From: Halorubrum sp. BOL3-1
GTDB lineage: Archaea; Halobacteriota; Halobacteria; Halobacteriales; Haloferacaceae
Direction: 5' to 3'
Length of the DNA stretch: 64,000 nucleotides
NCBI RefSeq assembly: GCF_004114375.1
Contig: NZ_CP034692.1
Span: forward strand, 62,001-126,000
The notes beneath the pieces are model-generated. The model was not told the DNA's origin, did not search any database, and worked only from the letters and a program-made list of their open reading frames with translations. Position numbers and translations under genes: made by a program. This document shows, one piece after another, positions 1-64,000 of this stretch (the stretch's first letter is position 1; each line of letters begins with the position of its first letter).

Positions 1-1179
1 GCCGTCGCCGCTTCCGCCGCGGAACCCGCCCGCCTCCGCGGCCTCGCGGAGGTAGTCGGTCGCCTCGTAGCGCGCCTCGCCCGTCTCCTCGGCGAGGGCG
101 TCGAGCGTCTCGACGAGCGCGTCGAGTCCCTCGGCGTCGGCCAGCTTCGCGGGGCCGTCGGGGAAGCCGGCGCCGAGCTTGACGGCCTCGTCGACGTCGT
201 CGGCGTCGGCCACGTCGTCGCCGATGAGGCCGGCCGTCTCGTTGGCCGTGACCGCGAGCAGGCGGCGGCGGACGTCGGCGTCGATCGCGTCGCTCGGGAT
301 CTGGGCGCCGTCGCCGTCCTCGTAGTCGTAGAACCCCTTCCCGGTCTTTTTCCCGAGGTTCTCTTCCTCGACCTTCTCACCGAGCAGCGGGCAGGGCCGG
401 TAGGCGTCGCCGAGGACCTCGTGCATGTACTCCAACACGTGGTAGCCCACGTCGACGCCCACCTGGTCGGCGAGCTCGAACGACCCCATCGGCAGGCCCA
501 TGTCGAACTTCGTCGTGGAGTCGACCGTCTCGACGTCGGCGTCGCCGGACTCGACGATCCACGCCGCCTCGTTCATCAGGGGCACGAGGATGCGGTTGAC
601 GATGAAGCCGGGGCTGTCCTTCCGGACCCGGACCGGGGTCTTTCCCATCGACTCTGCGAGTCCCTCGATCAGCTCCAGGGTCTCCTCGCTCGTGTGTCTC
701 CCGGAGATGACCTCGACTAAGTCCATCCGCACCGGCGGGTTGAAGAAGTGCATCCCGCAGAAGCGCTCGGAACGGTCGGTGACCTCCGAGAGTTCGGTGA
801 TAGAGAGGCTGGAGGTGTTGGTGACGAAGACGGCCTCGTCGGGTGCGTGCTCGATGACCTCCTCGTACACGTCCTTTTTGATGGCCATCTTCTCGGGGAC
901 GACCTCGACGACGACGTCGGCGCCGTCGAGCGCGTCGCCGAGGTCGACGTACGGCTCGACGCGGTCGAGCGCGGCGTCGGCCTCGTCGTCGCCGACGCGG
1001 TCCTTCTCGGCGAGCTTTCCGAGCGACCACTCGATCTGGTCGTACCCCTTCTGGACGAGTTCGTCGTTGATGTCGCGCAGCGACACGTCATAGCCGGCGA
1101 GCGCGGCAACCTCCGCGATGCCGTGCCCCATGTTTCCGGCGCCGAGCACCGTCACGCGCTGGACGTCTTCGAGCTGCAT
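1..1179 (-). CDS. 3-hydroxyacyl-CoA dehydrogenase (partial, runs off left edge)
   Basis: Oxidises 3-hydroxyacyl-CoA to 3-oxoacyl-CoA with NAD+ in fatty-acid beta-oxidation. Read leftward, 393 codons are visible from ATG at 1179 and the frame is still open at base 1. A Rossmann dinucleotide site VLGAGNMGHGIAE lies at about residues 10-22. The family signatures NTSSLSITE, GMHFFNPPVRMDLVE and GFIVNRIL follow in order. A second, C-terminal 3HCDH-like domain (NETAGLIGDDVADADDVDEA) starts after about residue 300. Haloarchaeal homologues often carry an enoyl-CoA hydratase domain behind this, which would lie outside the window; that is inference. The gene is divergent from the glycosylase at 1324. 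Confidence 0.9.
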   Translation of the reverse strand, partial: MQLEDVQRVTVLGAGNMGHGIAEVAALAGYDVSLRDINDELVQKGYDQIEWSLGKLAEKDRVGDDEADAALDRVEPYVDLGDALDGADVVVEVVPEKMAIKKDVYEEVIEHAPDEAVFVTNTSSLSITELSEVTDRSERFCGMHFFNPPVRMDLVEVISGRHTSEETLELIEGLAESMGKTPVRVRKDSPGFIVNRILVPLMNEAAWIVESGDADVETVDSTTKFDMGLPMGSFELADQVGVDVGYHVLEYMHEVLGDAYRPCPLLGEKVEEENLGKKTGKGFYDYEDGDGAQIPSDAIDADVRRRLLAVTANETAGLIGDDVADADDVDEAVKLGAGFPDGPAKLADAEGLDALVETLDALAEETGEARYEATDYLREAAEAGGFRGGSGDG

Positions 1180-1323
1180 ACCTGAGGGTCGGAACCGTCA
1201 TGGTTGAACGTTTCCATCTTCCAAACCCAAAACTTTCAGTAAGTTTATTCGGGCGGGTCCCGCGGTCCGAGCGACCCGGACCGGAACCGAACGTACTCCC
1301 GCGTGCGGTCCCGTCGATCCGGC

Positions 1324-1989
1324 ATGGACGACGGAGCTGACGGAGCCGACGACGCCGACGATCCGACCGCTGACGCCAACCTGACCGCCGACGCCGACGA
1401 CCCGGTGACGACCGCCCTGCGCGAGGACCCGACGATGGCGGCGCTCGTCGACCGACACGGCCCCCTCGATATTGCGCCCGCGGACGACGAGTTCGCCCGG
1501 CTCTGTACTTCGATCGTGAACCAGCAGCTCTCGACCGCCTCCGCGGCGGCCATCCACGGGCGGTTCGTGGACGTCCTCGGCGGCGATCCGACGCCCGACC
1601 GCGTCCTCGACGCCGACGAGGCCGCCCTGCACGAGGCCGGACTCAGCGGCACGAAAGTCGAGTACCTGCGGAACGTCGCCGCCGCCTTCCGCGACGACGA
1701 GCGCAGGTTCACTCGGGAGGGGGTCGCGAGCGAGAGCGACGAGGCGGTCGTCGACCGACTCACGGAGATCCGCGGCGTCGGCGCGTGGACCGCGCGGATG
1801 TATCTGATCTTCGCGCTCGGCCGCGAGGACGTACTCCCGCTCGGCGACCTCGCGGTGCGGAAGGGGATCGAGCGGGTCTACAACGACGGCGAGGGGCTAA
1901 GCCGAGCGGAGATGCGCGAGATCGGCGAGGCGTGGCGGCCCTACCGGAGCCACGGGACGCGGTACATCTGGGCCGAGTACGAGTCCTGA
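1324..1989 (+). CDS. DNA-3-methyladenine glycosylase II-like (HhH-GPD, AlkA type)
   Basis: Base-excision repair glycosylase expected to remove alkylated purines. The protein has 221 residues. An Asp-rich leader (about 35 residues) precedes the HhH-GPD fold. The hairpin-helix-hairpin reads ITEIRGVGAWTARMYL-like, and LPLGDLAVRKGI carries the catalytic Asp expected for AlkA (GDLAVR). There is no C-terminal Fe-S cysteine cluster, which separates it from the MutY/Nth branch seen at 24202. Start chosen at ATG 1324; a TTTATT-like box lies near 1245. An in-frame alternative at 1303 would add only Arg/Ser-rich residues. Confidence 0.85.
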   Translation: MDDGADGADDADDPTADANLTADADDPVTTALREDPTMAALVDRHGPLDIAPADDEFARLCTSIVNQQLSTASAAAIHGRFVDVLGGDPTPDRVLDADEAALHEAGLSGTKVEYLRNVAAAFRDDERRFTREGVASESDEAVVDRLTEIRGVGAWTARMYLIFALGREDVLPLGDLAVRKGIERVYNDGEGLSRAEMREIGEAWRPYRSHGTRYIWAEYES

Positions 1990-2007
1990 GACGCCGACCG
2001 CTCGGCG

Positions 2008-2271
2008 TCAGTCGAGGACGACGTGGTCCGGGTCACACGACCGGCAGAGGCGCGAGACCTCGCCCGAGAGTTCGAGAAACGGTTCTCTACACCGGATACA
2101 CGTCAGATCTCGGCCGCAATCCACGGGGTTTCCGTCCGGCACACCGACGGAGGCTCCGGGCCTGCGGCCCGAGCAGTCGTCACAGATGCGCGTGACGGTC
2201 TCCGCCGGTTCGGTGAACCGGTCGCGACACCGGATACAGGTCCGGGTCCGTTCGAGCGTGACGGCGTTCAT
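2008..2271 (-). CDS. Small double-CxxC zinc-ribbon-like protein
   Basis: 87 residues with four CxxC knuckles arranged as two similar halves: CIRCRDRF followed by CDDC, then CIRCREPF followed by CRSC. The spacing suggests two zinc ribbons made by internal duplication. It sits 15 bp downstream of the RHH gene on the same strand, so the two are probably co-transcribed. Family function is unknown; a nucleic-acid-binding or chaperone-like role would be inference. Confidence 0.6.
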   Translation of the reverse strand: MNAVTLERTRTCIRCRDRFTEPAETVTRICDDCSGRRPGASVGVPDGNPVDCGRDLTCIRCREPFLELSGEVSRLCRSCDPDHVVLD

Positions 2272-2286
2272 GTGCTTCCCGTGGTG

Positions 2287-2742
2287 TCAATTCTTTTGTT
2301 TGTTTCGGGTCGTCGGCTCCCGTTCGCGCTCGGGAGCCGGCTGCCGGTCGTCGCCCGCCGCGTCCTCGCGGTACAGCCGGAGAATCTCTTCGAGGAGGAC
2401 GGCGTGGCGGTCGCCCGGGACGTACTGGTGGTCGATGAAGTCCTCGGCGTCGCTGAACTTCCCCCTGAGCGCGAGCTTCCGCACGAACGCGACGGAGTCG
2501 AAGAACGGCGGGCCGTCCGCGTCGGCGTCGCCGCCGAGTTCCTGCTCGGCGTCCGGTATCACCTCCGCTTCGATCGCGTCGTAGTCGATCGTCTCCGGCT
2601 CGTACTCGTCGAGCGTCCGCGAGAGCACGTAGTCGGCCGAGAAGCGGTAGAACTCCGACTTGCTCTCGAACTGCCCGTCCTCGACGAGCGACTCTATCTC
2701 CTCGACCACCGGCTCGGGGAACCGGACCGTGCTCTTCACCAT
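2287..2742 (-). CDS. Ribbon-helix-helix (CopG/Arc-like) regulator
   Basis: 151 residues. The N-terminus MVKSTVRFPEPVVEEIESLV is a typical RHH strand-helix start, followed by a second helix SKSEFYRFSADYVLS. The remaining 100 residues are acidic in the middle and end in an Arg/Glu-rich tail. DNA binding as a dimer is expected from the family; the target is unknown. ATG at 2742 overlaps the start of a TATA-containing spacer (TTATATTTTGG near 2772). It is followed closely by the zinc-ribbon gene. Confidence 0.75.
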   Translation of the reverse strand: MVKSTVRFPEPVVEEIESLVEDGQFESKSEFYRFSADYVLSRTLDEYEPETIDYDAIEAEVIPDAEQELGGDADADGPPFFDSVAFVRKLALRGKFSDAEDFIDHQYVPGDRHAVLLEEILRLYREDAAGDDRQPAPEREREPTTRNKQKN

Positions 2743-2838
2743 GTGAAGTCCCGTCGACGCGCGGCGTTTTATATTTTGGTCAGACGACGACCGCGGTCGG
2801 ACGACCTCGGTCTCCGCCGAGGTCGCTCGGCGCCGGAG

Positions 2839-3240
2839 TCACTCCTCCTCTTCGCGTATCTCCCCCGCCTCGTCGCGCTCCGCCTCGTCGGCGTCCGCGC
2901 GCCGCCGGACGTCGACCCGATAGTCGGAGAGGATGTCGCGGCCGAGGAGGAGCGGATACTCCATGTGGCCGCGGTCGTCGACGCTGGCGGTGACGGTGTG
3001 CTGGTTTCCCCCGATACCGATCACGAGGTCGACGACCGGTCGCGCCTTCCCGCCCTTCACGCTGCCCGGCTTGACGCGCGTCATGCTCTTGATCGGGCCG
3101 GCGGCGATCTCGGTGTCGATGCTCGTCCGGGTCGCGCCCGTGTCCGACTTCGCGAGCGCCTGCGCGGAGCCGGAGGTGCCCGTGACGACGACCTCCTCGA
3201 CGTAACCGATGTCGGGCTGATCGGTCGAGGCCCCCTTCAC
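2839..3240 (-). CDS. Retropepsin-like 'ATP-dependent zinc protease' family protein
   Basis: 133 residues. Shows the family core: a DTGATRTSID motif (residues about 33-42), resembling the DTGA catalytic loop of aspartic proteases, and a late HMEYPLLLGRDIL segment. This matches the RimK-associated family usually annotated as putative ATP-dependent zinc protease (PF05618). Biochemical activity of archaeal members is not established. The C-terminus is a short charged tail. Start ATG 3240. Confidence 0.75.
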   Translation of the reverse strand: MKGASTDQPDIGYVEEVVVTGTSGSAQALAKSDTGATRTSIDTEIAAGPIKSMTRVKPGSVKGGKARPVVDLVIGIGGNQHTVTASVDDRGHMEYPLLLGRDILSDYRVDVRRRADADEAERDEAGEIREEEE

Positions 3241-3388
3241 CGGCCTCCTGATCGGCCTGCTGGAGAACCCGGTCGTCTACCCGGGGAACCCCCTGTGTCA
3301 CCTCGTCGAGATCGGTGAGCCGACCCGCCGGGCGATCGAGGCCGGCGACGCGCCGAGGCCCGTCGGGCAGCCCGAGTCGACGGTCTAG
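3221..3388 (+). other. Open frame without a start: possible 5'-truncated gene end
   Basis: Between the protease start and the membrane gene at 3476, frame 2 is open from 3221 (after TGA 3218-3220) to TAG 3386-3388. It encodes a hydrophobic then proline-rich peptide with segments such as TGLLIGLLENPVVYPGNP and a tail PVGQPESTV. The composition looks protein-like, but no ATG, GTG or TTG precedes it. It could be a relic, or nothing. The rest of the 3241-3475 gap shows nothing else. Confidence 0.2.
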
Positions 3389-3475
3389 CGGTAAGCGTCG
3401 GCGGCGGGGTGAGAGCGGCTGGTGCGGTAGCGTCGCCGGTGCGAGACACTCACCGGTGCGGTACGCTCACCCCCG

Positions 3476-3994
3476 TCAGCTCCCGCCGAGTCGCTCCCGG
3501 GACCCGAGCGCGACGCCGGCGACGACCGCGAGGAAGCCGGCGACGAACGCGACCGGCTGGACCAGCACTCGCTGCGCGACGACGCCGTCCGGGTCGCGTT
3601 CGATAGTCCGGGTCCAGAACTCGTACCGCTCGCCGTCGCGCTCGACGATCAACAGCCCGTCGCCGGGCGTCGGCTCGACCGGGTACGACAGCGAGTCGAC
3701 GCGCTCGCTCGGGTCCTCGACGCCGAACCCGCCCTCCGGCGCGTCGCGGGCGCGGTCGAAGGCCGCCCGAGCGTCGGCCGGGAGGTCGGCGTAGACGACG
3801 AGCGCGTCGGAGTCGTTGACCTCGGACGGATCCACCGCGGAGTCGAGACCGATCGACGGTCCCTCGGTCACCGGCCGGACCGTGTGGGTGTACGCTGGGT
3901 CGGGTTCACTTACTGCGACCGGGAGGTAGAGCGGGTTCGCCATCAGGCAGAGGCCGAGCGCGAGGAGGCCGGCGGCGGCGAACGGGGTGCGCAT
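3476..3994 (-). CDS. Membrane-anchored hypothetical protein
   Basis: 172 residues. An N-terminal hydrophobic helix (FAAAGLLALGLCLMANPLYL, about residues 5-24) and a C-terminal one (VAFVAGFLAVVAGVALG) flank about 110 acidic residues, presumably extracytoplasmic. No known domain was recognised. Start ATG 3994. The upstream region toward 4219 is a shared divergent promoter region. Confidence 0.65.
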   Translation of the reverse strand: MRTPFAAAGLLALGLCLMANPLYLPVAVSEPDPAYTHTVRPVTEGPSIGLDSAVDPSEVNDSDALVVYADLPADARAAFDRARDAPEGGFGVEDPSERVDSLSYPVEPTPGDGLLIVERDGERYEFWTRTIERDPDGVVAQRVLVQPVAFVAGFLAVVAGVALGSRERLGGS

Positions 3995-4218
3995 GCGTTC
4001 GGGTTCGGCGGGCCGGGTGTTGAGCCTTTCCGACCGAGAGACCCCGCGGAACGCCGGTTTATCTGGATCCGCGTCGACACCCCTGAGTGAATCCCGCCGA
4101 CAAAGGGCTGTCCGGTCGCGGTGAGCGTCGACTCGACCGGTCGTGCCGCCGCCTCCGGCACCGGAGTCGGTGCCCCCGGCGACGGGCTCTTACCCCCTGC
4201 GCCCCGGATTCCGATACC

Positions 4219-4827
4219 GTGACGACCGTTCTCTCGGACCGCGACCGACGGAAGCGCGACGACCGCCCCGACGAGACGTTCTACGACGAGCCGCGGTACG
4301 TCACCCACGCCGACGACGCGTTCCTGAAGCGCCTGACGGCGCTGTACGCGTCGGTGACGAAGCCGGAGGACCGCGTCCTCGACGCGATGAGCAGCTGGGT
4401 CTCGCACCTCCCGGACGTCGAGTACGACCGGGTCGTCGGTCACGGTCTCAACGAGGCGGAACTGGCCGCCAACGGCCGGCTCGACGAGTTCGTCGTCAGC
4501 GACCTCAACCGCGACCAGTCGCTTCCGTTCGCGGACGACGCCTTCGACGTCGTCTGCTGTGCGCTGTCGGTCCAGTATCTCCAGTATCCCGGGCGGACGT
4601 TCGCGGAGTTCGCCCGCGTCCTCGCGCCCGGGGGGAAGGTCGTCGCGAGCTTCTCCAACCGGATGTTCCCGACGAAGGCCGTCCGCGCCTGGCGCACCGC
4701 CTCGATGACCGAGCGAGCCGACCTCGTCGAGCGCTACCTCGACGCCGGCGGGTTCGCGACCGCCGATCGGATCGGGGAGCGCCCGGGCGAGGACCCGTTT
4801 CACGCCGTAGTGGGGACGCTTCCGTGA
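4219..4827 (+). CDS. SAM-dependent methyltransferase-like protein
   Basis: 202 residues from a GTG start at 4219. The second half matches class I methyltransferases of the type-11 group: SDLNRDQSLPFADDAFDVV (motif II/III region), then FAEFARVLAPGGKVVASFSN (post-motif strand with APGG). The usual glycine-rich motif I is weak: the equivalent region reads VLDAMSSWVSHLP, as in haloarchaeal homologues. Substrate unknown. An upstream in-frame ATG exists at 4087 but would run through the promoter. Confidence 0.82.
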   Translation: MTTVLSDRDRRKRDDRPDETFYDEPRYVTHADDAFLKRLTALYASVTKPEDRVLDAMSSWVSHLPDVEYDRVVGHGLNEAELAANGRLDEFVVSDLNRDQSLPFADDAFDVVCCALSVQYLQYPGRTFAEFARVLAPGGKVVASFSNRMFPTKAVRAWRTASMTERADLVERYLDAGGFATADRIGERPGEDPFHAVVGTLP

Positions 4828-4989
4828 CGTCCCGACGCGTCGGGGGCGCACTCTTCGACCTCTCGCTCGTCGTCGCGCTCGGTGCGGTCGCGCGACGCGC
4901 TCGGAGTCGTGACGGAGGGGAAGAGAAGAAGTGGAAGAGAGGGGGGAGAGAGGAGAGAACGCGGGGGCGGGAGCCGCGAGGCGTCCCGA

Positions 4990-6342
4990 TCAGTCCGCGG
5001 CCGCCGGCTCGCCCGTCTCCAGCCCGGACCCGCTCGGCGGTCTGAGGACGTACACCGCGAGCCCCGCGGCGACCGCCAGTCCGCCGCCGAGCGCGAACGT
5101 CGGGGTCCATCCGAGCGTCGCGACGAGGTAGCCGGCGACCGTGCCGGAGAAGACGCCGCCGCCGACCTTCGCGGTGTACAGGACCGCGTAGTTGCCCGAA
5201 GAGTTGCCCGCGCCGTAGTAGTCGGCCAGGAGCGACGGGAAGTAGACGTACAGCGGCGAGGAGAAGAACATCGCGCCGAGGACGAACGCGACGAAGACGG
5301 CGCCGTTGCCCGCCTCGCCGGCGCCCACCAGCCCGATCCGGAAGAGTCCGGCGAGGAAGAACGATCCGGCCATCACGTGCTTGCGCTCGAACCGATCGAT
5401 CGCCTCGCCGAGGACCAGCCGCGAGACGCCCGCGGCGACGGGGAGGAGCGTCGCGGAGAGCGTCGCGACGAGCGCCGCCAGCCCGAAGTTCTCCGCGAAC
5501 CGGACCACGTTCGCGATGACGAGGAGGTCCGCGCTCGCCATCGCGATGAACATCGCGTACAGCAGCCAGAACTGCCACGTCGAGAGCATCTCTCGCGAGG
5601 TGTAGTTGCGGCCGCGGATCGAGGGGGCGAGGCCCTCGTCGCCCTCGTTGCCTTCGCCGTCCTCCTCGCGGTCCAGCCAGTCCTTCGGTGGGTCCCGGAG
5701 GAGGAACGAGCCGACGAGCGTCACGACCAGAATTCCGATCCCGATGTTGCGGAGCACGTCGCTGTACGCCGCCACGGTCGCGTTCGCGCGGACGTACGGG
5801 ACGACGAGGGCGCTCCCGGCGGCGAACGCCATCGTGCCGACGCCCGTCGTCAGCCCAGTCCGGTCCGGGAACCACTTCACCGCGGTGTTGACCGCGACGG
5901 TGTAGACGATACCGACCCCGACCGCGCCGAGCGAGTACAGTAGGTACAGCTGCCAGAGGCTCGTCGCGTACGCCAGCCCGATGTACCCCCCACCGGCCAA
6001 CAGCGCGGCGAGGAACGTGAGCGCGCCCGGTCCCCGACTGTCGCGCCACTTGCCCGCGGGGAACTGCGAGAGCGACTGAAAGACGACGTAAAGGGAGAAC
6101 ACCGCGCCCAGCGCCGGCAGCGCGATGTCGAGGCTGTTCGAGAGCGGCTGCTCGATGGACGACCAGACGTACTGGTACGGACTCACCGCGGCCATCATCC
6201 CGGCCGCGGCGGCGATCTGCCACCACCGGGAGAAGCCGAGGATGTCGGCCGCGCGCCCCGCGTAGTCGACGCCGCCGGCCGTTCCGGTCTCATCCGCCTC
6301 GTCGGTATCGCCGGTCGAGCCGTCCGATTCGCCGTCATCCAT
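4990..6342 (-). CDS. MFS transporter (oxalate/formate antiporter-like)
   Basis: 450 residues with about 12 hydrophobic helices after an acidic 25-residue N-terminal tail. VNTAVKWFPDRTGLTTGVGT is characteristic of the OFA (oxalate/formate:anion) branch of MFS, and a cytoplasmic mid-loop (RDPPKDWLDREEDGEGN) separates two six-helix halves. It acts in the cytoplasmic membrane; the substrate cannot be told from sequence. Start ATG 6342. Transcribed away from the oxidoreductase at 6582. Confidence 0.88.
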   Translation of the reverse strand: MDDGESDGSTGDTDEADETGTAGGVDYAGRAADILGFSRWWQIAAAAGMMAAVSPYQYVWSSIEQPLSNSLDIALPALGAVFSLYVVFQSLSQFPAGKWRDSRGPGALTFLAALLAGGGYIGLAYATSLWQLYLLYSLGAVGVGIVYTVAVNTAVKWFPDRTGLTTGVGTMAFAAGSALVVPYVRANATVAAYSDVLRNIGIGILVVTLVGSFLLRDPPKDWLDREEDGEGNEGDEGLAPSIRGRNYTSREMLSTWQFWLLYAMFIAMASADLLVIANVVRFAENFGLAALVATLSATLLPVAAGVSRLVLGEAIDRFERKHVMAGSFFLAGLFRIGLVGAGEAGNGAVFVAFVLGAMFFSSPLYVYFPSLLADYYGAGNSSGNYAVLYTAKVGGGVFSGTVAGYLVATLGWTPTFALGGGLAVAAGLAVYVLRPPSGSGLETGEPAAAD

Positions 6343-6581
6343 CGTCGTTCGTCGGCCGCGTGCTGTCGGTCCGGGTTGTGATGTTCTGCGTCATGTGATC
6401 GCCTCGGTCCGGGGTCGCCGTCCCTCACGGCGGCCCGGCCTCGTTTTCGTACTCCCACTCCTCGCTCCCCTCGACTAAAACGCGTCGTTGCGGTCGTTCT
6501 TGCTTCGATCCCGGTCGCGGACGCCCTCCGACCGAAACGGGGCCACGGACTCGTTAAGTGGTCGCGGACCGAACGATCGGT

Positions 6582-7670
6582 ATGACAGACGTAGGCATCG
6601 TCGGCGCGGGCGCGGGGGCGGCCGCGGCGGCGTTCGTCATCGACCGAACCGTGCCCGACGCGGACGTGACAGTCGTCGAGAAGTCCGGCGGGCTGTGCGG
6701 GCGTGCGGCGACCCGCCGGCACGACTCCCTCACGTACGACTACGGGGCGAACTACCTGAAGAGCGACGACGACCGCGTCGTCGAACTGATCACCGAGACG
6801 CTTGACGACGAGGGGTTAGTCGACGTGACCGAACCGGTGTACACCTTCGAGGCCGACGAGGCGGTGTCACCGGGCCGCGACGCCGACGAGCACAAGTGGA
6901 GCTACCGGCGGGGACTCACCCAGGTCGCGAAGCGGCTGTTCGGCCGCACCGACGCGACGGTCCACCGACGGACCCGCGTCGAGACGGTCCGACGGGTCGG
7001 AGGCGACGACGGGGATACGGGCGCTGTCAACGACGCAAACGCGACCGACGACGGACGCTGGGAGCTCGACGACGACGACGGCGGGACGCACGGCCCCTTC
7101 GACGTCCTCCTGTTGAACCCGCCGGCCCCGCAGACGGCCGAGCTGCTCCGGACGGCCGACTGGGACGACCCGCTCCGAGAGACGCTCGTCGAGGCGGTCG
7201 GGGGGGTCGAGTACAACAGCGTCTGGAGCGCGGTGTTACACTACCCGTTCGCGCTCGACGTGCCCTACTACGCGCTCGTCAACACCGACAAGGAACACGC
7301 GGTCGGGTGGATCTCCCGCGAGGAGTGTAAGGCCGGTCACGTCCCGGACGGCGAGACGCTGCTCGTCGTCCAGGCGAGCGGCGCGTGGTCCGCGGCGCAC
7401 TACGACGACGACCCGGCCGAGAACGTCGCCGCGCTCGCGGACCACGCCGCCGACATCATCGGCGACGAGCGACTGGCGGACCCCGCGTGGACCGACCACC
7501 AGGGGTGGCGCTACGCGCACCCGGAGGGCGGGGTCGACCGCGGCCCGGTCGACTCGGCGCGTGACGCGGGGCTGTACCTGCTCGGCGACTGGGTCGGGGG
7601 CGAGGGCCGCCTCCACGCCGCGCTCGCGAACGGACTCGACGTCGGCGAACGCGTCGCGTACGGAACGTAA
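6582..7670 (+). CDS. FAD/NAD(P)-binding amine-oxidase-like oxidoreductase
   Basis: 362 residues. An N-terminal dinucleotide fold GIVGAGAGAAAAAFVIDR is followed by an acidic ribose-binding residue in VTVVEKSGGLCGR. The C-terminal FAD contact region is GLYLLGDWVGGEGRLHAALANG. Overall it resembles the renalase-like branch of flavin amine oxidoreductases. The substrate is unknown. ATG 6582 gives a glycine-rich loop at the usual distance from the N-terminus; a TATA-like TTAAGT lies about 30 bp upstream. Confidence 0.83.
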   Translation: MTDVGIVGAGAGAAAAAFVIDRTVPDADVTVVEKSGGLCGRAATRRHDSLTYDYGANYLKSDDDRVVELITETLDDEGLVDVTEPVYTFEADEAVSPGRDADEHKWSYRRGLTQVAKRLFGRTDATVHRRTRVETVRRVGGDDGDTGAVNDANATDDGRWELDDDDGGTHGPFDVLLLNPPAPQTAELLRTADWDDPLRETLVEAVGGVEYNSVWSAVLHYPFALDVPYYALVNTDKEHAVGWISREECKAGHVPDGETLLVVQASGAWSAAHYDDDPAENVAALADHAADIIGDERLADPAWTDHQGWRYAHPEGGVDRGPVDSARDAGLYLLGDWVGGEGRLHAALANGLDVGERVAYGT

Positions 7671-7772
7671 AAGCGGGCGACTGCGACGCGATCGGCCGCG
7701 TCGCGGTCGGAACAGAAATCTTTTCGAAGCCGGTTCGACGACGTTCCGGTCAGAGACCGGGCGGTCGCGCGT

Positions 7773-8060
7773 TTAGGTCGTCGTGATGCGGTACTCGACC
7801 GTACCCAGTCCGGGAAGCGTGAGCGTCCGGACGCGGCCGCTGCGCCGTCGCAGCGTCCGCAGCACGGACCGGGAGAGGACGGCGAGCGCGACGGTGCCGG
7901 TCAACAGCGCGACGGTCGCGACGGGGTAGGTGAACGCGAAGAACGGAGCGATGATGAGCGCGAGGAACGCGAGCGTCCCCAGCGGTGAGCGGCCGGCGGG
8001 CGGCGATTCGGATCCGACGGGTCGGTGCTGCTCCGACGAGGTGATAGAACCTTGGTACAT
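7773..8060 (-). CDS. Small two-helix membrane protein
   Basis: 95 residues with two adjacent hydrophobic helices (LGTLAFLALIIAPFFAFTY and ATVALLTGTVALAVL, about residues 27-62), then an Arg-rich loop and a short soluble tail. No family recognised. A 10-bp palindrome lies 36-62 bp upstream of its start, overlapping the expected promoter. Confidence 0.62.
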   Translation of the reverse strand: MYQGSITSSEQHRPVGSESPPAGRSPLGTLAFLALIIAPFFAFTYPVATVALLTGTVALAVLSRSVLRTLRRRSGRVRTLTLPGLGTVEYRITTT

Positions 8061-8376
8061 ATCATACCGTACACGCTCCGACGACTAAAACCTTTCACTT
8101 CTCAAATAAGTTTTGAGAAGTGGTACCACACCACTCGCACTCAGGAGGTCTAAAACGGTTGTTAATGCGGTGTAATAGATACCATGGTACTCGTTGTTAC
8201 ACTTCTCATAATTCTGTGACTTACGTCGATACGCGGCGTCAATCACCTCCCGTACCGGGATTTCTGACGGGCGGACGCGACGCCCGCGGTCCCGTCGTTG
8301 ACCCTGCGTTCGGCCGTCGACGGTGACGGACTCGTCCCCCGTTCGCCGGTGCTTTTATTCCGGTCTGACACCTCCT
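8061..8376. other. Intergenic region with palindrome and two promoters
   Basis: 316 bp of relatively AT-rich DNA between divergent genes. It contains a strong palindrome at 8096-8122, a repeated half-site CACTTCTCA at 8200-8208 and a TTTTATT box near 8352 that serves the gene at 8377. No gene seen. Confidence 0.6.
8096..8122. promoter_or_regulatory. Palindromic operator-like site
   Basis: CACTTCTCAA (8096-8105), a 7-base spacer and TTGAGAAGTG (8113-8122) are a perfect 10-bp inverted repeat. A third half-site occurs at 8200-8208. Position relative to the leftward start at 8060 fits a repressor or activator site; the cognate regulator is unknown. There is no U-tract, so a terminator is less likely. 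Confidence 0.45.
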
Positions 8377-8691
8377 ATGAATACGATCAGACACACGATG
8401 ATACTCGACACCCACACCACCGATCCAGCGGTCGTCGTCGCGGCGTCGGAGCGCAGGCGCGCGGTCGCCGGTCTCGCGGACGGTACCGTCGAGACGGTCG
8501 CGGATCTGCGCGTTCGCGGGCGGGCCGAGGAGATCGCTGCCGAGCTCCGCGAGACGCACCTGCCGGCCCTCGAAGCGGCCGGCTACATCGAGTGGGACCG
8601 GGAGGCGGGGACCATCGAACCCGGGCCGAACTTCGAGGAGGCCGCGGCCCACGTCGACGACCTCCCGATGCCGGAGCCGTCTGACGATTGA
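8377..8691 (+). CDS. Winged-helix-like small regulator (DUF7344-type)
   Basis: 104 residues from ATG 8377, which lies about 25 bp from a TTTTATT box, as for leaderless haloarchaeal mRNAs. The pattern ASERRRAVAGLADGTVETVADL, then LRETHLPALEAAGYIEWD, matches the haloarchaeal winged-helix family annotated as DUF7344 or ArsR-like, where LHLPKL..AGLIEYD is common. DNA binding is expected from the family; the target is not known. Confidence 0.62.
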   Translation: MNTIRHTMILDTHTTDPAVVVAASERRRAVAGLADGTVETVADLRVRGRAEEIAAELRETHLPALEAAGYIEWDREAGTIEPGPNFEEAAAHVDDLPMPEPSDD

Positions 8692-8798
8692 CCGGCTGGC
8701 CGATTGACTGCCTACGCGGTCGATCGCTCGGCGGCCCGGAGTCGCCGCGGACGCGGCCCGAGACGTTTATCCCCGGGCGCGGTCGACACCCGACGGCA

Positions 8799-9719
8799 AT
8801 GGCCGAGCCGATCCTGAAGTGGGCCGGCGGGAAACGGCAGCTGCTCGACGAGCTGTACGCCCGGTTCCCGTCCTCCTTCGGCCGGTACCACGAGCCGTTC
8901 GTCGGCGGCGGCGCCGTCTTCTTCGACCTCGAACCGGCCCGCGGGACGGTCAACGACGCGAACCCGCGGCTGGTGAACTTCTACGAGCAGGTCCGCGACC
9001 GCCCCGACGAACTGATCGCGCGGCTGGCGGCGTTCGACGACCCCGAGAGCGATCCCGACCCCGACCTCCCGTACGCCGAGGAGACCGCCCGCGGCCGCGA
9101 CGTGGACGCCTACTACTACCAGCAGCGCGCGCGGTTCAACCGTCGCCCGTACGAGGGGGCGTTCGACCCGCTGGAGGAGGCCGCGCTGCTCCTCTACCTC
9201 AACCGCACCTGCTACAACGGGCTCTACCGCGAGAACGCCGACGGCGGGTTCAACGTCCCGATCGGTCGGTACGCCGACCCGAACTGGGTACAGCGCGACC
9301 GGATCCGGCGCGCGAGCGACCTGCTCGCAGACGCCGAGATCCGCAACGGCGACTTCGCGTACGTCCTCGACGCCGCCGAGCCGGGCGATCTGGTCTACTT
9401 CGACCCGCCCTACGAGCCGATGAGCGCGACCGCGAGCTTCAACGAGTACAGCGCGTCGGGGTTCGACCGCGAGGACCAGCGCCGCCTGCTCGACGTCGCG
9501 GGCGAACTCGACGACGCCGGGGCGTGGGTCGTGCTCTCGAACAGCGGCGTCATGTACGACGCCTACGCCGAGGCGGGGTTCCGCGTCGACCGCGAGGACG
9601 CGGCCCGCGCGATCAACAGCGACGCCGACAACCGAGACGCCGTCGACGAGATCGTCGCGACGAACGTTCCGCCCGCGGAGCGCCGCGAGGCCGGTCAGCG
9701 GGAGCTATCCGGCTTCTGA
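8799..9719 (+). CDS. dam: Solitary DNA adenine methylase (Dam/D12 class)
   Basis: N6-adenine DNA methyltransferase. The 306-residue protein begins with the class alpha motif I ILKWAGGKRQLL and PFVGGGAVFF. It contains LYLNRTCYNGLYR, and the catalytic motif IV is DLVYFDPPYEPM. All motifs are present, so it is likely active. No restriction endonuclease gene is adjacent (neighbours are a small regulator and UspA), so it looks like an orphan methylase. Start ATG 8799; a TTTAT box is at about 8766. Confidence 0.92.
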   Translation: MAEPILKWAGGKRQLLDELYARFPSSFGRYHEPFVGGGAVFFDLEPARGTVNDANPRLVNFYEQVRDRPDELIARLAAFDDPESDPDPDLPYAEETARGRDVDAYYYQQRARFNRRPYEGAFDPLEEAALLLYLNRTCYNGLYRENADGGFNVPIGRYADPNWVQRDRIRRASDLLADAEIRNGDFAYVLDAAEPGDLVYFDPPYEPMSATASFNEYSASGFDREDQRRLLDVAGELDDAGAWVVLSNSGVMYDAYAEAGFRVDREDAARAINSDADNRDAVDEIVATNVPPAERREAGQRELSGF

Positions 9720-9792
9720 ATCGACCGACCGCCGCGGTGCCGGAAGGCGCGTTGGGGCGGGCTTTTTGACCTCCCCCGCCGACGGGTGGAGT

Positions 9793-10242
9793 ATGACCGA
9801 TCTCGACATCGACCTCGTCCTCGTGCCCGTCGACGGCAGCGAGGAGGCACACGAGGCGGTCGATTACGCCATCGCGGTCGCGACCGAGTACAACGCGAGC
9901 GTCCACGCGCTGTACGTGCTCGACGAGGAGGTCGTCCGCGCCATCGACCACGGCGTGGTCGACGAGAGCGAGGTGGCCGACGACTCCGAGGCGTTTACCG
10001 AGTCCGTCGCCCGCCGCGCGGAGACCGCCGGGGTGCCCCACAGCAACTCGATCGCGTACGGCTTCTCCACCTCGGTGAAGACGGTTCACCCCGGGAGCGT
10101 CGTCCTCGACACCGCCGAGGAGCTGGCGTCCGACTTCATCGTCGTCCCGCGCGAGCCGGTCTCCGGCGACCCCGGCGAGGTGCTGGGGAAGGCCGCCGAG
10201 TACGTCCTGTTGTACGCGAGCCAGCCCGTGCTGTCCGTCTGA
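9793..10242 (+). CDS. Universal stress protein (UspA family)
   Basis: 149 residues. The N-terminal strand DLVLVPVDGSEEAHEAVDYA and the C-terminal GEVLGKAAEYVLLYASQPVLSV are typical UspA. The usual ATP-binding G-x2-G-x9-G-S is partly degenerate (REPVSGDPGEVLGKAAEYV), so nucleotide binding is uncertain. Its TGA overlaps the ATG of the DUF63 gene (TGATG), indicating translational coupling. Confidence 0.85.
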   Translation: MTDLDIDLVLVPVDGSEEAHEAVDYAIAVATEYNASVHALYVLDEEVVRAIDHGVVDESEVADDSEAFTESVARRAETAGVPHSNSIAYGFSTSVKTVHPGSVVLDTAEELASDFIVVPREPVSGDPGEVLGKAAEYVLLYASQPVLSV

Positions 10243-11051
10243 TGGTCGGCGGCCTCCTCCCGGCTGGGACGACCCTCCCGCCCGCGCCGTACCTCCTCGT
10301 CGTCCTGCTCGCGACCGGCGGGGTCGCCGCCGCGCTCCGCCGCCGGCGCCCCCGGGTCACCGGCCGGCGCGTGCTCGCGCTCGCCCCGTGGATGGCGCTC
10401 GGCTCCGCGGTTCACGTCCTCCACGTCGTCGACGCGCTCCCGCCGGTCTTCGCCCCCCTCGCCGGCTCGCCGGCCGTCTACCTCACGGTGGGGTCGCTGG
10501 CGGGCGCCGCGTGGCTCGCCGTCGACGCCGCCCGCCCGGACCGCGTCGCGGCGACCCTCGCGGCCGCCGGCGCGCTCCTCCTCGTCCCCGTCGTCGCGGT
10601 CGCGGTCGGAACGGGCCTCTCTCCCGCCGGCGCGCGCTGGTCGGCGGTCGCGATCGCGCTCGCCGTCCCGATCGCTGGCGCCGCCTGGGTCGGCCTGACG
10701 CGGCTCCGACCCGCGGCCGCGGTCACCGGCGGCGTCGGCGCCCTCGCGGTGTTCGGTCACGCGCTCGACGGCGTCTCGACCGCGGTGGGGACGACCCATC
10801 TCGGCTTCGGCGAGCGCACGCCACTCTCGCGGTTCCTGTTGGAACTCGGCGGGGTCCCGCCCGTGCCGGTGCTGGGAGAGGGGTGGCTGTTCCTCCTCGT
10901 CAAGATCGCGGTCGCGACCGCGGTGACGTGGCTGTTCGCGGCGTACGTCCGCGAGACGCCGGCGGAGGGGTACCTCCTTCTCGGGTTCGTCGCGGCGATG
11001 GGACTCGGCCCGGCCGCGCACAACCTGCTGCTGTTCTCCGTGGCGGCGTAA
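10242..11051 (+). CDS. DUF63 integral membrane protein
   Basis: 269 residues with about eight hydrophobic helices. Landmark segments are GSAVHVLHVVDALPPVF near residue 50 and FGHALDGVSTAVGTTHLGFGE around residue 165, both characteristic of the archaeal DUF63 family. Function is unknown. It is translationally coupled to uspA by stop/start overlap. Confidence 0.83.
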   Translation: MVGGLLPAGTTLPPAPYLLVVLLATGGVAAALRRRRPRVTGRRVLALAPWMALGSAVHVLHVVDALPPVFAPLAGSPAVYLTVGSLAGAAWLAVDAARPDRVAATLAAAGALLLVPVVAVAVGTGLSPAGARWSAVAIALAVPIAGAAWVGLTRLRPAAAVTGGVGALAVFGHALDGVSTAVGTTHLGFGERTPLSRFLLELGGVPPVPVLGEGWLFLLVKIAVATAVTWLFAAYVRETPAEGYLLLGFVAAMGLGPAAHNLLLFSVAA

Positions 11052-11068
11052 CGGACCGAAAGGCGGCG

Positions 11069-11551
11069 TCACAGGACGGCGATCGCGAACGCGACCGTGA
11101 CGGCGCCCAACAGGACCGCTTGGACGAACGCGCTGGCGAGGACGCCGACGGCCGCGTACGCCGCCTGCCGGGCTGCGACGCGCGGCTCGGCGCCGTTCCC
11201 GTACAGGGCGGCGAGGAAGACGGTGCCGCACAGCCCGACGACGAGACCGATCGGCCCGAGCGGGAGCAGCAGCGCGACGCCGACCAGCGTGCCGGCGACG
11301 ACGCTCCGCGTCGACGCGCCGCCGAGCCGACCGGAGACCATGCCCGACAACAGGTCCACGGCCGACGCCAGAAGCGAGACGAGGACGAGCGCGAGCAGCA
11401 CCGCGAAACCCGGCTCGGTGAAGCCAACAGCGTACGCGTAGCCGACGACGGTCAGCGCCGCAAGGACGCCGCTCGGCACGAACGGGACGAACGCGCTGGC
11501 CGTCCAGACGACGAGCAGCGCGATCGACAGTTCGGCGGCTGGGAAGGGCAT
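11069..11551 (-). CDS. DUF456-like membrane protein
   Basis: 160 residues, almost entirely hydrophobic with four to five helices and the glycine-rich cytoplasmic turn SGRLGGASTRSVVAGTLVG followed by LGPIGLVVG, as in DUF456 proteins. Function unknown. Convergent with the DUF63 gene, with an 18-bp gap. Confidence 0.72.
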   Translation of the reverse strand: MPFPAAELSIALLVVWTASAFVPFVPSGVLAALTVVGYAYAVGFTEPGFAVLLALVLVSLLASAVDLLSGMVSGRLGGASTRSVVAGTLVGVALLLPLGPIGLVVGLCGTVFLAALYGNGAEPRVAARQAAYAAVGVLASAFVQAVLLGAVTVAFAIAVL

Positions 11552-11651
11552 ACGATGGTAACGTCGCGCGCACTCAAAACGGTTTACTTGAACGGATCGG
11601 CAGCGACAAGCCCGAGCGGGTCGGCCGTGCTGAACTCGGACCGACCGGCGC

Positions 11652-12233
11652 TCAGTCCTCTTCCTCGACGACCTCAGGGTCCTCGATGGCCGACTGGAGG
11701 GAGTCGAGTCCGTTGACCCACTCGGAGACCAGTCCGTACTCGAGGTCCTCGACGAGTTCGATGTCGAGCGGCTCGCCGTCGATGACGCGCGTGCCGGCCT
11801 GGACGACGTAGCCGAGCGCGGCGTCGAGGTCGTCGCCCTCCTCGGCCTCGGCCGCCGCGCGCACGAACTCGCTCACGTCGCCCTCGACGACGCCGCCGAC
11901 GACGTACTCCTCGGCCGCGTAGAAGACGGGGACGAGCGAGGTCTGGACGCCGTCGATCAGCATCACCTTGTCCTCGTCGTCGAACTCGACGTCTGCGAGG
12001 ACGATGTCGCGGATGTCGCGGACCTCCTCGACCGCGCGGTCCTCGTCGATGCGCCCCTCGTCGAACGCGGTGAGGACCTTCACCATCGCGATCGCCGCGT
12101 CGTCTTGGAGGTTCAGGAGAAGCCGCGCCGAGTCCTCGTTTTCGGGATCGAGTTCCTCCTCGCCCAGCCTATCGAGCCAGTTCTGCCAGCGTTCGTCGGT
12201 ATAGAACGTTTCAACGGCGTCGTCGTCGGTCAT
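11652..12233 (-). CDS. DUF2150 family protein
   Basis: 193 acidic residues beginning MTDDDAVETFYTDERWQNWL. The pattern LLLNLQDDAAIAMVKVL followed by VEEVRDIRDIVLADVEFDD is typical of the archaea-restricted DUF2150 family. Cytosolic, function unknown. Start taken at ATG 12233 rather than the upstream candidate at 12260. Confidence 0.8.
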   Translation of the reverse strand: MTDDDAVETFYTDERWQNWLDRLGEEELDPENEDSARLLLNLQDDAAIAMVKVLTAFDEGRIDEDRAVEEVRDIRDIVLADVEFDDEDKVMLIDGVQTSLVPVFYAAEEYVVGGVVEGDVSEFVRAAAEAEEGDDLDAALGYVVQAGTRVIDGEPLDIELVEDLEYGLVSEWVNGLDSLQSAIEDPEVVEEED

Positions 12234-12318
12234 GTCCCGTACGTCGCCCGGACTACTCAAATGCCTTTCCTATCGATCGCCGCCCGAGACCGCGTCTCAC
12301 CCGGCTCGACGCCGGAAA

Positions 12319-13176
12319 TCACCGCGTGCGGTCGAGCGTCGCCTCGGTGTCGATCCCGTACACGTCCCGGGGCGTCTCGACGTGCGCCCGCCGGACCGCC
12401 TCGTCGCGTCCCTCCTCCAACATCCAGCGGACCCGTCGCGGGACGGTCTTCGGCCCGAGTACCATCCCCGGCCGGTCGGGGTCGTCGACGTAGTCCGTCT
12501 CCATCAGGAACGGCTCGCCCGCCTCGGCGGCGCGCTCCAGCCGCTCTTTGTCGCTCATCACGCTCGGGGTGACGCCCGCCAACTCGCCCGCGGCGTAGTG
12601 TTTGACGACGCGCGAGGGGTCGAGACCGACCGCCTTCGCGACCGCGGCGAGGCCGGTCAGGTCCTCGCTGGCCTCGGTGTGGAGCTGGACCGCGCAGTCG
12701 ACGTCGGTCCCGAGCTCGAACGCGCGCCGCGTCACCGCGTTCGACGCCTCCCAGACCTCGTCGGTCACGTCGTAGTGCGGCCGGCCGGACTTCAGCGCGA
12801 GCGCGTCGCCGTCGGCGACGTACTCGCTCGCGACCGCCAGCCCGCCGCGCATGAGGTCGCGGGCCTCGTCGGGCGAGAAGCCGCGCTCGTCGACCAGTCG
12901 GCTGATTAGGCCCGGGTGGACGCCGAGGACGGGCCACGCGCGCCCCGGGAGGGCGTCGTCCGCGGCCGCGACCGTCTCCAGCGTCTCCTCGAAGACGGCC
13001 CGGAAGTCCTCCGGCTCGTCGGGTTCGACGCCGAGCAGCCACGAGGGTTTGTTCACCACGAGCAGGTGGGTGCCGCCGAGCCGGACGAACTCCTCGACGG
13101 CCTCGGTCCCGCGACCGTGACGGGGGTCGAGGTGGAGGTGGTCGTCGAGCACGGGCGTGCCCAGATCCGCTGTCAT
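12319..13176 (-). CDS. TatD-related metal-dependent hydrolase
   Basis: 285 residues with a TIM-barrel amidohydrolase pattern. DDHLHLDP near the N-terminus supplies the HxH metal ligands. WPVLGVHPGL, CAVQLHTEA, RVVKHYAAGEL and FLMETDYVDDP give the later ligands in TatD order. TatD proteins are Mg-dependent DNases or metal hydrolases; haloarchaeal members are uncharacterised. ATG 13176 is preferred over a GTG two codons upstream. Confidence 0.87.
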   Translation of the reverse strand: MTADLGTPVLDDHLHLDPRHGRGTEAVEEFVRLGGTHLLVVNKPSWLLGVEPDEPEDFRAVFEETLETVAAADDALPGRAWPVLGVHPGLISRLVDERGFSPDEARDLMRGGLAVASEYVADGDALALKSGRPHYDVTDEVWEASNAVTRRAFELGTDVDCAVQLHTEASEDLTGLAAVAKAVGLDPSRVVKHYAAGELAGVTPSVMSDKERLERAAEAGEPFLMETDYVDDPDRPGMVLGPKTVPRRVRWMLEEGRDEAVRRAHVETPRDVYGIDTEATLDRTR

Positions 13177-13216
13177 GGACACGCCTTCGGTCGCCCCCGG
13201 TTAGAAGGATCGGTCC

Positions 13217-13474
13217 TCAGTCGTCGTCGGCCTCGGCGGCCCCGACGGCGTCGCGGTCGGCGCCGTCATCCTCCGCGGCCCGTGGCACGGTCACGTCGGC
13301 GAGACCGGACTCGATCTCGTCGCGCCGGCCCTCGAACTGCCCGGGCAACACCGGGCGCTCGCCCGGCGCGTCGAGCGGCTCGTCGCTCGCGTACCCGAGG
13401 TCTCCGGTGGCCAGCTCGAAGAGGGCGGTATCGTGCTGTTCCGTCCAACCGGCCGTGACCGAAATCGACGACAC
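13217..13474 (-). CDS. Small acidic hypothetical protein
   Basis: 85 residues from GTG 13474, acidic with a low-complexity Asp/Ala tail. It lies 41 bp upstream of the TatD gene on the same strand. No family recognised. A TTTATA box is only about 10 bp upstream of the GTG, which is too close for a leaderless start, so the true start could be internal or the gene could be spurious. Confidence 0.42.
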   Translation of the reverse strand: MSSISVTAGWTEQHDTALFELATGDLGYASDEPLDAPGERPVLPGQFEGRRDEIESGLADVTVPRAAEDDGADRDAVGAAEADDD

Positions 13475-13942
13475 CTATAAACACAGGCGGTGGCGCGTGC
13501 CTGCGAGCGACCGCCACCGGCGGCCGCGAGACAGCACGCGCGAGGGAGTCGGCCGCCGGAGCGAAGCGACGGCGGCCGACGAGGCTGGGGAGGCGTGAGG
13601 TGCGGTGCTGTGGCGGGGCGGGACTCGAAGGGGCAGTCGCGAGGCGGGCAGAGGCGACGTAAGGACCGCAATAAAAGAGCGACAGCGACTGAGTGAGGAC
13701 CGTGGTTCGAGACGCCTCTGGCGTCTCGTCATCACGAAAATCTTCGATTTTCGAACGACAGCGAGCGTCTGTCCGCCTCGCGGCTGGGGCTTCGGCGGTG
13801 TTCGCGTCGGTCTGCGATTTATAAATAGATCCACTCTTGTACAGCCGAGTGACTGGGGCTTCGGCGGTGTCCGTGCCGGTCGGCTGTTTATAAACAGAAA
13901 CGTACAACCGAGCGGGCGAGCCGTTGCCGGTCTACGCGTGAA
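13475..13942. other. Repeat-bearing intergenic region
   Basis: 468 bp without a convincing gene. Open frames on the minus strand here are Arg/Ala/Pro-rich and look like the spurious proteins that haloarchaeal intergenic repeats generate. The right part holds the two-copy 69-bp repeat at 13784-13921. Confidence 0.55.
13784..13921. repeat. Two imperfect 69-bp direct repeats
   Basis: CTGGGGCTTCGGCGGTG occurs at 13784-13800 and again at 13853-13869. Each copy continues with a variable GTCGG stretch, a TTATAAA(T/C)AGA box and a GTACA(G/A)CCGAG tail, giving a 69-bp period. Each unit carries a TATA-like core, so this may be duplicated promoter-type DNA. Confidence 0.65.
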
Positions 13943-14827
13943 TCAGCGCGCCCGCCCCATCCCTCGTTCGATCCGGCGCCGGAGCGCCTCCAGGCGGTCA
14001 CCGACCGCGGCGACGGCCGCGAGGACCGGGTACGTGACGTCGAGGTCCTGATAACAGTACGCCGGCAGGTCGAGGTCGTCGCTCAGTGCGAGCCGACGCT
14101 CGTGGTCCGCGAGGGCGCGCTGGCGGCGGGCCGCGATCCGGTCACAGTCCTCGCGGAGGGCCTCGGTCCGGGTCCGGCAGGCGTCGAGCGCGCCGAAGTC
14201 TGCGGCGTCGGTCCCCCCTCCTGCGCCGGCCGTCTCCCGCTCACCGTCACCGCCGAGTTCGTCCTCGATCGCCTCGATCTCCGTCCGGATCGGGTCGAGC
14301 CCGGACCGCGCGCGCTCGACCGACTCGATCTCCGACTCCAGCGCGTCGAGGAACGCCTCGCGCTCTTGGACCGCGGTCTCGGCCGCGCTCAGCAGCGAGC
14401 GCTTGTACTCCTCGTGGAAGCAGTTCGTGCGGGTGAGCACGTACGCGATCTCGGGACCGAACTCCGCGGCGACGCTCCGCTCGTAGGTGTCGTCGTACTC
14501 CGCCTCGTAGTGCGGGACCGACATCACCGTCGATCGGTACGCGTCTCGCACCGCGACGAGCCGGGAGCCGGCGGGCGTCGTCGCGCCGCCGACACCGACG
14601 GAACCGTCCATCGTCCCCCCGAACGCGCCGCCCGCGCCGGCGAGTCCGCCGCCCTCCGAGACGTCCGCCGGGTCGGTGCTCCCGCTCTCGTCCGGGATCG
14701 ACGACACGCGCCCGCGGAACGCCCGGAACGCCTCCCGCTCGTCGACTACCCGGCGCCGCTCGACCCGGAGCGTCTCCCGCGCCGCCCGGATCGGGTCGCT
14801 CCCTTCGTCCGCGTGAGTCGCTGCCAT
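13943..14827 (-). CDS. Haloarchaeal coiled-coil hypothetical protein
   Basis: 294 residues. The N-terminal 45 residues (RAARETLRVERRRVVDEREA) and residues about 150-230 are rich in heptad-like Glu/Arg/Leu and likely form coiled coils. A Gly/Ser-rich linker (about residues 60-85) sits between. The C-terminal DLPAYCYQDLDVTYPVLAAV is the most conserved-looking part; this layout resembles proteins annotated as DUF7260. Function unknown. Confidence 0.68.
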   Translation of the reverse strand: MAATHADEGSDPIRAARETLRVERRRVVDEREAFRAFRGRVSSIPDESGSTDPADVSEGGGLAGAGGAFGGTMDGSVGVGGATTPAGSRLVAVRDAYRSTVMSVPHYEAEYDDTYERSVAAEFGPEIAYVLTRTNCFHEEYKRSLLSAAETAVQEREAFLDALESEIESVERARSGLDPIRTEIEAIEDELGGDGERETAGAGGGTDAADFGALDACRTRTEALREDCDRIAARRQRALADHERRLALSDDLDLPAYCYQDLDVTYPVLAAVAAVGDRLEALRRRIERGMGRAR

Positions 14828-14997
14828 ACGCCGCGGCTCGCGGCGACCTCACGTAAGCGCTTATATGAGGGGTATCACGGACGGCCGAGCGGCCCGGACC
14901 GCTCCGGAGCGGTATATATATTCGACCCCACGCTCTCGGGAGCCGTTCGCGGGCGCCGGTGGCCAGTGATTTTATCCGCGCGCCAGCGACGGTGCGT

Positions 14998-15363
14998 ATG
15001 GAGAAGGTCGCGCTCGCAGAGGCGTTCGACTCGTTCGACGAGACGTGGTCGCCGCGGCTCGCCGGCGAACTCAACGGGCAGGCGGTCAAGCTCGCGAAGG
15101 CGGACGGGGAGTTCGTCTGTCACCGACACGAGGAGGCCGACGAGCTGTTCCTCGTCCGCGACGGGCGGCTCCGGATCGAGTTCCGCGAGGCGGCGGACAC
15201 AGTCCTGGATCCGGGCGAGTTCGCGATCGTCCCGCGCGGGACCGAACACCGCCCCGTCGCGGAACCGGAGGCGGAGATCATGCTGTTCGAGCCGAGCGAG
15301 ACGCGCAACACGGGGAACGTCGAGACCGACGAGACCGTGACCGACCCGGAGCGGTTGGACTGA
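14998..15363 (+). CDS. Cupin-domain protein
   Basis: 121 residues forming a single cupin. The first motif is CHRHEEADELFLVRDGRLRI (metal-binding H-x-H and E), and the second is LDPGEFAIVPRGTEHRPVAE with a final His. All four expected metal ligands are present. Function within this broad family cannot be fixed. The TTTTATCC box at about 14969 is correctly placed for ATG 14998. Confidence 0.85.
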   Translation: MEKVALAEAFDSFDETWSPRLAGELNGQAVKLAKADGEFVCHRHEEADELFLVRDGRLRIEFREAADTVLDPGEFAIVPRGTEHRPVAEPEAEIMLFEPSETRNTGNVETDETVTDPERLD

Positions 15364-15375
15364 GCCGGTCCGGCC

Positions 15376-15453
15376 GGAGCGAAATCCCCCAGAACCGGCT
15401 ACGCCGACCCGTCAGGAGCGAAATCCCCCAGAACCGGCTACGCCGACCCGTCA
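15376..15453. repeat. Perfect 39-bp tandem duplication
   Basis: Units 15376-15414 and 15415-15453 are identical, beginning GGAGCGAAATCCCCC and ending ACCCGTCA. The second copy's TCA is the stop codon of the leftward gene ending at 15451. So the duplication lies in the short convergent 3' spacer. Confidence 0.9.
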
Positions 15454-15789
15454 GGGGACGACGGCCCGGGCGAGCGATCCGAGAAGCGGCAGCCCGAGAC
15501 CGGCACCGACGGTGACGTAGACGACCGGACGCATCCCCGGCACGGCGGCGGCCGCGGGACCGATCGACCCCGCGAACGCCGCGAGTGCGACCACGCCGGC
15601 ACCGACCGCGTACGCGACACCTCGGCGGACTGTCGGCGCCACGAGCGAGGCGAGCGCGCCCGCGGCGATCAGCCCGAGCCAGTGGACCGACGCGAGTGCG
15701 ACGCCGACGCCGACCGCGGCGGCGAGCGCGGCGGCGTGCGGTCGCGGCTCCGTTCTGACGCGGTCGAGGAGGGGCGGCGAGTCGCTCAT
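15451..15789 (-). CDS. Hydrophobic small membrane protein
   Basis: 112 residues with three to four Ala/Val/Gly-rich helices after a 20-residue charged N-terminus. No family recognised. Its ATG (15787-15789) overlaps the stop of the penicillin-acylase gene, so the pair is translationally coupled. Confidence 0.65.
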   Translation of the reverse strand: MSDSPPLLDRVRTEPRPHAAALAAAVGVGVALASVHWLGLIAAGALASLVAPTVRRGVAYAVGAGVVALAAFAGSIGPAAAAVPGMRPVVYVTVGAGLGLPLLGSLARAVVP

Positions 15790-18296
15790 CGCGACTCCTC
15801 CGTCGGTTCGAACCGGACGGCGTGGTCGTCGCCGCCCCCGAGCGACATCGACCGCTGGTCGTTGTCCAGCCACCGTCGGAGCTGGTCGTCGTAGTGATCG
15901 GAGAAGTAGTCGCCGGAGTTCCCGCCCGGCAGGACCGCGGTCGCGTCCGTCCCCGGCCGCACCACCATCCGCCAGCTCGACCCGACAGCCGACTCGACGC
16001 GGTAGTTCTTCACGGTCCCCGGCGATCCGTCGGCGGGGAGTTCCGCGTAGTTCAGGAACGCCGCCTCGCCGCCGACCGGGTGTTCCACGGCCCGGGTCGT
16101 GTTGTAGTCGCCGTACGTCTCCCACCCCGCATCGTCGACCTCCGAGAGCGCGCCGCCGAGGGCGTCGACCGCGAGGTCGGCCCGCGAGCGCTCGTCGAAC
16201 AGCGGGTCGTCGTCCGGGAGCCGCGCGAGCGTCCAGTCGCTCGGGTAGTAGGTCTCGCCGAGATCGACCTCGGCGAAGGCGGGACCGAAGGCGCGCTCGC
16301 GGAACCGCGGGAGGTAGCGGGCGAACAGCAGCGCGGGGCGGGAGTCGCGCCGCATCCGGAAGTCCCACGCGTCGAGCGCGGCGGCGGCGTCGGCGAGCGA
16401 CGGGTCGGGGTCGGCCCGGTCGCGGACCGCGGCGACCAACTCCGGGACGAACTCCGGCGCGCGTCCGTCGCGCACGTCGCCCTGGAGACCGCGGTGGAAG
16501 TCGGGGTCCGTCGGCCCCTCGCCGCCGGTCGCATCGTCGAGCCGGGTCGCGATCCGCGCGCCGCGATACGGGGTCGCGTAGGAGGTTCCGACGTAGTGGA
16601 TCGGATCGTCGATCGGGCGCTGGTTAGCCGTCGAGAGGACGTCCGGATCGATCGCGTGCGGCTTCTCCTCGAAGGGGACGAACCCGTCCCACGAGGAGTC
16701 TCCGAACGGCTCGAACCCCTCCCACTCCCCCTCGCCGGCGGAGCCGTCGAAGATGCGGTCGCCCGTGACGACCTCGCCGTCGATCCGGCGAACCGGCAGC
16801 CGACCGGTCGCGAAGTAGAGGGTCCGACCGTCCGCGTCCGCGTACACGAGGTTCTGGGTCGGCAGGTCGAAGTCGCGCGTCGCGTCGAGCAGGTCGTCTA
16901 CCCCCTCGCTGCGCCCGTACGCCTCGACGGCGGCCGTGGTACGCGTGGCGGTGTGGCCCGTCCACGCCACCCCGACCGTCTGCCCCTCGCGCTCGATGAG
17001 AGGCCCGTGGACGGTGCGGCGCACGCGGAGTTCGCGGTCGTCGCCGCCGGCGACCGGTATCGTCCGAGTCTCGTCGACCTCGAAGGGGCGCCACTCGCCG
17101 TCGTAGCGGTAGCGGTCGCCCGCGTCGTCGATCTCGTACCGGTAGCAGTCGAGGACGTCGGCGCCGAGGTTGGTGAACGACCACGCGCCGCGGTCGTTCG
17201 CGCCCGCGATGACGAACGGAACACCGGAGAACGTCGCTCCCCGGACCGACCGCTCGGGGGTGTCGACCGACTGCTCGTACCACAGCGGCGGGACCTGCAA
17301 GGAGAGATGCGGGTCGTACGCGAGAATCGGCGTCCCGCTCGCGGTGTGATCGCCCGAGACGACCCAGCTGTTCGAGCCGACGCCCGTCGGTGACTCGAAG
17401 CCGGAGAGCCAGTCGGTCAGGGCGGGGTCGACGGGGTCGACCGACGCGACCGCCGACCGGTCGTTGCCGGTTCCACTTCGCGCGGTCGAAGCCGAGCCAC
17501 CGCGCTCCGCCGTCAACGCCGAGCCGCCGCGCCCCGCGGTCGACGCCGCCCGCGACTCGTCCAGCCGCGTCTCCGTCCCGTCGAGTATCGTCGCGTCGTG
17601 GTCGTACCGCTTCGGGAACAGCGTCTCCGCGCGCCCCTCCCCGAGGCGGTCGGTCACGAGCGCGCGGCGTAGTTCACCGAAATCCCCGGTTAGCGTCCAC
17701 GAGATCTGCTTTTCCATCAGCATCGAGTCGACGGGGGTCCACGGCTCCGGCTCGTAGCCGATCAGCTCGAACTCCAGCGGGAGCGGCAGGTCCTCCCTCG
17801 CCGCGTTGACGCCGTCGGCGAACGCCTTGACGAGGGGACCGGCGCGGGTCTCGGCCACGACCTCCCAGGTCGCCTCCGCGGCGTCGACGAACCCCATCGC
17901 GACGTTGAACTCGTCGCCGTCGAGCGTCGCCCCGCCGATCACCTCGGAGAGCCGGCCGCGCATCACTCGGCGCTGGAGGTCCATCGCGAACAGCCGGTCG
18001 AACGCCTGACAGTAGCCGACCGCGAAGTACGCGGCCGGCTCTTCGTCGGCCTCGACCTGGGGGACGCCGAACTCGTCGCGGGCGACCTCGGCCGAGCCGT
18101 GCGGACTCTCGACGGTCTCCGGGAGCGAGCGGTCCGCAGCGCCCCACGCCTCGCCCGACAGCGGGGAGAACGAGTCGAGGAGGTCGGCGGCGTCGCTCGC
18201 CGCGAGCCCGGCGGTGCCGGCCGCGAGGACGCTCGCGAGGACCGCGCGGCGCGTGGTGTCTCGTGTCACCTCGTGACGGATGCCGGGGTCCCTCAT
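15786..18296 (-). CDS. Penicillin acylase family (Ntn) hydrolase, probably Tat-exported
   Basis: 836 residues from ATG 18296. The N-terminus RDTTRRAVLASVLAAGTAGL is a twin-arginine signal. The alpha-subunit start HGSAEVARDEFGVPQVEAD is canonical. GVGSNSWVVSGDHTASG (near residue 330) contains the Ser that becomes the N-terminal nucleophile of the beta subunit after self-cleavage, and PILAYDPHL follows. Length and order match the family (penicillin G acylase, acyl-homoserine-lactone acylase and related amidases). The substrate is unknown. A spacer loop (about residues 280-320) rich in Ala/Ser/Arg/Gly near the cleavage site fits an excised linker peptide. The 18296 start is divergent from cinA. 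Confidence 0.9.
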   Translation of the reverse strand: MRDPGIRHEVTRDTTRRAVLASVLAAGTAGLAASDAADLLDSFSPLSGEAWGAADRSLPETVESPHGSAEVARDEFGVPQVEADEEPAAYFAVGYCQAFDRLFAMDLQRRVMRGRLSEVIGGATLDGDEFNVAMGFVDAAEATWEVVAETRAGPLVKAFADGVNAAREDLPLPLEFELIGYEPEPWTPVDSMLMEKQISWTLTGDFGELRRALVTDRLGEGRAETLFPKRYDHDATILDGTETRLDESRAASTAGRGGSALTAERGGSASTARSGTGNDRSAVASVDPVDPALTDWLSGFESPTGVGSNSWVVSGDHTASGTPILAYDPHLSLQVPPLWYEQSVDTPERSVRGATFSGVPFVIAGANDRGAWSFTNLGADVLDCYRYEIDDAGDRYRYDGEWRPFEVDETRTIPVAGGDDRELRVRRTVHGPLIEREGQTVGVAWTGHTATRTTAAVEAYGRSEGVDDLLDATRDFDLPTQNLVYADADGRTLYFATGRLPVRRIDGEVVTGDRIFDGSAGEGEWEGFEPFGDSSWDGFVPFEEKPHAIDPDVLSTANQRPIDDPIHYVGTSYATPYRGARIATRLDDATGGEGPTDPDFHRGLQGDVRDGRAPEFVPELVAAVRDRADPDPSLADAAAALDAWDFRMRRDSRPALLFARYLPRFRERAFGPAFAEVDLGETYYPSDWTLARLPDDDPLFDERSRADLAVDALGGALSEVDDAGWETYGDYNTTRAVEHPVGGEAAFLNYAELPADGSPGTVKNYRVESAVGSSWRMVVRPGTDATAVLPGGNSGDYFSDHYDDQLRRWLDNDQRSMSLGGGDDHAVRFEPTEESR

Positions 18297-18356
18297 TATA
18301 ATTTGGATCAGAGTGGCGGCAAACGTACATCCCTCGTCCGCCCGAACGGTCGGTCG

Positions 18357-19097
18357 ATGGAGGTCGCGCTGATCACGGTCGGAGACGAACTGCTCTCGGG
18401 CGACACGGTGAACACGAACGCGAACTGGCTCGCCGGCGAGCTGAGCGAGCGCGGCGTTGCCGTGGGTCGCATCCTGTCGATCCCGGACGATAGGGCCGAG
18501 ATCGCAGCGCGGGTGCGCGAGTACGCCGCCGACTTCGACGCCGTGATCGTCACCGGCGGGATCGGCAGCACCCCCGACGACGTGACGATGGAGGCGGTCG
18601 CGGACGCGTTCGACCGCGAGATGGCTCCGACCGACCTCACGCGCGAGTCGGTCGAGCGCCGGCTGGCCGCGATCCGCGAGCGGGTCCCCGACCGCGAGTT
18701 CGATGTCGACCTGGAAGCCGAGGCGGCGGTCCCCGAGGGGAGCCGCCCGCTCGTGACCGAGGCGGGACTCGCGCCGGGCTGCGTCGTCGAGGGGGTGTAC
18801 GTCATGCCGGGAATTCCGGACGAGCTGAAGGCGACCTTCGAGACGGTGGCCGACGAGTTCGCGGGCGACCGGCGGTCGCGGTTCCTCTACACCGTCGAGC
18901 CGGAATCGAACATCGTCGCCGCCCTGGAGACGGCGATGGACCGGTTCGAGGTAGCCGTCGGCTGTTACCCCGACCGCGAGGCCGACCACAACCGCCTGAA
19001 GGTGACCGCGACCGACGACGAGGCGCTCGACGGCGCCGCGGCGTGGCTGTTAGCGAACGTCGACGCCAGCGAGACGCCGGTCTCGCGGGACTGGTGA
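18357..19097 (+). CDS. CinA-like molybdopterin-binding-domain protein
   Basis: 246 residues. The N-terminal ALITVGDELLSGDTVNTNA and FDAVIVTGGIGSTPDD are the MoaB/CinA (MoCF-like) signatures; APGCVVEGVYVMPGIPDEL continues the CinA COG1058 pattern. The C-terminal deamidase domain of bacterial CinA is absent, as usual for archaeal versions. Role unknown, possibly nucleotide or pterin metabolite repair. It closes the core-type block; composition changes shortly downstream. Confidence 0.87.
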   Translation: MEVALITVGDELLSGDTVNTNANWLAGELSERGVAVGRILSIPDDRAEIAARVREYAADFDAVIVTGGIGSTPDDVTMEAVADAFDREMAPTDLTRESVERRLAAIRERVPDREFDVDLEAEAAVPEGSRPLVTEAGLAPGCVVEGVYVMPGIPDELKATFETVADEFAGDRRSRFLYTVEPESNIVAALETAMDRFEVAVGCYPDREADHNRLKVTATDDEALDGAAAWLLANVDASETPVSRDW

Positions 19098-19166
19098 CCT
19101 CGTCTGCGCGGAAGTCGCCGCGTACGACCGCGGCCGCGTCGTCGCCACACCGCTCGCCGACCACGT

Positions 19167-19365
19167 TCAGTACCGCGAGAAGTTCTCGTCCGGGTAGACG
19201 TATCCGTCGCCGTTGACGCGCGAGATAATGAACCCGTCGGAGAGCGTCTCCGTCAGCGCGGCGACGAGCGCCGCCTGGTCGAGTCGCGCTTTTTTGCCGC
19301 TTCGTGCGCCTCGCTCACCAGCGCGTCGCAGGCTCGAATCCGCTCGTGTAGCGGGGTGTCGTCCG
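19167..19365 (-). pseudogene. 3' relic of an unidentified gene, frameshifted
   Basis: Two frames on the minus strand join across an A6 tract near 19292. The first reads DDTPLHERIRACDALVSEAH, the second AARLDQAALV-type sequence ending NGDGYVYPDENFSRY with a stop at 19167. Both look protein-coding, and loss of one base at the A-tract would explain the break. No start is visible upstream. Family not recognised. It marks the edge of the accessory region. Confidence 0.42.
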
Positions 19366-19390
19366 TGCGCCCTCACTCGGTGTCAGCGAA

Positions 19391-20014
19391 TTACACCGTC
19401 CCGCGATCGGGTGCCGGAAGTTCCTCGGCAACAGCAACGTCATGTCCGGCGGCGTACCCGTTCAGCCTGGCAGCGATCGCCGACTCGCGCAGCTCGTCGT
19501 CGCCGTATCCGGCGGCCTCAAACGCGTCCATGAACGAGGAGACCGACCGGGGCTTGTACTTCTGGTGGTAGTCTTCGGCGGGGTAGAAACGCGAGAGCCG
19601 TTCGATGCGCGTTCCGATCCCATCGGCGGTGAGTCCCCGTGTCGTGAGAAAGTCATCGAGGACTGCCCGCTGATCCTCCGTCGCAGCGAACACGATATTC
19701 TGGTACTGTGTCTTTCTGGTCTGGTGCTGTGGGTTGTGCGAGTCGAACACCTGATTCAGGAGGTCTCGGTACGGTATCGTGTCAGGGTCGAACTCGACTT
19801 GGAACACCTCCGTGTGGTCGCCTAACGCGTGATACGTCGGATCGATCTTTGTTCCGCCGGCGTAGCCGACGCGGGTGCGAACGACGCCGTCCATCGCCCC
19901 GAACTGGGCATCCGGCCCCCAGAAGCAACCGATCCCGAACGTCGCCGTGGCAGTCTCCGCGCCATCCATCGCACGACGGTCGTACTCGCGTATCTGCGTT
20001 CGTGTAAGCGTCAT
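19391..20014 (-). CDS. msrA: Peptide methionine sulfoxide reductase MsrA (copy 1)
   Basis: Reduces methionine-S-sulfoxide in proteins. 207 residues from ATG 20014 (a GTG three codons upstream is also possible). Catalytic motif GIGCFWGPDAQFGAMDGV has the single nucleophilic Cys within GCFWG. GYAGGTKIDPTYHALGDHTE and the HNPQHQTRKTQYQ segment are also typical. 82-90% similar by eye to the second copy at 32750, including about 135 bp of upstream DNA. It is the first gene of the lower-GC accessory region. Confidence 0.92.
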   Translation of the reverse strand: MTLTRTQIREYDRRAMDGAETATATFGIGCFWGPDAQFGAMDGVVRTRVGYAGGTKIDPTYHALGDHTEVFQVEFDPDTIPYRDLLNQVFDSHNPQHQTRKTQYQNIVFAATEDQRAVLDDFLTTRGLTADGIGTRIERLSRFYPAEDYHQKYKPRSVSSFMDAFEAAGYGDDELRESAIAARLNGYAAGHDVAVAEELPAPDRGTV

Positions 20015-20150
20015 TGGGGTCACCAGCCTGGAGAGTCGCCGAAGCGCGGGTCGTGGATCTCACCGCATCCACCACCAGTCAGGCTCGCAGCCGTATATAC
20101 TGCGTGTCGACATCCGTGCGCAGTCTCCGGCGGAAAGACACTCTCGGGGG
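19391..20150. repeat. msrA-containing duplicated segment, copy A
   Basis: About 760 bp, comprising msrA and about 135 bp of upstream non-coding DNA, recurs at 32750-33508 in the same orientation. Similarity stops near GGAAAGACA at the outer end of both copies. Confidence 0.8.
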
Positions 20151-20359
20151 ACGACACGCGCGCAAACCACCAAGGCTGCGTGTTAGAGAGACGTTTGCCG
20201 CACAAACTCGGAACACAGAGACCGAGATCGAAGCGACAGGCGACCCTCAAGTCGATCTGTCCACCTGACTCACTCGAACCCAATTCGACCGACAGCTGAC
20301 GCGGCCGCGGCAGCCCCCTCGACATAATAGGCGTTCGGTGCGGCGCTCCTCGGACTCGT

Positions 20360-20828
20360 ATGCCGATAGCTACTGGTGATTCCGTGACCCATGAGTACAC
20401 GGGACGACTCGACAATGAAATGCGTTCGATACCTCCCGGGAATCCGTCGCCGAGGAGACGGGTCTCGCCGAGGCCCGGCCCGATCGAGAGTACGCGCCGC
20501 TGACGGTCGAGACCGGTGACGAACGGGTCATCGAAGGGATAGAAGAGGTACTGATCGGCCTCGAGGATGGGGAGACAGACACGCTGACGATCCCGCCTGA
20601 GAATGCCTACAGCGAGCCCAGCGACGACCGATCCAGGAGTTCGAGACTGAGGAGTTCAAAGAGATGCTCGGCGGGTAGACGCCCCAAGAAGGTGCCTATC
20701 TCAAGGCCCAAAACGGCAGCCAAGGCGAAATCGTCCACGTCGACGAGGAGGTCGTCCGAGTGGAGTTCAACCCGCGCCTCGCCGGCGAAACGCTGACCTT
20801 CGACATCAAAATTGTCGACGTCAACTGA
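20360..20828 (+). pseudogene. FKBP-type peptidyl-prolyl isomerase pseudogene (SlyD-like)
   Basis: Peptide pieces of a haloarchaeal FKBP follow one another in different frames. MPIATGDSVTHEYTGRLD starts at 20360. FDTSRESVAEETGLAE and VIEGIEEVLIGLEDGE follow after a frameshift near 20420. IQEFETEEFKEMLGG follows after a second shift near 20630. An in-frame TAG stands at about 20675, then the insert-in-flap end VVRVEFNPRLAGETLTFDI, closing at TGA 20826-20828. At least three lesions make it non-functional. Confidence 0.8.
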
Positions 20829-20934
20829 GATCGAACGCCGGCGGTGTCAGCGATCGGTGGTTTCGGCAGGGTCGGGAACTCGGTTCATCCTGTAATTTAC
20901 CGGCGTGGCCCCCAATTGAGAGTATAGCCCGAGT

Positions 20935-21369
20935 ATGGACAACCGAGACCCTCTCCAATCACTGTCAAATTCTCCCGGCAGGAGTCAGTTCATTCGGTGT
21001 ACCGCTTGTGAGTCTGCCCTCCGGTCACCGGGAAGAGAAAGCGTCTCGTTCCTGCTGCTCGACCAATTAACGATTCCACTCGTCGGGTGTGACAACCACC
21101 TCGAAGAGTTCTGTTCTCTCTGCGGGCTTGCGACCGAAGGTCGCGCCGAACTGCTCAACCACCGCCCGGCCGGCGGGATTAACTGTCCGAGTTGTCGTCA
21201 CGCACCGCACAAGCCACAACAACCGGTCATCCCAGTCGGGAACGGGGGGCTGGCGGTACTCGCATGCGCAACCCATCAGTCCGACATCCTCTCTCGGTTC
21301 CGCACGGGCCTACAGGTACGACAGCATCTCACTTCCTCAGTTGACGGGGTCTCCACTGACCGATACTAG
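20935..21369 (+). CDS. Cysteine-rich hypothetical protein
   Basis: 144 residues containing CTAC, CSLC and CPSC knuckles plus His residues (CRHAPHKP, CATH), suggesting one or two zinc sites. No family recognised. It lies in the low-GC stretch between the FKBP pseudogene and the regulator/TIR-like pair, and its C-terminal part is Ser/Thr-rich. Confidence 0.5.
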   Translation: MDNRDPLQSLSNSPGRSQFIRCTACESALRSPGRESVSFLLLDQLTIPLVGCDNHLEEFCSLCGLATEGRAELLNHRPAGGINCPSCRHAPHKPQQPVIPVGNGGLAVLACATHQSDILSRFRTGLQVRQHLTSSVDGVSTDRY

Positions 21370-21409
21370 ATCAGAAAATTCTCTTGTTGAGAAGTTTAAC
21401 AGCGCCAAA

Positions 21410-21950
21410 TCAATCTAACTGGTCGAGTTCTCCCCGACGTTCTTGATGTATGATGCCACCGGCGAACAGCCGAAGTTTCGAAATGAGTTCTGACTCGGTC
21501 TCATATGTTTCTACCCGTAGGTCCCATCGCACCTGTACAGATCGTATCATCGCACTCGTGACATCGTCCTGATGAACGAAAATGAGCCGGTCACTGTGTG
21601 TTTCCGAAAGCGATTCAAGAATACTTCCGGCTTCTTCTCCGACACCGAAATTATGCCCGAGAAACGGCAAGATGAACGCAGTCGCATTGCTACACTGCGT
21701 GTATTTGATGCTCTGAGTCGCTGCGTCCACGTCATCAGTGTCTACGTCAACGTCAAGAGCGAGAAACGCGTTCGCTCCGGGTCTGATACGAAGCTCTGCT
21801 TGTACCCGTCGCAAGAGTGCCTGCGCCGCGTCGGTCTCTTTTTTTTTGAAACAATTGCCGGAGCGGCTCTGGGAGGTCCTCCACATCAATTTCCTGGCGC
21901 TCCTTCTCGCTGAGAATGTAGTTGAGGTTGAACGATTTGTATGTGCCCAT
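21410..21950 (-). pseudogene. TIR / deoxyribosyltransferase-like protein, frameshifted at A9 tract
   Basis: From ATG 21950 the frame gives MGTYKSFNLNYILSEKERQE up to LRQLFQKK. At a run of nine A (T9 on the plus strand, 21839-21847) one extra base separates it from the frame ending at 21410. Removing one base gives a continuous 179-residue protein. FILPFLGHNFGVGEEAGSIL (about residues 93-112) and RLIFVHQDD resemble the catalytic-Glu region of TIR / nucleoside deoxyribosyltransferase-like proteins, as in haloarchaeal DUF7509 (tentative). It is divergent from the HTH gene with 22 bp between starts. The lesion could be a real mutation, slippage-controlled expression or a sequencing error. Confidence 0.6.
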
Positions 21951-21972
21951 CAAGTAGAAGAGGTATCTTGCG

Positions 21973-22284
21973 ATGTACGCTGCCGTCGGGCGTCGTACCA
22001 GATACGAGATCCTCTACCGACTCGTTCACAGCGGAGACATGAGTCCCAAAGAACTAGACGACGCAATCGAGATCGATGACAGTACCCTCCACTACCACCT
22101 CAACAAGCTCGTTGATGCGAGTCTCGTCGAAAAACGTCAACATACGGAACGGGGCCAAGATGGCTTGTACGCGTACTACCGAGCGACCGTGTTCGGAGAG
22201 GTGACGCTCACAAACGGCGTCGACGAACTGATCCGCGGCGAGAAAGAGTTCGAGGCAATGTACAACAGTTCGACCGACCACTAG
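21973..22284 (+). CDS. Winged-helix (ArsR-like) transcriptional regulator
   Basis: 103 residues: AAVGRRTRYEILYRLVHSGD, then MSPKELDDAIEIDDSTLHYHLNKLVDASLVEK is a textbook wHTH with the recognition helix STLHYHLNKL, followed by a basic wing. Only 22 bp separates its ATG from that of the TIR-like gene on the other strand, so both promoters overlap and the regulator may control both. A 7-bp inverted repeat (CTGTCGA/TCGACAG, 22324-22342) lies downstream. Confidence 0.78.
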   Translation: MYAAVGRRTRYEILYRLVHSGDMSPKELDDAIEIDDSTLHYHLNKLVDASLVEKRQHTERGQDGLYAYYRATVFGEVTLTNGVDELIRGEKEFEAMYNSSTDH

Positions 22285-22742
22285 CGAGGAACCGTTTCTC
22301 AGAGGGGACGGCAAACATGGGTACTGTCGAAATACTCGACAGAAGAGACATACGCTCCCGCTGTATTCTGTATAGAGTGTCCCTCACCGGCCGAAGATTT
22401 CACTAGAGTCAAGAAATCGGACCCCCCACTACTGCTATGACGATTAGCGGTGGACGACAATTAGTTCGTTCAGACTATGTTACGACGTAGCTACTTCTCC
22501 TGTCTGCTCCACGGATAGTACCGACGTGTACAGGGGTCTCTCAGGATAGTACGCCGATCACCTGTACTGAGCGATTGGGGTGTAACACTATCAATTACTG
22601 AGTATTTCATCAAAGCCAAATTTTAGTGAAGCACAGCCTGCGGGCGGGAATTGCGTTGATTCTACTGGGATAGATTAGAATGATCTCTTGGCGGGCGGGT
22701 ATTACATACGACTACGCAGAAGTGGTGAGGGAGAATCCTGAT
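22285..22742. other. Gene-free AT-rich spacer
   Basis: 458 bp with no convincing gene. It holds the inverted repeat CTGTCGA-N5-TCGACAG (22324-22342), possibly a terminator or operator for the preceding regulator, and two GGCGGGCGGG-like G-rich patches near 22650 and 22695. Confidence 0.5.
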
Positions 22743-22816
22743 GGGCTGGCCAAGATTTGAACTTGGGGCCTGCTCCGTGTGAAGGAGCCGTCATAACCGG
22801 ACTAGACCACCAGCCC
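22743..22816 (-). tRNA. tRNA-Val (anticodon CAC)
   Basis: Reads on the minus strand as a complete 74-nt cloverleaf. The acceptor GGGCTGG pairs with CCAGCCC, and the anticodon stem GCTCC/GGAGC encloses loop TTCACAC, so positions 34-36 are CAC (Val, GTG codons). The T arm is CCAAG-TTCAAAT-CTTGG. CCA is not encoded and there is no intron. An integrase gene lies 330 bp to the right, so the tRNA is a plausible attachment site. No second copy of the tRNA 3' end was noticed in the window. Confidence 0.94.
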
Positions 22817-23148
22817 TTCAACAGACCATTGCTTGTACCGATAGTTAAATGGATTGGATTGGGCGTGGGTCAGTTGGTTCGTCGTTAGAATTATTTGTGC
22901 TTCAAACGAGTCGAACGAGGTACCCGGGGCTCGAAACAGTATCGTTCATTATTTGTACGAATACGAACATAAACGTCTCTCCGAAAACCAGAGATAAGTA
23001 GTTATAATCCATCAATACGGTCGAAAGTGCCACTTCAAGTTCGTGAAAGGTGCGTGTCAAAAGGGGCGGATACTCCGCGTACTACGCGGCTTCCCTTCTC
23101 TCCCGGTTTCGCGCGAGAGACGTCTTCTAACGGGGGTCTGTGACAACG
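22817..23148. other. Spacer between tRNA-Val and integrase
   Basis: 332 bp, AT-rich in the centre, with a TTATAATCC box near 23000 and several GAACGA/TCGTTC motifs that might be recombinase arm sites (inference). No gene seen. Confidence 0.45.
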
Positions 23149-24141
23149 ATGACTACGGACAAAGACGATCTCGAACCCATCGAACCGGAGACAGCGCAGG
23201 GGCTGTTCTTGGATCACAAGGCGACCGACTGTACCGACTCGACCGTTCAGAACCATCGGTACCGTCTGAACCCGTTCGTTCGGTGGTGCGGTGAGAACGG
23301 AATAGACAACCTCAACGAGCTCTCTGGCCGGGACATACAGCGCTACCGGCTCTGGCGGAAGGAGGACGGCGACCTGAATAAACTCACGCTCCGCATGTAT
23401 ATGTCCACGCTCCGCGTACTCCTGAAGTGGGCGGGGTCGATCGAGGCGGTGCCGCAGAACCTGTACGACAAGGTGATGGTCCCGCGCGTCCGCCCGGAAG
23501 AGCGGAAGCGCGACGAGATGCTCGACGCCGAGGACGCACAGGAGATCAACTACTTGTCGAAGTACGAGCACGCGTCGAGGGAGCACGCGGTGATGGCGCT
23601 GCTCTGGCAGACGGGGACCCGCGTCGGGGCCGCGCACTCGCTCGACGTGGGCGACATCTTCATCGACGAAAACTACGTTCAGCTGATCCACCGACCGGAC
23701 CAGGGGACGACCCTGAAGAACGCCAAGAGCGGCCAGCGACCCGTCGCGCTCACGCCCGCCGTCGCTGAAGTGCTCGCAGATTACATCGGAACCCATCGGA
23801 AGGACGTGACCGACGAGCACGGCCGCGACCCGCTGTTCACGACCGCGCACGGCCGGATACACGGGAACACGATTCGCCGGCTCACGTACCGGGTGACGGC
23901 CCCGTGCTACCGGAGAGCCGACTGCCCGGACTGCGCCGCCGACGAGGAGAAGTGCCCCGAAGCTGTCAGCCCCCATGCGATTCGTCGGGGGAGCATCACG
24001 CACTTCCTCACCAGCGACGTGCCCGTCGACGTAGTCAGTGACCGGATGAACGTGAGCCGGAAAGTCCTCGACGAGCACTACGACAAGCGGTCCGAGGAGG
24101 TGGAGATGGAGCAGCGCCGCGGCTACCTCGACAACATCTGA
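23149..24141 (+). CDS. Tyrosine recombinase / integrase
   Basis: 330 residues from ATG 23149 (GTG three codons upstream is possible). The N-terminal SAM-like core-binding domain is DSTVQNHRYRLNPFVRWC; the catalytic domain contains Arg-I in WQTGTRVGAAHSLD. Box II is SPHAIRRGS (H-x-x-R) and the nucleophile Tyr is in LDEHYDKRSEE. A four-Cys insert (CYRRADCPDCAADEEKC) just before box II probably binds zinc, as in other haloarchaeal integrases. It likely drives the mobile region next to tRNA-Val. Confidence 0.92.
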   Translation: MTTDKDDLEPIEPETAQGLFLDHKATDCTDSTVQNHRYRLNPFVRWCGENGIDNLNELSGRDIQRYRLWRKEDGDLNKLTLRMYMSTLRVLLKWAGSIEAVPQNLYDKVMVPRVRPEERKRDEMLDAEDAQEINYLSKYEHASREHAVMALLWQTGTRVGAAHSLDVGDIFIDENYVQLIHRPDQGTTLKNAKSGQRPVALTPAVAEVLADYIGTHRKDVTDEHGRDPLFTTAHGRIHGNTIRRLTYRVTAPCYRRADCPDCAADEEKCPEAVSPHAIRRGSITHFLTSDVPVDVVSDRMNVSRKVLDEHYDKRSEEVEMEQRRGYLDNI

Positions 24142-24201
24142 CGGCCGGGCCGGCCGCGGTCGCGCTCGTATTTTTCAACGAAGACGCCGCGAGAGTCCCT
24201 C

Positions 24202-24834
24202 GTGTTCGACCCGCAGCACGCCTTCGTGGACCCGCTGCTCGCTTGGTACGAGCGGAACGGCCGTCACGACCTGCCGTGGCGAGAGCCGGAGCGGACGCCG
24301 TTCGAGCTACTGCTCGCGGAGATACTGTTACAGCGGACGACCGCCTCGGCGGTCTCGGGGGCGTACCGGCCGTTCGCGGCCCGGTATCCCGCGCCGGAAA
24401 CCGTCGCGGTCGCAACGACCGACGAGATCAGAACCTACGTCGCGCCGCTCGGGCTCGTGAAACGCGCGGCGTACGTACGACGATGCGCACAGCAGATCCT
24501 CGCGCGACATTCGGGCGACGTACCCCGCGAGTACTCCGAGCTGATGGAGCTTCACGGGGTCGGTGAGTACACGGCGCGGTCGGTCCTGATACACGTTCGA
24601 GGGCTCGGTATCGCGGCCGTCGACACGAACGTTCGCCGACTGCTGTCCCGGTTCTTCGACGTGAACCCCGACCGGAGCCGGATCGCCGTCATCGCTGACG
24701 CGCTGGCTCCTTCGACCGGGAGCGACGATTTCCAACACGCGATGCTCGACTTCGCGGCCGAAGTCTGTACCGCCGGTTCACCCGGATGTCCCTCCTGTCC
24801 GCTTCGAGAGCCCTGTGCGAGTTCTGAAGGCTAA
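24202..24834 (+). CDS. MutY/Mig-like HhH-GPD DNA glycosylase with Fe-S cluster
   Basis: Base-excision glycosylase of the endonuclease III/MutY/Mig branch. 210 residues from GTG 24202, beginning MFDPQHAFVDPLLAWYERNG and HDLPWRE as in MutY. The HhH is ELHGVGEYTARSVL, and the catalytic-Asp region is GIAAVDTNVRRLLSRF. C-terminal cysteines C-x6-C-x2-C-x5-C (EVCTAGSPGCPSCPLREPC) bind [4Fe-4S]. MutY's C-terminal 8-oxoG domain is absent, so it is closer to the T/G-mismatch (Mig) or short MutY-like group. It sits between two integrases. A relic of a close homologue lies at 49477. Confidence 0.86.
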   Translation: MFDPQHAFVDPLLAWYERNGRHDLPWREPERTPFELLLAEILLQRTTASAVSGAYRPFAARYPAPETVAVATTDEIRTYVAPLGLVKRAAYVRRCAQQILARHSGDVPREYSELMELHGVGEYTARSVLIHVRGLGIAAVDTNVRRLLSRFFDVNPDRSRIAVIADALAPSTGSDDFQHAMLDFAAEVCTAGSPGCPSCPLREPCASSEG

Positions 24835-24916
24835 TCCACAATCGAAACGACAGCTCGAGACCTCTCCGCTCCGCGATGACCGTGCCCCTCTCGCGTGAGG
24901 AGGACTCGTCACCCGC

Positions 24917-26287
24917 TCAGGCGGGAACGATCCCGAGCAATCCGAAGTTCACCGCGAGCATCGCCACGAAGAGCGCGTACCCGGCGACACCTTTCGCGGC
25001 GCGGCCCGGGCTCGGAGTCGTGATACCGTTCTCTCCCGGCGACATCGCTTCGAGTTCCTTGTGAAGTCGGCCGGCGGTCTGGGACCCGAGTGCCGCGGTC
25101 CCCGCGGCGGCAGCCGTCCCCGGACCGACGACCGCCGATGGACTCCCGCCGAATTCGCTGAGGCTCAGCTGGTCGTCGTCCGGTTCCTCCGTCGGCTCCT
25201 GCGTTTCGGTGGTCTCGCCTCCGGAGACCACTATTTCGGCAAGTTCGGAGGGGACTGCGCCGTCGGAGTCGGATGCGGCCTCCGGAGTCCCGTCGTCCGA
25301 TTGGAGACGCAAGAGCGCCTGCGGGTCGATCATTCCGTCCTCGTCGATCAGAACCTCCGCAACCTGGTTCGCGTTCGGGGTCTCACTCTGGTCTCCGTAG
25401 CCGTCGAACAGCTTCTCGTACACCTTGAGCCGGTGCTTTCGCTTCCGCTCCTTGCTGCGGAGGTCGTAGTGCTTGTTCAGTATGGGAACCGAGACGTCGA
25501 CCCCGTCGGTCAGCAGCTCTTTCGCCACCCCGCGATCGATCTGCGTCTCTATCGAGTACCGGCGGAGCGGGTGGGGACTGTGACTCGACGGACACTTGCT
25601 CGCGTGCTCGTTATCGGCGGCGTCACACGCGTCCGGATCCCGGTCGTGCGGGCAGTGATTCCCGTAGATACAGGGACGAGTGAGTTTGTACAGGTCCCGA
25701 CGGATCGCGTCCGTATCGGGCCGTCCGTACCTCGTCGTAAGCAACGGTTCCCGACCGTACCGATCGGTGACGTCGTGCCGGTCCGGGTTGTCCATGTAGT
25801 CGCCGATCAGCTCTGCCAAGCCGATAGGAATGTTCACCTCTCGTTCTCCGTCGCTCTTGTTTTTCAGCGGAGTCCCCTTCTCATCATCCTCATCTTCCGG
25901 ACGGTGGTAGAACTTAATCACTTGCTTGCCGAGGTCCACATCGATGATATCGATCGCTCGGGTCGCCCCGACGCGAAACCCGATCTCCCTAATAAGCTTA
26001 AATTCGACGTGGCGACGAGACGCTGGTTCGTACGTCTCCAAGTACTCTATCGCAGCTTCGACCTGTTCGGGCGTCGGCTTCTCGTAGTTCACGTCTTCGT
26101 CGTCCGGAACGTTCGGGACCGGCGTCTTATCTGGCGTCCCGGGTGAAACGGCCTCAATCCGCACACAGTAGACGAGAAACCGGCGGAGATTACTGAGGAG
26201 ACCATTGAGACTTATAATGCTATTATCGCTCGTATTCTTACACCAGCTCTTGTACTCCATGAGCTGTCGACCGTTGATTTCGTTCAT
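24917..26287 (-). CDS. Tyrosine recombinase with C-terminal membrane segment, N-terminally shortened
   Basis: 456 residues. Catalytic elements are REIGFRVGATRAID (Arg-I), SPHPLRRYSI (H-x-x-R) and LNKHYDLRSK (Tyr). A Cys/His insert (CIYGNHCPHDRDPDAC) precedes box II as in the first integrase. A 150-residue acidic tail follows and ends in a hydrophobic helix AGYALFVAMLAVNFGLLGIV near the C-terminus, which is unusual for a recombinase. The start MNEINGRQLMEYKSWC corresponds to mid core-binding domain of the relative at 23149, so about 45-50 N-terminal residues are missing where the IS1595-type element begins. Probably a 5'-truncated gene. Confidence 0.78.
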   Translation of the reverse strand: MNEINGRQLMEYKSWCKNTSDNSIISLNGLLSNLRRFLVYCVRIEAVSPGTPDKTPVPNVPDDEDVNYEKPTPEQVEAAIEYLETYEPASRRHVEFKLIREIGFRVGATRAIDIIDVDLGKQVIKFYHRPEDEDDEKGTPLKNKSDGEREVNIPIGLAELIGDYMDNPDRHDVTDRYGREPLLTTRYGRPDTDAIRRDLYKLTRPCIYGNHCPHDRDPDACDAADNEHASKCPSSHSPHPLRRYSIETQIDRGVAKELLTDGVDVSVPILNKHYDLRSKERKRKHRLKVYEKLFDGYGDQSETPNANQVAEVLIDEDGMIDPQALLRLQSDDGTPEAASDSDGAVPSELAEIVVSGGETTETQEPTEEPDDDQLSLSEFGGSPSAVVGPGTAAAAGTAALGSQTAGRLHKELEAMSPGENGITTPSPGRAAKGVAGYALFVAMLAVNFGLLGIVPA

Positions 26288-26348
26288 ACGCTCTTCTGTA
26301 GGAGATTGTTGATACTGCTGAGCTGTCGCTGTCGAGTCGAAGAGGACA

Positions 26349-26370
26349 AGGACACCGCGTCAGCGGTGTC
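26349..26370. repeat. 9-bp hairpin at the IS/integrase junction
   Basis: GGACACCGC, loop GTCA, GCGGTGTCC is a perfect inverted repeat immediately before the transposase start at 26379 and behind the truncated integrase N-terminus. It could be a subterminal hairpin of the element. Confidence 0.6.
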
Positions 26371-26378
26371 CGACACAG

Positions 26379-27548
26379 ATGATCCCGCTAGATGCGTTTG
26401 GGTCGGAATCGGTCGCAGCGGACCTGTTACAGCAGGTTCGCTGGCGTGACGGTATTTCCTGTCCTCGCTGCCGTTCTGACCGAACGGTCAGAAACGGCAG
26501 CTACGGGCAATTTCAGCGGTATTTCTGTAAGGATTGCGACCGCACGTTCAACGGTAAGACCGGCACGATCTTCGCTCACTCAAAGATCGCACTTCGTAAA
26601 TGGTTGTTCTCGATATACGCGTTTTGCGGTTTAACACGAGTTTCAGGCAGTTACAGTGCGAAATCGAGGTCACCTACAAAACGATCCGCAGGCGTGTCGA
26701 GCGCTTCACTAGTGGTCGTCTCAGAGATTGAAAGGATAGATTGGACGGGTACATAGTATACTCAGAGAGCTGTAAAGACTCTATTATTCAATTTAGAGGC
26801 GTTATAGAGTATCTATCGAACTAGTGATGTATGTTCTTCTGGGACAAAATATCGGGTAGCAGAGGTGCTAAAACGTCTAATTTCGGCACTAGTATATAGA
26901 TAAAGGATATCCTCGTAAGTGATCTCTCAGTCGCTTGGAGACGCCCGCAATTCGTCGATCACAGCCACCTCTTCAAGATCTCCGACTATCACTACCGAAG
27001 CGCTCGACGCGCCGTCACTCGATCTCTGTGGCCCGGTTGAAATTGACGAGTTCTACGTCTCTGACGGCATGAAAGACTGCGAGCGCGACCGCTGGTCGCG
27101 CTCTCGCGGCCTCTCTCGACGCGGGCGCGGAACATTTGAACAGGACAAGCCGCCTGTGTTTGTCCTCGTGGATCGCGGTACCGAGCAGCGGTACATTGTA
27201 CCAGCAAAACCCGCAGACGAATCGCCGGTCCGGCTCCTGCTGGCTGACCGCCAGCAGGAGCCTCTGCCGGTCTATACCGACGGATTTTGCGCGTACGATC
27301 CACTTGAGAAAGACGAGAGCTTCGACCGCGAATACGTCGTTCACGGAGACGGAGAGTACGTCAACGACACGATCCACGTGAACACGTGCGAGAGCCACAC
27401 GTCGCTAGCCCGACGGTGGCTCTCGCCGCATCGAGGCATCTCAAAAGATCGCCTCACACAGTATTTCCGAGCGTTCCAACTCAGACGAGAACTCTACCGC
27501 AAGCCCGGACGAGAAGCGCTCAAACACGCTGTCAAAGCAACTCTCTGA
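26379..27548 (+). pseudogene. IS1595-type transposase, frameshifted and interrupted by a MITE
   Basis: The N-terminal zinc ribbon CPRCRSDRTVRNG and CKDCDRTFNGKTGTIFAHSK, then ALRKWLFSIYAF, is the IS1595 (ISH4-like) start. A one-base deletion near 26625 shifts the frame; the correct continuation LRQLQCEIEVTYKTIRRRV is readable in the next frame. The catalytic half (LCGPVEIDEFYVS, VYTDGFCAYDPLE, SPHRGISKDRLTQYFRAFQL) resumes after the MITE. So two independent lesions inactivate it. The element's ends were not resolved; it probably spans about 26.29-27.56 kb. Confidence 0.82.
26712..26992. mobile_element. 281-bp IS630-related MITE flanked by TA
   Basis: Sits inside the transposase gene, bounded by TA at 26710-26711 and 26993-26994. 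Removing it with one TA rejoins the coding sequence ERFT/EALDAPSL. The left end begins GTGGTCGTCTCAGAGATTGA; the complement of the right end begins GTGATAGTCGGAGATCTTGA. Those ends match the IS630-type element at 56275-57379 (GTGATCGTC / GTGATAGTCGAAGAATTTG). It has no coding capacity. Confidence 0.8.
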
Positions 27549-27991
27549 AATCAACAATGTGCTACACAAGAGCGATGATGGTTTTGATCGTGCTTGGTAT
27601 CGGTGTCGGACCTCGCTCTCAAGAGTAGATCCGGACACAATGTCGAGAGGACTGAGTGCTAGACGAGGAGCCATACATCGACTTCCCCGTAAGAAAGAAC
27701 CTGCCAGGCCAAGTCCCAGTAGTTCACAAAGCCGGTTCGTTAGCTTTGTTGAATCGGTGGAAACGCTGCTGTCCCTGTATTGACCGATCCGGCCAACTGA
27801 GTTTCCGAAGAGATTCTGTGAGAGATACGCGCTATCCATCTTACACGACGCTCTGAACATCATCTCAAACTGGTAGGATTCTCACGGTCAATCCGCGGCT
27901 CTCATCGAGCAGCCGTTTCATACGAAGATATGTTTGACGAACAGGATCTTAACAGAGCCCCGAATGTCACTACTAAAGAGACTGAGTAGAC

Positions 27992-28118
27992 TGCTCTGTT
28001 GAATAGCGATGTCAATTGAGGTGGTCGAAATCTGATTTCGCTTGTTACCGACTGAATCTGGTGGTTTCAAAATCAGTATCGTCTCACCGTGGCCTAGAGA
28101 CTGCTATTCAACGGAGCA
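27992..28118. mobile_element. 127-bp MITE (family copy 1)
   Basis: Begins TGCTCTGTTGAATAGCGA and ends GCTATTCAACGGAGCA, terminal inverted repeats of about 16 bp. It is flanked by an exact 8-bp duplication GAGTAGAC (27984-27991 and 28119-28126). Same length and ends as copies at 34948 and 37991. Confidence 0.85.
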
Positions 28119-28126
28119 GAGTAGAC

Positions 28127-28443
28127 TGCTCTGATGGGATGAAAGCCTGCTAAGTCCCCAGGGTGCGTAAAGAGGTACTGGGGTGGTCAAAGGCCGACGA
28201 TTCAACAGCGTCTCAGAACGCGTGGCTCTGATTGGCCTACCTACCAAGGAAGCATCATCATGGGAGGCCGCCCGGATGCTGACGGCATCCGGGCGGCGAG
28301 CCCGAATAGGTGTTGCTCCATTTACGCACACACCACCCATCAGCGCAGCAGTAGCTCGTATCGATCTTCAAGATGCTCGACTGTATGGAGGAGCCTGATC
28401 CACAACACGTGAGTTACTGAAGGCCGCCGTCTCGGCGGCCTTC
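28127..28443. other. Hairpin-rich block, possible IS200/IS605-type non-autonomous element
   Basis: Two perfect hairpins occur. CCGCCCGGATGC-TGACG-GCATCCGGGCGG lies near 28268-28297. GAAGGCCGCC-GTCTC-GGCGGCCTTC lies at 28419-28443. Subterminal hairpins of this strength are typical of IS200/IS605 ends and of palindrome-associated derivatives; no TnpA or TnpB is present. An open frame (28183-28398) lies between but its peptide is unrecognised. Identification is tentative. Confidence 0.35.
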
Positions 28444-28627
28444 ATAGGCCGATCGCGGCAGCTGTGAGCCACAGCCAACATCTTCACGTTCTGATCGCCT
28501 GCCAGCTGGTTCCTGAGCTATCGCCGTGACTGCTTGCGGTTTTCTCCTCGTGGCGAAGATCAGGCAGATCCCAGCGAAAAATATAGTATCGCAGACGTGG
28601 TTTGTTGGGATAGCAGGCTTTCATAGG

Positions 28628-29557
28628 TGCTGAATCCGCAGAAGGCAGAGGGATAGCGTCGCTCTGAAGGCGGTAGCGAAGCGGAAGAGTCGAATGTGAC
28701 AAACCTGCTCTTCCGCTCCGTCAAGCAAGCCGCGTCGCTGGCTCAAAAGCGCTGTGCCGCCAGTCCGACGGCGGTGAGTGATCCGACTGGCCACGGATTT
28801 CCCGGCTGGAAGCATGTCACGCTCCACTTTTTGGGGGTTCACATGGATGCGACGTACCGCGAAATTGTGGATTGGGCGAGTGAGATGGATCGCGTTCGTG
28901 GTCTGTTACAGCTCGCTCGAACGGCATTTCCCGCACCCTCAACGCTGTACCGGTCGTTTAAGAGGGTGCCCATGTCTGTGTGGCGCGGCTTCCTTCGTGA
29001 ATGCGCGACCATCTGCGATCCGGGCTCGCACGGTGCCATCGATGCCACATTCTTCGACTGCGAAACGGCATCGAGACACTACCAACACCGCTTGGATCGC
29101 CACATACGAACGCTCAAAACGACGGCGCTCGTCGATACAGACTCGTGTGCCATCCTCGATGTTCACTGCTCGGCACACTGGCCGCACGACACGCAGACTG
29201 GCCGTCGAGTTGCACTTCGCAACACCGAGAAAGTCGAGAGTCTCGCCGGCGACAAAGGCTATGACGACCAATCTCTCCGGGACGCCCTCCGTTCAGAGGG
29301 CGTCCGGCCCTTGCTGCGCCACCGGCTGTTCGCTGCCTACGATCACGCACACAACGCACGGTTGGACGGCGAGCTATACGGCCAGCGCTGGATGGCTGAG
29401 ACCGCCTTTTCGGCCATCAAGCGTCGGTTCGGCCCCGCTGTCCACCTTCGCGCTTGGTACCGCGAGTTCCGCGAACTCGTGTTGACTGCCACAGTCTACA
29501 ACCTCGAACAGGCTCTCAAACAGTGACCCCGACGCCATCATCGGATTCAACAAAACA
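28628..29557 (+). mobile_element. IS5-family insertion sequence (ISH1-like group)
   Basis: About 930 bp. The left end reads TGCTGAATCCGCAGAAGGC; the right end, on the other strand, reads CTGTTTTGTTGAATCCGATG. The left end seems to lack about 5 bases compared with the related 212-bp element at 31007 (TGCTCTGTTGAATCCGCAG). Insertion removed the 5' part of the CPBP-protease gene on its right. Confidence 0.75.
28696..29526 (+). CDS. IS5-family transposase
   Basis: 276 residues from GTG 28696 with an intact reading frame. The DDE residues lie in GSHGAIDATFFDCE (first Asp), SLAGDKGYDDQSLRD (second Asp) and the C-terminal QRWMAETAFSAIKRRFG (Glu). A C-terminal YNLEQALKQ ends the protein. About half identical by eye to the interrupted copy at 55533. 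Probably the only intact transposase in the window. Confidence 0.9.
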   Translation: MTNLLFRSVKQAASLAQKRCAASPTAVSDPTGHGFPGWKHVTLHFLGVHMDATYREIVDWASEMDRVRGLLQLARTAFPAPSTLYRSFKRVPMSVWRGFLRECATICDPGSHGAIDATFFDCETASRHYQHRLDRHIRTLKTTALVDTDSCAILDVHCSAHWPHDTQTGRRVALRNTEKVESLAGDKGYDDQSLRDALRSEGVRPLLRHRLFAAYDHAHNARLDGELYGQRWMAETAFSAIKRRFGPAVHLRAWYREFRELVLTATVYNLEQALKQ

Positions 29558-29978
29558 GTTCGTTGTGGTTGGCATTGTCGTGTTCCCTGTAGCGACGAGA
29601 CTTGCTAAAATAGGGGGTGTATCGGCATTTGATGGCTTCGGATACTCGCTTCAAGAGCGACGCGTTGTCTTGGCGGCTGTATTCGGTGGCATCATTGCCG
29701 CGCCGCTTGTCGAAGAAGTGCTGTTCCGAGGGTTTTTATTCGGCAGTCTGTCGGCACGCGGACTGTCCCCAGCAGTTGCCGGTGGTGTGACGATTGCGCT
29801 CTTCAGCGTGATACACTTTCCATTCTGGGGGGTGGCCGGTAGTATCGGAATTACAGCCTGGTCGGTACTTCCGACGATTCTCCGGCTTCGGTTTGACAAT
29901 CTGACCGGAGCTTTGCTCCCCCATGTGGCCAACAACGTCTGGAGTAAGCTAATTATCGTTGGACTTGGCTTTGTGTGA
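29558..29978 (+). pseudogene. 5'-truncated CPBP intramembrane protease
   Basis: The open frame carries the CPBP/Abi glutamic-protease core: VEEVLFRGFLFGSL (EExxxR motif), the second motif IHFPFWG with His, and the final HVANNVW with Asn. Upstream helices are lost at the IS5 boundary; the first coding-like residues appear right after the element end (FVVVGIVVFPVATRL). Without its start and N-terminal helices it is unlikely to be made. CPBP proteins process or protect peptides such as bacteriocins. Confidence 0.75.
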
Positions 29979-30057
29979 CACAGAACGAGAAAAATAAAAA
30001 ATACCCAGACTCTTGTGACGAACCGCCTGATGGACAGCCAATAGATAGCAACAGAAT

Positions 30058-30330
30058 ATGACAGATCAATCCACGAGTACAGATAGACAGAACCGACAGC
30101 TCCCGCCGAAACGGTCAGGACTTCCCGTACTCGGGAGTGTAGTAACGTTTCCACGCGACCCGTACGACTTCTACGACGAACTTGCCAGCTATGGCGATGT
30201 CGTACGGTTCTTGATGGGCACTTACGAGATGGCTACCGTATTCGATCCCGAAGAGATTGCACAGGTGCTCGTTGAGGACTTCGAGCAGTACCGGAAACCG
30301 GACGACGCCGATGACCTTGGCTACACCTGG
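30058..30330 (+). pseudogene. Cytochrome P450, N-terminal fragment only
   Basis: ATG 30058 opens a P450-like N-terminus: Pro-rich LPPKRSGLPVLGSVVTFPRD, then DPYDFYDELASYGDVVRFLM and VLVEDFEQYRKPDD. After about residue 90 the similarity stops and the frame runs into unrelated hydrophobic codons. The haem-binding Cys region and more than 300 residues are absent. This is a deletion remnant. Confidence 0.75.
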
Positions 30331-30455
30331 TTTACTATAATTTTCCTGAGTATTATTTGCGTCGTGGTCAAAGTCTCAGTCGTAATGGCGGAGCAGCCGT
30401 CTCATTCGTAAGAACCACGTGGCGCAACCGACACAGCAAAAATGTACTTCGCACT

Positions 30456-31004
30456 ATGGTAAACGACACAAACGACAGCAAACCGGACATGACCCCCGAG
30501 GATCTCGATCGCACACAGCTCCCCGAGCAGACGATGTACAAGGTACAGACGCCCGGGGTCGAGGGGGTGGATGCCGAAGCGGTACAGATACCACAGACGA
30601 TCCGAACGAACGAGTTCCGGGTTCTCTACTTTGAGATGCCCCCGTCGGAACGAATCGATTGGCACACACACGTCCCCGGCCTCGACGAAGTGAACCTCTG
30701 TCTCACTGGTCGAGCGGAATACACGCTTGAGCAGGCGGACGGGGGCCAGCAGACCCTGGAGGTCGCACCGATGGAGTTCGTCTACGTCCCGGGTGGTGCT
30801 CGACACAAGATAGAGACGGTGGGTGACCAGCCCCACCGGTCGGTGTCGATGGCGACGTTTGACACCGTCGCACGACTGGAAGCGCTCAACGAAGGGATCG
30901 GCTCGGAGACGACAGGAGATGACTCTGGGTGGCAGGATACGCTGTTCGTCGACCGCAAACGCGACGAGGTCGTCGCAAAGAACGATGCGGTCGTAATCAA
31001 GTAG
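30456..31004 (+). CDS. Cupin-domain protein
   Basis: 182 residues. Cupin motif 1 is DWHTHVPGLDEVNLCLTGRA (H-x-H-x5-E) and motif 2 is APMEFVYVPGGARHKIE with a terminal His. An extended 70-residue N-terminus and a 40-residue tail frame the barrel. Likely metal-binding; the reaction is unknown. It is flanked by the truncated P450 and a nonsense-mutated flavin monooxygenase, so it may be the survivor of a small oxidative pathway. Start ATG 30456. Confidence 0.82.
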   Translation: MVNDTNDSKPDMTPEDLDRTQLPEQTMYKVQTPGVEGVDAEAVQIPQTIRTNEFRVLYFEMPPSERIDWHTHVPGLDEVNLCLTGRAEYTLEQADGGQQTLEVAPMEFVYVPGGARHKIETVGDQPHRSVSMATFDTVARLEALNEGIGSETTGDDSGWQDTLFVDRKRDEVVAKNDAVVIK

Positions 31005-31006
31005 AA

Positions 31007-31218
31007 TGCTCTGTTGAATCCGCAGAAGGCGTCGAGACCGGGTCACAATAAGGTCGATTCAGTACCGCCTTCGAGGGGATCCCGAGAAGCAATCCCAGCG
31101 AAGAAATGCGAAGGTAGATCTCTCCGGGTAGATCGATCCACTACAGCCACAGCAAAGAGCAACACAACCGTTCTTCAGCTATCGTGATCTCGTTGCCGTC
31201 ATCGGATTCAACAAAGCA
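31007..31218. mobile_element. 212-bp IS5-derived MITE
   Basis: Ends TGCTCTGTTGAATCCGCAG and, reversed, TGCTTTGTTGAATCCGATG match the IS5 element at 28628-29557, but no transposase lies between. Flanking octamers AAGTAGAA and GAGTAGAC share six of eight bases, a possible decayed target duplication. The rest of the 31005-31379 gap shows no gene. Confidence 0.7.
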
Positions 31219-31379
31219 GAGTAGACCACGCACGGACTCTTCGTGAACGCTCACAGCAGATTGCCCGACAAGTTCGTCGGATAATCTGACACAGACTCAT
31301 CGCTGACATCGCTGGGACGGTCACCATCCGTACGCCAATGACACGCGGCACTCGTTCAGGCAGTCACCCCCAGCCTCGA

Positions 31380-32522
31380 TCAGTTCAGACTCAGCCGCAC
31401 GTCACCCATCTGCTTTCCACGGGCAACGAGCGTGGTGCCGTACTCGGTGCGTGTTTGGTCATATGCTGCGAGTGCGTCGTCGACCGACCCGTGGCTCGAA
31501 AGCGCGTCGGCGAGCGCGGTCGCATCGCCTGCCGCCTTCGCAGTCCCGGCTGCCGTATGCGGACGGGCGACAAACGCGCCGTCACCGAGCAGACACACCC
31601 GGTCCGCGACCATCGTCGGCACCGTTAGGTCGTAAATCGCCTGTACGAAGAGATCCGGTGTCTCGCCCACGAGCGTCTCGAACACGGGCGGGAGCGTCGC
31701 TGCGCGCTCGCGCTGTCGGTGGCGAACCGGATCGCGTAACCGCCCCGGTGAAACGGAGAACCGTCGTTCAGTATCGCTCGTGTCCGTGAATATCGCACGC
31801 CGGTCTCGCCCGTCGAACGTGTCGTACCACACCCAGTTGAGACGACGCGACCCCGGCTCAGTCTCGCCGTCCGGGCCCGGAATGAAGTACGCGAGAATGA
31901 GCTGATCGGCTCCCTGGTAAAACGTGAAGGTGCCGTCGAACGCCTCGACGCACGCACCCGGGAGGTCCGCTTCGTCGACGACGCCACGCCACGCGACGTA
32001 GGATGCGAACTCCGGTTTCACGTCGGGATGGAGTTGCGCGCGCGTCGTCGACTGGCCACCCTCGGCGGCGACGACTACGTCACCCGTCCGGTCCGTCCCG
32101 TCATCGGTCGTAACGGTGGCCGTCTCGGGCTCCACGGCCACGACCTCTGTACCCGTCCGGTATTGCTCGTCGGGGAACGCGTCGCGGAGCTGTCGATAGA
32201 GCGCGTCCCACGACGTGAACACCATCGTCTCGGACACGGCGCGTTCGACGTCCCCGCTCTCCGTGAGAAACCGGCGTTCGTGAGACCGCGTCGTGATCTC
32301 TTCCGGGTCACCGATATCATGATCGCTGAGAAACCGGCGGATGTTCTGTTGAGTGACGATACCGCCGCCACGGCTTTCGAGCGCCCCTGCCGACTACTCG
32401 TAGATCGTCGGACGGTGACCCGACCGTGCGAGCGCGATACCAGTAAAGAGCCCGCCCATCGATCCGCCGGAGATGAGCACATCGAGATCAGTAACGGACT
32501 GATGGGACTTGTCCTGAGACAC
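31380..32522 (-). pseudogene. FAD-dependent aromatic-type monooxygenase with in-frame amber stop
   Basis: From GTG 32522 a single frame reads MSQDKSHQSVTDLDVLISGG, the FAD GxGxxG variant GGSMGGLFTGIALARSGH and PTIYE. It then meets TAG at 32394-32396 and continues open to 31380. Downstream it shows QQNIRRFL, VVVAAEGGQSTTR and the second FAD motif VCLLGDGAFVARPHTAAGT. Only one lesion is seen, so it is a recent nonsense mutation. An ATG at 32237 could make a useless C-terminal part. The family includes hydroxynicotinate/dihydroxypyridine-type monooxygenases. Confidence 0.82.
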
Positions 32523-32749
32523 ATGCGACCCTTGATGCGTGACGAGTGAAAGCCTACGGATTCACCGACACAGACTGGCTTCCCGCGGTGGTTCCCCTTT
32601 GCTCCGGAACGAAGTACCAACCGTACGGCTGCGCCTCGGCCAAGCGGTACAACCGTTACCGTGTCGGACCCGTCGCCGCCGCAAACCGTGTCCGCTGTGT
32701 GACTGGTCCTCGTCGACAGCGCTGTCCGTCGTCAACAGACCGGCGGTGT

Positions 32750-33373
32750 CTACGCTGTCCCGTGATCGGGTGTCGAAAGGTCCTCGGCAACGGCAACGTC
32801 GTGCCCGGCGGCGTACCCGTTCAACTTGGCCGCGATCGGCGACTCGCGCAACTCGTCGTCGCTATATCCGGCCGCCTCAAACGCGTCCATGAACGAGGAG
32901 ACTGACCGGAGCTTGTACTTCTGGTGATAGTCCTCAGCGGGGTAGAAGCGCGAGAGTTGTTCGATGCGTGTTCCGATCCCATCGGCAGTGAGCCCCCGTG
33001 TCGTGAGAAATTCATCGAGGACTGCTCGTTGGTCTTCCGTCGCAGCGAACACGATGTTCTGATACTGCGTCTTTCTGGTCTGGTGCTGTGGGTTGTGCGA
33101 GTCGAACACCTGATTCAGGAGGTCTCGGTACGGTATCGTGTCAGGGTCGAACTCGACTTGGAACACCTCCGTGTGGTCGCCTAGGGAGTGATACGTCGGA
33201 TCGATCTTCGTTCCGCCGGCGTAGCCGACGCGGGTGCGAACGACACCGTCCATCGCGCCGAACCGGGCATCTGGCCCCCAGAAGCAACCAATTCCGAACG
33301 TTGCCGTGGCGGTCGCTTCACTATCCATCGCACGATCGTCGTACTCGCGTATTTGTGTTTCTGTAAGCGTCAT
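32750..33373 (-). CDS. msrA: Peptide methionine sulfoxide reductase MsrA (copy 2)
   Basis: 207 residues with the same catalytic segment as copy 1 (GIGCFWGPDARFGAMDGV), intact throughout; start ATG 33373. Differences from copy 1 are mostly conservative (DSEATATATF versus DGAETATATF; ELP versus DLS near the end), so both are probably functional. The upstream frame could be read further in this copy but not in copy 1, which argues for the ATG start. Confidence 0.92.
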   Translation of the reverse strand: MTLTETQIREYDDRAMDSEATATATFGIGCFWGPDARFGAMDGVVRTRVGYAGGTKIDPTYHSLGDHTEVFQVEFDPDTIPYRDLLNQVFDSHNPQHQTRKTQYQNIVFAATEDQRAVLDEFLTTRGLTADGIGTRIEQLSRFYPAEDYHQKYKLRSVSSFMDAFEAAGYSDDELRESPIAAKLNGYAAGHDVAVAEDLSTPDHGTA

Positions 33374-33508
33374 CGGGGTCACCAGCCGAGAGAGTCGCCG
33401 AAACGCGGTTCGTGGATCCCACCGCATCTACCACCAGTCAGGCTCGCAGCCGTATATGTTGCGTGTCGATATCTGTGCGCAGTCGGCAGCGGAAAGACAT
33501 CTTCGTTG
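32750..33508. repeat. msrA-containing duplicated segment, copy B
   Basis: Second copy of the approximately 760-bp segment at 19391-20150, same orientation, including about 135 bp upstream of the start with CAGTCAGGCTCGCAGCCGTA conserved exactly. Confidence 0.8.
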
Positions 33509-33584
33509 TCTTGAGCTGCTGAGATGTGGGAAGGAAGCAGCGACGATGACCAACTCGCGTGCGGGTAGCCGTTGACCCGAATTT

Positions 33585-35111
33585 TCACCCGCCGAGTGCG
33601 GCGACGACGTCGTCGATCGTGTAGAGGCCTATCTCGTCGCGTTCGGCAGCGACCTCGTGAACGCTGTCCGTAAACCCGTTCCGGGAGAACAACGCGTATT
33701 CGACGGTTCGCGTCCCGCCGTCTGCCGGCTGCCACCGGAGTTCCTCAACATGCGTCTCCAATGACGCCAATGCGCTGTAATCAAGCGGTGATTCCTGATA
33801 CTTACACTCGCCGACGACGAGCGTGTCTTCGTCAGTGAGTCCGACGACGTCAATCTCGTGGTCCTGATACCACCACTGGCCGACATCGACGATCGGCGTC
33901 TCGTCGTACAGCGTCCACAGGGCCTCACAACACAGTTGCTCGAAGGCGGGTGTAACGAAATCAGCCAGCTCCGGTTCGACGAGTCGTTCGTAGGCTTCGT
34001 CGCCGAACTGATCATAGCGGTCCGCACTCCCGTACAGGAACCGGAACCAGAACCGGAAGAGCGGGTCACGCAGCCGGTACTGGCTTCGCTTGGACCGTTC
34101 GGGCTTCTCAGTCACCGGCACGTGCCGTTCGATGAGTCGAAGCCGCGAGAGTCGGTCCAAATACGTCGATAGCTGATTGTAGTCGATACCCGTCACACCG
34201 GCGATCCCGTTGCGGCCGGTTGCCCCGCCGGCGATCGCTTCGAGGATCGAGAAGTAGCGGGTCGGCTCAGTGACCTCCATGCGGAGGACGTACTCCGGCT
34301 CGTTGCGAAGGGACCCGTGACGAGTCAGCACCGTCTGCTGAACGTTCTCACCGAGCGACCGGTCAGCGTGGAGTTCCTCAAGGTAGTAGGGGACGCCACC
34401 GAACACGCTCCACGCACGGACGGCCTCATCCGCAGTCGCATCGGCTGGCAGGAACTCCCTTGCGGCGTCGAATGAAAGTTCACGGATGTCGAGTGTGAGG
34501 GATGTCCGCCCGTACAGCGGACTATCCCCGAGTAGCGTCGCTTCCTCCATCATGCTGATCGACGATCCGACCAGCACGAACGTCGTCTCCGACTCATCGA
34601 ACTCGTGGTCGAGCAACGCCTGTAACACCGACGGGAGGCTCTCGTCTTGTTCGATCAGGTACGGAAATTCGTCGAGAACGACGATCGCATTCTGGTTGGC
34701 CAGATACCGGAACAACCGCTCCCAATCGGGACGAATATCCTCGATACCGGGAACCGTGTCAGCTGCGGCTTCGACGAACTGCTCTCGTTGGAGCTCCCGC
34801 GTCTTCTGCCGCGCCTGATAGAAGACAGCGTTCTCTCGTCCCTCGAGTGCCTTCTTAACGAGTCTCGTCTTTCCCAGTCGTCGCCGTCCGTACACGACAG
34901 CGAGATTCGCGTTCTCCGAGTCGAACAGGTTATGAAGCCGATTCAACTGCTCTGTTGAATAGCGGTGCCTTCGTGGACGGCCACTCTCTAGGTGCGCTTG
35001 TAAGCGCTTGAGACCAGTAGTCTCAGATTGAGAGGAGCGATATCCCCGCTCAGAGATCGCTATTCAACACAGCAGATTCAACTCCTCCGAGCGGTTCACG
35101 AAGCCAGTCAT
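33585..35111 (-). pseudogene. Archaeal ATPase (PF01637/DUF234 type), interrupted by MITE
   Basis: The start lies at ATG 35111: MTGFVNRSEELN, then the 127-bp MITE, whose first codons bring a TGA. Beyond the MITE the frame resumes NRLHNLFDSENANLAVVYG, the P-loop GRRRLGKTR and Walker B IVVLDEFPYL. A C-terminal DUF234-like nuclease-fold domain follows (IDVVGLTDEDTLVVGECKYQ). Members are stand-alone AAA-like ATPases of unknown role. Because only 11 residues are cut off, a TTG at 34944-34946 could restart a nearly full 453-residue protein if the MITE supplies a promoter. Confidence 0.85.
34948..35074. mobile_element. 127-bp MITE (family copy 2) in the ATPase gene
   Basis: Ends TGCTCTGTTGAATAGCG and TCGCTATTCAACACAGCA, with exact 8-bp duplication GATTCAAC at 34940-34947 and 35075-35082. 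Removing the element and one octamer restores the ATPase codons GAG TTG AAT CGG. Confidence 0.9.
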
Positions 35112-35141
35112 ACCGCGGTGTCTGTGACCACGGAGTAAAAA

Positions 35142-35167
35142 TATTCTGAATAATCATATTCCGAATA
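35142..35167. promoter_or_regulatory. Two tandem TATTCNGAATA dyads
   Basis: TATTCTGAATA (35142-35152) and TATTCCGAATA (35157-35167) are palindromes spaced 15 bp centre to centre, 31-56 bp upstream of the ATPase ATG. Position and symmetry fit a repressor operator overlapping its promoter. Confidence 0.5.
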
Positions 35168-35341
35168 ATCATATTTGGTGGTACTATTGGTTCGCTGTGG
35201 CTTATTGGCCTCTGGTGGTTTGTTTTTCCGCCGCTCGTAGGGTACCTTACCGAAAACTGGGCGGAGACGGCCCGGTATAATCATCCAAGAATGCTGGGAT
35301 ATGGGTATACCTCCGCCCGTGCTGAGTTACCGGACCAGTGA
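35150..35341 (+). pseudogene. 5'-truncated small membrane-protein fragment
   Basis: Open frame from just after TGA 35147-35149 to TGA 35339-35341. It encodes a Trp-rich hydrophobic helix SLWLIGLWWFVFPPLVGYL followed by a soluble tail ending AELPDQ. The composition is strongly protein-like, but no ATG, GTG or TTG start is in frame. Probably the end of a lost gene. Confidence 0.4.
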
Positions 35342-35367
35342 CTGAATAATAACGCTGAGAAATACCG

Positions 35368-35721
35368 TTACTGTAGTTCTTCGACGAGTACAACCACAGC
35401 CTCATCGACGAGGTCTCTGGCAAGACGCCCCTGCCAGAAGTCGATGTCCTCGTGGTCAATAGATTGGACGCCCCACGGAACGATCCGGCTCTCGTCCGGT
35501 GTCCCGCCACGAAGCCAGCTCTCTTCAGGGACCGTGACTAGGCCGTCCATCCACGATTTCGACGTCAACGTCACCGCAATGTACTGCTCGCCGTGGAACG
35601 GCCGTCCCTCGTGATTCGAGAGAACGAGTCACGGCCGAGCAGCTTCTTCGCCTTTGAACGGGTCGTCACCATAGACGACGTCGCCCCGCTCGAACACCGG
35701 AAGGTCGTCTCCGTCAGTCAC
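35368..35721 (-). pseudogene. PemK/MazF-like toxin with in-frame opal stop
   Basis: GTG 35721 overlaps the regulator's TGA (GTGA). The frame reads VFERGDVVYGDDPFKGEEAA, then TGA at 35629-35631, then LVLSNHEGRPFHGEQYIAVT, matching the PemK/MazF-like barrel (compare YLILSNDHVPFYGQEYIAVV in the intact copy at 52551). The C-terminal WGVQSIDHEDIDFWQGRLA is intact. The single stop probably replaces a Trp or Arg codon. mRNA interferase activity is expected of intact relatives. Confidence 0.78.
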
Positions 35722-36089
35722 TGCTCATCTTCCATACTTGGATGTGGCTCGTTAGGAGCGTGCTTGCGCCAAGATTCTTTGTCTTCCTCGCTGAGTTGAT
35801 CGTTGAACAGGGTAGTCGCCCGTTCATATCCACTGTATCCTTCAAGCCGCTCAGCGTCGTCAATTACCGCCCAATACGTCGCCTTGTGTTCGACCAGACC
35901 GCGGTCCTTCAATCGTGAAAGCGCAGTACTGACCGTCCCTTCGTCGGTGCCGATCTGTGAGGCGATTTCGCGGGCCTTGAACGCTCGATGCTTGTTGGCC
36001 GCGAGAAACCCGAGAACCTGATCCGGAACCGAAAGGTCCGCGAGTTCGTCCTCGCTGGTGTTCTTGAAGGTATCTCGGTCGATAGACAT
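35718..36089 (-). CDS. MarR-like winged-helix antitoxin/regulator
   Basis: 123 residues. LSVPDQVLGFLAANKHRAFK, then AREIASQIGTDEGTVSTALSRLKDRGLVEH is a clear wHTH. The C-terminal third is acidic (NDQLSEEDKESWRKH, EPHPSMEDEQ) and similar to the tail of the regulator at 52179. It is coupled by a GTGA overlap to the toxin pseudogene, so it is the antitoxin half of a toxin-antitoxin pair. Start ATG 36089. Confidence 0.8.
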   Translation of the reverse strand: MSIDRDTFKNTSEDELADLSVPDQVLGFLAANKHRAFKAREIASQIGTDEGTVSTALSRLKDRGLVEHKATYWAVIDDAERLEGYSGYERATTLFNDQLSEEDKESWRKHAPNEPHPSMEDEQ

Positions 36090-36592
36090 CGTTGAGTGGG
36101 GGTACGTCACCCACTGTAAAAGACGTTAGGAGTGAAAGTGATGTAAATACTGATGGAAAATTCGCTCCGATCAGCACGGGACTTCTGCGTACTCAGTGGT
36201 AACCCGGAAGCCAGTGAGAACGAGTGTGCCTATGGATTGCCGAATCTCCTCGAAGGGGGGAGGGGGGGTGTCCCGAGTGAAACCTTCTCAAAAGAAGGGG
36301 CCCCACCCTCCACTCGAAACGTACCTTTTGTCGGGAGCGTCCTCTCTATGATCGTACTTAGAATGTACGCTCTTGTGGCTGAGATTGTTGGTGGCGAGCT
36401 GTCTTTCGATTTTTCGAAGTCAACTGTTGTGGGGCTACCCCTTCAAAACGGACCTAATCTCGGCTGAATCGGGCTTTCTCGAAACTGACCAGAACTGACG
36501 AACTCTCACCAACAATCCTCTACCCAAGAGCGGGACTGAATATTCCGGGCAAGGGGATCTTCACTGGGTGGCTCTCTGTTGGCGGCGAGCCG
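36090..36592. other. Upstream region of HerA gene with G-tracts and open coding-like frames
   Basis: No complete gene. The frame of the downstream ATPase is open back to TAA near 36456 and reads LTRTDELSPTILYPRAGLNI, then GKGIFTGWLSVGGEP, clearly protein-like. A different frame just before it gives YALVAEIVGGELSFDFSKS. The ATPase may therefore be a frameshifted longer gene. The tract 36251-36330 has G6/G7 runs and CCACTCGAAAC. Confidence 0.5.
36251..36330. other. G-tract region with origin-box-like motif
   Basis: GGGGGGAGGGGGGG is followed by CCCGAGTGAAACC, AGAAGGGGCCCC and CTCCACTCGAAACG. Haloarchaeal origin recognition boxes combine a TCCA-N-GAAAC-like core with a G-string, so this might be a plasmid or virus origin fragment. 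No orc1/cdc6 or rep gene is adjacent. Tentative. Confidence 0.25.
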
Positions 36593-37855
36593 ATGACGGT
36601 GAACAGCGAGAACTTCCCATACTACCTCAGTAACCCCGGAATCGATCGGGAGACGGGAGACGTTGAAGACGGTGAGCCCGCCGTGTTCAGACACGCTCTC
36701 GTTGCGGGCTCGACCGGGAAGGGGAAAACCCACTTCACGAAGAACGTGTTGCGGCAGTTTGTCTCTGAGAAGCGCTATCCAATTCGCCACCACGATACAG
36801 GCGAAAAAGAACAGCGACGGCTCAATCTCGTTATCATCGACCCCGAAAACGAGTACTGGGAGATGCGTGAGGACAACGACGCCGTCGTGAACGATGACGC
36901 GATACAGCGGGAACTCCGCCGACACAACGTCAAACACGGGGGCGTCGACGACCTCAATGTGTTCGTCCCGCAGGTTGCCGGCACGAATGCCCCCTCGACG
37001 ATGGAGAGTCGTGAGCTCTCGATCCCCTTCGAGGTCGTCCGTGGCCGGCCGGAAATGCTGATGCCGTACACGCCGACTGAGGTCACGCGCGGCGCAATCG
37101 AAGACTGTATCAACGCGTACTTTTCGTGCTTCGATTCGCAGGGTGGCTACCCGGACCGCTCTGTAGACCGCCCGAAATACGTTGATTTCCTCGAGTTCCT
37201 CGACGAGCACGATTACGATGAGAGCCGGCTACGCGAGGAGAACAACATTGCCGGCGGAACGTGGAGTGCAGTGAACCGGCGCGTCGACCGTGACACGTTC
37301 CGGCAGGTGTTCGACCAAGGAACCGCGTTCCTCCCGGACGTCTCCGATACCGTGTTCCGCGAAGGGCAGGTGACGGTGATCCCGACGAGTCACCTCAACG
37401 GTGGGAAAGAGAGTCTCACGGTCTTGTCGATCCTCTCGTACATCATCGAGAACAAAATCGACGATTATCAGGTGGATCCGGCGGTTCGTGACACGCCGAT
37501 GCTCGTCGCGGTTGACGAAGCGCACAACTACCTGGCGAGTGCGAGCAGCCTCCGCGAAGAGTATATTCTCCGACGGGCGCGTGTCGCCGTCAAGCAGGGT
37601 CGAAAATACAAGCTCGGACTATGTCTCATTACACAGAATCCGGATGACGTCGATGACGACGTGATCAAGCAAATCAATACGAACATCTTCCTCGGCCTGA
37701 AGGCGGAGGTCGTCGATGACGTGCCGTCAATCCCTTCCGATTTCAAGAAGGATCTTCCGAACTTCGGCAAGGGACAAGCCGTCGTGAAAGCTCCGGACGT
37801 CGAAGCCGTTGAAGTGAAAGGGCTCCCGTACTGTGTTACCCGACACGGCAACTGA
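36593..37855 (+). CDS. HerA/VirB4-type ATPase (DUF87), possibly 5'-truncated
   Basis: 420 residues from ATG 36593. The Walker A is VAGSTGKGKTHFTKNVL (about residues 37-53), Walker B is PMLVAVDEAHNYLA, and GLCLITQNPDDVDDDVIKQI is the sensor/arginine-finger region of HerA-like DNA translocases. The coding frame extends upstream of the ATG for about 130 bp without a start. Relatives have more N-terminal sequence, so the gene may be truncated or frameshifted. HerA-like pumps move DNA in repair, conjugation or virus packaging. A queC relic begins 9 bp downstream. Confidence 0.8.
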   Translation: MTVNSENFPYYLSNPGIDRETGDVEDGEPAVFRHALVAGSTGKGKTHFTKNVLRQFVSEKRYPIRHHDTGEKEQRRLNLVIIDPENEYWEMREDNDAVVNDDAIQRELRRHNVKHGGVDDLNVFVPQVAGTNAPSTMESRELSIPFEVVRGRPEMLMPYTPTEVTRGAIEDCINAYFSCFDSQGGYPDRSVDRPKYVDFLEFLDEHDYDESRLREENNIAGGTWSAVNRRVDRDTFRQVFDQGTAFLPDVSDTVFREGQVTVIPTSHLNGGKESLTVLSILSYIIENKIDDYQVDPAVRDTPMLVAVDEAHNYLASASSLREEYILRRARVAVKQGRKYKLGLCLITQNPDDVDDDVIKQINTNIFLGLKAEVVDDVPSIPSDFKKDLPNFGKGQAVVKAPDVEAVEVKGLPYCVTRHGN

Positions 37856-37863
37856 CGAGACGG

Positions 37864-37965
37864 GCGTGTGGGACGTTGTCTGTATGTGTATTTCGGCATG
37901 ATACGTCCCGGAATGCTGGGTCACGCGATCCGATCACGTACGCTGAGCGGCCGGAGTTCTCGTAA
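37864..37965 (+). pseudogene. queC relic 1 (C-terminal cysteine region)
   Basis: Reads ACGTLSVCVFRHDTSRNAGS followed by RDPITYAERPEFS and TAA. It corresponds to the end of QueC, where ACGTCDACAFRLRAFQN-like sequence carries the zinc cysteines. The second Cys pair is lost. No upstream QueC sequence remains because the HerA gene ends immediately before. Confidence 0.65.
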
Positions 37966-37990
37966 ACTCTGATTCACACATACATCACTC

Positions 37991-38117
37991 TACTCTGTCG
38001 AATAGCTATGTTGGTTGAGATGGTCGAAATCTGAGTCGGGTTATCAACCGCTAAACCTGACGATCTCAAGATCGGTATCGTCTCACCGAGACTCGGAGAC
38101 CGCTCTTCAACGGAGCA
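37991..38117. mobile_element. 127-bp MITE (family copy 3)
   Basis: Ends TACTCTGTCGAATAGC and CGCTCTTCAACGGAGCA align with copies 1 and 2 and the length is identical, but the ends carry several substitutions and no target duplication remains (CATCACTC versus GTTTATTC). An older insertion. The surrounding 37966-38187 spacer is otherwise empty. Confidence 0.75.
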
Positions 38118-38187
38118 GTTTATTCAATTTCTCTCTACTGTTGTGAGAACCGTTGACTATTCACGTGCTGAGTGATGGCGGTAGCGT

Positions 38188-38742
38188 ATGGCGATTGACC
38201 GTGTGACGGTGTCACTTGATAAGGACGCGAAAGAGGCGCTTGACGATCTCACTGAACGGACGGGCCACGGGCAAAGCGAGTTGTTGCGTCGTGCGTTGAT
38301 GTTCTACGCGGCTAATTACCAAGCTGCAACGACTGACGCGGGGACGAAGCTCGGAGATTATCACAAAATGCTGTCGGGCGGTGAACACGTGCTTCTCGAC
38401 GTCGATTTCCTCCACTGCTTCCTCGATTACGTGTCTGACAGCGGCGATGAACCCGATCCTGAGTTCTTAGCGAAAGCGGATCAGGTCTCCGAGTATCACG
38501 CTCACGAGTACGACGGCGAATTTGAAACACTCGATGAGCTTCTGGAGTGGCTCTCGCTGTGCGGGTTTTTGAGCGTCCGCCGGAGTGATGACGACCGGTA
38601 TCACGTCGTGTTCCCGTCTGACCAGATCCGGTGGTTTATGACTCGGTTTATCGAGCGGAGCGCGGCGAATCTCCCCTTCGATCTCGTTATCGAGGAGGGG
38701 CTCACGAAGGTGCTGATAACTGAGACGAGACCGGACGATTGA
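38188..38742 (+). CDS. Ribbon-helix-helix regulator with long C-terminal domain
   Basis: 184 residues. The RHH reads MAIDRVTVSLDKDAKEALDD, then TGHGQSELLRRALMFYAANY. The additional 130-residue C-terminus (LGDYHKMLSGGEHVLLDVDF and DQIRWFMTRFIERSAANLPF) is seen in a haloarchaeal RHH subgroup that may sense a ligand. It lies 145 bp upstream of the Hyu/Liv operon on the same strand and may be its regulator (inference from position). Confidence 0.78.
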   Translation: MAIDRVTVSLDKDAKEALDDLTERTGHGQSELLRRALMFYAANYQAATTDAGTKLGDYHKMLSGGEHVLLDVDFLHCFLDYVSDSGDEPDPEFLAKADQVSEYHAHEYDGEFETLDELLEWLSLCGFLSVRRSDDDRYHVVFPSDQIRWFMTRFIERSAANLPFDLVIEEGLTKVLITETRPDD

Positions 38743-38850
38743 GCGCAATCAGCACTCGGTAAACTGATGTCTTCAAGTTATATGTGGATTTCATACTGGC
38801 TCATACGGTGGCACCGCACTGACGTATTGTGTGTGAATTCCTAACAATCA

Positions 38851-38860
38851 CATATATATA
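38851..38860 (+). promoter_or_regulatory. TATA box of the hyu/liv operon
   Basis: CATATATATA lies 27-36 bp upstream of ATG 38887, the position expected for an archaeal TATA box feeding a nearly leaderless transcript. Confidence 0.6.
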
Positions 38861-38886
38861 GCGAGGTACAGATGTAATTCGTAGCC

Positions 38887-40248
38887 ATGTCGAATGATAA
38901 CACGTTTACGGAGCGGCTCAAACGGCGTCGGTTCGTTCGTCTGAGCGGAGCTACCGGAGTTGCCGCCCTAGCGGGGTGTAGCAGTCAGGAAGACCTCCAG
39001 GGCGACGGTGGTGACGGCGGCGACGAGTCCTCCGACGGGTCCGACGGGTCTGACTCGGACGACGGGTCCGACTCGGACGACGGCGAGGACGGTGGGTCGG
39101 GCGACAGCGACCCGATCGGTGTCGGTGTCGTGATCCCGTTCAGTGGTGACCTGAGTGACTTCGGGGAACCGATGCTGAACGGCCTCGAAATGGCGCAAGA
39201 AGACATCAACGCCGCCGGTGGGCCGCTCGGAAGAGAGATCGAACTGTTCGACGAGGACTCGGAAACCAATTCGACTGCGGGGGTCAACGCGGCAAACTCC
39301 CTCGTGAACACGCAGGGCGTCTCGGGGCTGATCGGGGCGGTTTCGAGCGGCGTGACGATCAGTATCGCCCAGTCGGTGACGATTTCGGAAGAGATCCTAC
39401 ACATCACGTCCGCGTCGTCGTCGCCGACGATCAGCACGCTGGACGATAACGATCTCGTGTTCCGGACGCGGACGAACGACCGGTTCGTCGCGCAGGTCAT
39501 GGCGCAGATCATCGAGGACGAAGGCGCCGACTCCGCGGCCGTCCTATACATTAACAACGACTTCGGAGCCGCTCTCGCCGAGACGTTCGAGGAAACGTTC
39601 AGCGGGACGACGACGGCCACCGTCGGGTACGAGTCCGGCCAGTCCTCGTACCAGCAGGCGCTGTCCGAACTGTACGCCGACGGTCCGGAGTTCGTCGCGT
39701 ACGCCGGGTACCCGGAGAGCGGGACCACGATTCTAAACCAGTGGAACGAGGAAGGGTACGGCGGCAACTGGGTGCTCCACACGAGCCTCCTCTCGCAGGA
39801 CTTCCTCAGTAACGTCGGTGCGGATATCCTCAACGATATGTACGGTGTGCGGACGCTCCCGCCGACCGGTGACGCGACGAGCAGTTTCGAGGGGGATTAC
39901 GCCGACGCGTATCCGGACGCCGACCTGTTCTCGCCGTACTCGTGGAACTCGTACGACGCGCTCGTCTCCTACGCGCTCGCGGTTCATCACGCCGGGACGA
40001 CCGATCCCAACACGGTCAAGGAAAGCATGCGACCGGTCTCGAATCCCGACGGCGAGGGCGTGAGTTACGGAGCAGTGGGCGACGGGTTCGGTCTTATCGA
40101 TGACGGGACGGCCATCGATTACTCGGGGCCGAGCGGCCAGGTGAACTACGACGATAACGGCGATGTCGCCAGTGACATGGTTATCGTCCAAGTCGAGGAC
40201 GGCGAGTTCGTCGATCAGGAAACCATCCCGGCCAGTGACTTGATCTAA
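38887..40248 (+). CDS. Branched-chain-amino-acid-type ABC substrate-binding lipoprotein
   Basis: 453 residues. The N-terminus KRRRFVRLSGATGVAALAGC is a Tat-type signal ending in a lipobox Cys. An Asp/Ser/Gly linker of about 45 residues follows, usual for haloarchaeal surface lipoproteins. The Peripla_BP_6 (LivK-like) domain starts PIGVGVVIPFSGDLSDFGEP and GLEMAQEDINAAGG, and ends with a C-terminal NYDDNGDVASDMVIVQVEDG. It captures the ligand outside the membrane for LivHMGF. First gene of the operon. Confidence 0.92.
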   Translation: MSNDNTFTERLKRRRFVRLSGATGVAALAGCSSQEDLQGDGGDGGDESSDGSDGSDSDDGSDSDDGEDGGSGDSDPIGVGVVIPFSGDLSDFGEPMLNGLEMAQEDINAAGGPLGREIELFDEDSETNSTAGVNAANSLVNTQGVSGLIGAVSSGVTISIAQSVTISEEILHITSASSSPTISTLDDNDLVFRTRTNDRFVAQVMAQIIEDEGADSAAVLYINNDFGAALAETFEETFSGTTTATVGYESGQSSYQQALSELYADGPEFVAYAGYPESGTTILNQWNEEGYGGNWVLHTSLLSQDFLSNVGADILNDMYGVRTLPPTGDATSSFEGDYADAYPDADLFSPYSWNSYDALVSYALAVHHAGTTDPNTVKESMRPVSNPDGEGVSYGAVGDGFGLIDDGTAIDYSGPSGQVNYDDNGDVASDMVIVQVEDGEFVDQETIPASDLI

Positions 40249-40362
40249 CCGATTTTGCACCCCGTAGCTGTAGTACGGGACGCCCGCGCTTTATCAGCAA
40301 CTCAATCATGATTAGCAGCCACACTCAACGGGTGTATAGACCTCTCAGCGGAGGGGGAGCCG

Positions 40363-42414
40363 ATGACTAGCAGCGATATCCGAGTCGGCGTCGATATCGG
40401 TGGGACGTTCACGGACCTCGTCACGATCACGGACGGAACGCTCGACGTCACGAAGACGTCTTCGACGCCTACGGCTCCGGAAGACGGCGTCACGGATGGC
40501 CTCGAAAAAACGAACGAGAAGGCCGGCCTACAGTTCGGCGATGTCGACTTTTTCGCGCACGGAACAACGGTCGCAACGAACGCGGTGCTTGAAGAAGACT
40601 GGGCTGAAACTGCGCTAGTCACGAGTGACGGGTTCCGTGACGTGCTCGAAATCGGGCGGCAGGCGCGCCCCGACATCTATGATTTCCAAACGGAGAAACC
40701 GCCGGCTGTCGTCCCGCGGAATCACCGGTACGAAGTTCCGGAACGGTTAGACGAGCGAGGCGACGTTTCGATACCGCTCGACGAAGCGGCCGCTCGTGAC
40801 GTTGCGGAACGGCTCGTGGATGCGGACGTTTCGAGCGTTGCGGTTAGCCTCCTGTTTTCGTACGAGAACGACTCGCATGAGCGTCGCATCAGAGAGATAC
40901 TGGAAGAAGAGGGCGTCGACGCGTCGTTCTCGCTGTCGAGTGAGGTGCTGCCCGAGATCCGGGAATACGAGCGGACGCTGACGACGGCGCTCAACGCGGC
41001 GCTGAAACCGGTGATAGACCAGTACCTTGGAAACCTCGAAGCCGAGATCGCCGACTTCGGGATCCGTCCCGAGCTTAAGATCATGCAGTCGAACGGCGGT
41101 ATCATCACCGCTGACATCGCGCGGACGCGACCGGTCAACACGCTGCTTTCGGGCCCGGCGGCCGGTGTACAGGGGGCGAGTTATGTGGCCGGGCTCGCCG
41201 ATATCGAGAACCTGATCACCATGGACATGGGCGGGACGTCGTGTGACGTGTCACTCGTCGAGGGCGGCGACCCGATGGTCGCCACCGACGTCGAGGTCGG
41301 CGACTACCCGGTCAACGTGCCGATGATCGATATTCATACTGTCGGCGCCGGGGGCGGATCGATCGCGTGGATCGACGACGGTGACGCGCTCCGTGTCGGG
41401 CCGCGATCCGCGGGCGCCGAACCCGGCCCGATCTGTTACGGTCGCGGCGGCACCAGCCCGACGATCACGGACGCGCAACTCCTCTTGGGACGGTTGAACC
41501 CCGATGCGTTCCTCTCAGACGAGTTGTCGGTCGATGTGAATCGCGTCGAGGAGATATTCAAACGGGAGATCGCTGACCCGCTCGGGAAGTCGATCGAGGC
41601 CGCCGCGCAGGGCGTACTTGACGTCGCAAACGCGAGCATGGAGCGGGCGTTACGCGTCGTGTCGGTCGAACGCGGGTACGACCCGCGGGACTTCGGTCTC
41701 GTCGCGTTCGGGGGGGCCGGACCGCTCCACGCGACGACGCTCGCCGCCGAACTCGATATCCCGCGGGTGCTCATCCCGCGGACCGCCGGTGTCCTCTCCG
41801 CGCTCGGGCTACTGATCAGCGACATCCTGTACGACTACAGCACCTCCCGCGTTCGGAACTGGGAGGCCGTGGATCCGAGCGATCTCCAGGCGACCTTCGA
41901 CGAGTTCGTCGCCCGAGGCCGCGAACAGTTGGAAAACGAGAACCTGTCGGAGTCACAGATGCGGTTCGAACGATCAGTTGACCTGCGGTACACCGGGCAG
42001 GCCTTCGAACTGTCCGTCCCCGTTCCGGACGGAAAAGTGGATTCACAGACCAAAGCCACGATCCGAGACCGGTTCAACGCCAAGCATCGACAGCGCTACG
42101 GGCACGCCTACGACGACGAACCGATCGAGTTAGTGACGCTCCGAACCCGCGCCCGCGGTGTCGTTCAAACGCCGAGTCTCCGGCACGACACGGACACCGG
42201 GAACGTTGCGGACGCCATCGCCGAGGAGCGGCCGGTTCACTTCGACGGCGATGTGTACGACACACGCGTGTACCGGCGAGAGCAGCTACCGGCCGATGCC
42301 GGTTTCACCGGACCGGCGATCGTGGAGGGCACAGAGAGCACGGTCGTCGTCCGTCCGGAGCAATCCGTCGAGGTAGACGAGTACGGCAGCCTCATCGTGG
42401 AGGTCCGATCATGA
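40363..42414 (+). CDS. Hydantoinase/oxoprolinase subunit A (HyuA-like)
   Basis: 683 residues. The N-terminal ASKHA-type fold is IRVGVDIGGTFTDLVTITDG. LLSGPAAGVQGASYVAG, TMDMGGTSCDVSLVEGG and GAEPGPICYGRGG are the family's nucleotide- and metal-site motifs; LVAFGGAGPLHATTLA is also typical. It hydrolyses ATP to open a cyclic amide (5-oxoproline, N-methylhydantoin), or carboxylates in the acetophenone-carboxylase branch, together with subunit B. GGAGGGGGAG-like Shine-Dalgarno DNA precedes the ATG. Its TGA overlaps hyuB (ATGA). Confidence 0.92.
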   Translation: MTSSDIRVGVDIGGTFTDLVTITDGTLDVTKTSSTPTAPEDGVTDGLEKTNEKAGLQFGDVDFFAHGTTVATNAVLEEDWAETALVTSDGFRDVLEIGRQARPDIYDFQTEKPPAVVPRNHRYEVPERLDERGDVSIPLDEAAARDVAERLVDADVSSVAVSLLFSYENDSHERRIREILEEEGVDASFSLSSEVLPEIREYERTLTTALNAALKPVIDQYLGNLEAEIADFGIRPELKIMQSNGGIITADIARTRPVNTLLSGPAAGVQGASYVAGLADIENLITMDMGGTSCDVSLVEGGDPMVATDVEVGDYPVNVPMIDIHTVGAGGGSIAWIDDGDALRVGPRSAGAEPGPICYGRGGTSPTITDAQLLLGRLNPDAFLSDELSVDVNRVEEIFKREIADPLGKSIEAAAQGVLDVANASMERALRVVSVERGYDPRDFGLVAFGGAGPLHATTLAAELDIPRVLIPRTAGVLSALGLLISDILYDYSTSRVRNWEAVDPSDLQATFDEFVARGREQLENENLSESQMRFERSVDLRYTGQAFELSVPVPDGKVDSQTKATIRDRFNAKHRQRYGHAYDDEPIELVTLRTRARGVVQTPSLRHDTDTGNVADAIAEERPVHFDGDVYDTRVYRREQLPADAGFTGPAIVEGTESTVVVRPEQSVEVDEYGSLIVEVRS

Positions 42415-44150
42415 GTGACACCCAAAATATCGATCCCGTAACGCTCGAAGTGACGCGGAACGCGGCCGCGGCGGTCTGCGAGGAAATGAACGCGAACCTG
42501 ATTCGAACAGGGTACTCGCCGAATATCAAGGAACGGCGCGACTGCTCGTGCGCCCTGTTCGACGCGGACGCCGAAATGATCGCGCAGGCGGAGAACATGC
42601 CCGTCCACCTCGGTTCGATGCCGTTCTCGGTTCGGGCCGCAATCGACCGGTTCCCCCGCGAGTCGCTACACCCCGGTGACGCGATACTGCTTAACGACCC
42701 GTTTTACGGCGGGGCGCATCTCCCGGACCTCACCCTCGTCACGCCGGCGTATCACGACGGCGAGCTCATCGCGTTCACCGCGAACCGGGCGCACCACGCG
42801 GATGTCGGCGGGTCACACGCAGGGAGCGTGTCCGCGGATTCGACCGAGATCTACCAGGAAGGGCTCAGGATCCCGCCGGTGAAGCTCTTCGAAAGAGGTG
42901 ACCCGAACGACGCCGTCTTCGACATGATCCTCTCGAACGTCCGAACGCCTGACGAACGCCGCGGCGATCTCCGAGCGCAGGAAGCCGCGAACGAGACCGG
43001 CCGGCGCCGATTCGGCGAACTCGCCGACCGGTACGGGGCCGACAAGCTAGGCGTCGCGTTGGAGGAAATCAAGAATTACTCCGAACGCCGCATGCGGTCA
43101 GAGATCGATTCGCTGCCGGACGGCCGGTACTCCTTCGCAGACGTGCTTGACGACGACGGCGCCGGAAACGTTGATCTCCCCATCGAAGTCACGCTGACGA
43201 TCGACGGCGAGGAGATACTCGTCGATTTCACCGGCACCGCGGATCAGACCGCTGGCCCGGTGAACGCAGTGTTCGCCGTGACCGCGTCGGCGACGTACTA
43301 CGCGGTTCGCTGCGTGACCGACCCAGATATTCCCCCAAACCATGGGTGTTACCAGCCGATCACGATCGAAGCCCCCGAAAAGAGTATCGTGAATCCGGAC
43401 CCGCCCGCGGCCGTCGTCGGCGGAAATCTGGAGACGTCACAACGCGTGACGGACGTCGTGTTAGGCGCGTTCGCCGAAGTCGTCCCCGAGAGCGTCGTCG
43501 CGGGCTCTCAAGGCACGATGAACAACGTCACGTTCGGCGGGGAAGATCCCCGGTCGGACGAACCGTACGCGTTCTACGAGACGCAAGGCGGCGGGTTCGG
43601 TGGGCGCGCCGGGAAAGACGGGTTAGACGGCGTACACGTCCACATGTCGAACACGATGAACACGCCGGCAGAGGTGCTCGAAACCGCCTACCCGCTCCGC
43701 GTCGCCCGGTACGAACTCCGCGAGGACTCGGGCGGTGCGGGCGAGTTCCGCGGCGGACTCGGGCTGCGTCGTGACATCACCGTCAGGGACCACACGGCGA
43801 CGTTCAGCCTCCTCGCCGACCGGCAAACCCACCGTCCGTACGGACTGTTGGGCGGCACCGACGGGGAATCCGGAAGCGCCGTTCGCATCGACCCCGACGG
43901 CGGTACCGAGCGGCTGCCGCAGAAATCCACCCACACGCTCCGTCCGGAAACGACGGTGAGTATCCGGACGCCCGGAGCCGGCGGGTACGGCGATCCGACC
44001 GACCGGTCGAAGACCGCGATCGAACGGGACCTTCGCACGGAGAAACTCTCGACCGAACGGGCCCGAGACGCGTACGGTGACGCAGTGATTGACGAAATCA
44101 CAGAGTCGGACACTGACTCTCTGCGAAACGATAGACAACCCGATGAATGA
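42411..44150 (+). CDS. Hydantoinase/oxoprolinase subunit B (HyuB-like)
   Basis: 579 residues. Signatures are DPVTLEVTRNAAAAVCEEMN at the start, LLNDPFYGGAHLPDLTLVTP, FTANRAHHADVGGSHAGS (His/Asp metal region), SQGTMNNVTFGG and a late GGGFGGRAGKDG. It completes the HyuAB complex. Starts inside the hyuA stop and ends overlapping the MFS gene (ATGA), so three genes are translationally coupled. Confidence 0.92.
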   Translation: MSDTQNIDPVTLEVTRNAAAAVCEEMNANLIRTGYSPNIKERRDCSCALFDADAEMIAQAENMPVHLGSMPFSVRAAIDRFPRESLHPGDAILLNDPFYGGAHLPDLTLVTPAYHDGELIAFTANRAHHADVGGSHAGSVSADSTEIYQEGLRIPPVKLFERGDPNDAVFDMILSNVRTPDERRGDLRAQEAANETGRRRFGELADRYGADKLGVALEEIKNYSERRMRSEIDSLPDGRYSFADVLDDDGAGNVDLPIEVTLTIDGEEILVDFTGTADQTAGPVNAVFAVTASATYYAVRCVTDPDIPPNHGCYQPITIEAPEKSIVNPDPPAAVVGGNLETSQRVTDVVLGAFAEVVPESVVAGSQGTMNNVTFGGEDPRSDEPYAFYETQGGGFGGRAGKDGLDGVHVHMSNTMNTPAEVLETAYPLRVARYELREDSGGAGEFRGGLGLRRDITVRDHTATFSLLADRQTHRPYGLLGGTDGESGSAVRIDPDGGTERLPQKSTHTLRPETTVSIRTPGAGGYGDPTDRSKTAIERDLRTEKLSTERARDAYGDAVIDEITESDTDSLRNDRQPDE

Positions 44151-45298
44151 CTCACACCGACCCCCCGCTCGGCCTGCGAGTCGCACCTCACCTCGCTGTT
44201 GTGAGCATGGGATACGTGATGTTCGGGTACGCCGGCGTCCCGGACTTCTACCTGAATCAGTACGACATCGGCTACGCGTCGTTCGGCCTCGTGCTCTCTG
44301 CGACGCTGCTTCCGTTCGTCTTGGTGCAGTGGCCGGCGAGCAGACTCGTAGAGCGGACGACGACGACCCGACTGTTAATCGTCGCAACGGGCGTCCAAGC
44401 GGCGCTCGCGTTGACCGTGGACTTCGCTCCGACGTTTCCCGCGGTACTCGGCCTCCGGTTTCTGTGGGGAACCGCCGCCGGACTGGTTCTCAGTGTCGGT
44501 GCCACGCACGTCGCTCGCCTCTACAGCGGGGATTCTGCGAGCCGACAACAGGGCGTATACGGCGGAATGCTGACGCTCGGCGGGGCGTTCGGCTTCCTCA
44601 TCACGCCGCGACTCGTGGCAGCGACGAACGGGATCGGTATCCACGCGCTCGGCACGCTCATTGCGATCCCCGCCGTCGGGATCTTGTATCTCAATCGGAC
44701 CGACCGACTGACCGGCCCGTCAGAAACGACCTCCGACGCCGCCGACGCGTCGGTACTGACGAACCCGGTCGTGATTCTCGCGTCGGTCTGCTACGTCGCC
44801 GCCATCGGGTCGTACCTGACGCTCTCGACGTTCATCACCTCGTACTTCGAGGGCCTCGGAATCCTCGGTCCGCTGAACGCACTTGTTCTCGGGGTCGCAA
44901 CCCTCGGCCGAGCGGCCGGCGGGAGCGCGGTCGTCGGCTTCTCAGTGACCGACCCGAAACTGATCGCGGGAGCGTCGGCAGTCGCCGTCCTCGGGTTCGG
45001 CACGCTCTCCGCAGCGCCTACAGGCCCGCTCCGAGTCGGACTGCCGCTCCTCGTCATGCTCGCCGTCTCTCTCCCCTTCGGCGCGATATACAACGTCGCA
45101 GCGGACGCGACTGCCGCGAAAGGCAGCGCGCTGGCGATGGTCATTGCGATCGGCAACCTCGTCGCGCTCGTGTTGCCGGTCGTCACCGGCTCCATCCGAG
45201 ACGCCACGGGCGGCTACGAGGGCGCGTTTATGTTACTGGTCGGACTGAATACGCTTGCGATCGGTTCAGCGGTCATCATCACACGAACACACCAATGA
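44147..45298 (+). CDS. MFS transporter in the hyu operon
   Basis: 383 residues with 11-12 helices. The N-half is LAVVSMGYVMFGYAGVPDFY and the conserved loop LRFLWGTAAGLVLSVGATHV; the central loop is NRTDRLTGPSETTSDAAD. The family includes metabolite and aromatic-acid carriers; a role in moving substrate or product of HyuAB is inferred from coupling to hyuB. Confidence 0.87.
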   Translation: MTHTDPPLGLRVAPHLAVVSMGYVMFGYAGVPDFYLNQYDIGYASFGLVLSATLLPFVLVQWPASRLVERTTTTRLLIVATGVQAALALTVDFAPTFPAVLGLRFLWGTAAGLVLSVGATHVARLYSGDSASRQQGVYGGMLTLGGAFGFLITPRLVAATNGIGIHALGTLIAIPAVGILYLNRTDRLTGPSETTSDAADASVLTNPVVILASVCYVAAIGSYLTLSTFITSYFEGLGILGPLNALVLGVATLGRAAGGSAVVGFSVTDPKLIAGASAVAVLGFGTLSAAPTGPLRVGLPLLVMLAVSLPFGAIYNVAADATAAKGSALAMVIAIGNLVALVLPVVTGSIRDATGGYEGAFMLLVGLNTLAIGSAVIITRTHQ

Positions 45299-45349
45299 CA
45301 CCACACTTGCCGCCACGCCAGCGTCGTCCCGCTCACGGAGGTGCGCTCC

Positions 45350-46546
45350 ATGGTTAGTGCGGGCCTGCTAGACGCGACAGTCCAAGGGCTGATCACCGGT
45401 GCCATCATTGCCGGCGGGGCACTAGGGCTCTCGCTCATTTACGACATCGCGGAGGTCCCGAACTTCGCACACGGAGACATGATCACGATCGGCGCGTACC
45501 TCGCGCTCGTCTTCAACAACCCGGGTGAGATACCGTTTCTCCCGGACTTCGGGTCCGTGCCGTTCGTGCTCGCAGCGGTCATCGGGGTCGCACTGGCCGG
45601 CGTCCTCGGCGCGGTGTACGAACTCGCCATCTTCCGGAAGTTCCGCGACAACGACGCGGACCTGATCACCATGGTGATCGTGTCGCTCGGGCTCGCGCTC
45701 GTGTTACGGAACGCCGTGTTGTTCCTCGTCGGATCGAAGAACATCCAGTACCAAACACCGCGTGTCATCACCACGAACTTCGATTTCCTCGTCACGCAGG
45801 GCGGCCTCACCGTTATCACGAGCCAACGACAGGCCGGTGAACTCGTCACGACCGGCGAGTGGGGGTATCCGTGGTGGCTCGTCGTCGCCGGGGGCCTCGC
45901 CGCCGTCGTGGTCGGGTACGCGATCTTCGCGCTCTACCGCCAAGAGGAAGATTTCACGACGGTCTACCTCGTCCCGCCGAAAATCCTGGGTACTGCCGGG
46001 AGCGTCGCTACCGTCCTCCTCCTCGGGGTGTTCGCCCGGCTCGGTCCACAAGGGACCGACTACGTCTTCGGCACGCAAATCGGCCTGAACGTCAAGCACA
46101 TCACGATACTCGCGGTGGTCATCGCGGCGATGTTCGTCCTGAACGTGATCCTAAAAACCACCAAACTGGGGCGCGCGATGCGAGCGACCGCGGACAACAT
46201 GGACCTCGCGGAAGTGCGCGGCGTCGACGCCGACAGAGTTCAGCTCGTCGTGTGGGTCGTCGCCGCGATGCTCGCCGCGCTCGCCGGGATCCTCATTGGG
46301 TGGTTCGCAACGAACCTCACGCCGAACATGGGATTCGCGTTGTTGCTACCCATTTTTGCGGCCGTGATTCTCGGCGGGATCTCCTCGCCGTACGGGGCCG
46401 TCGCGGGCGCGATGATCATCGGGCTGAGCATGGACGTCGGCGTGTACCTGATACCCGGCTCGTCGACGTACAGGGTGGCGATCGCGTTCGTCATCCTGAT
46501 CGGCGTGCTGCTCGTCAAACCCGAAGGCATCTGGGGTGATGTCTGA
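45350..46546 (+). CDS. ABC transporter permease LivH
   Basis: 398 residues; longer than bacterial LivH (about 300) because of an extra hydrophobic stretch around residues 155-235. The start GLLDATVQGLITGAIIAGGA is typical. GRAMRATADNMDLAEVRGVD is the EAA loop contacting the ATPases, and the C-terminus GGISSPYGAVAGAMIIGL is conserved. GGAGGTG at 45337-45343 supports ATG 45350. Ends TGATG over livM. Confidence 0.9.
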   Translation: MVSAGLLDATVQGLITGAIIAGGALGLSLIYDIAEVPNFAHGDMITIGAYLALVFNNPGEIPFLPDFGSVPFVLAAVIGVALAGVLGAVYELAIFRKFRDNDADLITMVIVSLGLALVLRNAVLFLVGSKNIQYQTPRVITTNFDFLVTQGGLTVITSQRQAGELVTTGEWGYPWWLVVAGGLAAVVVGYAIFALYRQEEDFTTVYLVPPKILGTAGSVATVLLLGVFARLGPQGTDYVFGTQIGLNVKHITILAVVIAAMFVLNVILKTTKLGRAMRATADNMDLAEVRGVDADRVQLVVWVVAAMLAALAGILIGWFATNLTPNMGFALLLPIFAAVILGGISSPYGAVAGAMIIGLSMDVGVYLIPGSSTYRVAIAFVILIGVLLVKPEGIWGDV

Positions 46547-47805
46547 TGGCGGTCGCCGATTTCATCATCTCGCTCCTGACGTTCATTGCGATTTACAGCC
46601 TGTTCGGGATCGGACTGAACCTCAAATTCGGGTTTACCGGCCTCATCGACTTCGGCCACGTCGCGTACTTCATGATCGGCGCGTACGTGACCGTGGTCTT
46701 GACAATGCCCGCTGGCGCCGCCGGGTACAGCGGCATCGGCGGGTTCGCGCTCCCGGAGCTACTCGGTGCGCTCGGTCCGCTCGGGAGTCTCCTCGGCTGG
46801 GTACTCGGCGTCCTCGGTGGGATGATCGCCGCCGCGTTAGTCTCTCTCGCAGTCGGGGTGCCGACGCTGCGCCTCCGGGAAGACTACCTCGCCATCACGG
46901 CGCTCGGCATCGCCACTATTCTCACCACCGTCGTGAACGACGAGGAATGGCTGTTCAACGGGCCGTTCGGTATCAACACCATTCACACACCGCTTCGTGA
47001 CGCCTTCCCGCTCAGCTTGGGCGGTTTCACGCTGAACATGGTCGTCTTCGGCGTCCTGTCACTCGCCGCGTTCGGACTCACCGGCTACTGGCTCGTGAGG
47101 GCGTTCCAACGGCAAGGCCGTCGCGGCAAAATCGTTTTCGGCGTCATAGTCCCGCTCATCGCCGCCTGGTACTTCGTCCTTCCGACGCTCAGCGGCGGCA
47201 TGGTGGAACTCACCCGTAACGCGCTCTGGCTGTTTGACCCGACGGCCGGCCCCGACGGGGGAATGGATTACGACCGGTTCGTCCTCCTGCTGTCGGTCGC
47301 GGCGCTCGGCGGCGGGTACTGGTTAGTGGAGCGGACGATCAACAGCCCGTATGGCAGGGTCCTGCGAGCAATCCGCGAAGACGAAGACGTCCCGCGGGCG
47401 CTCGGCAAAGAGACGTTCCAGTACAAGCTGCAAGCACTGATGCTCGGGTCGGCGCTCGCTGGGGCCGCCGGGGCGCTGTGGGCGCTTAACATCGGGTTTA
47501 TCGCTCCTGATCAGTTCGCCGCGACGATCACGTTCTACGCCTTCACGGCCGTCATCGTCGGCGGCACCGCTAACAACAAAGGCGTCATTCTCGGCACCGC
47601 GTTCTTTTGGGGCATCCGCAACGGGACGCGGTTCATCGACGTCCCGTCACAGTACTCCATTCAACTCGCAGCGGCCCGGCTCATGTTGATCGGCGTGGTG
47701 TTGATACTCATCCTGTATTACCGGCCCGAGGGGCTCCTCGGAGAACAGGACTACGACATCCCGCTACCGTCGCGGGACGCCTCCGGAGGGACCGACGATG
47801 CCTGA
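46546..47805 (+). CDS. ABC transporter permease LivM
   Basis: 419 residues with about ten helices. GIGLNLKFGFTGLIDFGHVA near the N-terminus and GRVLRAIREDEDVPRALGKE (EAA loop) are LivM hallmarks, as is the late FTAVIVGGTANNKGVILGTA. A mid-protein segment around residues 180-235 adds length. It overlaps livG by 8 bp. Confidence 0.92.
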   Translation: MAVADFIISLLTFIAIYSLFGIGLNLKFGFTGLIDFGHVAYFMIGAYVTVVLTMPAGAAGYSGIGGFALPELLGALGPLGSLLGWVLGVLGGMIAAALVSLAVGVPTLRLREDYLAITALGIATILTTVVNDEEWLFNGPFGINTIHTPLRDAFPLSLGGFTLNMVVFGVLSLAAFGLTGYWLVRAFQRQGRRGKIVFGVIVPLIAAWYFVLPTLSGGMVELTRNALWLFDPTAGPDGGMDYDRFVLLLSVAALGGGYWLVERTINSPYGRVLRAIREDEDVPRALGKETFQYKLQALMLGSALAGAAGALWALNIGFIAPDQFAATITFYAFTAVIVGGTANNKGVILGTAFFWGIRNGTRFIDVPSQYSIQLAAARLMLIGVVLILILYYRPEGLLGEQDYDIPLPSRDASGGTDDA

Positions 47806-48634
47806 ACAGAACACACCGACTCCGGCACCTGACGCAACGCCAACGGACAGCCCGGCAGCAAGAGCTGACCGCGACCCGATTCTCCGAATAGAAGGGATCA
47901 CCAAACAGTTCGGCGGCATCACCGCGCTCGACGGGGTCGATCTGACTGTCGATCCCGGTATCACCGGACTGATCGGCCCGAACGGCGCCGGGAAAACGAC
48001 CCTGTTCAACTGCCTCACCGGCTTCCACGAGCCGGACGACGGGCGGGTCCGCCTCTACGGAACGGATACCACCGACGAGGAGCCGCCGGCCATCGCCCAG
48101 CAGGGCATGGTTCGGACCTTCCAAATTCCGCGTGAGCTCGCCGACATGACCGTGTTCGAGAATCTGCTGTTAGCCCCGATGAACCAACACGGGGAACGAC
48201 TCCGCGGAGCATGGATCCGCGGGGACCAGTTCGTCGAAGAAGAACAGGGCATCAGAGACCGCGCTCGTGAAATCGCCGCGTTCTTCGAGATCGATCACCT
48301 ACTCAATGAACCCGCCGGCAGTCTGTCCGGAGGTCAGAGAAAGCTCCTCGAAATCGCCCGCGCACTGTTGACCGAGCCAGATATCGTGTTGTTGGACGAG
48401 CCGCTGGCCGGGGTGAATCCGACCCTCGAACAGAAAATCCTGGGTCGGATCGAAGACCTCGTCGAGGACGGCTACTCGTTTCTCCTCATCGAACACGACA
48501 TCGATCTCATCATGGACAACTGCGAGCGCGTCGTGGTCATGCACCAAGGGAAGGTCCTAACGACGGGTCCCCCGGAAGCCGTTCAAACAGACGACCGTGT
48601 TATCGAGGCGTACCTCGGTGGTGATGACGTGTGA
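47798..48634 (+). CDS. ABC transporter ATP-binding protein LivG
   Basis: 278 residues. Walker A GPNGAGKTTLFNCL, ABC signature SGGQRK, Walker B LLTEPDIVLLDEPLAGVNP and the switch His in FLLIEHDIDLIMD are all intact. A 30-residue polar N-terminal extension is unusual. It overlaps livF by GTGA. Energises uptake through LivHM. Confidence 0.93.
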   Translation: MPEQNTPTPAPDATPTDSPAARADRDPILRIEGITKQFGGITALDGVDLTVDPGITGLIGPNGAGKTTLFNCLTGFHEPDDGRVRLYGTDTTDEEPPAIAQQGMVRTFQIPRELADMTVFENLLLAPMNQHGERLRGAWIRGDQFVEEEQGIRDRAREIAAFFEIDHLLNEPAGSLSGGQRKLLEIARALLTEPDIVLLDEPLAGVNPTLEQKILGRIEDLVEDGYSFLLIEHDIDLIMDNCERVVVMHQGKVLTTGPPEAVQTDDRVIEAYLGGDDV

Positions 48635-49335
48635 CGGTGCTTAAAATCGAGGGATTGGACGCCGGGTACGGAGACCTACAGATCCTCTCGAACGTCGATA
48701 TGACCGTTGACGATGACGAATACGTTACCATCGTCGGGCCGAACGGAGCGGGAAAGTCCACGGCGATGAAATCAGTCCTCGGGTTGACGACGTACATGGA
48801 CGGGTCGATTACGCTCAACGGGGAATCCGTCGAGGAAATGGACACGAACGCTGTCATCGAACGAGGGGTCAGCTACGTGCCGCAGAGCGACAACCTCTTC
48901 CCATCGATGACGGTTCGGGAAAACCTCCTCATGGGCGCGTTCAGTCTACCGGAGGTCCCCGAAGACCGGCTGGAAGAGATTCTCAACCGGTTCCCGATCC
49001 TGAAAGAACGCCAACGGCAGCGCGCCGGGACGATGAGCGGCGGCCAACAACAGATGCTAGCGATGGGGTCAGCGCTGATGGTTGACCCGGATATCCTGTT
49101 ACTTGACGAACCGTCCGCGGGGTTGGCGCCCGAGCTCGTTGAGGACATGTTCGACCGGATCGACGAGATCAACGCGGCGGGAACGGCCGTTCTGATGGTC
49201 GAACAAAACGCCAAGAAGGCGTTACGGCGCTGCGATCGAGGGTACGTCCTTGTGAACGGCGAAAACGCGTACGAAGGGCCAGGCAAGGAGTTACTACACG
49301 ATCAAGAGGTCCGCGAACGATTCCTCGGCGGGTGA
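48631..49335 (+). CDS. ABC transporter ATP-binding protein LivF
   Basis: 234 residues from GTG 48631. Walker A GPNGAGKSTAMKSV, signature MSGGQQQM, Walker B DPDILLLDEPSAGLAP, LivF-type VSYVPQSDNLFPSMTVRENL. Last gene of the eight-gene operon; a spacer of about 140 bp without a clear terminator follows. Confidence 0.93.
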   Translation: MTVLKIEGLDAGYGDLQILSNVDMTVDDDEYVTIVGPNGAGKSTAMKSVLGLTTYMDGSITLNGESVEEMDTNAVIERGVSYVPQSDNLFPSMTVRENLLMGAFSLPEVPEDRLEEILNRFPILKERQRQRAGTMSGGQQQMLAMGSALMVDPDILLLDEPSAGLAPELVEDMFDRIDEINAAGTAVLMVEQNAKKALRRCDRGYVLVNGENAYEGPGKELLHDQEVRERFLGG

Positions 49336-49476
49336 TTACCGCGTCAACCCGCCCGGAATAAACACGACGTCGGTGTTGATCGATCGACGATCGCGTCGGT
49401 CGCTGTCCACTCAAGAACGCGTTGAACGGCAACCGATCACGAATACATATCAGATAAAAGGCGACCAGACAGCGTC

Positions 49477-49581
49477 GTGTTCGACCCTCAGCACGCCTTC
49501 GTCGAGCCGTTGCTCACGTGGTGGACAGCGAATGGTCGTGACGGACTACCGTGGCGGGAATCGGGGCGAACTGCGTTTCAG
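49477..49581 (+). pseudogene. Glycosylase relic (N-terminus of a Mig/MutY-like gene)
   Basis: GTG 49477 opens MFDPQHAFVEPLLTWWTANG, then DGLPWRESGRTAFQ, matching the N-terminus of the intact glycosylase at 24202 (MFDPQHAFVDPLLAWYERNG). Similarity stops abruptly near 49581, where the oppositely oriented gene begins to overlap. All catalytic parts are gone. Confidence 0.75.
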
Positions 49582-49893
49582 GTGCCCTTCGATGCGGGCG
49601 AGCGCTTCCTCGACGATCCACCGACGCTCCGCGTCCGTGACGAACGTTGACGGTCCGGCGTACGTATCTGCCTCGTACAGGGCGTCGATGAGCGTCCGAA
49701 ACCCATCAAGTCGCAGTTCTACACGCGACCCGTGCGCGTCCCACTGATCAGCGACGACCGTATCGTCCACTGCCGGCGGTTCAACATACAACACCGAGCG
49801 CGGCACGTCCGTAGCCCGGTCACCAGCCCACCGGAGTGCGGTACTCCGACTGCGGGAGGGTGTCGATCCAGAGAACATCCGGCGGGTCGTCAT
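49546..49893 (-). CDS. Hypothetical protein, probably truncated at its 3' end
   Basis: 115 residues; the plausible part is residues 30-105 (VLYVEPPAVDDTVVADQWDA and FVTDAERRWIVEEALARIEG). The last 10 residues are read from the glycosylase relic, so the original C-terminus was lost at the junction near 49581. The N-terminal 25 residues are Ser/Arg-rich and the true start may be internal. Family not recognised. Confidence 0.42.
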   Translation of the reverse strand: MTTRRMFSGSTPSRSRSTALRWAGDRATDVPRSVLYVEPPAVDDTVVADQWDAHGSRVELRLDGFRTLIDALYEADTYAGPSTFVTDAERRWIVEEALARIEGHLKRSSPRFPPR

Positions 49894-50055
49894 TACGTTA
49901 TCCTCTCGTGATCACCATGTGAAACTTGTGCTGTCCGAGTCGGTGTCTCTCAGGCGAGTTAGAGCCTGTTACAGATGTAGATTATCTCACTACCGATCTG
50001 GTGAGTGGTGTATTCGGAGTTAGCGAATCTGACAATACCGGGGAATCACTGCTTC

Positions 50056-50214
50056 GGATATCTTGCTTTCCGGCCAGTCTTTTTCGACGCGTTTCAGCAG
50101 GTGATCGACATCGGGACGAAGCCGGAGACGGAGATCGAGCTGAAAGCGCTGTTCGCCGAGTGGTCGAAAACGGAAACCGCCGAGCGTGGGCTAGAAACTT
50201 GGTGTACCGTATGA
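50056..50214 (+). pseudogene. queC relic 2 (central part)
   Basis: Reads GYLAFRPVFFDAFQQVIDIG followed by TKPETEIELKALFAEWSKTE and AERGLETW, which corresponds to the middle of haloarchaeal QueC (GYPDCRPEFFDAFQ...EWSKT.IAERGLEL). It ends at TGA 50212-50214 before the C-terminal cysteines. HicBA follows within 65 bp. The rest of 49894-50278 shows nothing else. Confidence 0.72.
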
Positions 50215-50278
50215 GATGTCGTGGTCGTATTGTCGCAGCCGACAGAACGGTTATTCGAGCGGTCCGCGAAGACGGGGT

Positions 50279-50539
50279 ATGGCGGGTCCGACACGTGACG
50301 CATCCAACGGGGAAGGCGTCGAGTTCATTCACGAGGATGACGGCTCGATCACTGCGAGAGACATCGAGACCGGTGTCGCCTCCTTCGGCGAGACGAAAGC
50401 GGAAGCGCTCCGGATGCTTGCGGAGGCGATCGAACTTCACGAAGGCGGCGGTGAACCCGTCACCGATGAGGATCTCGAAGAGTGGGGTCTCGAAGAGACG
50501 GAGCCCGGTGACAAGGACCTGCCCGAATTTATGCGGTGA
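50279..50539 (+). CDS. hicB: HicB-like antitoxin (module 1)
   Basis: 86 residues: EFIHEDDGSITARDIETGVA, then SFGETKAEALRMLAEAIELH, the degenerate RNase-H-like HicB fold, followed by an acidic tail. No separate DNA-binding domain. ATG 50279 directly precedes hicA, whose ATG abuts the hicB stop. A TTATTC box lies about 30 bp upstream. Confidence 0.85.
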   Translation: MAGPTRDASNGEGVEFIHEDDGSITARDIETGVASFGETKAEALRMLAEAIELHEGGGEPVTDEDLEEWGLEETEPGDKDLPEFMR

Positions 50540-50791
50540 ATGGTCCGGACGAACTTCCCCGGGCGTGAGATTTCGTCTGTACTCCATGATTTCGGCTACA
50601 AGCGTGTCAGTCGTGTCGGTAGTCACCTGAAGATGCGGTACGAGTCGCTAGACACGGACGAAGTCCGGATCGTGACTGTTCCTATGGCGTCAGAAGATGA
50701 GATTCCGACCGGAACGCTTCAATCGATCGCTGATCAGTGCGGAGCCGAGGACTTCCACGCGTGGTGTGAGTGGATCGACGAGCACCGGTGA
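50540..50791 (+). CDS. hicA: HicA-like mRNA interferase toxin (module 1)
   Basis: 83 residues of dsRBD-like HicA fold. SSVLHDFGYKRVSRVGSHLK contains the catalytic His of the GSH motif, and IPTGTLQSIADQCG follows. HicA cleaves mRNA when HicB is depleted. Intact. It lies between two queC relics. Confidence 0.87.
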   Translation: MVRTNFPGREISSVLHDFGYKRVSRVGSHLKMRYESLDTDEVRIVTVPMASEDEIPTGTLQSIADQCGAEDFHAWCEWIDEHR

Positions 50792-50836
50792 CGGTCGGAT
50801 TGATATCGACTCGTCGGTCGTTTATTTGCGCACACT

Positions 50837-51022
50837 CGGATTATTTCCCCAGATATCTAATTGCTGCCTAGCGTTTTTCGACGCGTTTTAGCAGGAAATT
50901 AAGATTGGGACGAGGAGCCGGCGTGCAGGACGTTGTCTGTGTATGTATTTCGGCATGATACGTCCCGAAATACTGGGTTACGCGATTCGGTCGCGTACGC
51001 CGAGCGGCCTGAGTTCTCGTAG
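50837..51022 (+). pseudogene. queC relic 3 (central piece fused to C-terminal piece)
   Basis: Reads FPQISNCCLAFFDAF, a TAG, QEIKIGTRSR, then RACRTLSVYVFRHDTSRNTG and RDSVAYAERPEFS with TAG at 51020-51022. An internal deletion joins the central FFDAFQ region to the cysteine end, and a stop interrupts it. The remaining spacer to 51229 has no gene. Confidence 0.68.
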
Positions 51023-51229
51023 AAAGTGTTGTCGACGGCGATGACACCGACGTTGAGGCTCCGTGCTCGTACGCGTGCCGTGTCGATAATACCTGGAGCT
51101 GGTGCGGCGACGTACCCCAAATTGACTTCGGGGAGGTGCGCGTGTGCTTAGGTGATGCCGCGACGGATATCGCCCGCAGCTGGGGTAGTTCGACGCCTAT
51201 TTCGCCATCCGGCGGCGACCTCTTTGTGA

Positions 51230-52120
51230 ATGAGTCGCTACCGGACAGCCGGCCGCTTCTTGCTGCTGTGCGCGGTCTGGGGGACGGCGTTCATGGCGAC
51301 AGACGTCGGCCTCGCGGACCTCCCCGCGGTGCCGTTCGCGGCTGTGCGCTTCGATGTCGCCGCTGCGCTGCTGTTCGCCGCCGTTCTCGCCTCCGGCGCG
51401 GACTTCCGTCCTCGTACTCGGGACGACTATGTCTACGTGCTCGTCGGTGGTGCGCTCATTATTGGTGCCCATCACGCGTTCCTCTTCGCTGGCCAGCGGT
51501 ACGTCACGGGCGGCGTCGCCGCCGTTCTATTGGGTCTTATCCCTGTTGTGACGCCCGCGCTCACGCGTCTCGTCTCCACTGATGAGGAGTTCACCGCGGC
51601 CACCGCACTCGGCGTCGCGCTCGGGTTCGTTGGCGTCGTCGTCATCGCCGACCCCGACCCCGCGAACATCGCGAACAGCATCCTCGGTGTGTCACTCGTG
51701 CTCGCGTCCGCGTTCGCGTTCGCCGTCGCCGCGGTCGTCACCCACAGCCGATCGCCGTCAATGCCGTTCCTCGCCACGCAGGCGTGGATGATGACCGTCG
51801 GTGCGGTCGTTCTCCACGCCGCGGTGCTCGCGCTCCCCGGCCAGTCGTTCGCGGCTGCGACGTGGACACTGTCCGCACTCGCCGCGCTCGCGTACCTCTC
51901 CGCGGTCGCCGGCATCGGTGGCTTCCTGCTGTACTTCACGTTGCTTGACGACCTCGGCCCCATCGAGATGAGCTTCATCGAGTACGTAATTCCCGTATTC
52001 GCGGCGCTGGCGGGCTGGCTCGTGCTCAGACAGGAAGTGACGCCAGCGACCGTCGCCGGGTTTGCGTTCATCCTCGCGGGGTTCATCGCCGCAAAGTGGC
52101 GGGCGCTGCGTCGGACATAG
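51230..52120 (+). CDS. DMT-superfamily (EamA) exporter
   Basis: 296 residues with ten predicted helices in two EamA repeats. Repeat 1 is LLLCAVWGTAFMATDVGLAD and GQRYVTGGVAAVLLGLIPVV; repeat 2 begins SILGVSLVLASAFAFAVAAV and ends IEMSFIEYVIPVFAALAGWL. Likely a metabolite or amino-acid efflux carrier; substrate unknown. Start taken at 51230 (GTG or ATG options nearby). Confidence 0.87.
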   Translation: MSRYRTAGRFLLLCAVWGTAFMATDVGLADLPAVPFAAVRFDVAAALLFAAVLASGADFRPRTRDDYVYVLVGGALIIGAHHAFLFAGQRYVTGGVAAVLLGLIPVVTPALTRLVSTDEEFTAATALGVALGFVGVVVIADPDPANIANSILGVSLVLASAFAFAVAAVVTHSRSPSMPFLATQAWMMTVGAVVLHAAVLALPGQSFAAATWTLSALAALAYLSAVAGIGGFLLYFTLLDDLGPIEMSFIEYVIPVFAALAGWLVLRQEVTPATVAGFAFILAGFIAAKWRALRRT

Positions 52121-52178
52121 GATTGCAAAAACCCGCTTATTCCAAACGTCTAATACAGTTGAAATACAATAGTCGTAT

Positions 52179-52547
52179 ATGCCGGTGGATTTCGGAACGT
52201 ATGAACCCGGAAACCCACGCGTGGACCTGTCAGAAGGGACCAACGCGAGGCAATTGCTAGAGGTCTTATTGGAGCATCCGACCGTCGGATACACACCAGC
52301 AGAATTAGCAGAAGCAACTGGCATTCCACGTGGGAGCATCGGCCCGACACTACAACGGCTCGAAACAGCGGACCTTGTTCGTCACAAGGAACCGTATTGG
52401 GGAGCCGCGGAGGACGACCGGCTCGCAGCAGCGACAGCTGCGTTCCTCGGGGTTAAGACGGCAGCTGCCACGCACAGTGATGACTGGTACGCACAGAACG
52501 ACGGATGGGCTGACGAGTTACCTGACCTGAGTGACGAGGAACAGTAG
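52179..52547 (+). CDS. Winged-helix antitoxin/regulator of PemK-like module
   Basis: 122 residues. LLEHPTVGYTPAELAEATGI and PRGSIGPTLQRLETADLVRH form the wHTH. The acidic tail (YAQNDGWADELPDLSDEEQ) may wrap the toxin. Three bases separate its stop from the toxin's ATG. Same organisation as 35718/35368. A TTGAAATACAATA promoter-like element lies 20-30 bp upstream. Confidence 0.82.
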   Translation: MPVDFGTYEPGNPRVDLSEGTNARQLLEVLLEHPTVGYTPAELAEATGIPRGSIGPTLQRLETADLVRHKEPYWGAAEDDRLAAATAAFLGVKTAAATHSDDWYAQNDGWADELPDLSDEEQ

Positions 52548-52550
52548 CAG

Positions 52551-52880
52551 ATGGCGTACCCGCAGAGCGCTATCGTTATCGCTGAAGATCCATTCGGCAA
52601 CGCTCCAAAACGTCCGTATTTGATCCTCTCGAACGATCACGTCCCCTTCTACGGCCAGGAGTACATCGCGGTCGTGATCACGACGACGGCTCGAACTGAG
52701 GCGATTGAACTCACCACCAACAGATTCGAAAAGGGGCGACTCCCTCAAATGTCCTACGTCTCTCCGTGGTCAGTTCTCACACTCAAGGATTGGATGATCA
52801 CAAAGCAACCCGCAAAAGCGACCGACACGACGGTCGATGACGTACGTCAGGAGATGGAGGCCTATCTTCGGACAGACTAA
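52551..52880 (+). CDS. PemK/MazF-like toxin
   Basis: 109 residues. SAIVIAEDPFGNAPKRPYLI and LSNDHVPFYGQEYIAVVITT give the SH3-like barrel, followed by SYVSPWSVLTLKDWMITKQP. Acts as a ribosome-independent mRNA endonuclease in characterised relatives. Intact, unlike its homologue at 35368. Confidence 0.82.
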   Translation: MAYPQSAIVIAEDPFGNAPKRPYLILSNDHVPFYGQEYIAVVITTTARTEAIELTTNRFEKGRLPQMSYVSPWSVLTLKDWMITKQPAKATDTTVDDVRQEMEAYLRTD

Positions 52881-53039
52881 CCAGTGGGACTTCAGTCGTG
52901 ATCTGCTAGGTTCCTGCTACAAGCTGTCTATCAGTCGAATCTGGCAATTTAGACTTGAAGCGGCACTAGGATTCTCAGAGCGGTTGCGTGTGTAAGGTCA
53001 AGGATTCGCGCGTGCTGTGAGTGAGCTACAACTTCTGAT

Positions 53040-53567
53040 TTAGGCGGGGATGAGGTGCCCGTCGTTCTGTGAGAGTTGGCGGGCGAGTTCATAGAGTCGT
53101 ATATCTCGAATGACGCCCTGCCATTCGCTGACTGCGGTCATGCGGTCGTGAATTGTTTCGTGGTCGCCGGCGTCGAACACCGTAACAGTAGTGGGGTCGT
53201 CGGTGCCGAATTCGGCTTCGTACTCTGTCCGTCGTTGTTCGAGCGCTTCAACGCGGTCGAGAATCGCATCGACAGAGAGCTCAGCGGCGATCCGACTCGC
53301 CTCTTGCCATTCGAGATACCCGTCATGTCGCTCGTACGTGGCCGGGCGGCTGTCAGGGTTCGCGCGAGCAATGCCCATCTCCGCGAGGCGATTGAGGTGT
53401 TTTTTTGCGGCGTTCGGAGAGCAGTCTGCGAGCTCTGCAACCCTCGTGTACGTCGTCGGTGACGTGAGACCGAGGACCACATCGTAAACGCGGCCGAACG
53501 TATCGGTTCCGTCCTGCCACCGTGGCGTCTCCGTCGCTGAGTCAGGAGCAGGATCGAACTCGCTCAT
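53040..53567 (-). CDS. Haloarchaeal HTH protein (DUF7342-like)
   Basis: 175 residues. TTYTRVAELADCSPNAAKKH and LNRLAEMGIARANPD are an HTH. The C-terminal half carries helical RIAAELSVDAILDRVEALEQ and ends in SEWQGVIRDIRLYELARQL. Typical of a family found in many copies in haloarchaea, often beside toxin or mobile genes. Target unknown. Start ATG 53567. Confidence 0.75.
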   Translation of the reverse strand: MSEFDPAPDSATETPRWQDGTDTFGRVYDVVLGLTSPTTYTRVAELADCSPNAAKKHLNRLAEMGIARANPDSRPATYERHDGYLEWQEASRIAAELSVDAILDRVEALEQRRTEYEAEFGTDDPTTVTVFDAGDHETIHDRMTAVSEWQGVIRDIRLYELARQLSQNDGHLIPA

Positions 53568-53831
53568 AGACGTTTCTACGGAAAGTATCTCAATATATCT
53601 TCGTATCAAGCAAATATCTGTAAATCTCGTGTCGGGTGCGTTTCCTTGGTACTCGGACAGGACACGCCGATTGGTAGCTGGCGCGCACTCGATACTTAGC
53701 GGCTCTCTTAAAATCCTCTGTAGTTGATAGTTTTATACCCTCTATCGCTCAGTATAGGAAACTCACGGATCGGTCAATACAGAGAGACCATTTTTCGGTA
53801 GGTACTTAGTTCAATTCTCTTGATTTACGAT

Positions 53832-53996
53832 ATGGTTTCCCCCGAGAAGCAGAAATTAGTCGCCTCTGCTGTGGTAGCCCTCGCCGTTCTTGTCGCCCTA
53901 CGGGCATTGACGAATTTTGGGGTGTTGTCGAGGTTTACAATCGTCGTCGTCGCCATAATCGTTACACAATCTGTCTTCGAAAGGGTGTATCAATAA
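53832..53996 (+). CDS. Two-helix small membrane protein
   Basis: 54 residues: MVSPEKQKLVASAVVALAVL begins the first helix, a short turn RALTNFGVLSRF follows, and the second helix is TIVVVAIIVTQSVF. ATG 53832 has AT-rich upstream DNA with TTTATAC near 53730. Short but with the standard layout of a real small membrane protein; function unknown. Confidence 0.55.
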   Translation: MVSPEKQKLVASAVVALAVLVALRALTNFGVLSRFTIVVVAIIVTQSVFERVYQ

Positions 53997-54102
53997 GCAG
54001 GCTCAGTCTACCGGCTGTTTCAGGCGAGAATATATCTGAAGAATAGGATCTCAACAGAGCCGGTGATGGAACAGGTGCGTTAGCCCTGTAGTGCCAGGAC
54101 TC

Positions 54103-55455
54103 TCAGACTAGACCTAACTCCTCCCGAAGCGATTCTTTCTGAATCTTTCCTGTACTCGTCATCGGTAGTTCATCCACGGTCGTAATCTCTTCTGGGATCC
54201 ACCAATCGTTTATTTGGCCGTCTGTGGCGGCAGCCTCTAGTTCATCAAAGACGGTCTCCACGTCGACGTCCCCATCGGCGGGTGTTACAACGGCGACGGG
54301 TCGCTCACCCCACTCCTCGTCCGGTTTTCCGATAACCGCAGCGGTAGCGACTGATGGTGTATCGACGACGATGGACTCCAGGATACTCGACGGGATCCAC
54401 TCCCCACCACTTTTGATGGTGTCGTCGATGCGATCGAGGATTCGTAGCCCGCCGTCGGGCATCCGCCGACCGACGTCGCCCGTATTGAACCAGCCATCGA
54501 CGAATGCACCTGCACTCTCCTCGGGGAGTTCATAGTACCCGTCCGGAAGCCACGGTGCCCTGAACTGAATCTCGCCCATGTCCTCGTCCATCCCCTCGCG
54601 GTGATCGAGGCGGAATTCGCCAAACGGGACGGGATGGGTAACTCGCCGCAGATAATCGTACGACCCATTGTCACGGGCGTAGTCAGTCCAGATGGAGATG
54701 GATGCGGCGAGCATGTCCGTCCCGCCATAGATGGTCGAGAACTCGATGTTCCGATCACGCATCTGTGTGACGAGGTCGGTTTGGATGGTACTTCCACCGG
54801 TCAGGACTTTGAGTCCGTCTAGCGTTACATCCGTTGCGAGGAGCTGACGCATCATCGTTGGCACCATGTTCGTCCATGTCGCCGTTCCGTCCTCGATGAG
54901 CGACCCGACGGCTTCCGGCTCAAACTGACCCGTCATCAGGAGGTCTGCTCCCAGATACGGTGCGATGACCGGAGACCCCCAGGCCAGCAGATGGAACATC
55001 GGGATCGATGGGAGTAACGTGTCGTCTCCGGACAGCGACGCCGGTGTGTCGTACTCGGCGAGCTGGTGGGCGATACTCAACCCGCCCTGTACGAATTCCT
55101 CATGGGTATACCGGACCGGTTTTGGCATTCCGGTCGTCCCGGACGTGAACAACGTGACGGCGGGACTATCCTGTTGAACGTCGAGGGTCACGGGGTCACC
55201 GGACGGGAGGTCGTCAATGTGGAGGGTCTCGCCGGGGAATTGCTGGGCCAGCCCTCGAAATCGTCAGAATACAGGAGGTGGGTGGCGTCCGATTTTTTCA
55301 GCGTGTAGCCGATTTGTTCTGGTGGAAGGTTTAGATTCACCGGATAGATGACGGCCTCTAGTCCGGTGATTGCGTACAGGAGTTCGAAGAACTCGGGCGT
55401 GTTCCAGTCAGCGACGGCGACAACTGTCCCCGTCTCAACGCCGATGTCTTCTAAC
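54103..55455 (-). pseudogene. Acyl-CoA synthetase, 3' portion (interrupted and frameshifted)
   Basis: AMP-forming acyl-CoA ligase. Adenylation motifs are VTLFTSGTTGMPKPVRYTHE, a middle IYGGTDMLAAS, DGWFNTGDVGRRMPDGGLRI and the C-terminal catalytic Lys region PMTSTGKIQKESLREELG. Upstream of 55191 the frame continues as IDDLPSGDP. A one-base shift near 55250 separates it from EFFELLYAITGLEAVIYPVN. At 55455 the gene is cut by an IS5 and resumes at 57506. Downstream of the acyl-CoA dehydrogenase gene in the ancestral order. Confidence 0.87.
55448..55455. repeat. Target duplication CTTCTAAC, left copy
   Basis: Exact 8-bp copy of 57506-57513, bracketing the IS5 element. Confidence 0.9.
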
Positions 55456-56274
55456 GGCTGTGTTGAATCGCCATACGGCGGCAGGGTAGGTCGCTAAATC
55501 AAAGGAGCTGAAGCGGGAAACTGCGGTTGTCTATGACGCAAATCTCCCGCTTCATCGGGGAAGTTGTGCCGGTTGCTCAAAGAGTTACTGGCGATGGAGG
55601 CGAATCCGCCGCCCCGGAAGGCGGCGGCGGATTCGCCGACTACGCACTCGTTTCCCTCCACTGTCTGCGAATTTACCTCGACACATCCTATCGGATGACA
55701 ATCGACCTACTCAAAGAGATGCCACAAATAATTGGGGAGATCGGCCTTGACGCGGCCGATCTCCCCGTGCCGTCCACGTTGTGTAAGGCGTTCGACCGGA
55801 TCAGTATGAGCGTCTGTCGAGTGCTGCTGCGCCAGTCGGCGCAGCTGCACGATCTCTCCGAACACGCCGCGATCGACACCACATTCTACGAACGCTCAGC
55901 AGCGAGCCGCCACTACTGCCAGCGAATCAGCTACCACGTTCAGAAGCTGAAAGTCACGAAACTCGTCGATACAGCGTCTCAAGCTGTCCTTGACGTTCAC
56001 TGCTCAACCAACCGGGAAGGAAGTGACGCAGATCTCGCTGAGCAGATCGCCCGCCGGAACGCGGGCGATCTGCGGTCTCTCGCTGCCGATAAGGGCTACG
56101 ACAAGCAATCGCTCCGCGAAGGATTACGCGATCTCAGTATCAGACCGCTGATCAAGCACCGCATCTTCGCACCGTACGACCACGCACACAACGCCAGAAT
56201 CGACGATAACCGCTACAATCAGCGCTCTATGACCGAAACCGTGAACTCGGCTATGAAGCGCTCGCTCGGCTTTA

Positions 56275-57379
56275 GTGATCGTCATAATATTTGAATAGAT
56301 AGGAAGCGATCTATCCATGATTCTGCGAAGCTTATCCGATCGGCGTAGTCGTGAAAGACCGAACAGATCAGTTCTCGATACCTTTCAAGATCTGACGCGT
56401 CAAGCGGTGAGAGATCACGTTTTACGCTTTTCCAGATCTGTTCGATCGGATTGAGATCCGGCGAATACCGCGGCAGTGCTACTCTGTGTAGATCGTGTTT
56501 ATTTACTACCTTATCGACATACTCGGCAAAGTGAGACGAAAAGTTATCGCAGATGAGTATGATCGGTTGATCTGAGTTCTTCTCACGTATCTTGAGGGAA
56601 AAAATCGCCCACAGATTCCTTGCTCAGATCGTCTTTACACGAGACAACGCTGGTTCCGTTCAATGCGTAAAATCCGAAGACGACATCGTCAAAGTTCGCT
56701 GTCGGCGTCTCTTTTTTCAGGGTTGGTCGGCCGAAGCTCCACAGCCGCCGGCTGTTGTCTGTTGGACGAGGCCAGGCTTCGTCGAGAAACCCGACGACGA
56801 CACCGCCGTCAGTCACTGTATCGTCGTCGAGGTCGTCGAGAGCGGCCTCGAGACGCTCTTCGAGTTGTTCTTCTGCGTCGTCAGGCCGATCTGGCGACTC
56901 TGGTCGCGGGATCGCATAATTTAATCCAAGTTTATTGAGAAGTCGCGATGTATGTCGCTGAGAGTATGATACATCGAACCCATCTTCGATGAGCTGTTGA
57001 ACTTGATGGGTGGTAAGTGGTTGATGCTGTTTGAGGACCTCTTGAAGCCGGTCGCGTTGGTGCTCGTCAAGTTTTGGTGGGCGCCCGTCACCAGAATCTG
57101 GTCGAAGACCGCCCACAGCGTCGTTGTTCCAGCGATCAACCCAGCGGCTCGCGGTCGGCGTCGTGACGCCGACACGTGTCGCCGCTTCCGTGAGCGTATC
57201 ACCGAGATAGATATTTTTGATCAGACATAATCGCCGGACGAGATAGGGTTCTTTGTCAGATTGAGCTTGATCGATCGCCTCATCGAGTTCCTCTTCACTC
57301 AGATGTTCGAGGTAATCTTTTGATGGTCCAGGCATAGTTCATACTCATACTCCAACATTACAAATTCTTCGACTATCAC
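56275..57379 (-). mobile_element. IS630-family element at a TA target
   Basis: 1105 bp, with TA at 56273-56274 and 57380-57381. Inverted ends are GTGATCGTCATAATATTTGA and GTGATAGTCGAAGAATTTGT. TA duplication is the hallmark of IS630/Tc1-mariner transposition. Confidence 0.88.
56282..57335 (-). pseudogene. IS630-family transposase with a +1 frameshift
   Basis: ATG 57335 begins MPGPSKDYLEHLSEEELDEA. HTH TLTEAATRVGVTTPTASRWV and the first catalytic Asp in GGVVVGFLDEAWPRP follow. The frame ends after ESVGDFFPQDT at 56583. One base earlier the next frame continues LKIREKNSDQPIILICDNFS (second Asp) and RYSPDLNPIEQIW (Glu) to TGA at 56282-56284. An extra base in the T6C3 run at about 56596-56604 explains the break; a programmed +1 shift is possible but the run is not a classical slippery site. 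Confidence 0.85.
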
Positions 57380-57505
57380 TATCGCCGTGCGAGCGCGGTC
57401 GTGGTTCCGCGAGTTCCGTGAGATCGCTCTGATGTGTATGGTCTACAACATCAAGCGCTTTGTCAAACAGTGAATCTCTACGCCTTACAGCGATTCAACA
57501 CAGCC

Positions 57506-57640
57506 CTTCTAACCCTCCGGCTACGGTCTGGGCGTTCTGGTATGTCTGGTCGTACGTTCGTGCGTCGGTGCCGTCGGAAACTGTTCCATCAGGGAACAGC
57601 GTCCGAGCACGGTCTAAGATTGCGGGTATCGTGTGTATGG
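57506..57640 (-). pseudogene. Acyl-CoA synthetase, 5' portion
   Basis: Reads TIPAILDRARTLFPDGTVSD, then QNAQTVAGGLE, continuing into IGVETGTVVAVADWNTPEFF on the far side of the IS5. This is the usual N-terminus of AMP-forming ligases. No ATG, GTG or TTG is present between the dehydrogenase stop (57641-57643) and this sequence, so the original start is unclear or lost. Confidence 0.75.
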
Positions 57641-59470
57641 TTACAGTGCGTATGGTTTGTCGGGCAGGTCCGATTCATTGAGACTGTCGTAGCGGACGAC
57701 AGAGTCGAAGACGTCCATAGCTGGTGTCGCCTCCGTTTGGATACCAGAAGTGGAATCCGGCAGTTCGCGTTCAATAAATAGGTTGGCAACAATTGCTTTG
57801 CGGGCGTTGCCCTCGTTCAGGTGCTCTTGTGCGCGCTGTAGCAGGAGACTGGCCGTGACAACGTCATAGATGTCCTCTGTGACCTCTTTCGCCGCGTACT
57901 GCGCCGTATCGTCGTCAGCAACAGCTAATCCCCAGAGAGCCTCTTGCAATGTTTCGAATTCCGCTTCAACGGTTTCTGTGAGCGGTTTGAGGAACGGGTG
58001 GTCGACACCGTCGAGATATTCGTTGACGAGCGGAAGGAGTGCCTCGTGAGCGGCCTCCTTCTCCATCGCTCGAAGCACGTCGAGCGAGAGGATATTCGCC
58101 GTCCCTTCCCATATCGGGAGGACTTGGGCATCCCGGTACAGACGATGTGTCACGAAATCTTCGATGTATCCGTTTCCGCCCTGTATCTCCATCGCATAGG
58201 ACGCCGTCTCGACTGCCTTTCGGGTCGTTACGTGCTTCGAGACCGGGACGAGCAATCGCATCAACCGGAACGCCTTGTCGTCATCGTGGTCGCGCTCGTA
58301 TCGGTCGAGCCATCGCGCAGACTCCATAGCGAAGGTCAACGTCGCCTCGTGGTCGACCGACATCTCCACTAGATCACGCTGCATTAGAGGGAAGTCCTGA
58401 ATCGCCTGTCCGAACGCGTCTCGGTTGGCAGCCTGAATCTTGCTTTCGAGAAGGAGGCGTCCGATGATGCCGACGGCACCGACAGCGTTGGTTACGCGCT
58501 CCCAGTTCACCATCGTCGTCATGTACTTGAATCCGCGTTCCGGCTCACCAACGAGGTAGCCGGTAGTGCTGTCGAACTCGACTTCACCGGTCGGAACGCT
58601 CTCCGTTCCAAGTTTGTCCTTGAGACGTCGGTATCGCTGGTCGTTCAGTTCACCAGATGGGAGGCCGTGCGGCACGAGGAACAGGGAGAGTCCCTTCGTT
58701 CCCTCCGGTGCGTCGGGTCGCCGGCCCAAGGCGAGGGTCCCCTGCGCGTCGATATTTGAACAGAACCATTTCTCGCCGGTCAACTCGTACTCGCGGGTCT
58801 GAAGCTCGCCTCCGTCCTGCGTGGCCTTGGCTTCCGGAGCGGATGCTTCCGTCCCCTGTCGGGGAGTTGTAACGGGTTCTGCGACTGTTTCGTTCGCACC
58901 TACGTCACTCCCCCCTTGTTCTTCGGTGAGGAACATTGCGCCTTCGATTGCCGACTCGTAGTCTCTGGTCGTAAGCCGATCTAGGTACTCAGTGTAGTCT
59001 CCCGAGTGATCGTGATTCCGTAATGCGAGGGCGGCCCCCGAGGTCATTGATTGCGCGCAAACGAGTCCAGTATCGGCGTACGAGAGGAGGAGTTGTTCAG
59101 TCAGCGTGTGAAGGAGGCCGACCGGTTCGTCCCGCCCCGGCGGGGCATGAAATGCGTCAGCGACGATTCCGTGTTCGTAGATGAGCCGTTCGTTCTCGAA
59201 CTGGTCGGGGTGATATTGGACTTCATTTAGGAGTTCGCCGTGTTTGTCGTGGGTCTGTAGCTCCGGGCCGTGTTGGTCTATCCTATCAGCGTTATCCGCA
59301 ATTGTGTGTCCGACGATGTGGCCGAATTCATCCAGTTTCTCTTCGGCCCACGCAAATTCATCGTCGGGATAGAGCCGTTCGGCCTCATCCTGGAGTACCG
59401 GGTTTAATTCCCAGTAATTGACGTGTCGCCCCTCGTCGAAGGTGTTGTAATCGAATGGCGGATCAACCAT
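57641..59470 (-). CDS. Acyl-CoA dehydrogenase (AidB/ACAD-like)
   Basis: FAD-dependent oxidation of an acyl-CoA. 609 residues from ATG 59470, longer than mitochondrial-type ACADs. MFLTEEQGGSDVGANET is the FAD-binding signature, and GEKWFCSNIDAQGTLALGRR, RVTNAVGAVGIIGRLLLESK and the C-terminal ASYAMEIQGGNGYIEDFVTH with LPIWEGTANI are all ACAD hallmarks. The C-terminal 150 residues form an extra helical domain as in AidB or long-chain types. It abutted the acyl-CoA synthetase gene in an operon before that gene was destroyed. Confidence 0.92.
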   Translation of the reverse strand: MVDPPFDYNTFDEGRHVNYWELNPVLQDEAERLYPDDEFAWAEEKLDEFGHIVGHTIADNADRIDQHGPELQTHDKHGELLNEVQYHPDQFENERLIYEHGIVADAFHAPPGRDEPVGLLHTLTEQLLLSYADTGLVCAQSMTSGAALALRNHDHSGDYTEYLDRLTTRDYESAIEGAMFLTEEQGGSDVGANETVAEPVTTPRQGTEASAPEAKATQDGGELQTREYELTGEKWFCSNIDAQGTLALGRRPDAPEGTKGLSLFLVPHGLPSGELNDQRYRRLKDKLGTESVPTGEVEFDSTTGYLVGEPERGFKYMTTMVNWERVTNAVGAVGIIGRLLLESKIQAANRDAFGQAIQDFPLMQRDLVEMSVDHEATLTFAMESARWLDRYERDHDDDKAFRLMRLLVPVSKHVTTRKAVETASYAMEIQGGNGYIEDFVTHRLYRDAQVLPIWEGTANILSLDVLRAMEKEAAHEALLPLVNEYLDGVDHPFLKPLTETVEAEFETLQEALWGLAVADDDTAQYAAKEVTEDIYDVVTASLLLQRAQEHLNEGNARKAIVANLFIERELPDSTSGIQTEATPAMDVFDSVVRYDSLNESDLPDKPYAL

Positions 59471-59509
59471 AATGTCTGCCACATACACAACGATCAATAA
59501 TTAAGATAT

Positions 59510-59803
59510 GTGAACACAGAGAGGGTTGTTGACGGTTGTGCACCGCTCACTGAGGTCGATGCGGCCGACTTCCTCCATATCGAGAGTGGGCTCCTCGCAC
59601 AGGTTGGGGCGTCGAGTCTGGCGGACGAAGGGATCGACGTGGCTGACGCAGACTTGGACAGCGACGAGATGACGTGGTCGTGCTACCGAGGCGAAGCGCC
59701 CGCATGTGGAACGTGTGATGCGCGTGCGTTCCACCTCAAGGCCTTCCGGAATGCTGGGTCACGCAATCCGATTGCGTGCGCTAAGCGGCCGGATTTTTCG
59801 TAG
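59510..59803 (+). pseudogene. queC relic 4 (N-middle fused to C-terminal end)
   Basis: From GTG 59510 the frame reads EVDAADFLHIESGLLAQVGA, SSLADEGIDVADADLDSDE, then directly MTWSCYRGEAPACGTCDARA and FHLKAFRNAGSRNPIACAKR, TAG 59801-59803. In complete QueC about 85 residues containing the SYVPFRN and EFFDAFQ regions lie between these parts; the P-loop N-terminus is also missing. The zinc cysteines C..CGTC are partly preserved. Confidence 0.78.
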
Positions 59804-59811
59804 TCTGCTAG

Positions 59812-60033
59812 TCAACGTATGTAATCGTCATGGGATAGTTCCTCTTCGGGATCAACGTTTTTGGGAAATCCATTGCCGTCAAGCGGTCTGAAAATGTAGG
59901 AATCATCAAGATTTTTGTTGTTGAGCGCTTCGCGGAGCTGCGACAGCGACAGCGGTTTGCCTTTGTGTAGGCCTTTTAGAATCTTTGCCTCTGTACTACG
60001 TGGGTCGCCGTATTTGAGATCAAGGTGACTCAT
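59812..60033 (-). CDS. Small hypothetical protein behind HicA
   Basis: 73 residues from ATG 60033: STEAKILKGLHKGKPLSLSQ and LREALNNKNLDDSYIFRPL resemble a small winged-helix, then an acidic end. It lies 16 bp downstream of hicA module 2 on the same strand and may be a third component. Not recognised. Confidence 0.5.
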   Translation of the reverse strand: MSHLDLKYGDPRSTEAKILKGLHKGKPLSLSQLREALNNKNLDDSYIFRPLDGNGFPKNVDPEEELSHDDYIR

Positions 60034-60049
60034 ATCCCGAGATCGGTCA

Positions 60050-60307
60050 TCACCGATTCTCGTCGATCCATTCGCAGAATGCTTCGAAGTTCTCCGCACC
60101 GGCGTCGTCGGCAATATCATGGAGCGTTCCAATGCTAATTGAGTCGTGGGCCGGGACAGTCACGGTACGCACATCTGTGTTCCCGTGGCTTTCTGGTGGA
60201 TCCCATCGAAGAATCAGGTGATCTCCTGTGGTACGAACGTGCCGAAACCCACCAACGTTTACCAGCACTTTGTAGACGTCTTCACCGGAAAAGTCCCGCG
60301 TCACCAT
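60050..60307 (-). CDS. hicA: HicA-like toxin (module 2)
   Basis: 85 residues with the HicA fold: VLVNVGGFRHVRTTGDHLIL (Asp replaces Ser in the usual GSH, catalytic His retained), and ISIGTLHDIADDAGAENFEA. Intact. It shares the C-terminal AFCEWIDENR pattern with module 1 (AWCEWIDEHR). Starts 3 bp after hicB. Confidence 0.85.
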   Translation of the reverse strand: MVTRDFSGEDVYKVLVNVGGFRHVRTTGDHLILRWDPPESHGNTDVRTVTVPAHDSISIGTLHDIADDAGAENFEAFCEWIDENR

Positions 60308-60309
60308 CG

Positions 60310-60585
60310 CTACTGTAAGACATCGGGAAGTTCATCGCTCTGAGACCGAGCAACTTCAGGATCAACATCGAGATCACGGATTTCCTCGTCGGTTGGAGTC
60401 CGCCCGCCATCGCCTTCTACCGCCTCAATGACGGCATCAAGATTATCAAGTGCTACGTCCCGGCTTTTACCTTGAGCGGTCACTCTAACGCGGAGATCAC
60501 GAGCCGTCCACTGACCATCCGGATTCTTCACTAAGCGGATTTCCCGGTCAGGAGGGTCCGAATTACCAGAATTGGCTCGTGCCAT
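60310..60585 (-). CDS. hicB: HicB-like antitoxin (module 2)
   Basis: 91 residues: EIRLVKNPDGQWTARDLRVR, VTAQGKSRDVALDNLDAVIE, then a tail PTDEEIRDLDVDPE. Same gene order (hicB then hicA) as module 1 but more diverged. ATG 60585 chosen over the Met at 60672. Confidence 0.8.
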   Translation of the reverse strand: MARANSGNSDPPDREIRLVKNPDGQWTARDLRVRVTAQGKSRDVALDNLDAVIEAVEGDGGRTPTDEEIRDLDVDPEVARSQSDELPDVLQ

Positions 60586-60732
60586 ACGTGCCGGTACTTC
60601 ATCGAGACGCAAAACATTTCGGGAGATCCCCCATCTCACACGGACCATTGATGTTCGATACGCAGCTCTCACCGAACGGCTGTTTCAGGCGAGAATGTAT
60701 CTGAAAAATGGGATTTCAAGAGCCTATTTCGC

Positions 60733-61728
60733 TTAAATCCCGAGATCGCGGAACGTCCACTCGTCCGAGAGATCTGTATCGAATCCCGTCTCGTCGACGA
60801 GCTCGCGGATGCGTTGTTCGACTGTCTCGTCGAGTTCGAAGGTATACGCTAACTCGTCGTGCCAGTCGTAGTACCGCGGCATTCCCGGCCAGTAGTCGTC
60901 CGTTTTCAGCCCGTAGACGCAGTCGAGCAGGTAGCGACGATGAGGCATATCGTCGCGGGTGACACGAGGAAGCGTCCCGGTGATCGACTCGTCTCGCACT
61001 AATTGTTCGAGTAGATCGACCGCGGCATACTGGTCAGCATAAAAAGCGTGTTCGAGCGTTGGGTTGACGGAGAAGATATCTTTTGACGCACGATCGTGGA
61101 GCCGGTCGGCAACCGAGTGGTCGGGATGTCCGATCCCCCACCCGTACGCGTGGACTTCCTCGCGTGCGACGTCATCGGTGTCAGGCGCGTTCACCGCGAC
61201 GGCATCTAGATATTCGAGTGCTCTAACCGGGACCGCTTCGACACCGTCGGTTATGCGCGTCCGAATGAGACATCGCCCGACGGCGTTTGCGATTGCGGGT
61301 GTGACGAGTGGAACGTCATCTCCTATCGTCGGGTCATGCGCATCGAGTACGTCCTCAAGGAACGGCCATCCGTTTGCTCTCGCTGCCTCGTCGAGGCCGT
61401 TGCTGACGCGCTCGTAGTATTGCCAAAACACGTCCCGAAACGCGTCTCCACCGCTGTCTCCATCGACTGCGGCCGAGAGTGCCGATTCGAACTCGACGAC
61501 TGCGTCGTGAAGGGCAGCCACCTCTCCGTCCGAGAAACGGTCAAGCAAGTCATCGAGTTCGGTGACGGCTGGGTTTCGTTGTTCGGTCGGCGACGAGTCT
61601 ACAGACGCGGACTCCGCTGAATTGGGTGACGAGGAGAACGGATCCGATTGGGTCCCACTACAGTCGTGGAGGCGGAGACGACTAAGCGTCTGAAACGGTT
61701 CTCCGCAATCGTCGCACTCGTGAGCCAT
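60733..61728 (-). CDS. C2H2-headed hypothetical protein
   Basis: 331 residues. It starts with a C2H2-like finger CDDCGEPFQTLSRLRLHDCS, then a Ser-rich linker, then about 270 acidic residues of mostly helical, unrecognised sequence, with segments VFWQYYERVSNGLDEAARAN and HAFYADQYAAVDLLEQLVRD. Convergent with nothing; divergent from the HEAT-repeat gene. Function unknown. Confidence 0.65.
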   Translation of the reverse strand: MAHECDDCGEPFQTLSRLRLHDCSGTQSDPFSSSPNSAESASVDSSPTEQRNPAVTELDDLLDRFSDGEVAALHDAVVEFESALSAAVDGDSGGDAFRDVFWQYYERVSNGLDEAARANGWPFLEDVLDAHDPTIGDDVPLVTPAIANAVGRCLIRTRITDGVEAVPVRALEYLDAVAVNAPDTDDVAREEVHAYGWGIGHPDHSVADRLHDRASKDIFSVNPTLEHAFYADQYAAVDLLEQLVRDESITGTLPRVTRDDMPHRRYLLDCVYGLKTDDYWPGMPRYYDWHDELAYTFELDETVEQRIRELVDETGFDTDLSDEWTFRDLGI

Positions 61729-61874
61729 AGTCTGCCTACAGGTGTGTGAGAGAAAGGTGTTCCGTGAAAGAACTGTGTACCCCCCCTATTTTCGTCCGTC
61801 AGCAGCGGGTTAGTGATCAGGACTAGCACGGCTGCTGGGGAAACTATTCGTTCGCGTGGTTGAATGAGTATCAT

Positions 61875-63113
61875 ATGAGTGACGACGGGGATTCCCGTTC
61901 GACGCTTGACCGCGTCAGAGCGAAGAAACGGGAGGTGTCTCCCGAAACGGGGTATCAGCTCGTGGAGTGGGATCTGATGAAACCGCCGGCAGAGCAAATT
62001 ATGAAGCGGAGTCAGCGGTGGCTGACGTTGTCGGACGTGTCGGTTCCACAACAGACGGAGTTCACGGACTGGTCTGTATTCGATCGGTATACGAACGAGT
62101 ACGTGCGGTCGGCGTTCCAAGATCTCCCTGAGGAACCGGAGCCGGAGAGCATTCCGGACGCGCTTCAAGCGATCGAAACCGGGGACGAGTGGGAAAAGCG
62201 TATCGCGCTCGTCCGACTCAAACGAATCGCTGAACGCCATCCTGACGCGTGCGAGTCCGTTGTTCCTCGCCTCTCGAAGATTCTCCCGGAGAGCGACCTC
62301 GCGGTACAAGCGGAAGTCACCGGGATTTTCAGCGTGCTTGCTGAGGAGTCTCCCGCACTTGTTACACCGGCGCTCGACGTGTTGAGCGATTTCCTGACGC
62401 CGGACACCGATGACCACGTGTTGAAGAATGCACTCTCAGCGATCAAGGAGATCGCAGAGGAGGACGCGTCTGCGGTTACCGATGTGGTCCCGCGATGTGA
62501 AGTGTTGCTCCAAGACGAGACGCGCGAAACGATACGAGTCCTGTTGATCTTGGAACGCGTTGCTGACGAACATCCGGAGACGGTGCTCCCGACCGTTCCA
62601 ACGCTCATCGAGTACACAACGGATGTCTCGAACGGTAACCGTGTCGGGGCGCTGTCTGTCTTGGGACGAGTTTCGAAAGCGTATCCCAACGTAGCGACTG
62701 ACGTGATCCCGACGGCCCACGAGTTACTCTCCACAGACGACGATCAGCTCAGAGCGAACGCGGCTGGGATCCTCGCCGATCAAGCTGAGGAGTATCCCGA
62801 GGAAGTGCGACCGACCGTTCCTGATGTCATCGAACTGCTCGGTGACGAGGATGAGTATGTCCGGTATAACGCGACGTCGATTCTCGCTCGGATCGCCGAA
62901 CACTACCCGAACGTCGTTGAACCCGCGACTGAAACGTTACTCGCTTCGCTCGACGAAGACCGCGCAGCGGCGCGTGAAAACGCGTGCTGGGCGCTCGGCC
63001 GTCTCACTGCGACGACCGCGGAAGACGCGCTTCGGGCACGCGCTGAACACGACTCCAATGAACGTGTTCGCAACGTCGCATCGTGGGCACTCGATGAGAT
63101 CAACGATGGGTAG
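61875..63113 (+). CDS. HEAT-repeat protein
   Basis: 412 residues. After an 85-residue N-terminus come about eight 38-residue HEAT units, each with an A-helix/B-helix pattern such as ALVRLKRIAERHPDACESVV, ILERVADEHPETVLPTVPTL and YNATSILARIAEHYPNVVEP. The array runs to the C-terminus (ENACWALGRLTATTAEDALR). A protein-protein scaffold is likely; partner unknown. Start ATG 61875 (an alternative lies 15 bp upstream). Confidence 0.8.
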   Translation: MSDDGDSRSTLDRVRAKKREVSPETGYQLVEWDLMKPPAEQIMKRSQRWLTLSDVSVPQQTEFTDWSVFDRYTNEYVRSAFQDLPEEPEPESIPDALQAIETGDEWEKRIALVRLKRIAERHPDACESVVPRLSKILPESDLAVQAEVTGIFSVLAEESPALVTPALDVLSDFLTPDTDDHVLKNALSAIKEIAEEDASAVTDVVPRCEVLLQDETRETIRVLLILERVADEHPETVLPTVPTLIEYTTDVSNGNRVGALSVLGRVSKAYPNVATDVIPTAHELLSTDDDQLRANAAGILADQAEEYPEEVRPTVPDVIELLGDEDEYVRYNATSILARIAEHYPNVVEPATETLLASLDEDRAAARENACWALGRLTATTAEDALRARAEHDSNERVRNVASWALDEINDG

Positions 63114-63311
63114 CTGAGGTCTCGATATCCGGGGAGCCCCACCGTGCGTATCGATACGTGGGGTATGCCAAACGACTCCTTGGATAAACCGGACAGATTA
63201 GATTGGTGCTTTTGTGTGAAATACAGGGTGTGAGTCGGTTAAGAGAAGCCAATCACACTCGGAGAGTCAGGTCGTTAACAGCAGTAGCCAGATTGACTGG
63301 GCAACTGATGA

Positions 63312-63596
63312 CTACGACTCGGACGCCGCTCCGACTTCGTCAGCGATCGCTTGGAGATCAGCCTTCCGGAAGGTGGAGTCGTCGGCCGCCTCCCTCGACT
63401 CTGCGATACCGATGTGCGCCCGGATGAGCTGACGCATCTGCGGTGTTGATGACCGTCCACCCTCGTCGACACCGATTCCGAGAGACTCACGAATTGCTTG
63501 TAGCTCCTCCTTCGTGAACGACGCTTTGATTTCCCGTTCGAAGCGGCCAGTTGCCACTCGAATCGCGTTTTGAAGTTCTTGGACGGTCGGACTCAT
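63312..63596 (-). CDS. Small SAP/HeH-like hypothetical protein
   Basis: 94 residues. Two related helix-extended-helix-like parts, SFTKEELQAIRESLGI with MRQLIRAHIGI and TFRKADLQAIADEVG, recall SAP-type modules that bind DNA or termini of helicases. Function unknown. Located at the end of the C2H2/HEAT cluster. Confidence 0.6.
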   Translation of the reverse strand: MSPTVQELQNAIRVATGRFEREIKASFTKEELQAIRESLGIGVDEGGRSSTPQMRQLIRAHIGIAESREAADDSTFRKADLQAIADEVGAASES

Positions 63597-63960
63597 GAAT
63601 CTCTACTCTCCGCTTATCCCCTCAAAGTTCCTACTCAGTTGCGGTGTGACGTTCCTAATGATTCGGACTTACTCCCGTCACTGCTGAACAGAATCCGACA
63701 TACTATCAGACCACAGTACATCCAACTAAGAATCAGTACTCAGCGACGAGGGAGATCCGATATGGTCGTGCTGTCAGTCGGACATCCGTACAGTGAATCT
63801 GAATTCGGGCGTTTCAGGCATTCTATAGTCGGAAATCAGCGTACATTGGGACAAGGATTTATACGTAACTGGGTGATTTCAGGAGGTGCGATGTAATAGG
63901 CCACCAATTACACAATAGGAGACAAGAACAGTTGGCTGATCAACTCACCAAATAACCACA
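63597..63960. other. Promoter-rich spacer before the right-edge gene
   Basis: 364 bp of AT-rich DNA with no supported gene. GGAGGTG at 63882-63888 sits just before ATGTAA, a non-productive start. A TTTATACG box is near 63857. Confidence 0.5.
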
Positions 63961-64000
63961 ATGACAACAAACCACGAAATCGAAACAATAGTAGAGGCCG
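63961..64000 (+). CDS. Start of a gene cut by the right edge
   Basis: ATG 63961 opens MTTNHEIETIVEA and runs to the last base. Only 13 codons are visible, so nothing can be said of its function; the AT-rich codon use is typical of the accessory region. Confidence 0.45.
   Translation, partial: MTTNHEIETIVEA

Follow-up and report, generated by a model that had tools for sequence, protein, structure and literature searches.

The window analysed here, a 64-kb stretch of Halorubrum sp. BOL3-1 (host genome of 3.67 Mb in 4 contigs, 99% completeness), carries a winged-helix regulator on the plus strand that faces a gene of the DUF7509 family (PF24349) on the minus strand (Table 1). The regulator, already called as such from the sequence in a first-pass annotation, matches both HTH_20 (43.9 bits, cut-off 27) and HTH_5 (29.7 bits, cut-off 22), and its reading frame of 103 codons (21973-22284) opens at the sole remaining ATG. 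The same annotation had placed the minus-strand gene out of frame at an A9 run, and this was borne out: both halves match DUF7509, far above the family cut-off of 27 bits, and the break lies in the run. The C-terminal part ends in the stop codon at 21410-21412, shares 88-90% DNA identity with the Halorubrum relatives G163 and G257 by BLAST and retains the NxGxxxE motif of the family, its invariant Glu included. The N-terminal part lacks codons 1-22 and profile positions 1-13. With the frame broken and these codons gone, the window holds no continuous full-length DUF7509 reading frame.

Table 1. Features of the regulator-DUF7509 locus in the window.
Feature	Position	Strand	Evidence
DUF7509 pseudogene, C-terminal part	21410..21838	-	PF24349 8.7e-65, 218.6 bits, profile positions ~58-206
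A9 tract (T9 on the plus strand), frame-break site in DUF7509	21839..21847	-	absent from all relatives
DUF7509 pseudogene, N-terminal part, from LFYLMGTYKSF	21848..21962	-	PF24349 2.1e-12, 47.5 bits, profile positions 14-61
Deletion junction, net 256 bp missing compared with relatives	21962..21963		BLAST split at query 553/554
Winged-helix regulator remnant (ArsR/MarR-like, HTH_20)	21963..22284	+	Pfam HTH_20 2.3e-11

In other haloarchaea the two genes form a constant pair. A relative of the regulator adjoins DUF7509 in 30 of 30 loci from the order and in 75 of 75 loci from named genomes, with homologues down to 34% identity, so that the check proposed in the first-pass annotation, whether homologues always sit beside this regulator, had a positive outcome at every locus fetched. 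The genes are divergent in 74 of the 75; the remaining locus, in Haloarcula sebkhae, has the regulator downstream and co-directional. Protein distances of DUF7509 and regulator are correlated (r = 0.87, against a permuted maximum of 0.23), and a conserved segment at the regulator N terminus, LLPExSxLSLxEY, is kept even in distant pairs. DUF7509 homologues were detected in 142 of the 293 order-level genomes, in Haloferax volcanii and in 35 plasmid records; a phage origin of the pair was ruled out, as none of 50,697 phage records matched. Outside genus-level synteny no third gene is common to the loci. Neither Pfam nor the papers searched describe a function for DUF7509, and our literature search found no paper mentioning the name; the intact unit looks like an undescribed system.

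The starts of the two genes in 55 named loci are separated by about 98 bp (range 78-112 bp). This interval contains two conserved elements. One is the TATA-like TATTTAAAA, which precedes the DUF7509 start by about 26-36 bp, a distance that would fit a haloarchaeal TATA box; the other, closer to the regulator, is GGCTTGAnAA...CTAAG. It is likely that the regulator controls DUF7509; in intact relatives it would bind GGCTTGAnAA...CTAAG and repress both promoters until a signal comes. Most likely, the intact module would be an autoregulated HTH protein controlling a nucleotide N-glycosidase-like enzyme.

The enzymatic side of this proposal derives from predicted structures and a conserved Glu motif. 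Two AlphaFold2 models of intact DUF7509 were obtained, one from 48 homologues headed by that of H. kocurii (pLDDT 80.5; two of the five models were poor) and the other for a minimal 166-residue family member that is divergent from the first (pLDDT 83.3). Both are five-stranded alpha/beta sandwiches, and in Foldseek searches of the PDB both had DNPH1 as the top match (7.1e-5 and 1.1e-4, probability 1.0), followed by MilB, NDT and TIR domains intermixed with other flavodoxin-like folds, with moderate TM-scores of about 0.4-0.6 on the query. DNPH1 is a 5-hydroxymethyl-dUMP N-hydrolase and MilB an hmCMP N-glycosidase. Nucleoside deoxyribosyltransferases were also among the best named matches to DUF7509 in a viral library. 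In 48 sequences the motif N127-x-G129-x-x-x-E133-x-G has invariant E133 and G129 and a near-invariant N127, and the site equivalent to DNPH1 D80 is mostly Ser (S107), with D102, T105 and Q106 invariant nearby, according to an hhalign alignment that is itself uncertain.

Sequence searches alone place DUF7509 in neither the NDT nor the TIR families, the best scores being 13.8 bits for PF05014 (NDT; cut-off 28.8) and 16.8 bits for TIR_2 (PF13676; cut-off 28). A profile search against solved structures returned nothing meaningful, and hhalign against haloarchaeal NDT/DNPH1 proteins gave weak, non-significant probabilities of 6% and 0.8%. As the profile-profile link is weak, the fold claim rests on the predicted structures and the Glu motif, from which we consider it very probable that DUF7509 has the NDT/MilB/DNPH1/TIR superfamily fold. 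The TIR/deoxyribosyltransferase-like fold guessed in the first-pass annotation is thereby supported for the intact family; the fold link of PF24349 may be on record in a database already, for example as a Pfam clan. In its mode of action DUF7509 is probably comparable to the N-glycosidases with this fold, yet it is not filed as NDT or TIR; that it is an active N-glycosidase has about an even chance. The invariant Glu of N-x-G-x-x-x-E would attack the sugar of a nucleotide, which would be NAD or a nucleoside monophosphate that is modified or in excess.

The same models bear on the proposal that the intact module serves abortive infection through a TIR-type NADase and not nucleotide metabolism. 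It is conceivable in that the TIR domains of RRS1, RPS4, PdTIR and AbTir are among the structural matches, that the catalytic Glu is retained whereas the Asp of NDT/DNPH1 is not, and that the pair is patchily distributed, occurs on plasmids and is recurrently lost. Nevertheless DNPH1, MilB and NDT outrank TIR in Foldseek, the TIR_2 score stays well under its cut-off, and the module comes with no match of DUF7509 to the PADLOC models, no defence neighbours and no sensor gene, leaving this proposal unlikely. We give somewhat less credit still to a toxin-antitoxin reading in which the regulator would be the antitoxin. The pairing is obligate, with no DUF7509 lacking an adjoining regulator in 75 loci, whereas the regulator can survive alone; but the genes are divergent rather than operonic and the partner is a plain DNA-binding protein, as is typical where a repressor controls an inducible enzyme.

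Compared with these intact relatives, the BOL3-1 copy has suffered two lesions. BLAST of the window DNA, covering 52 genomes of the genus, aligned it to G257, G163, G272 and G290 as two pieces that abut at the junction in the window and lie 256 bp apart in the relative. By alignment and arithmetic the lost interval takes in the first 66 bp of DUF7509 (codons 1-22), all 98 bp between the genes and about 92 bp at the start of the regulator, or about 31 codons. In 30 relatives from the order the intact regulator start is about 34 residues longer than that of the window. Both conserved intergenic elements belong to the deleted interval, and a search for GGCTTGAnAA...CTAAG across the window did not find it. 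No microhomology beyond 1-3 bases was seen at the deletion ends. One event was thus a net 256-bp deletion that removed both 5' ends together with the promoter. The first-pass annotation had given the starts as 22 bp apart; the start-like ATGs are indeed close, about 19 bp apart, but only because the deletion joined the genes head to head, and they are not the true starts, whose spacing of about 98 bp in relatives also rules out a native 22-bp divergent promoter. Having lost the promoter region and their true 5' ends, the two genes can no longer yield their native products.

It could be argued that DUF7509 alone is dead and that a short regulator, begun at ATG 21973, continues to be produced and to work at other promoters. 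Its reading frame is open, the winged helix is intact with few substitutions, it could be made from another promoter, and full-length regulators persist without DUF7509 in two other Halorubrum genomes (G281 and G228). On the other hand, promoter, operator-like element and the LLPExSxLSLxEY segment have all been deleted, and a stop at about 21954 lies in the same frame six codons before the ATG. A functional short regulator is therefore, in our view, rather improbable.

The second lesion is the tract itself. Within the 64 kb, no homopolymer other than this T9 run reaches 8 bases (0.04 expected). At this site relatives have a T-rich but interrupted stretch of frame-preserving length, from which the window differs, by alignment, in a length that is not a multiple of three; between codons 50 and 77 the longest A run in 75 homologues is 5, and in most it is 2-3. 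The tract is private to the BOL3-1 genome and is no switch of the family, and programmed frameshifting at A9 was ruled out, as relatives are single-frame without it. The second event was a change in length of the T-rich stretch to T9 that broke the frame.

A sequencing or assembly error in an organism whose pair is intact is very unlikely: A9 tracts are prone to error, but the lesions are two and independent, one of them a 256-bp deletion unrelated to homopolymers, the sequence bears signs of relaxed constraint (below), and the assembly is nearly complete in few contigs. Phase variation, in which slippage at A9 would switch a TIR/NDT-like immune effector on and off as the first-pass annotation suggested, has practically nothing left to stand on: the fold guess for the effector holds and the window's only long homopolymer sits exactly at the frame break, but a phase-variable gene has its unstable tract in an otherwise intact, promoter-bearing gene, whereas here the tract is conserved in no relative and the deletion has taken the DUF7509 start codon with its first 22 residues, the promoter that both genes share and the regulator's first quarter, so that slippage could not restore DUF7509 expression.

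The substitution pattern bears signs of relaxed constraint. Pairwise dN/dS among relatives is mostly 0.03-0.11, indicating strong purifying selection, as compared to 0.23 for the DUF7509 C-terminal part and 0.32 for the regulator between the window and its nearest relative, G257. Synonymous to nonsynonymous changes in DUF7509 are 6:6 on the window branch and 17.5:6.5 on that of G257, small counts in both cases; for the regulator the corresponding ratios are 3:5 and 7:3 with G163 as outgroup and 4:3 and 4:5 with G272, counts that are few and depend on the outgroup. At about 90 near-invariant DUF7509 positions, 5 are changed in the window, compared with a mean of 1.2 in relatives. As constraint on DUF7509 is only mildly relaxed, this pattern suggests that the loss of the module in BOL3-1 is recent. 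No second DUF7509 and no close copy of the regulator were found elsewhere in the BOL3-1 genome; with the 5' ends of both genes missing and no further copy to replace them, the module has been lost in this strain.

Taken together, the locus is almost certainly a pair of pseudogenes hit twice, with both genes dead. The fallback reading of the first-pass annotation, a pseudogene, thus stands, but it has to be widened: both genes are affected, and a second and larger lesion, the 256-bp deletion, accompanies the frameshift. Our overall explanation, to which we assign a probability of roughly 0.85, is that the window carries a degraded copy of a conserved regulator-DUF7509 module whose intact form would be a regulated N-glycosidase-like enzyme.

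Loss of the module recurs within the genus, in the genomes G281, G228, G311 and G317. In the first two, both Halorubrum (loci L119 and L122), regulator and promoter are intact, DUF7509 is gone and a repeated element occupies its expected start; the same repeat is present in the window at 13478-13805 (region 13478-13830). In G311 the start of DUF7509 is truncated and the regulator broken, and G317 retains only a remnant of DUF7509. Beyond these, Halostagnicola sp. A-GB9-2 has a regulator interrupted by an in-frame stop, and its DUF7509 is unusually diverged, with more near-invariant positions altered than in the window; the two genes represent a second, independent decaying pair.

The surroundings of the pair were also inspected. 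A defence island was ruled out, as no such signal was present among 76 flanking genes; one is Mrr-like, and the proteins that matched Cas12f are probably of the TnpB transposon type. In H. trapanicum the pair directly follows cinA, whereas the window has about 2.2 kb between them (19391-21369 compared), with an MsrA-like gene, recognized by eye, and a cysteine-rich, zinc-ribbon-like ORF at 20935-21369. On the other side, a tRNA-Val (cac) at 22742 adjoins two tyrosine-recombinase-like ORFs, one confirmed by Pfam (23140-24141, plus strand) and one by eye (24917-26287, minus strand); a MutY-like glycosylase lies at 24202-24834 and a transposase-like ORF pair, called by eye, at 26379-27548, and the region from 22742 to 27548 consists of remains of integrated elements. 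Integration at this tRNA of an element that carried the pair was rejected, as the window contains no second copy of the tRNA 3' part.

About half of the sampled haloarchaeal genomes contain DUF7509, always beside one regulator and with its function undescribed, and the homologue in H. volcanii makes its activity, its control and any antiviral role directly testable. A tentative thought is that the intact HTH-DUF7509 pair is a self-contained, often-lost haloarchaeal system, in which a repressor responsive to infection or damage would govern an N-glycosidase acting on NMPs (or NAD). By destroying modified nucleotides, the enzyme would serve antiviral defence or nucleotide sanitation in a DNPH1/TIR-like manner. 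If so, the window is one natural loss of that system.

Several described systems resemble the intact module. The window copy itself matches DUF7509 in both parts but is frameshifted and lacks the first 13 profile positions. The catalytic nucleophile is E104 in DNPH1 and E103 in MilB, with motif residues S98 in DNPH1 and S97/G99 in MilB (PMC10603095, PMC4081090). E133, N127 and G129 of DUF7509 are spaced like DNPH1 S98/E104 and MilB S97/G99/E103, and DUF7509 shares with both a glycine-rich first strand and S/N-x-G-x-x-x-E with an invariant Glu. In contrast, identity to either is only about 10-23%, the general-acid Asp80 of DNPH1 has no conserved counterpart in the weak hhalign alignment, the insert that follows strand 1 is longer in most DUF7509 proteins, and a dedicated regulator accompanies every one of them. 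Three haloarchaeal DNPH1-like loci (L144, 1501-1806; L145, 1501-1800; L146, 1501-1803), possible archaeal nucleotide-pool sanitisers of which L146 matches DNPH1/Rcl at 1.5e-30, read PSLGVGYE[IL]G where many DUF7509 proteins read DNLGVGIE.G. With NDT, DUF7509 shares the predicted flavodoxin-like fold and the Glu nucleophile motif, but it falls below the PF05014 cut-off and the hhalign comparison is not significant. TIR domains (RRS1/RPS4, PdTIR, AbTir) match the DUF7509 models with TM-scores of up to 0.67 on the target, whereas DUF7509 is below the TIR_2 cut-off and has no sensor or adaptor domain and no defence context. Finally, a small winged-helix protein facing its putative target over a shared promoter recalls the divergent ArsR-type regulators, from which the DUF7509-linked regulator differs by a conserved N-terminal segment that lies outside the Pfam HTH models.
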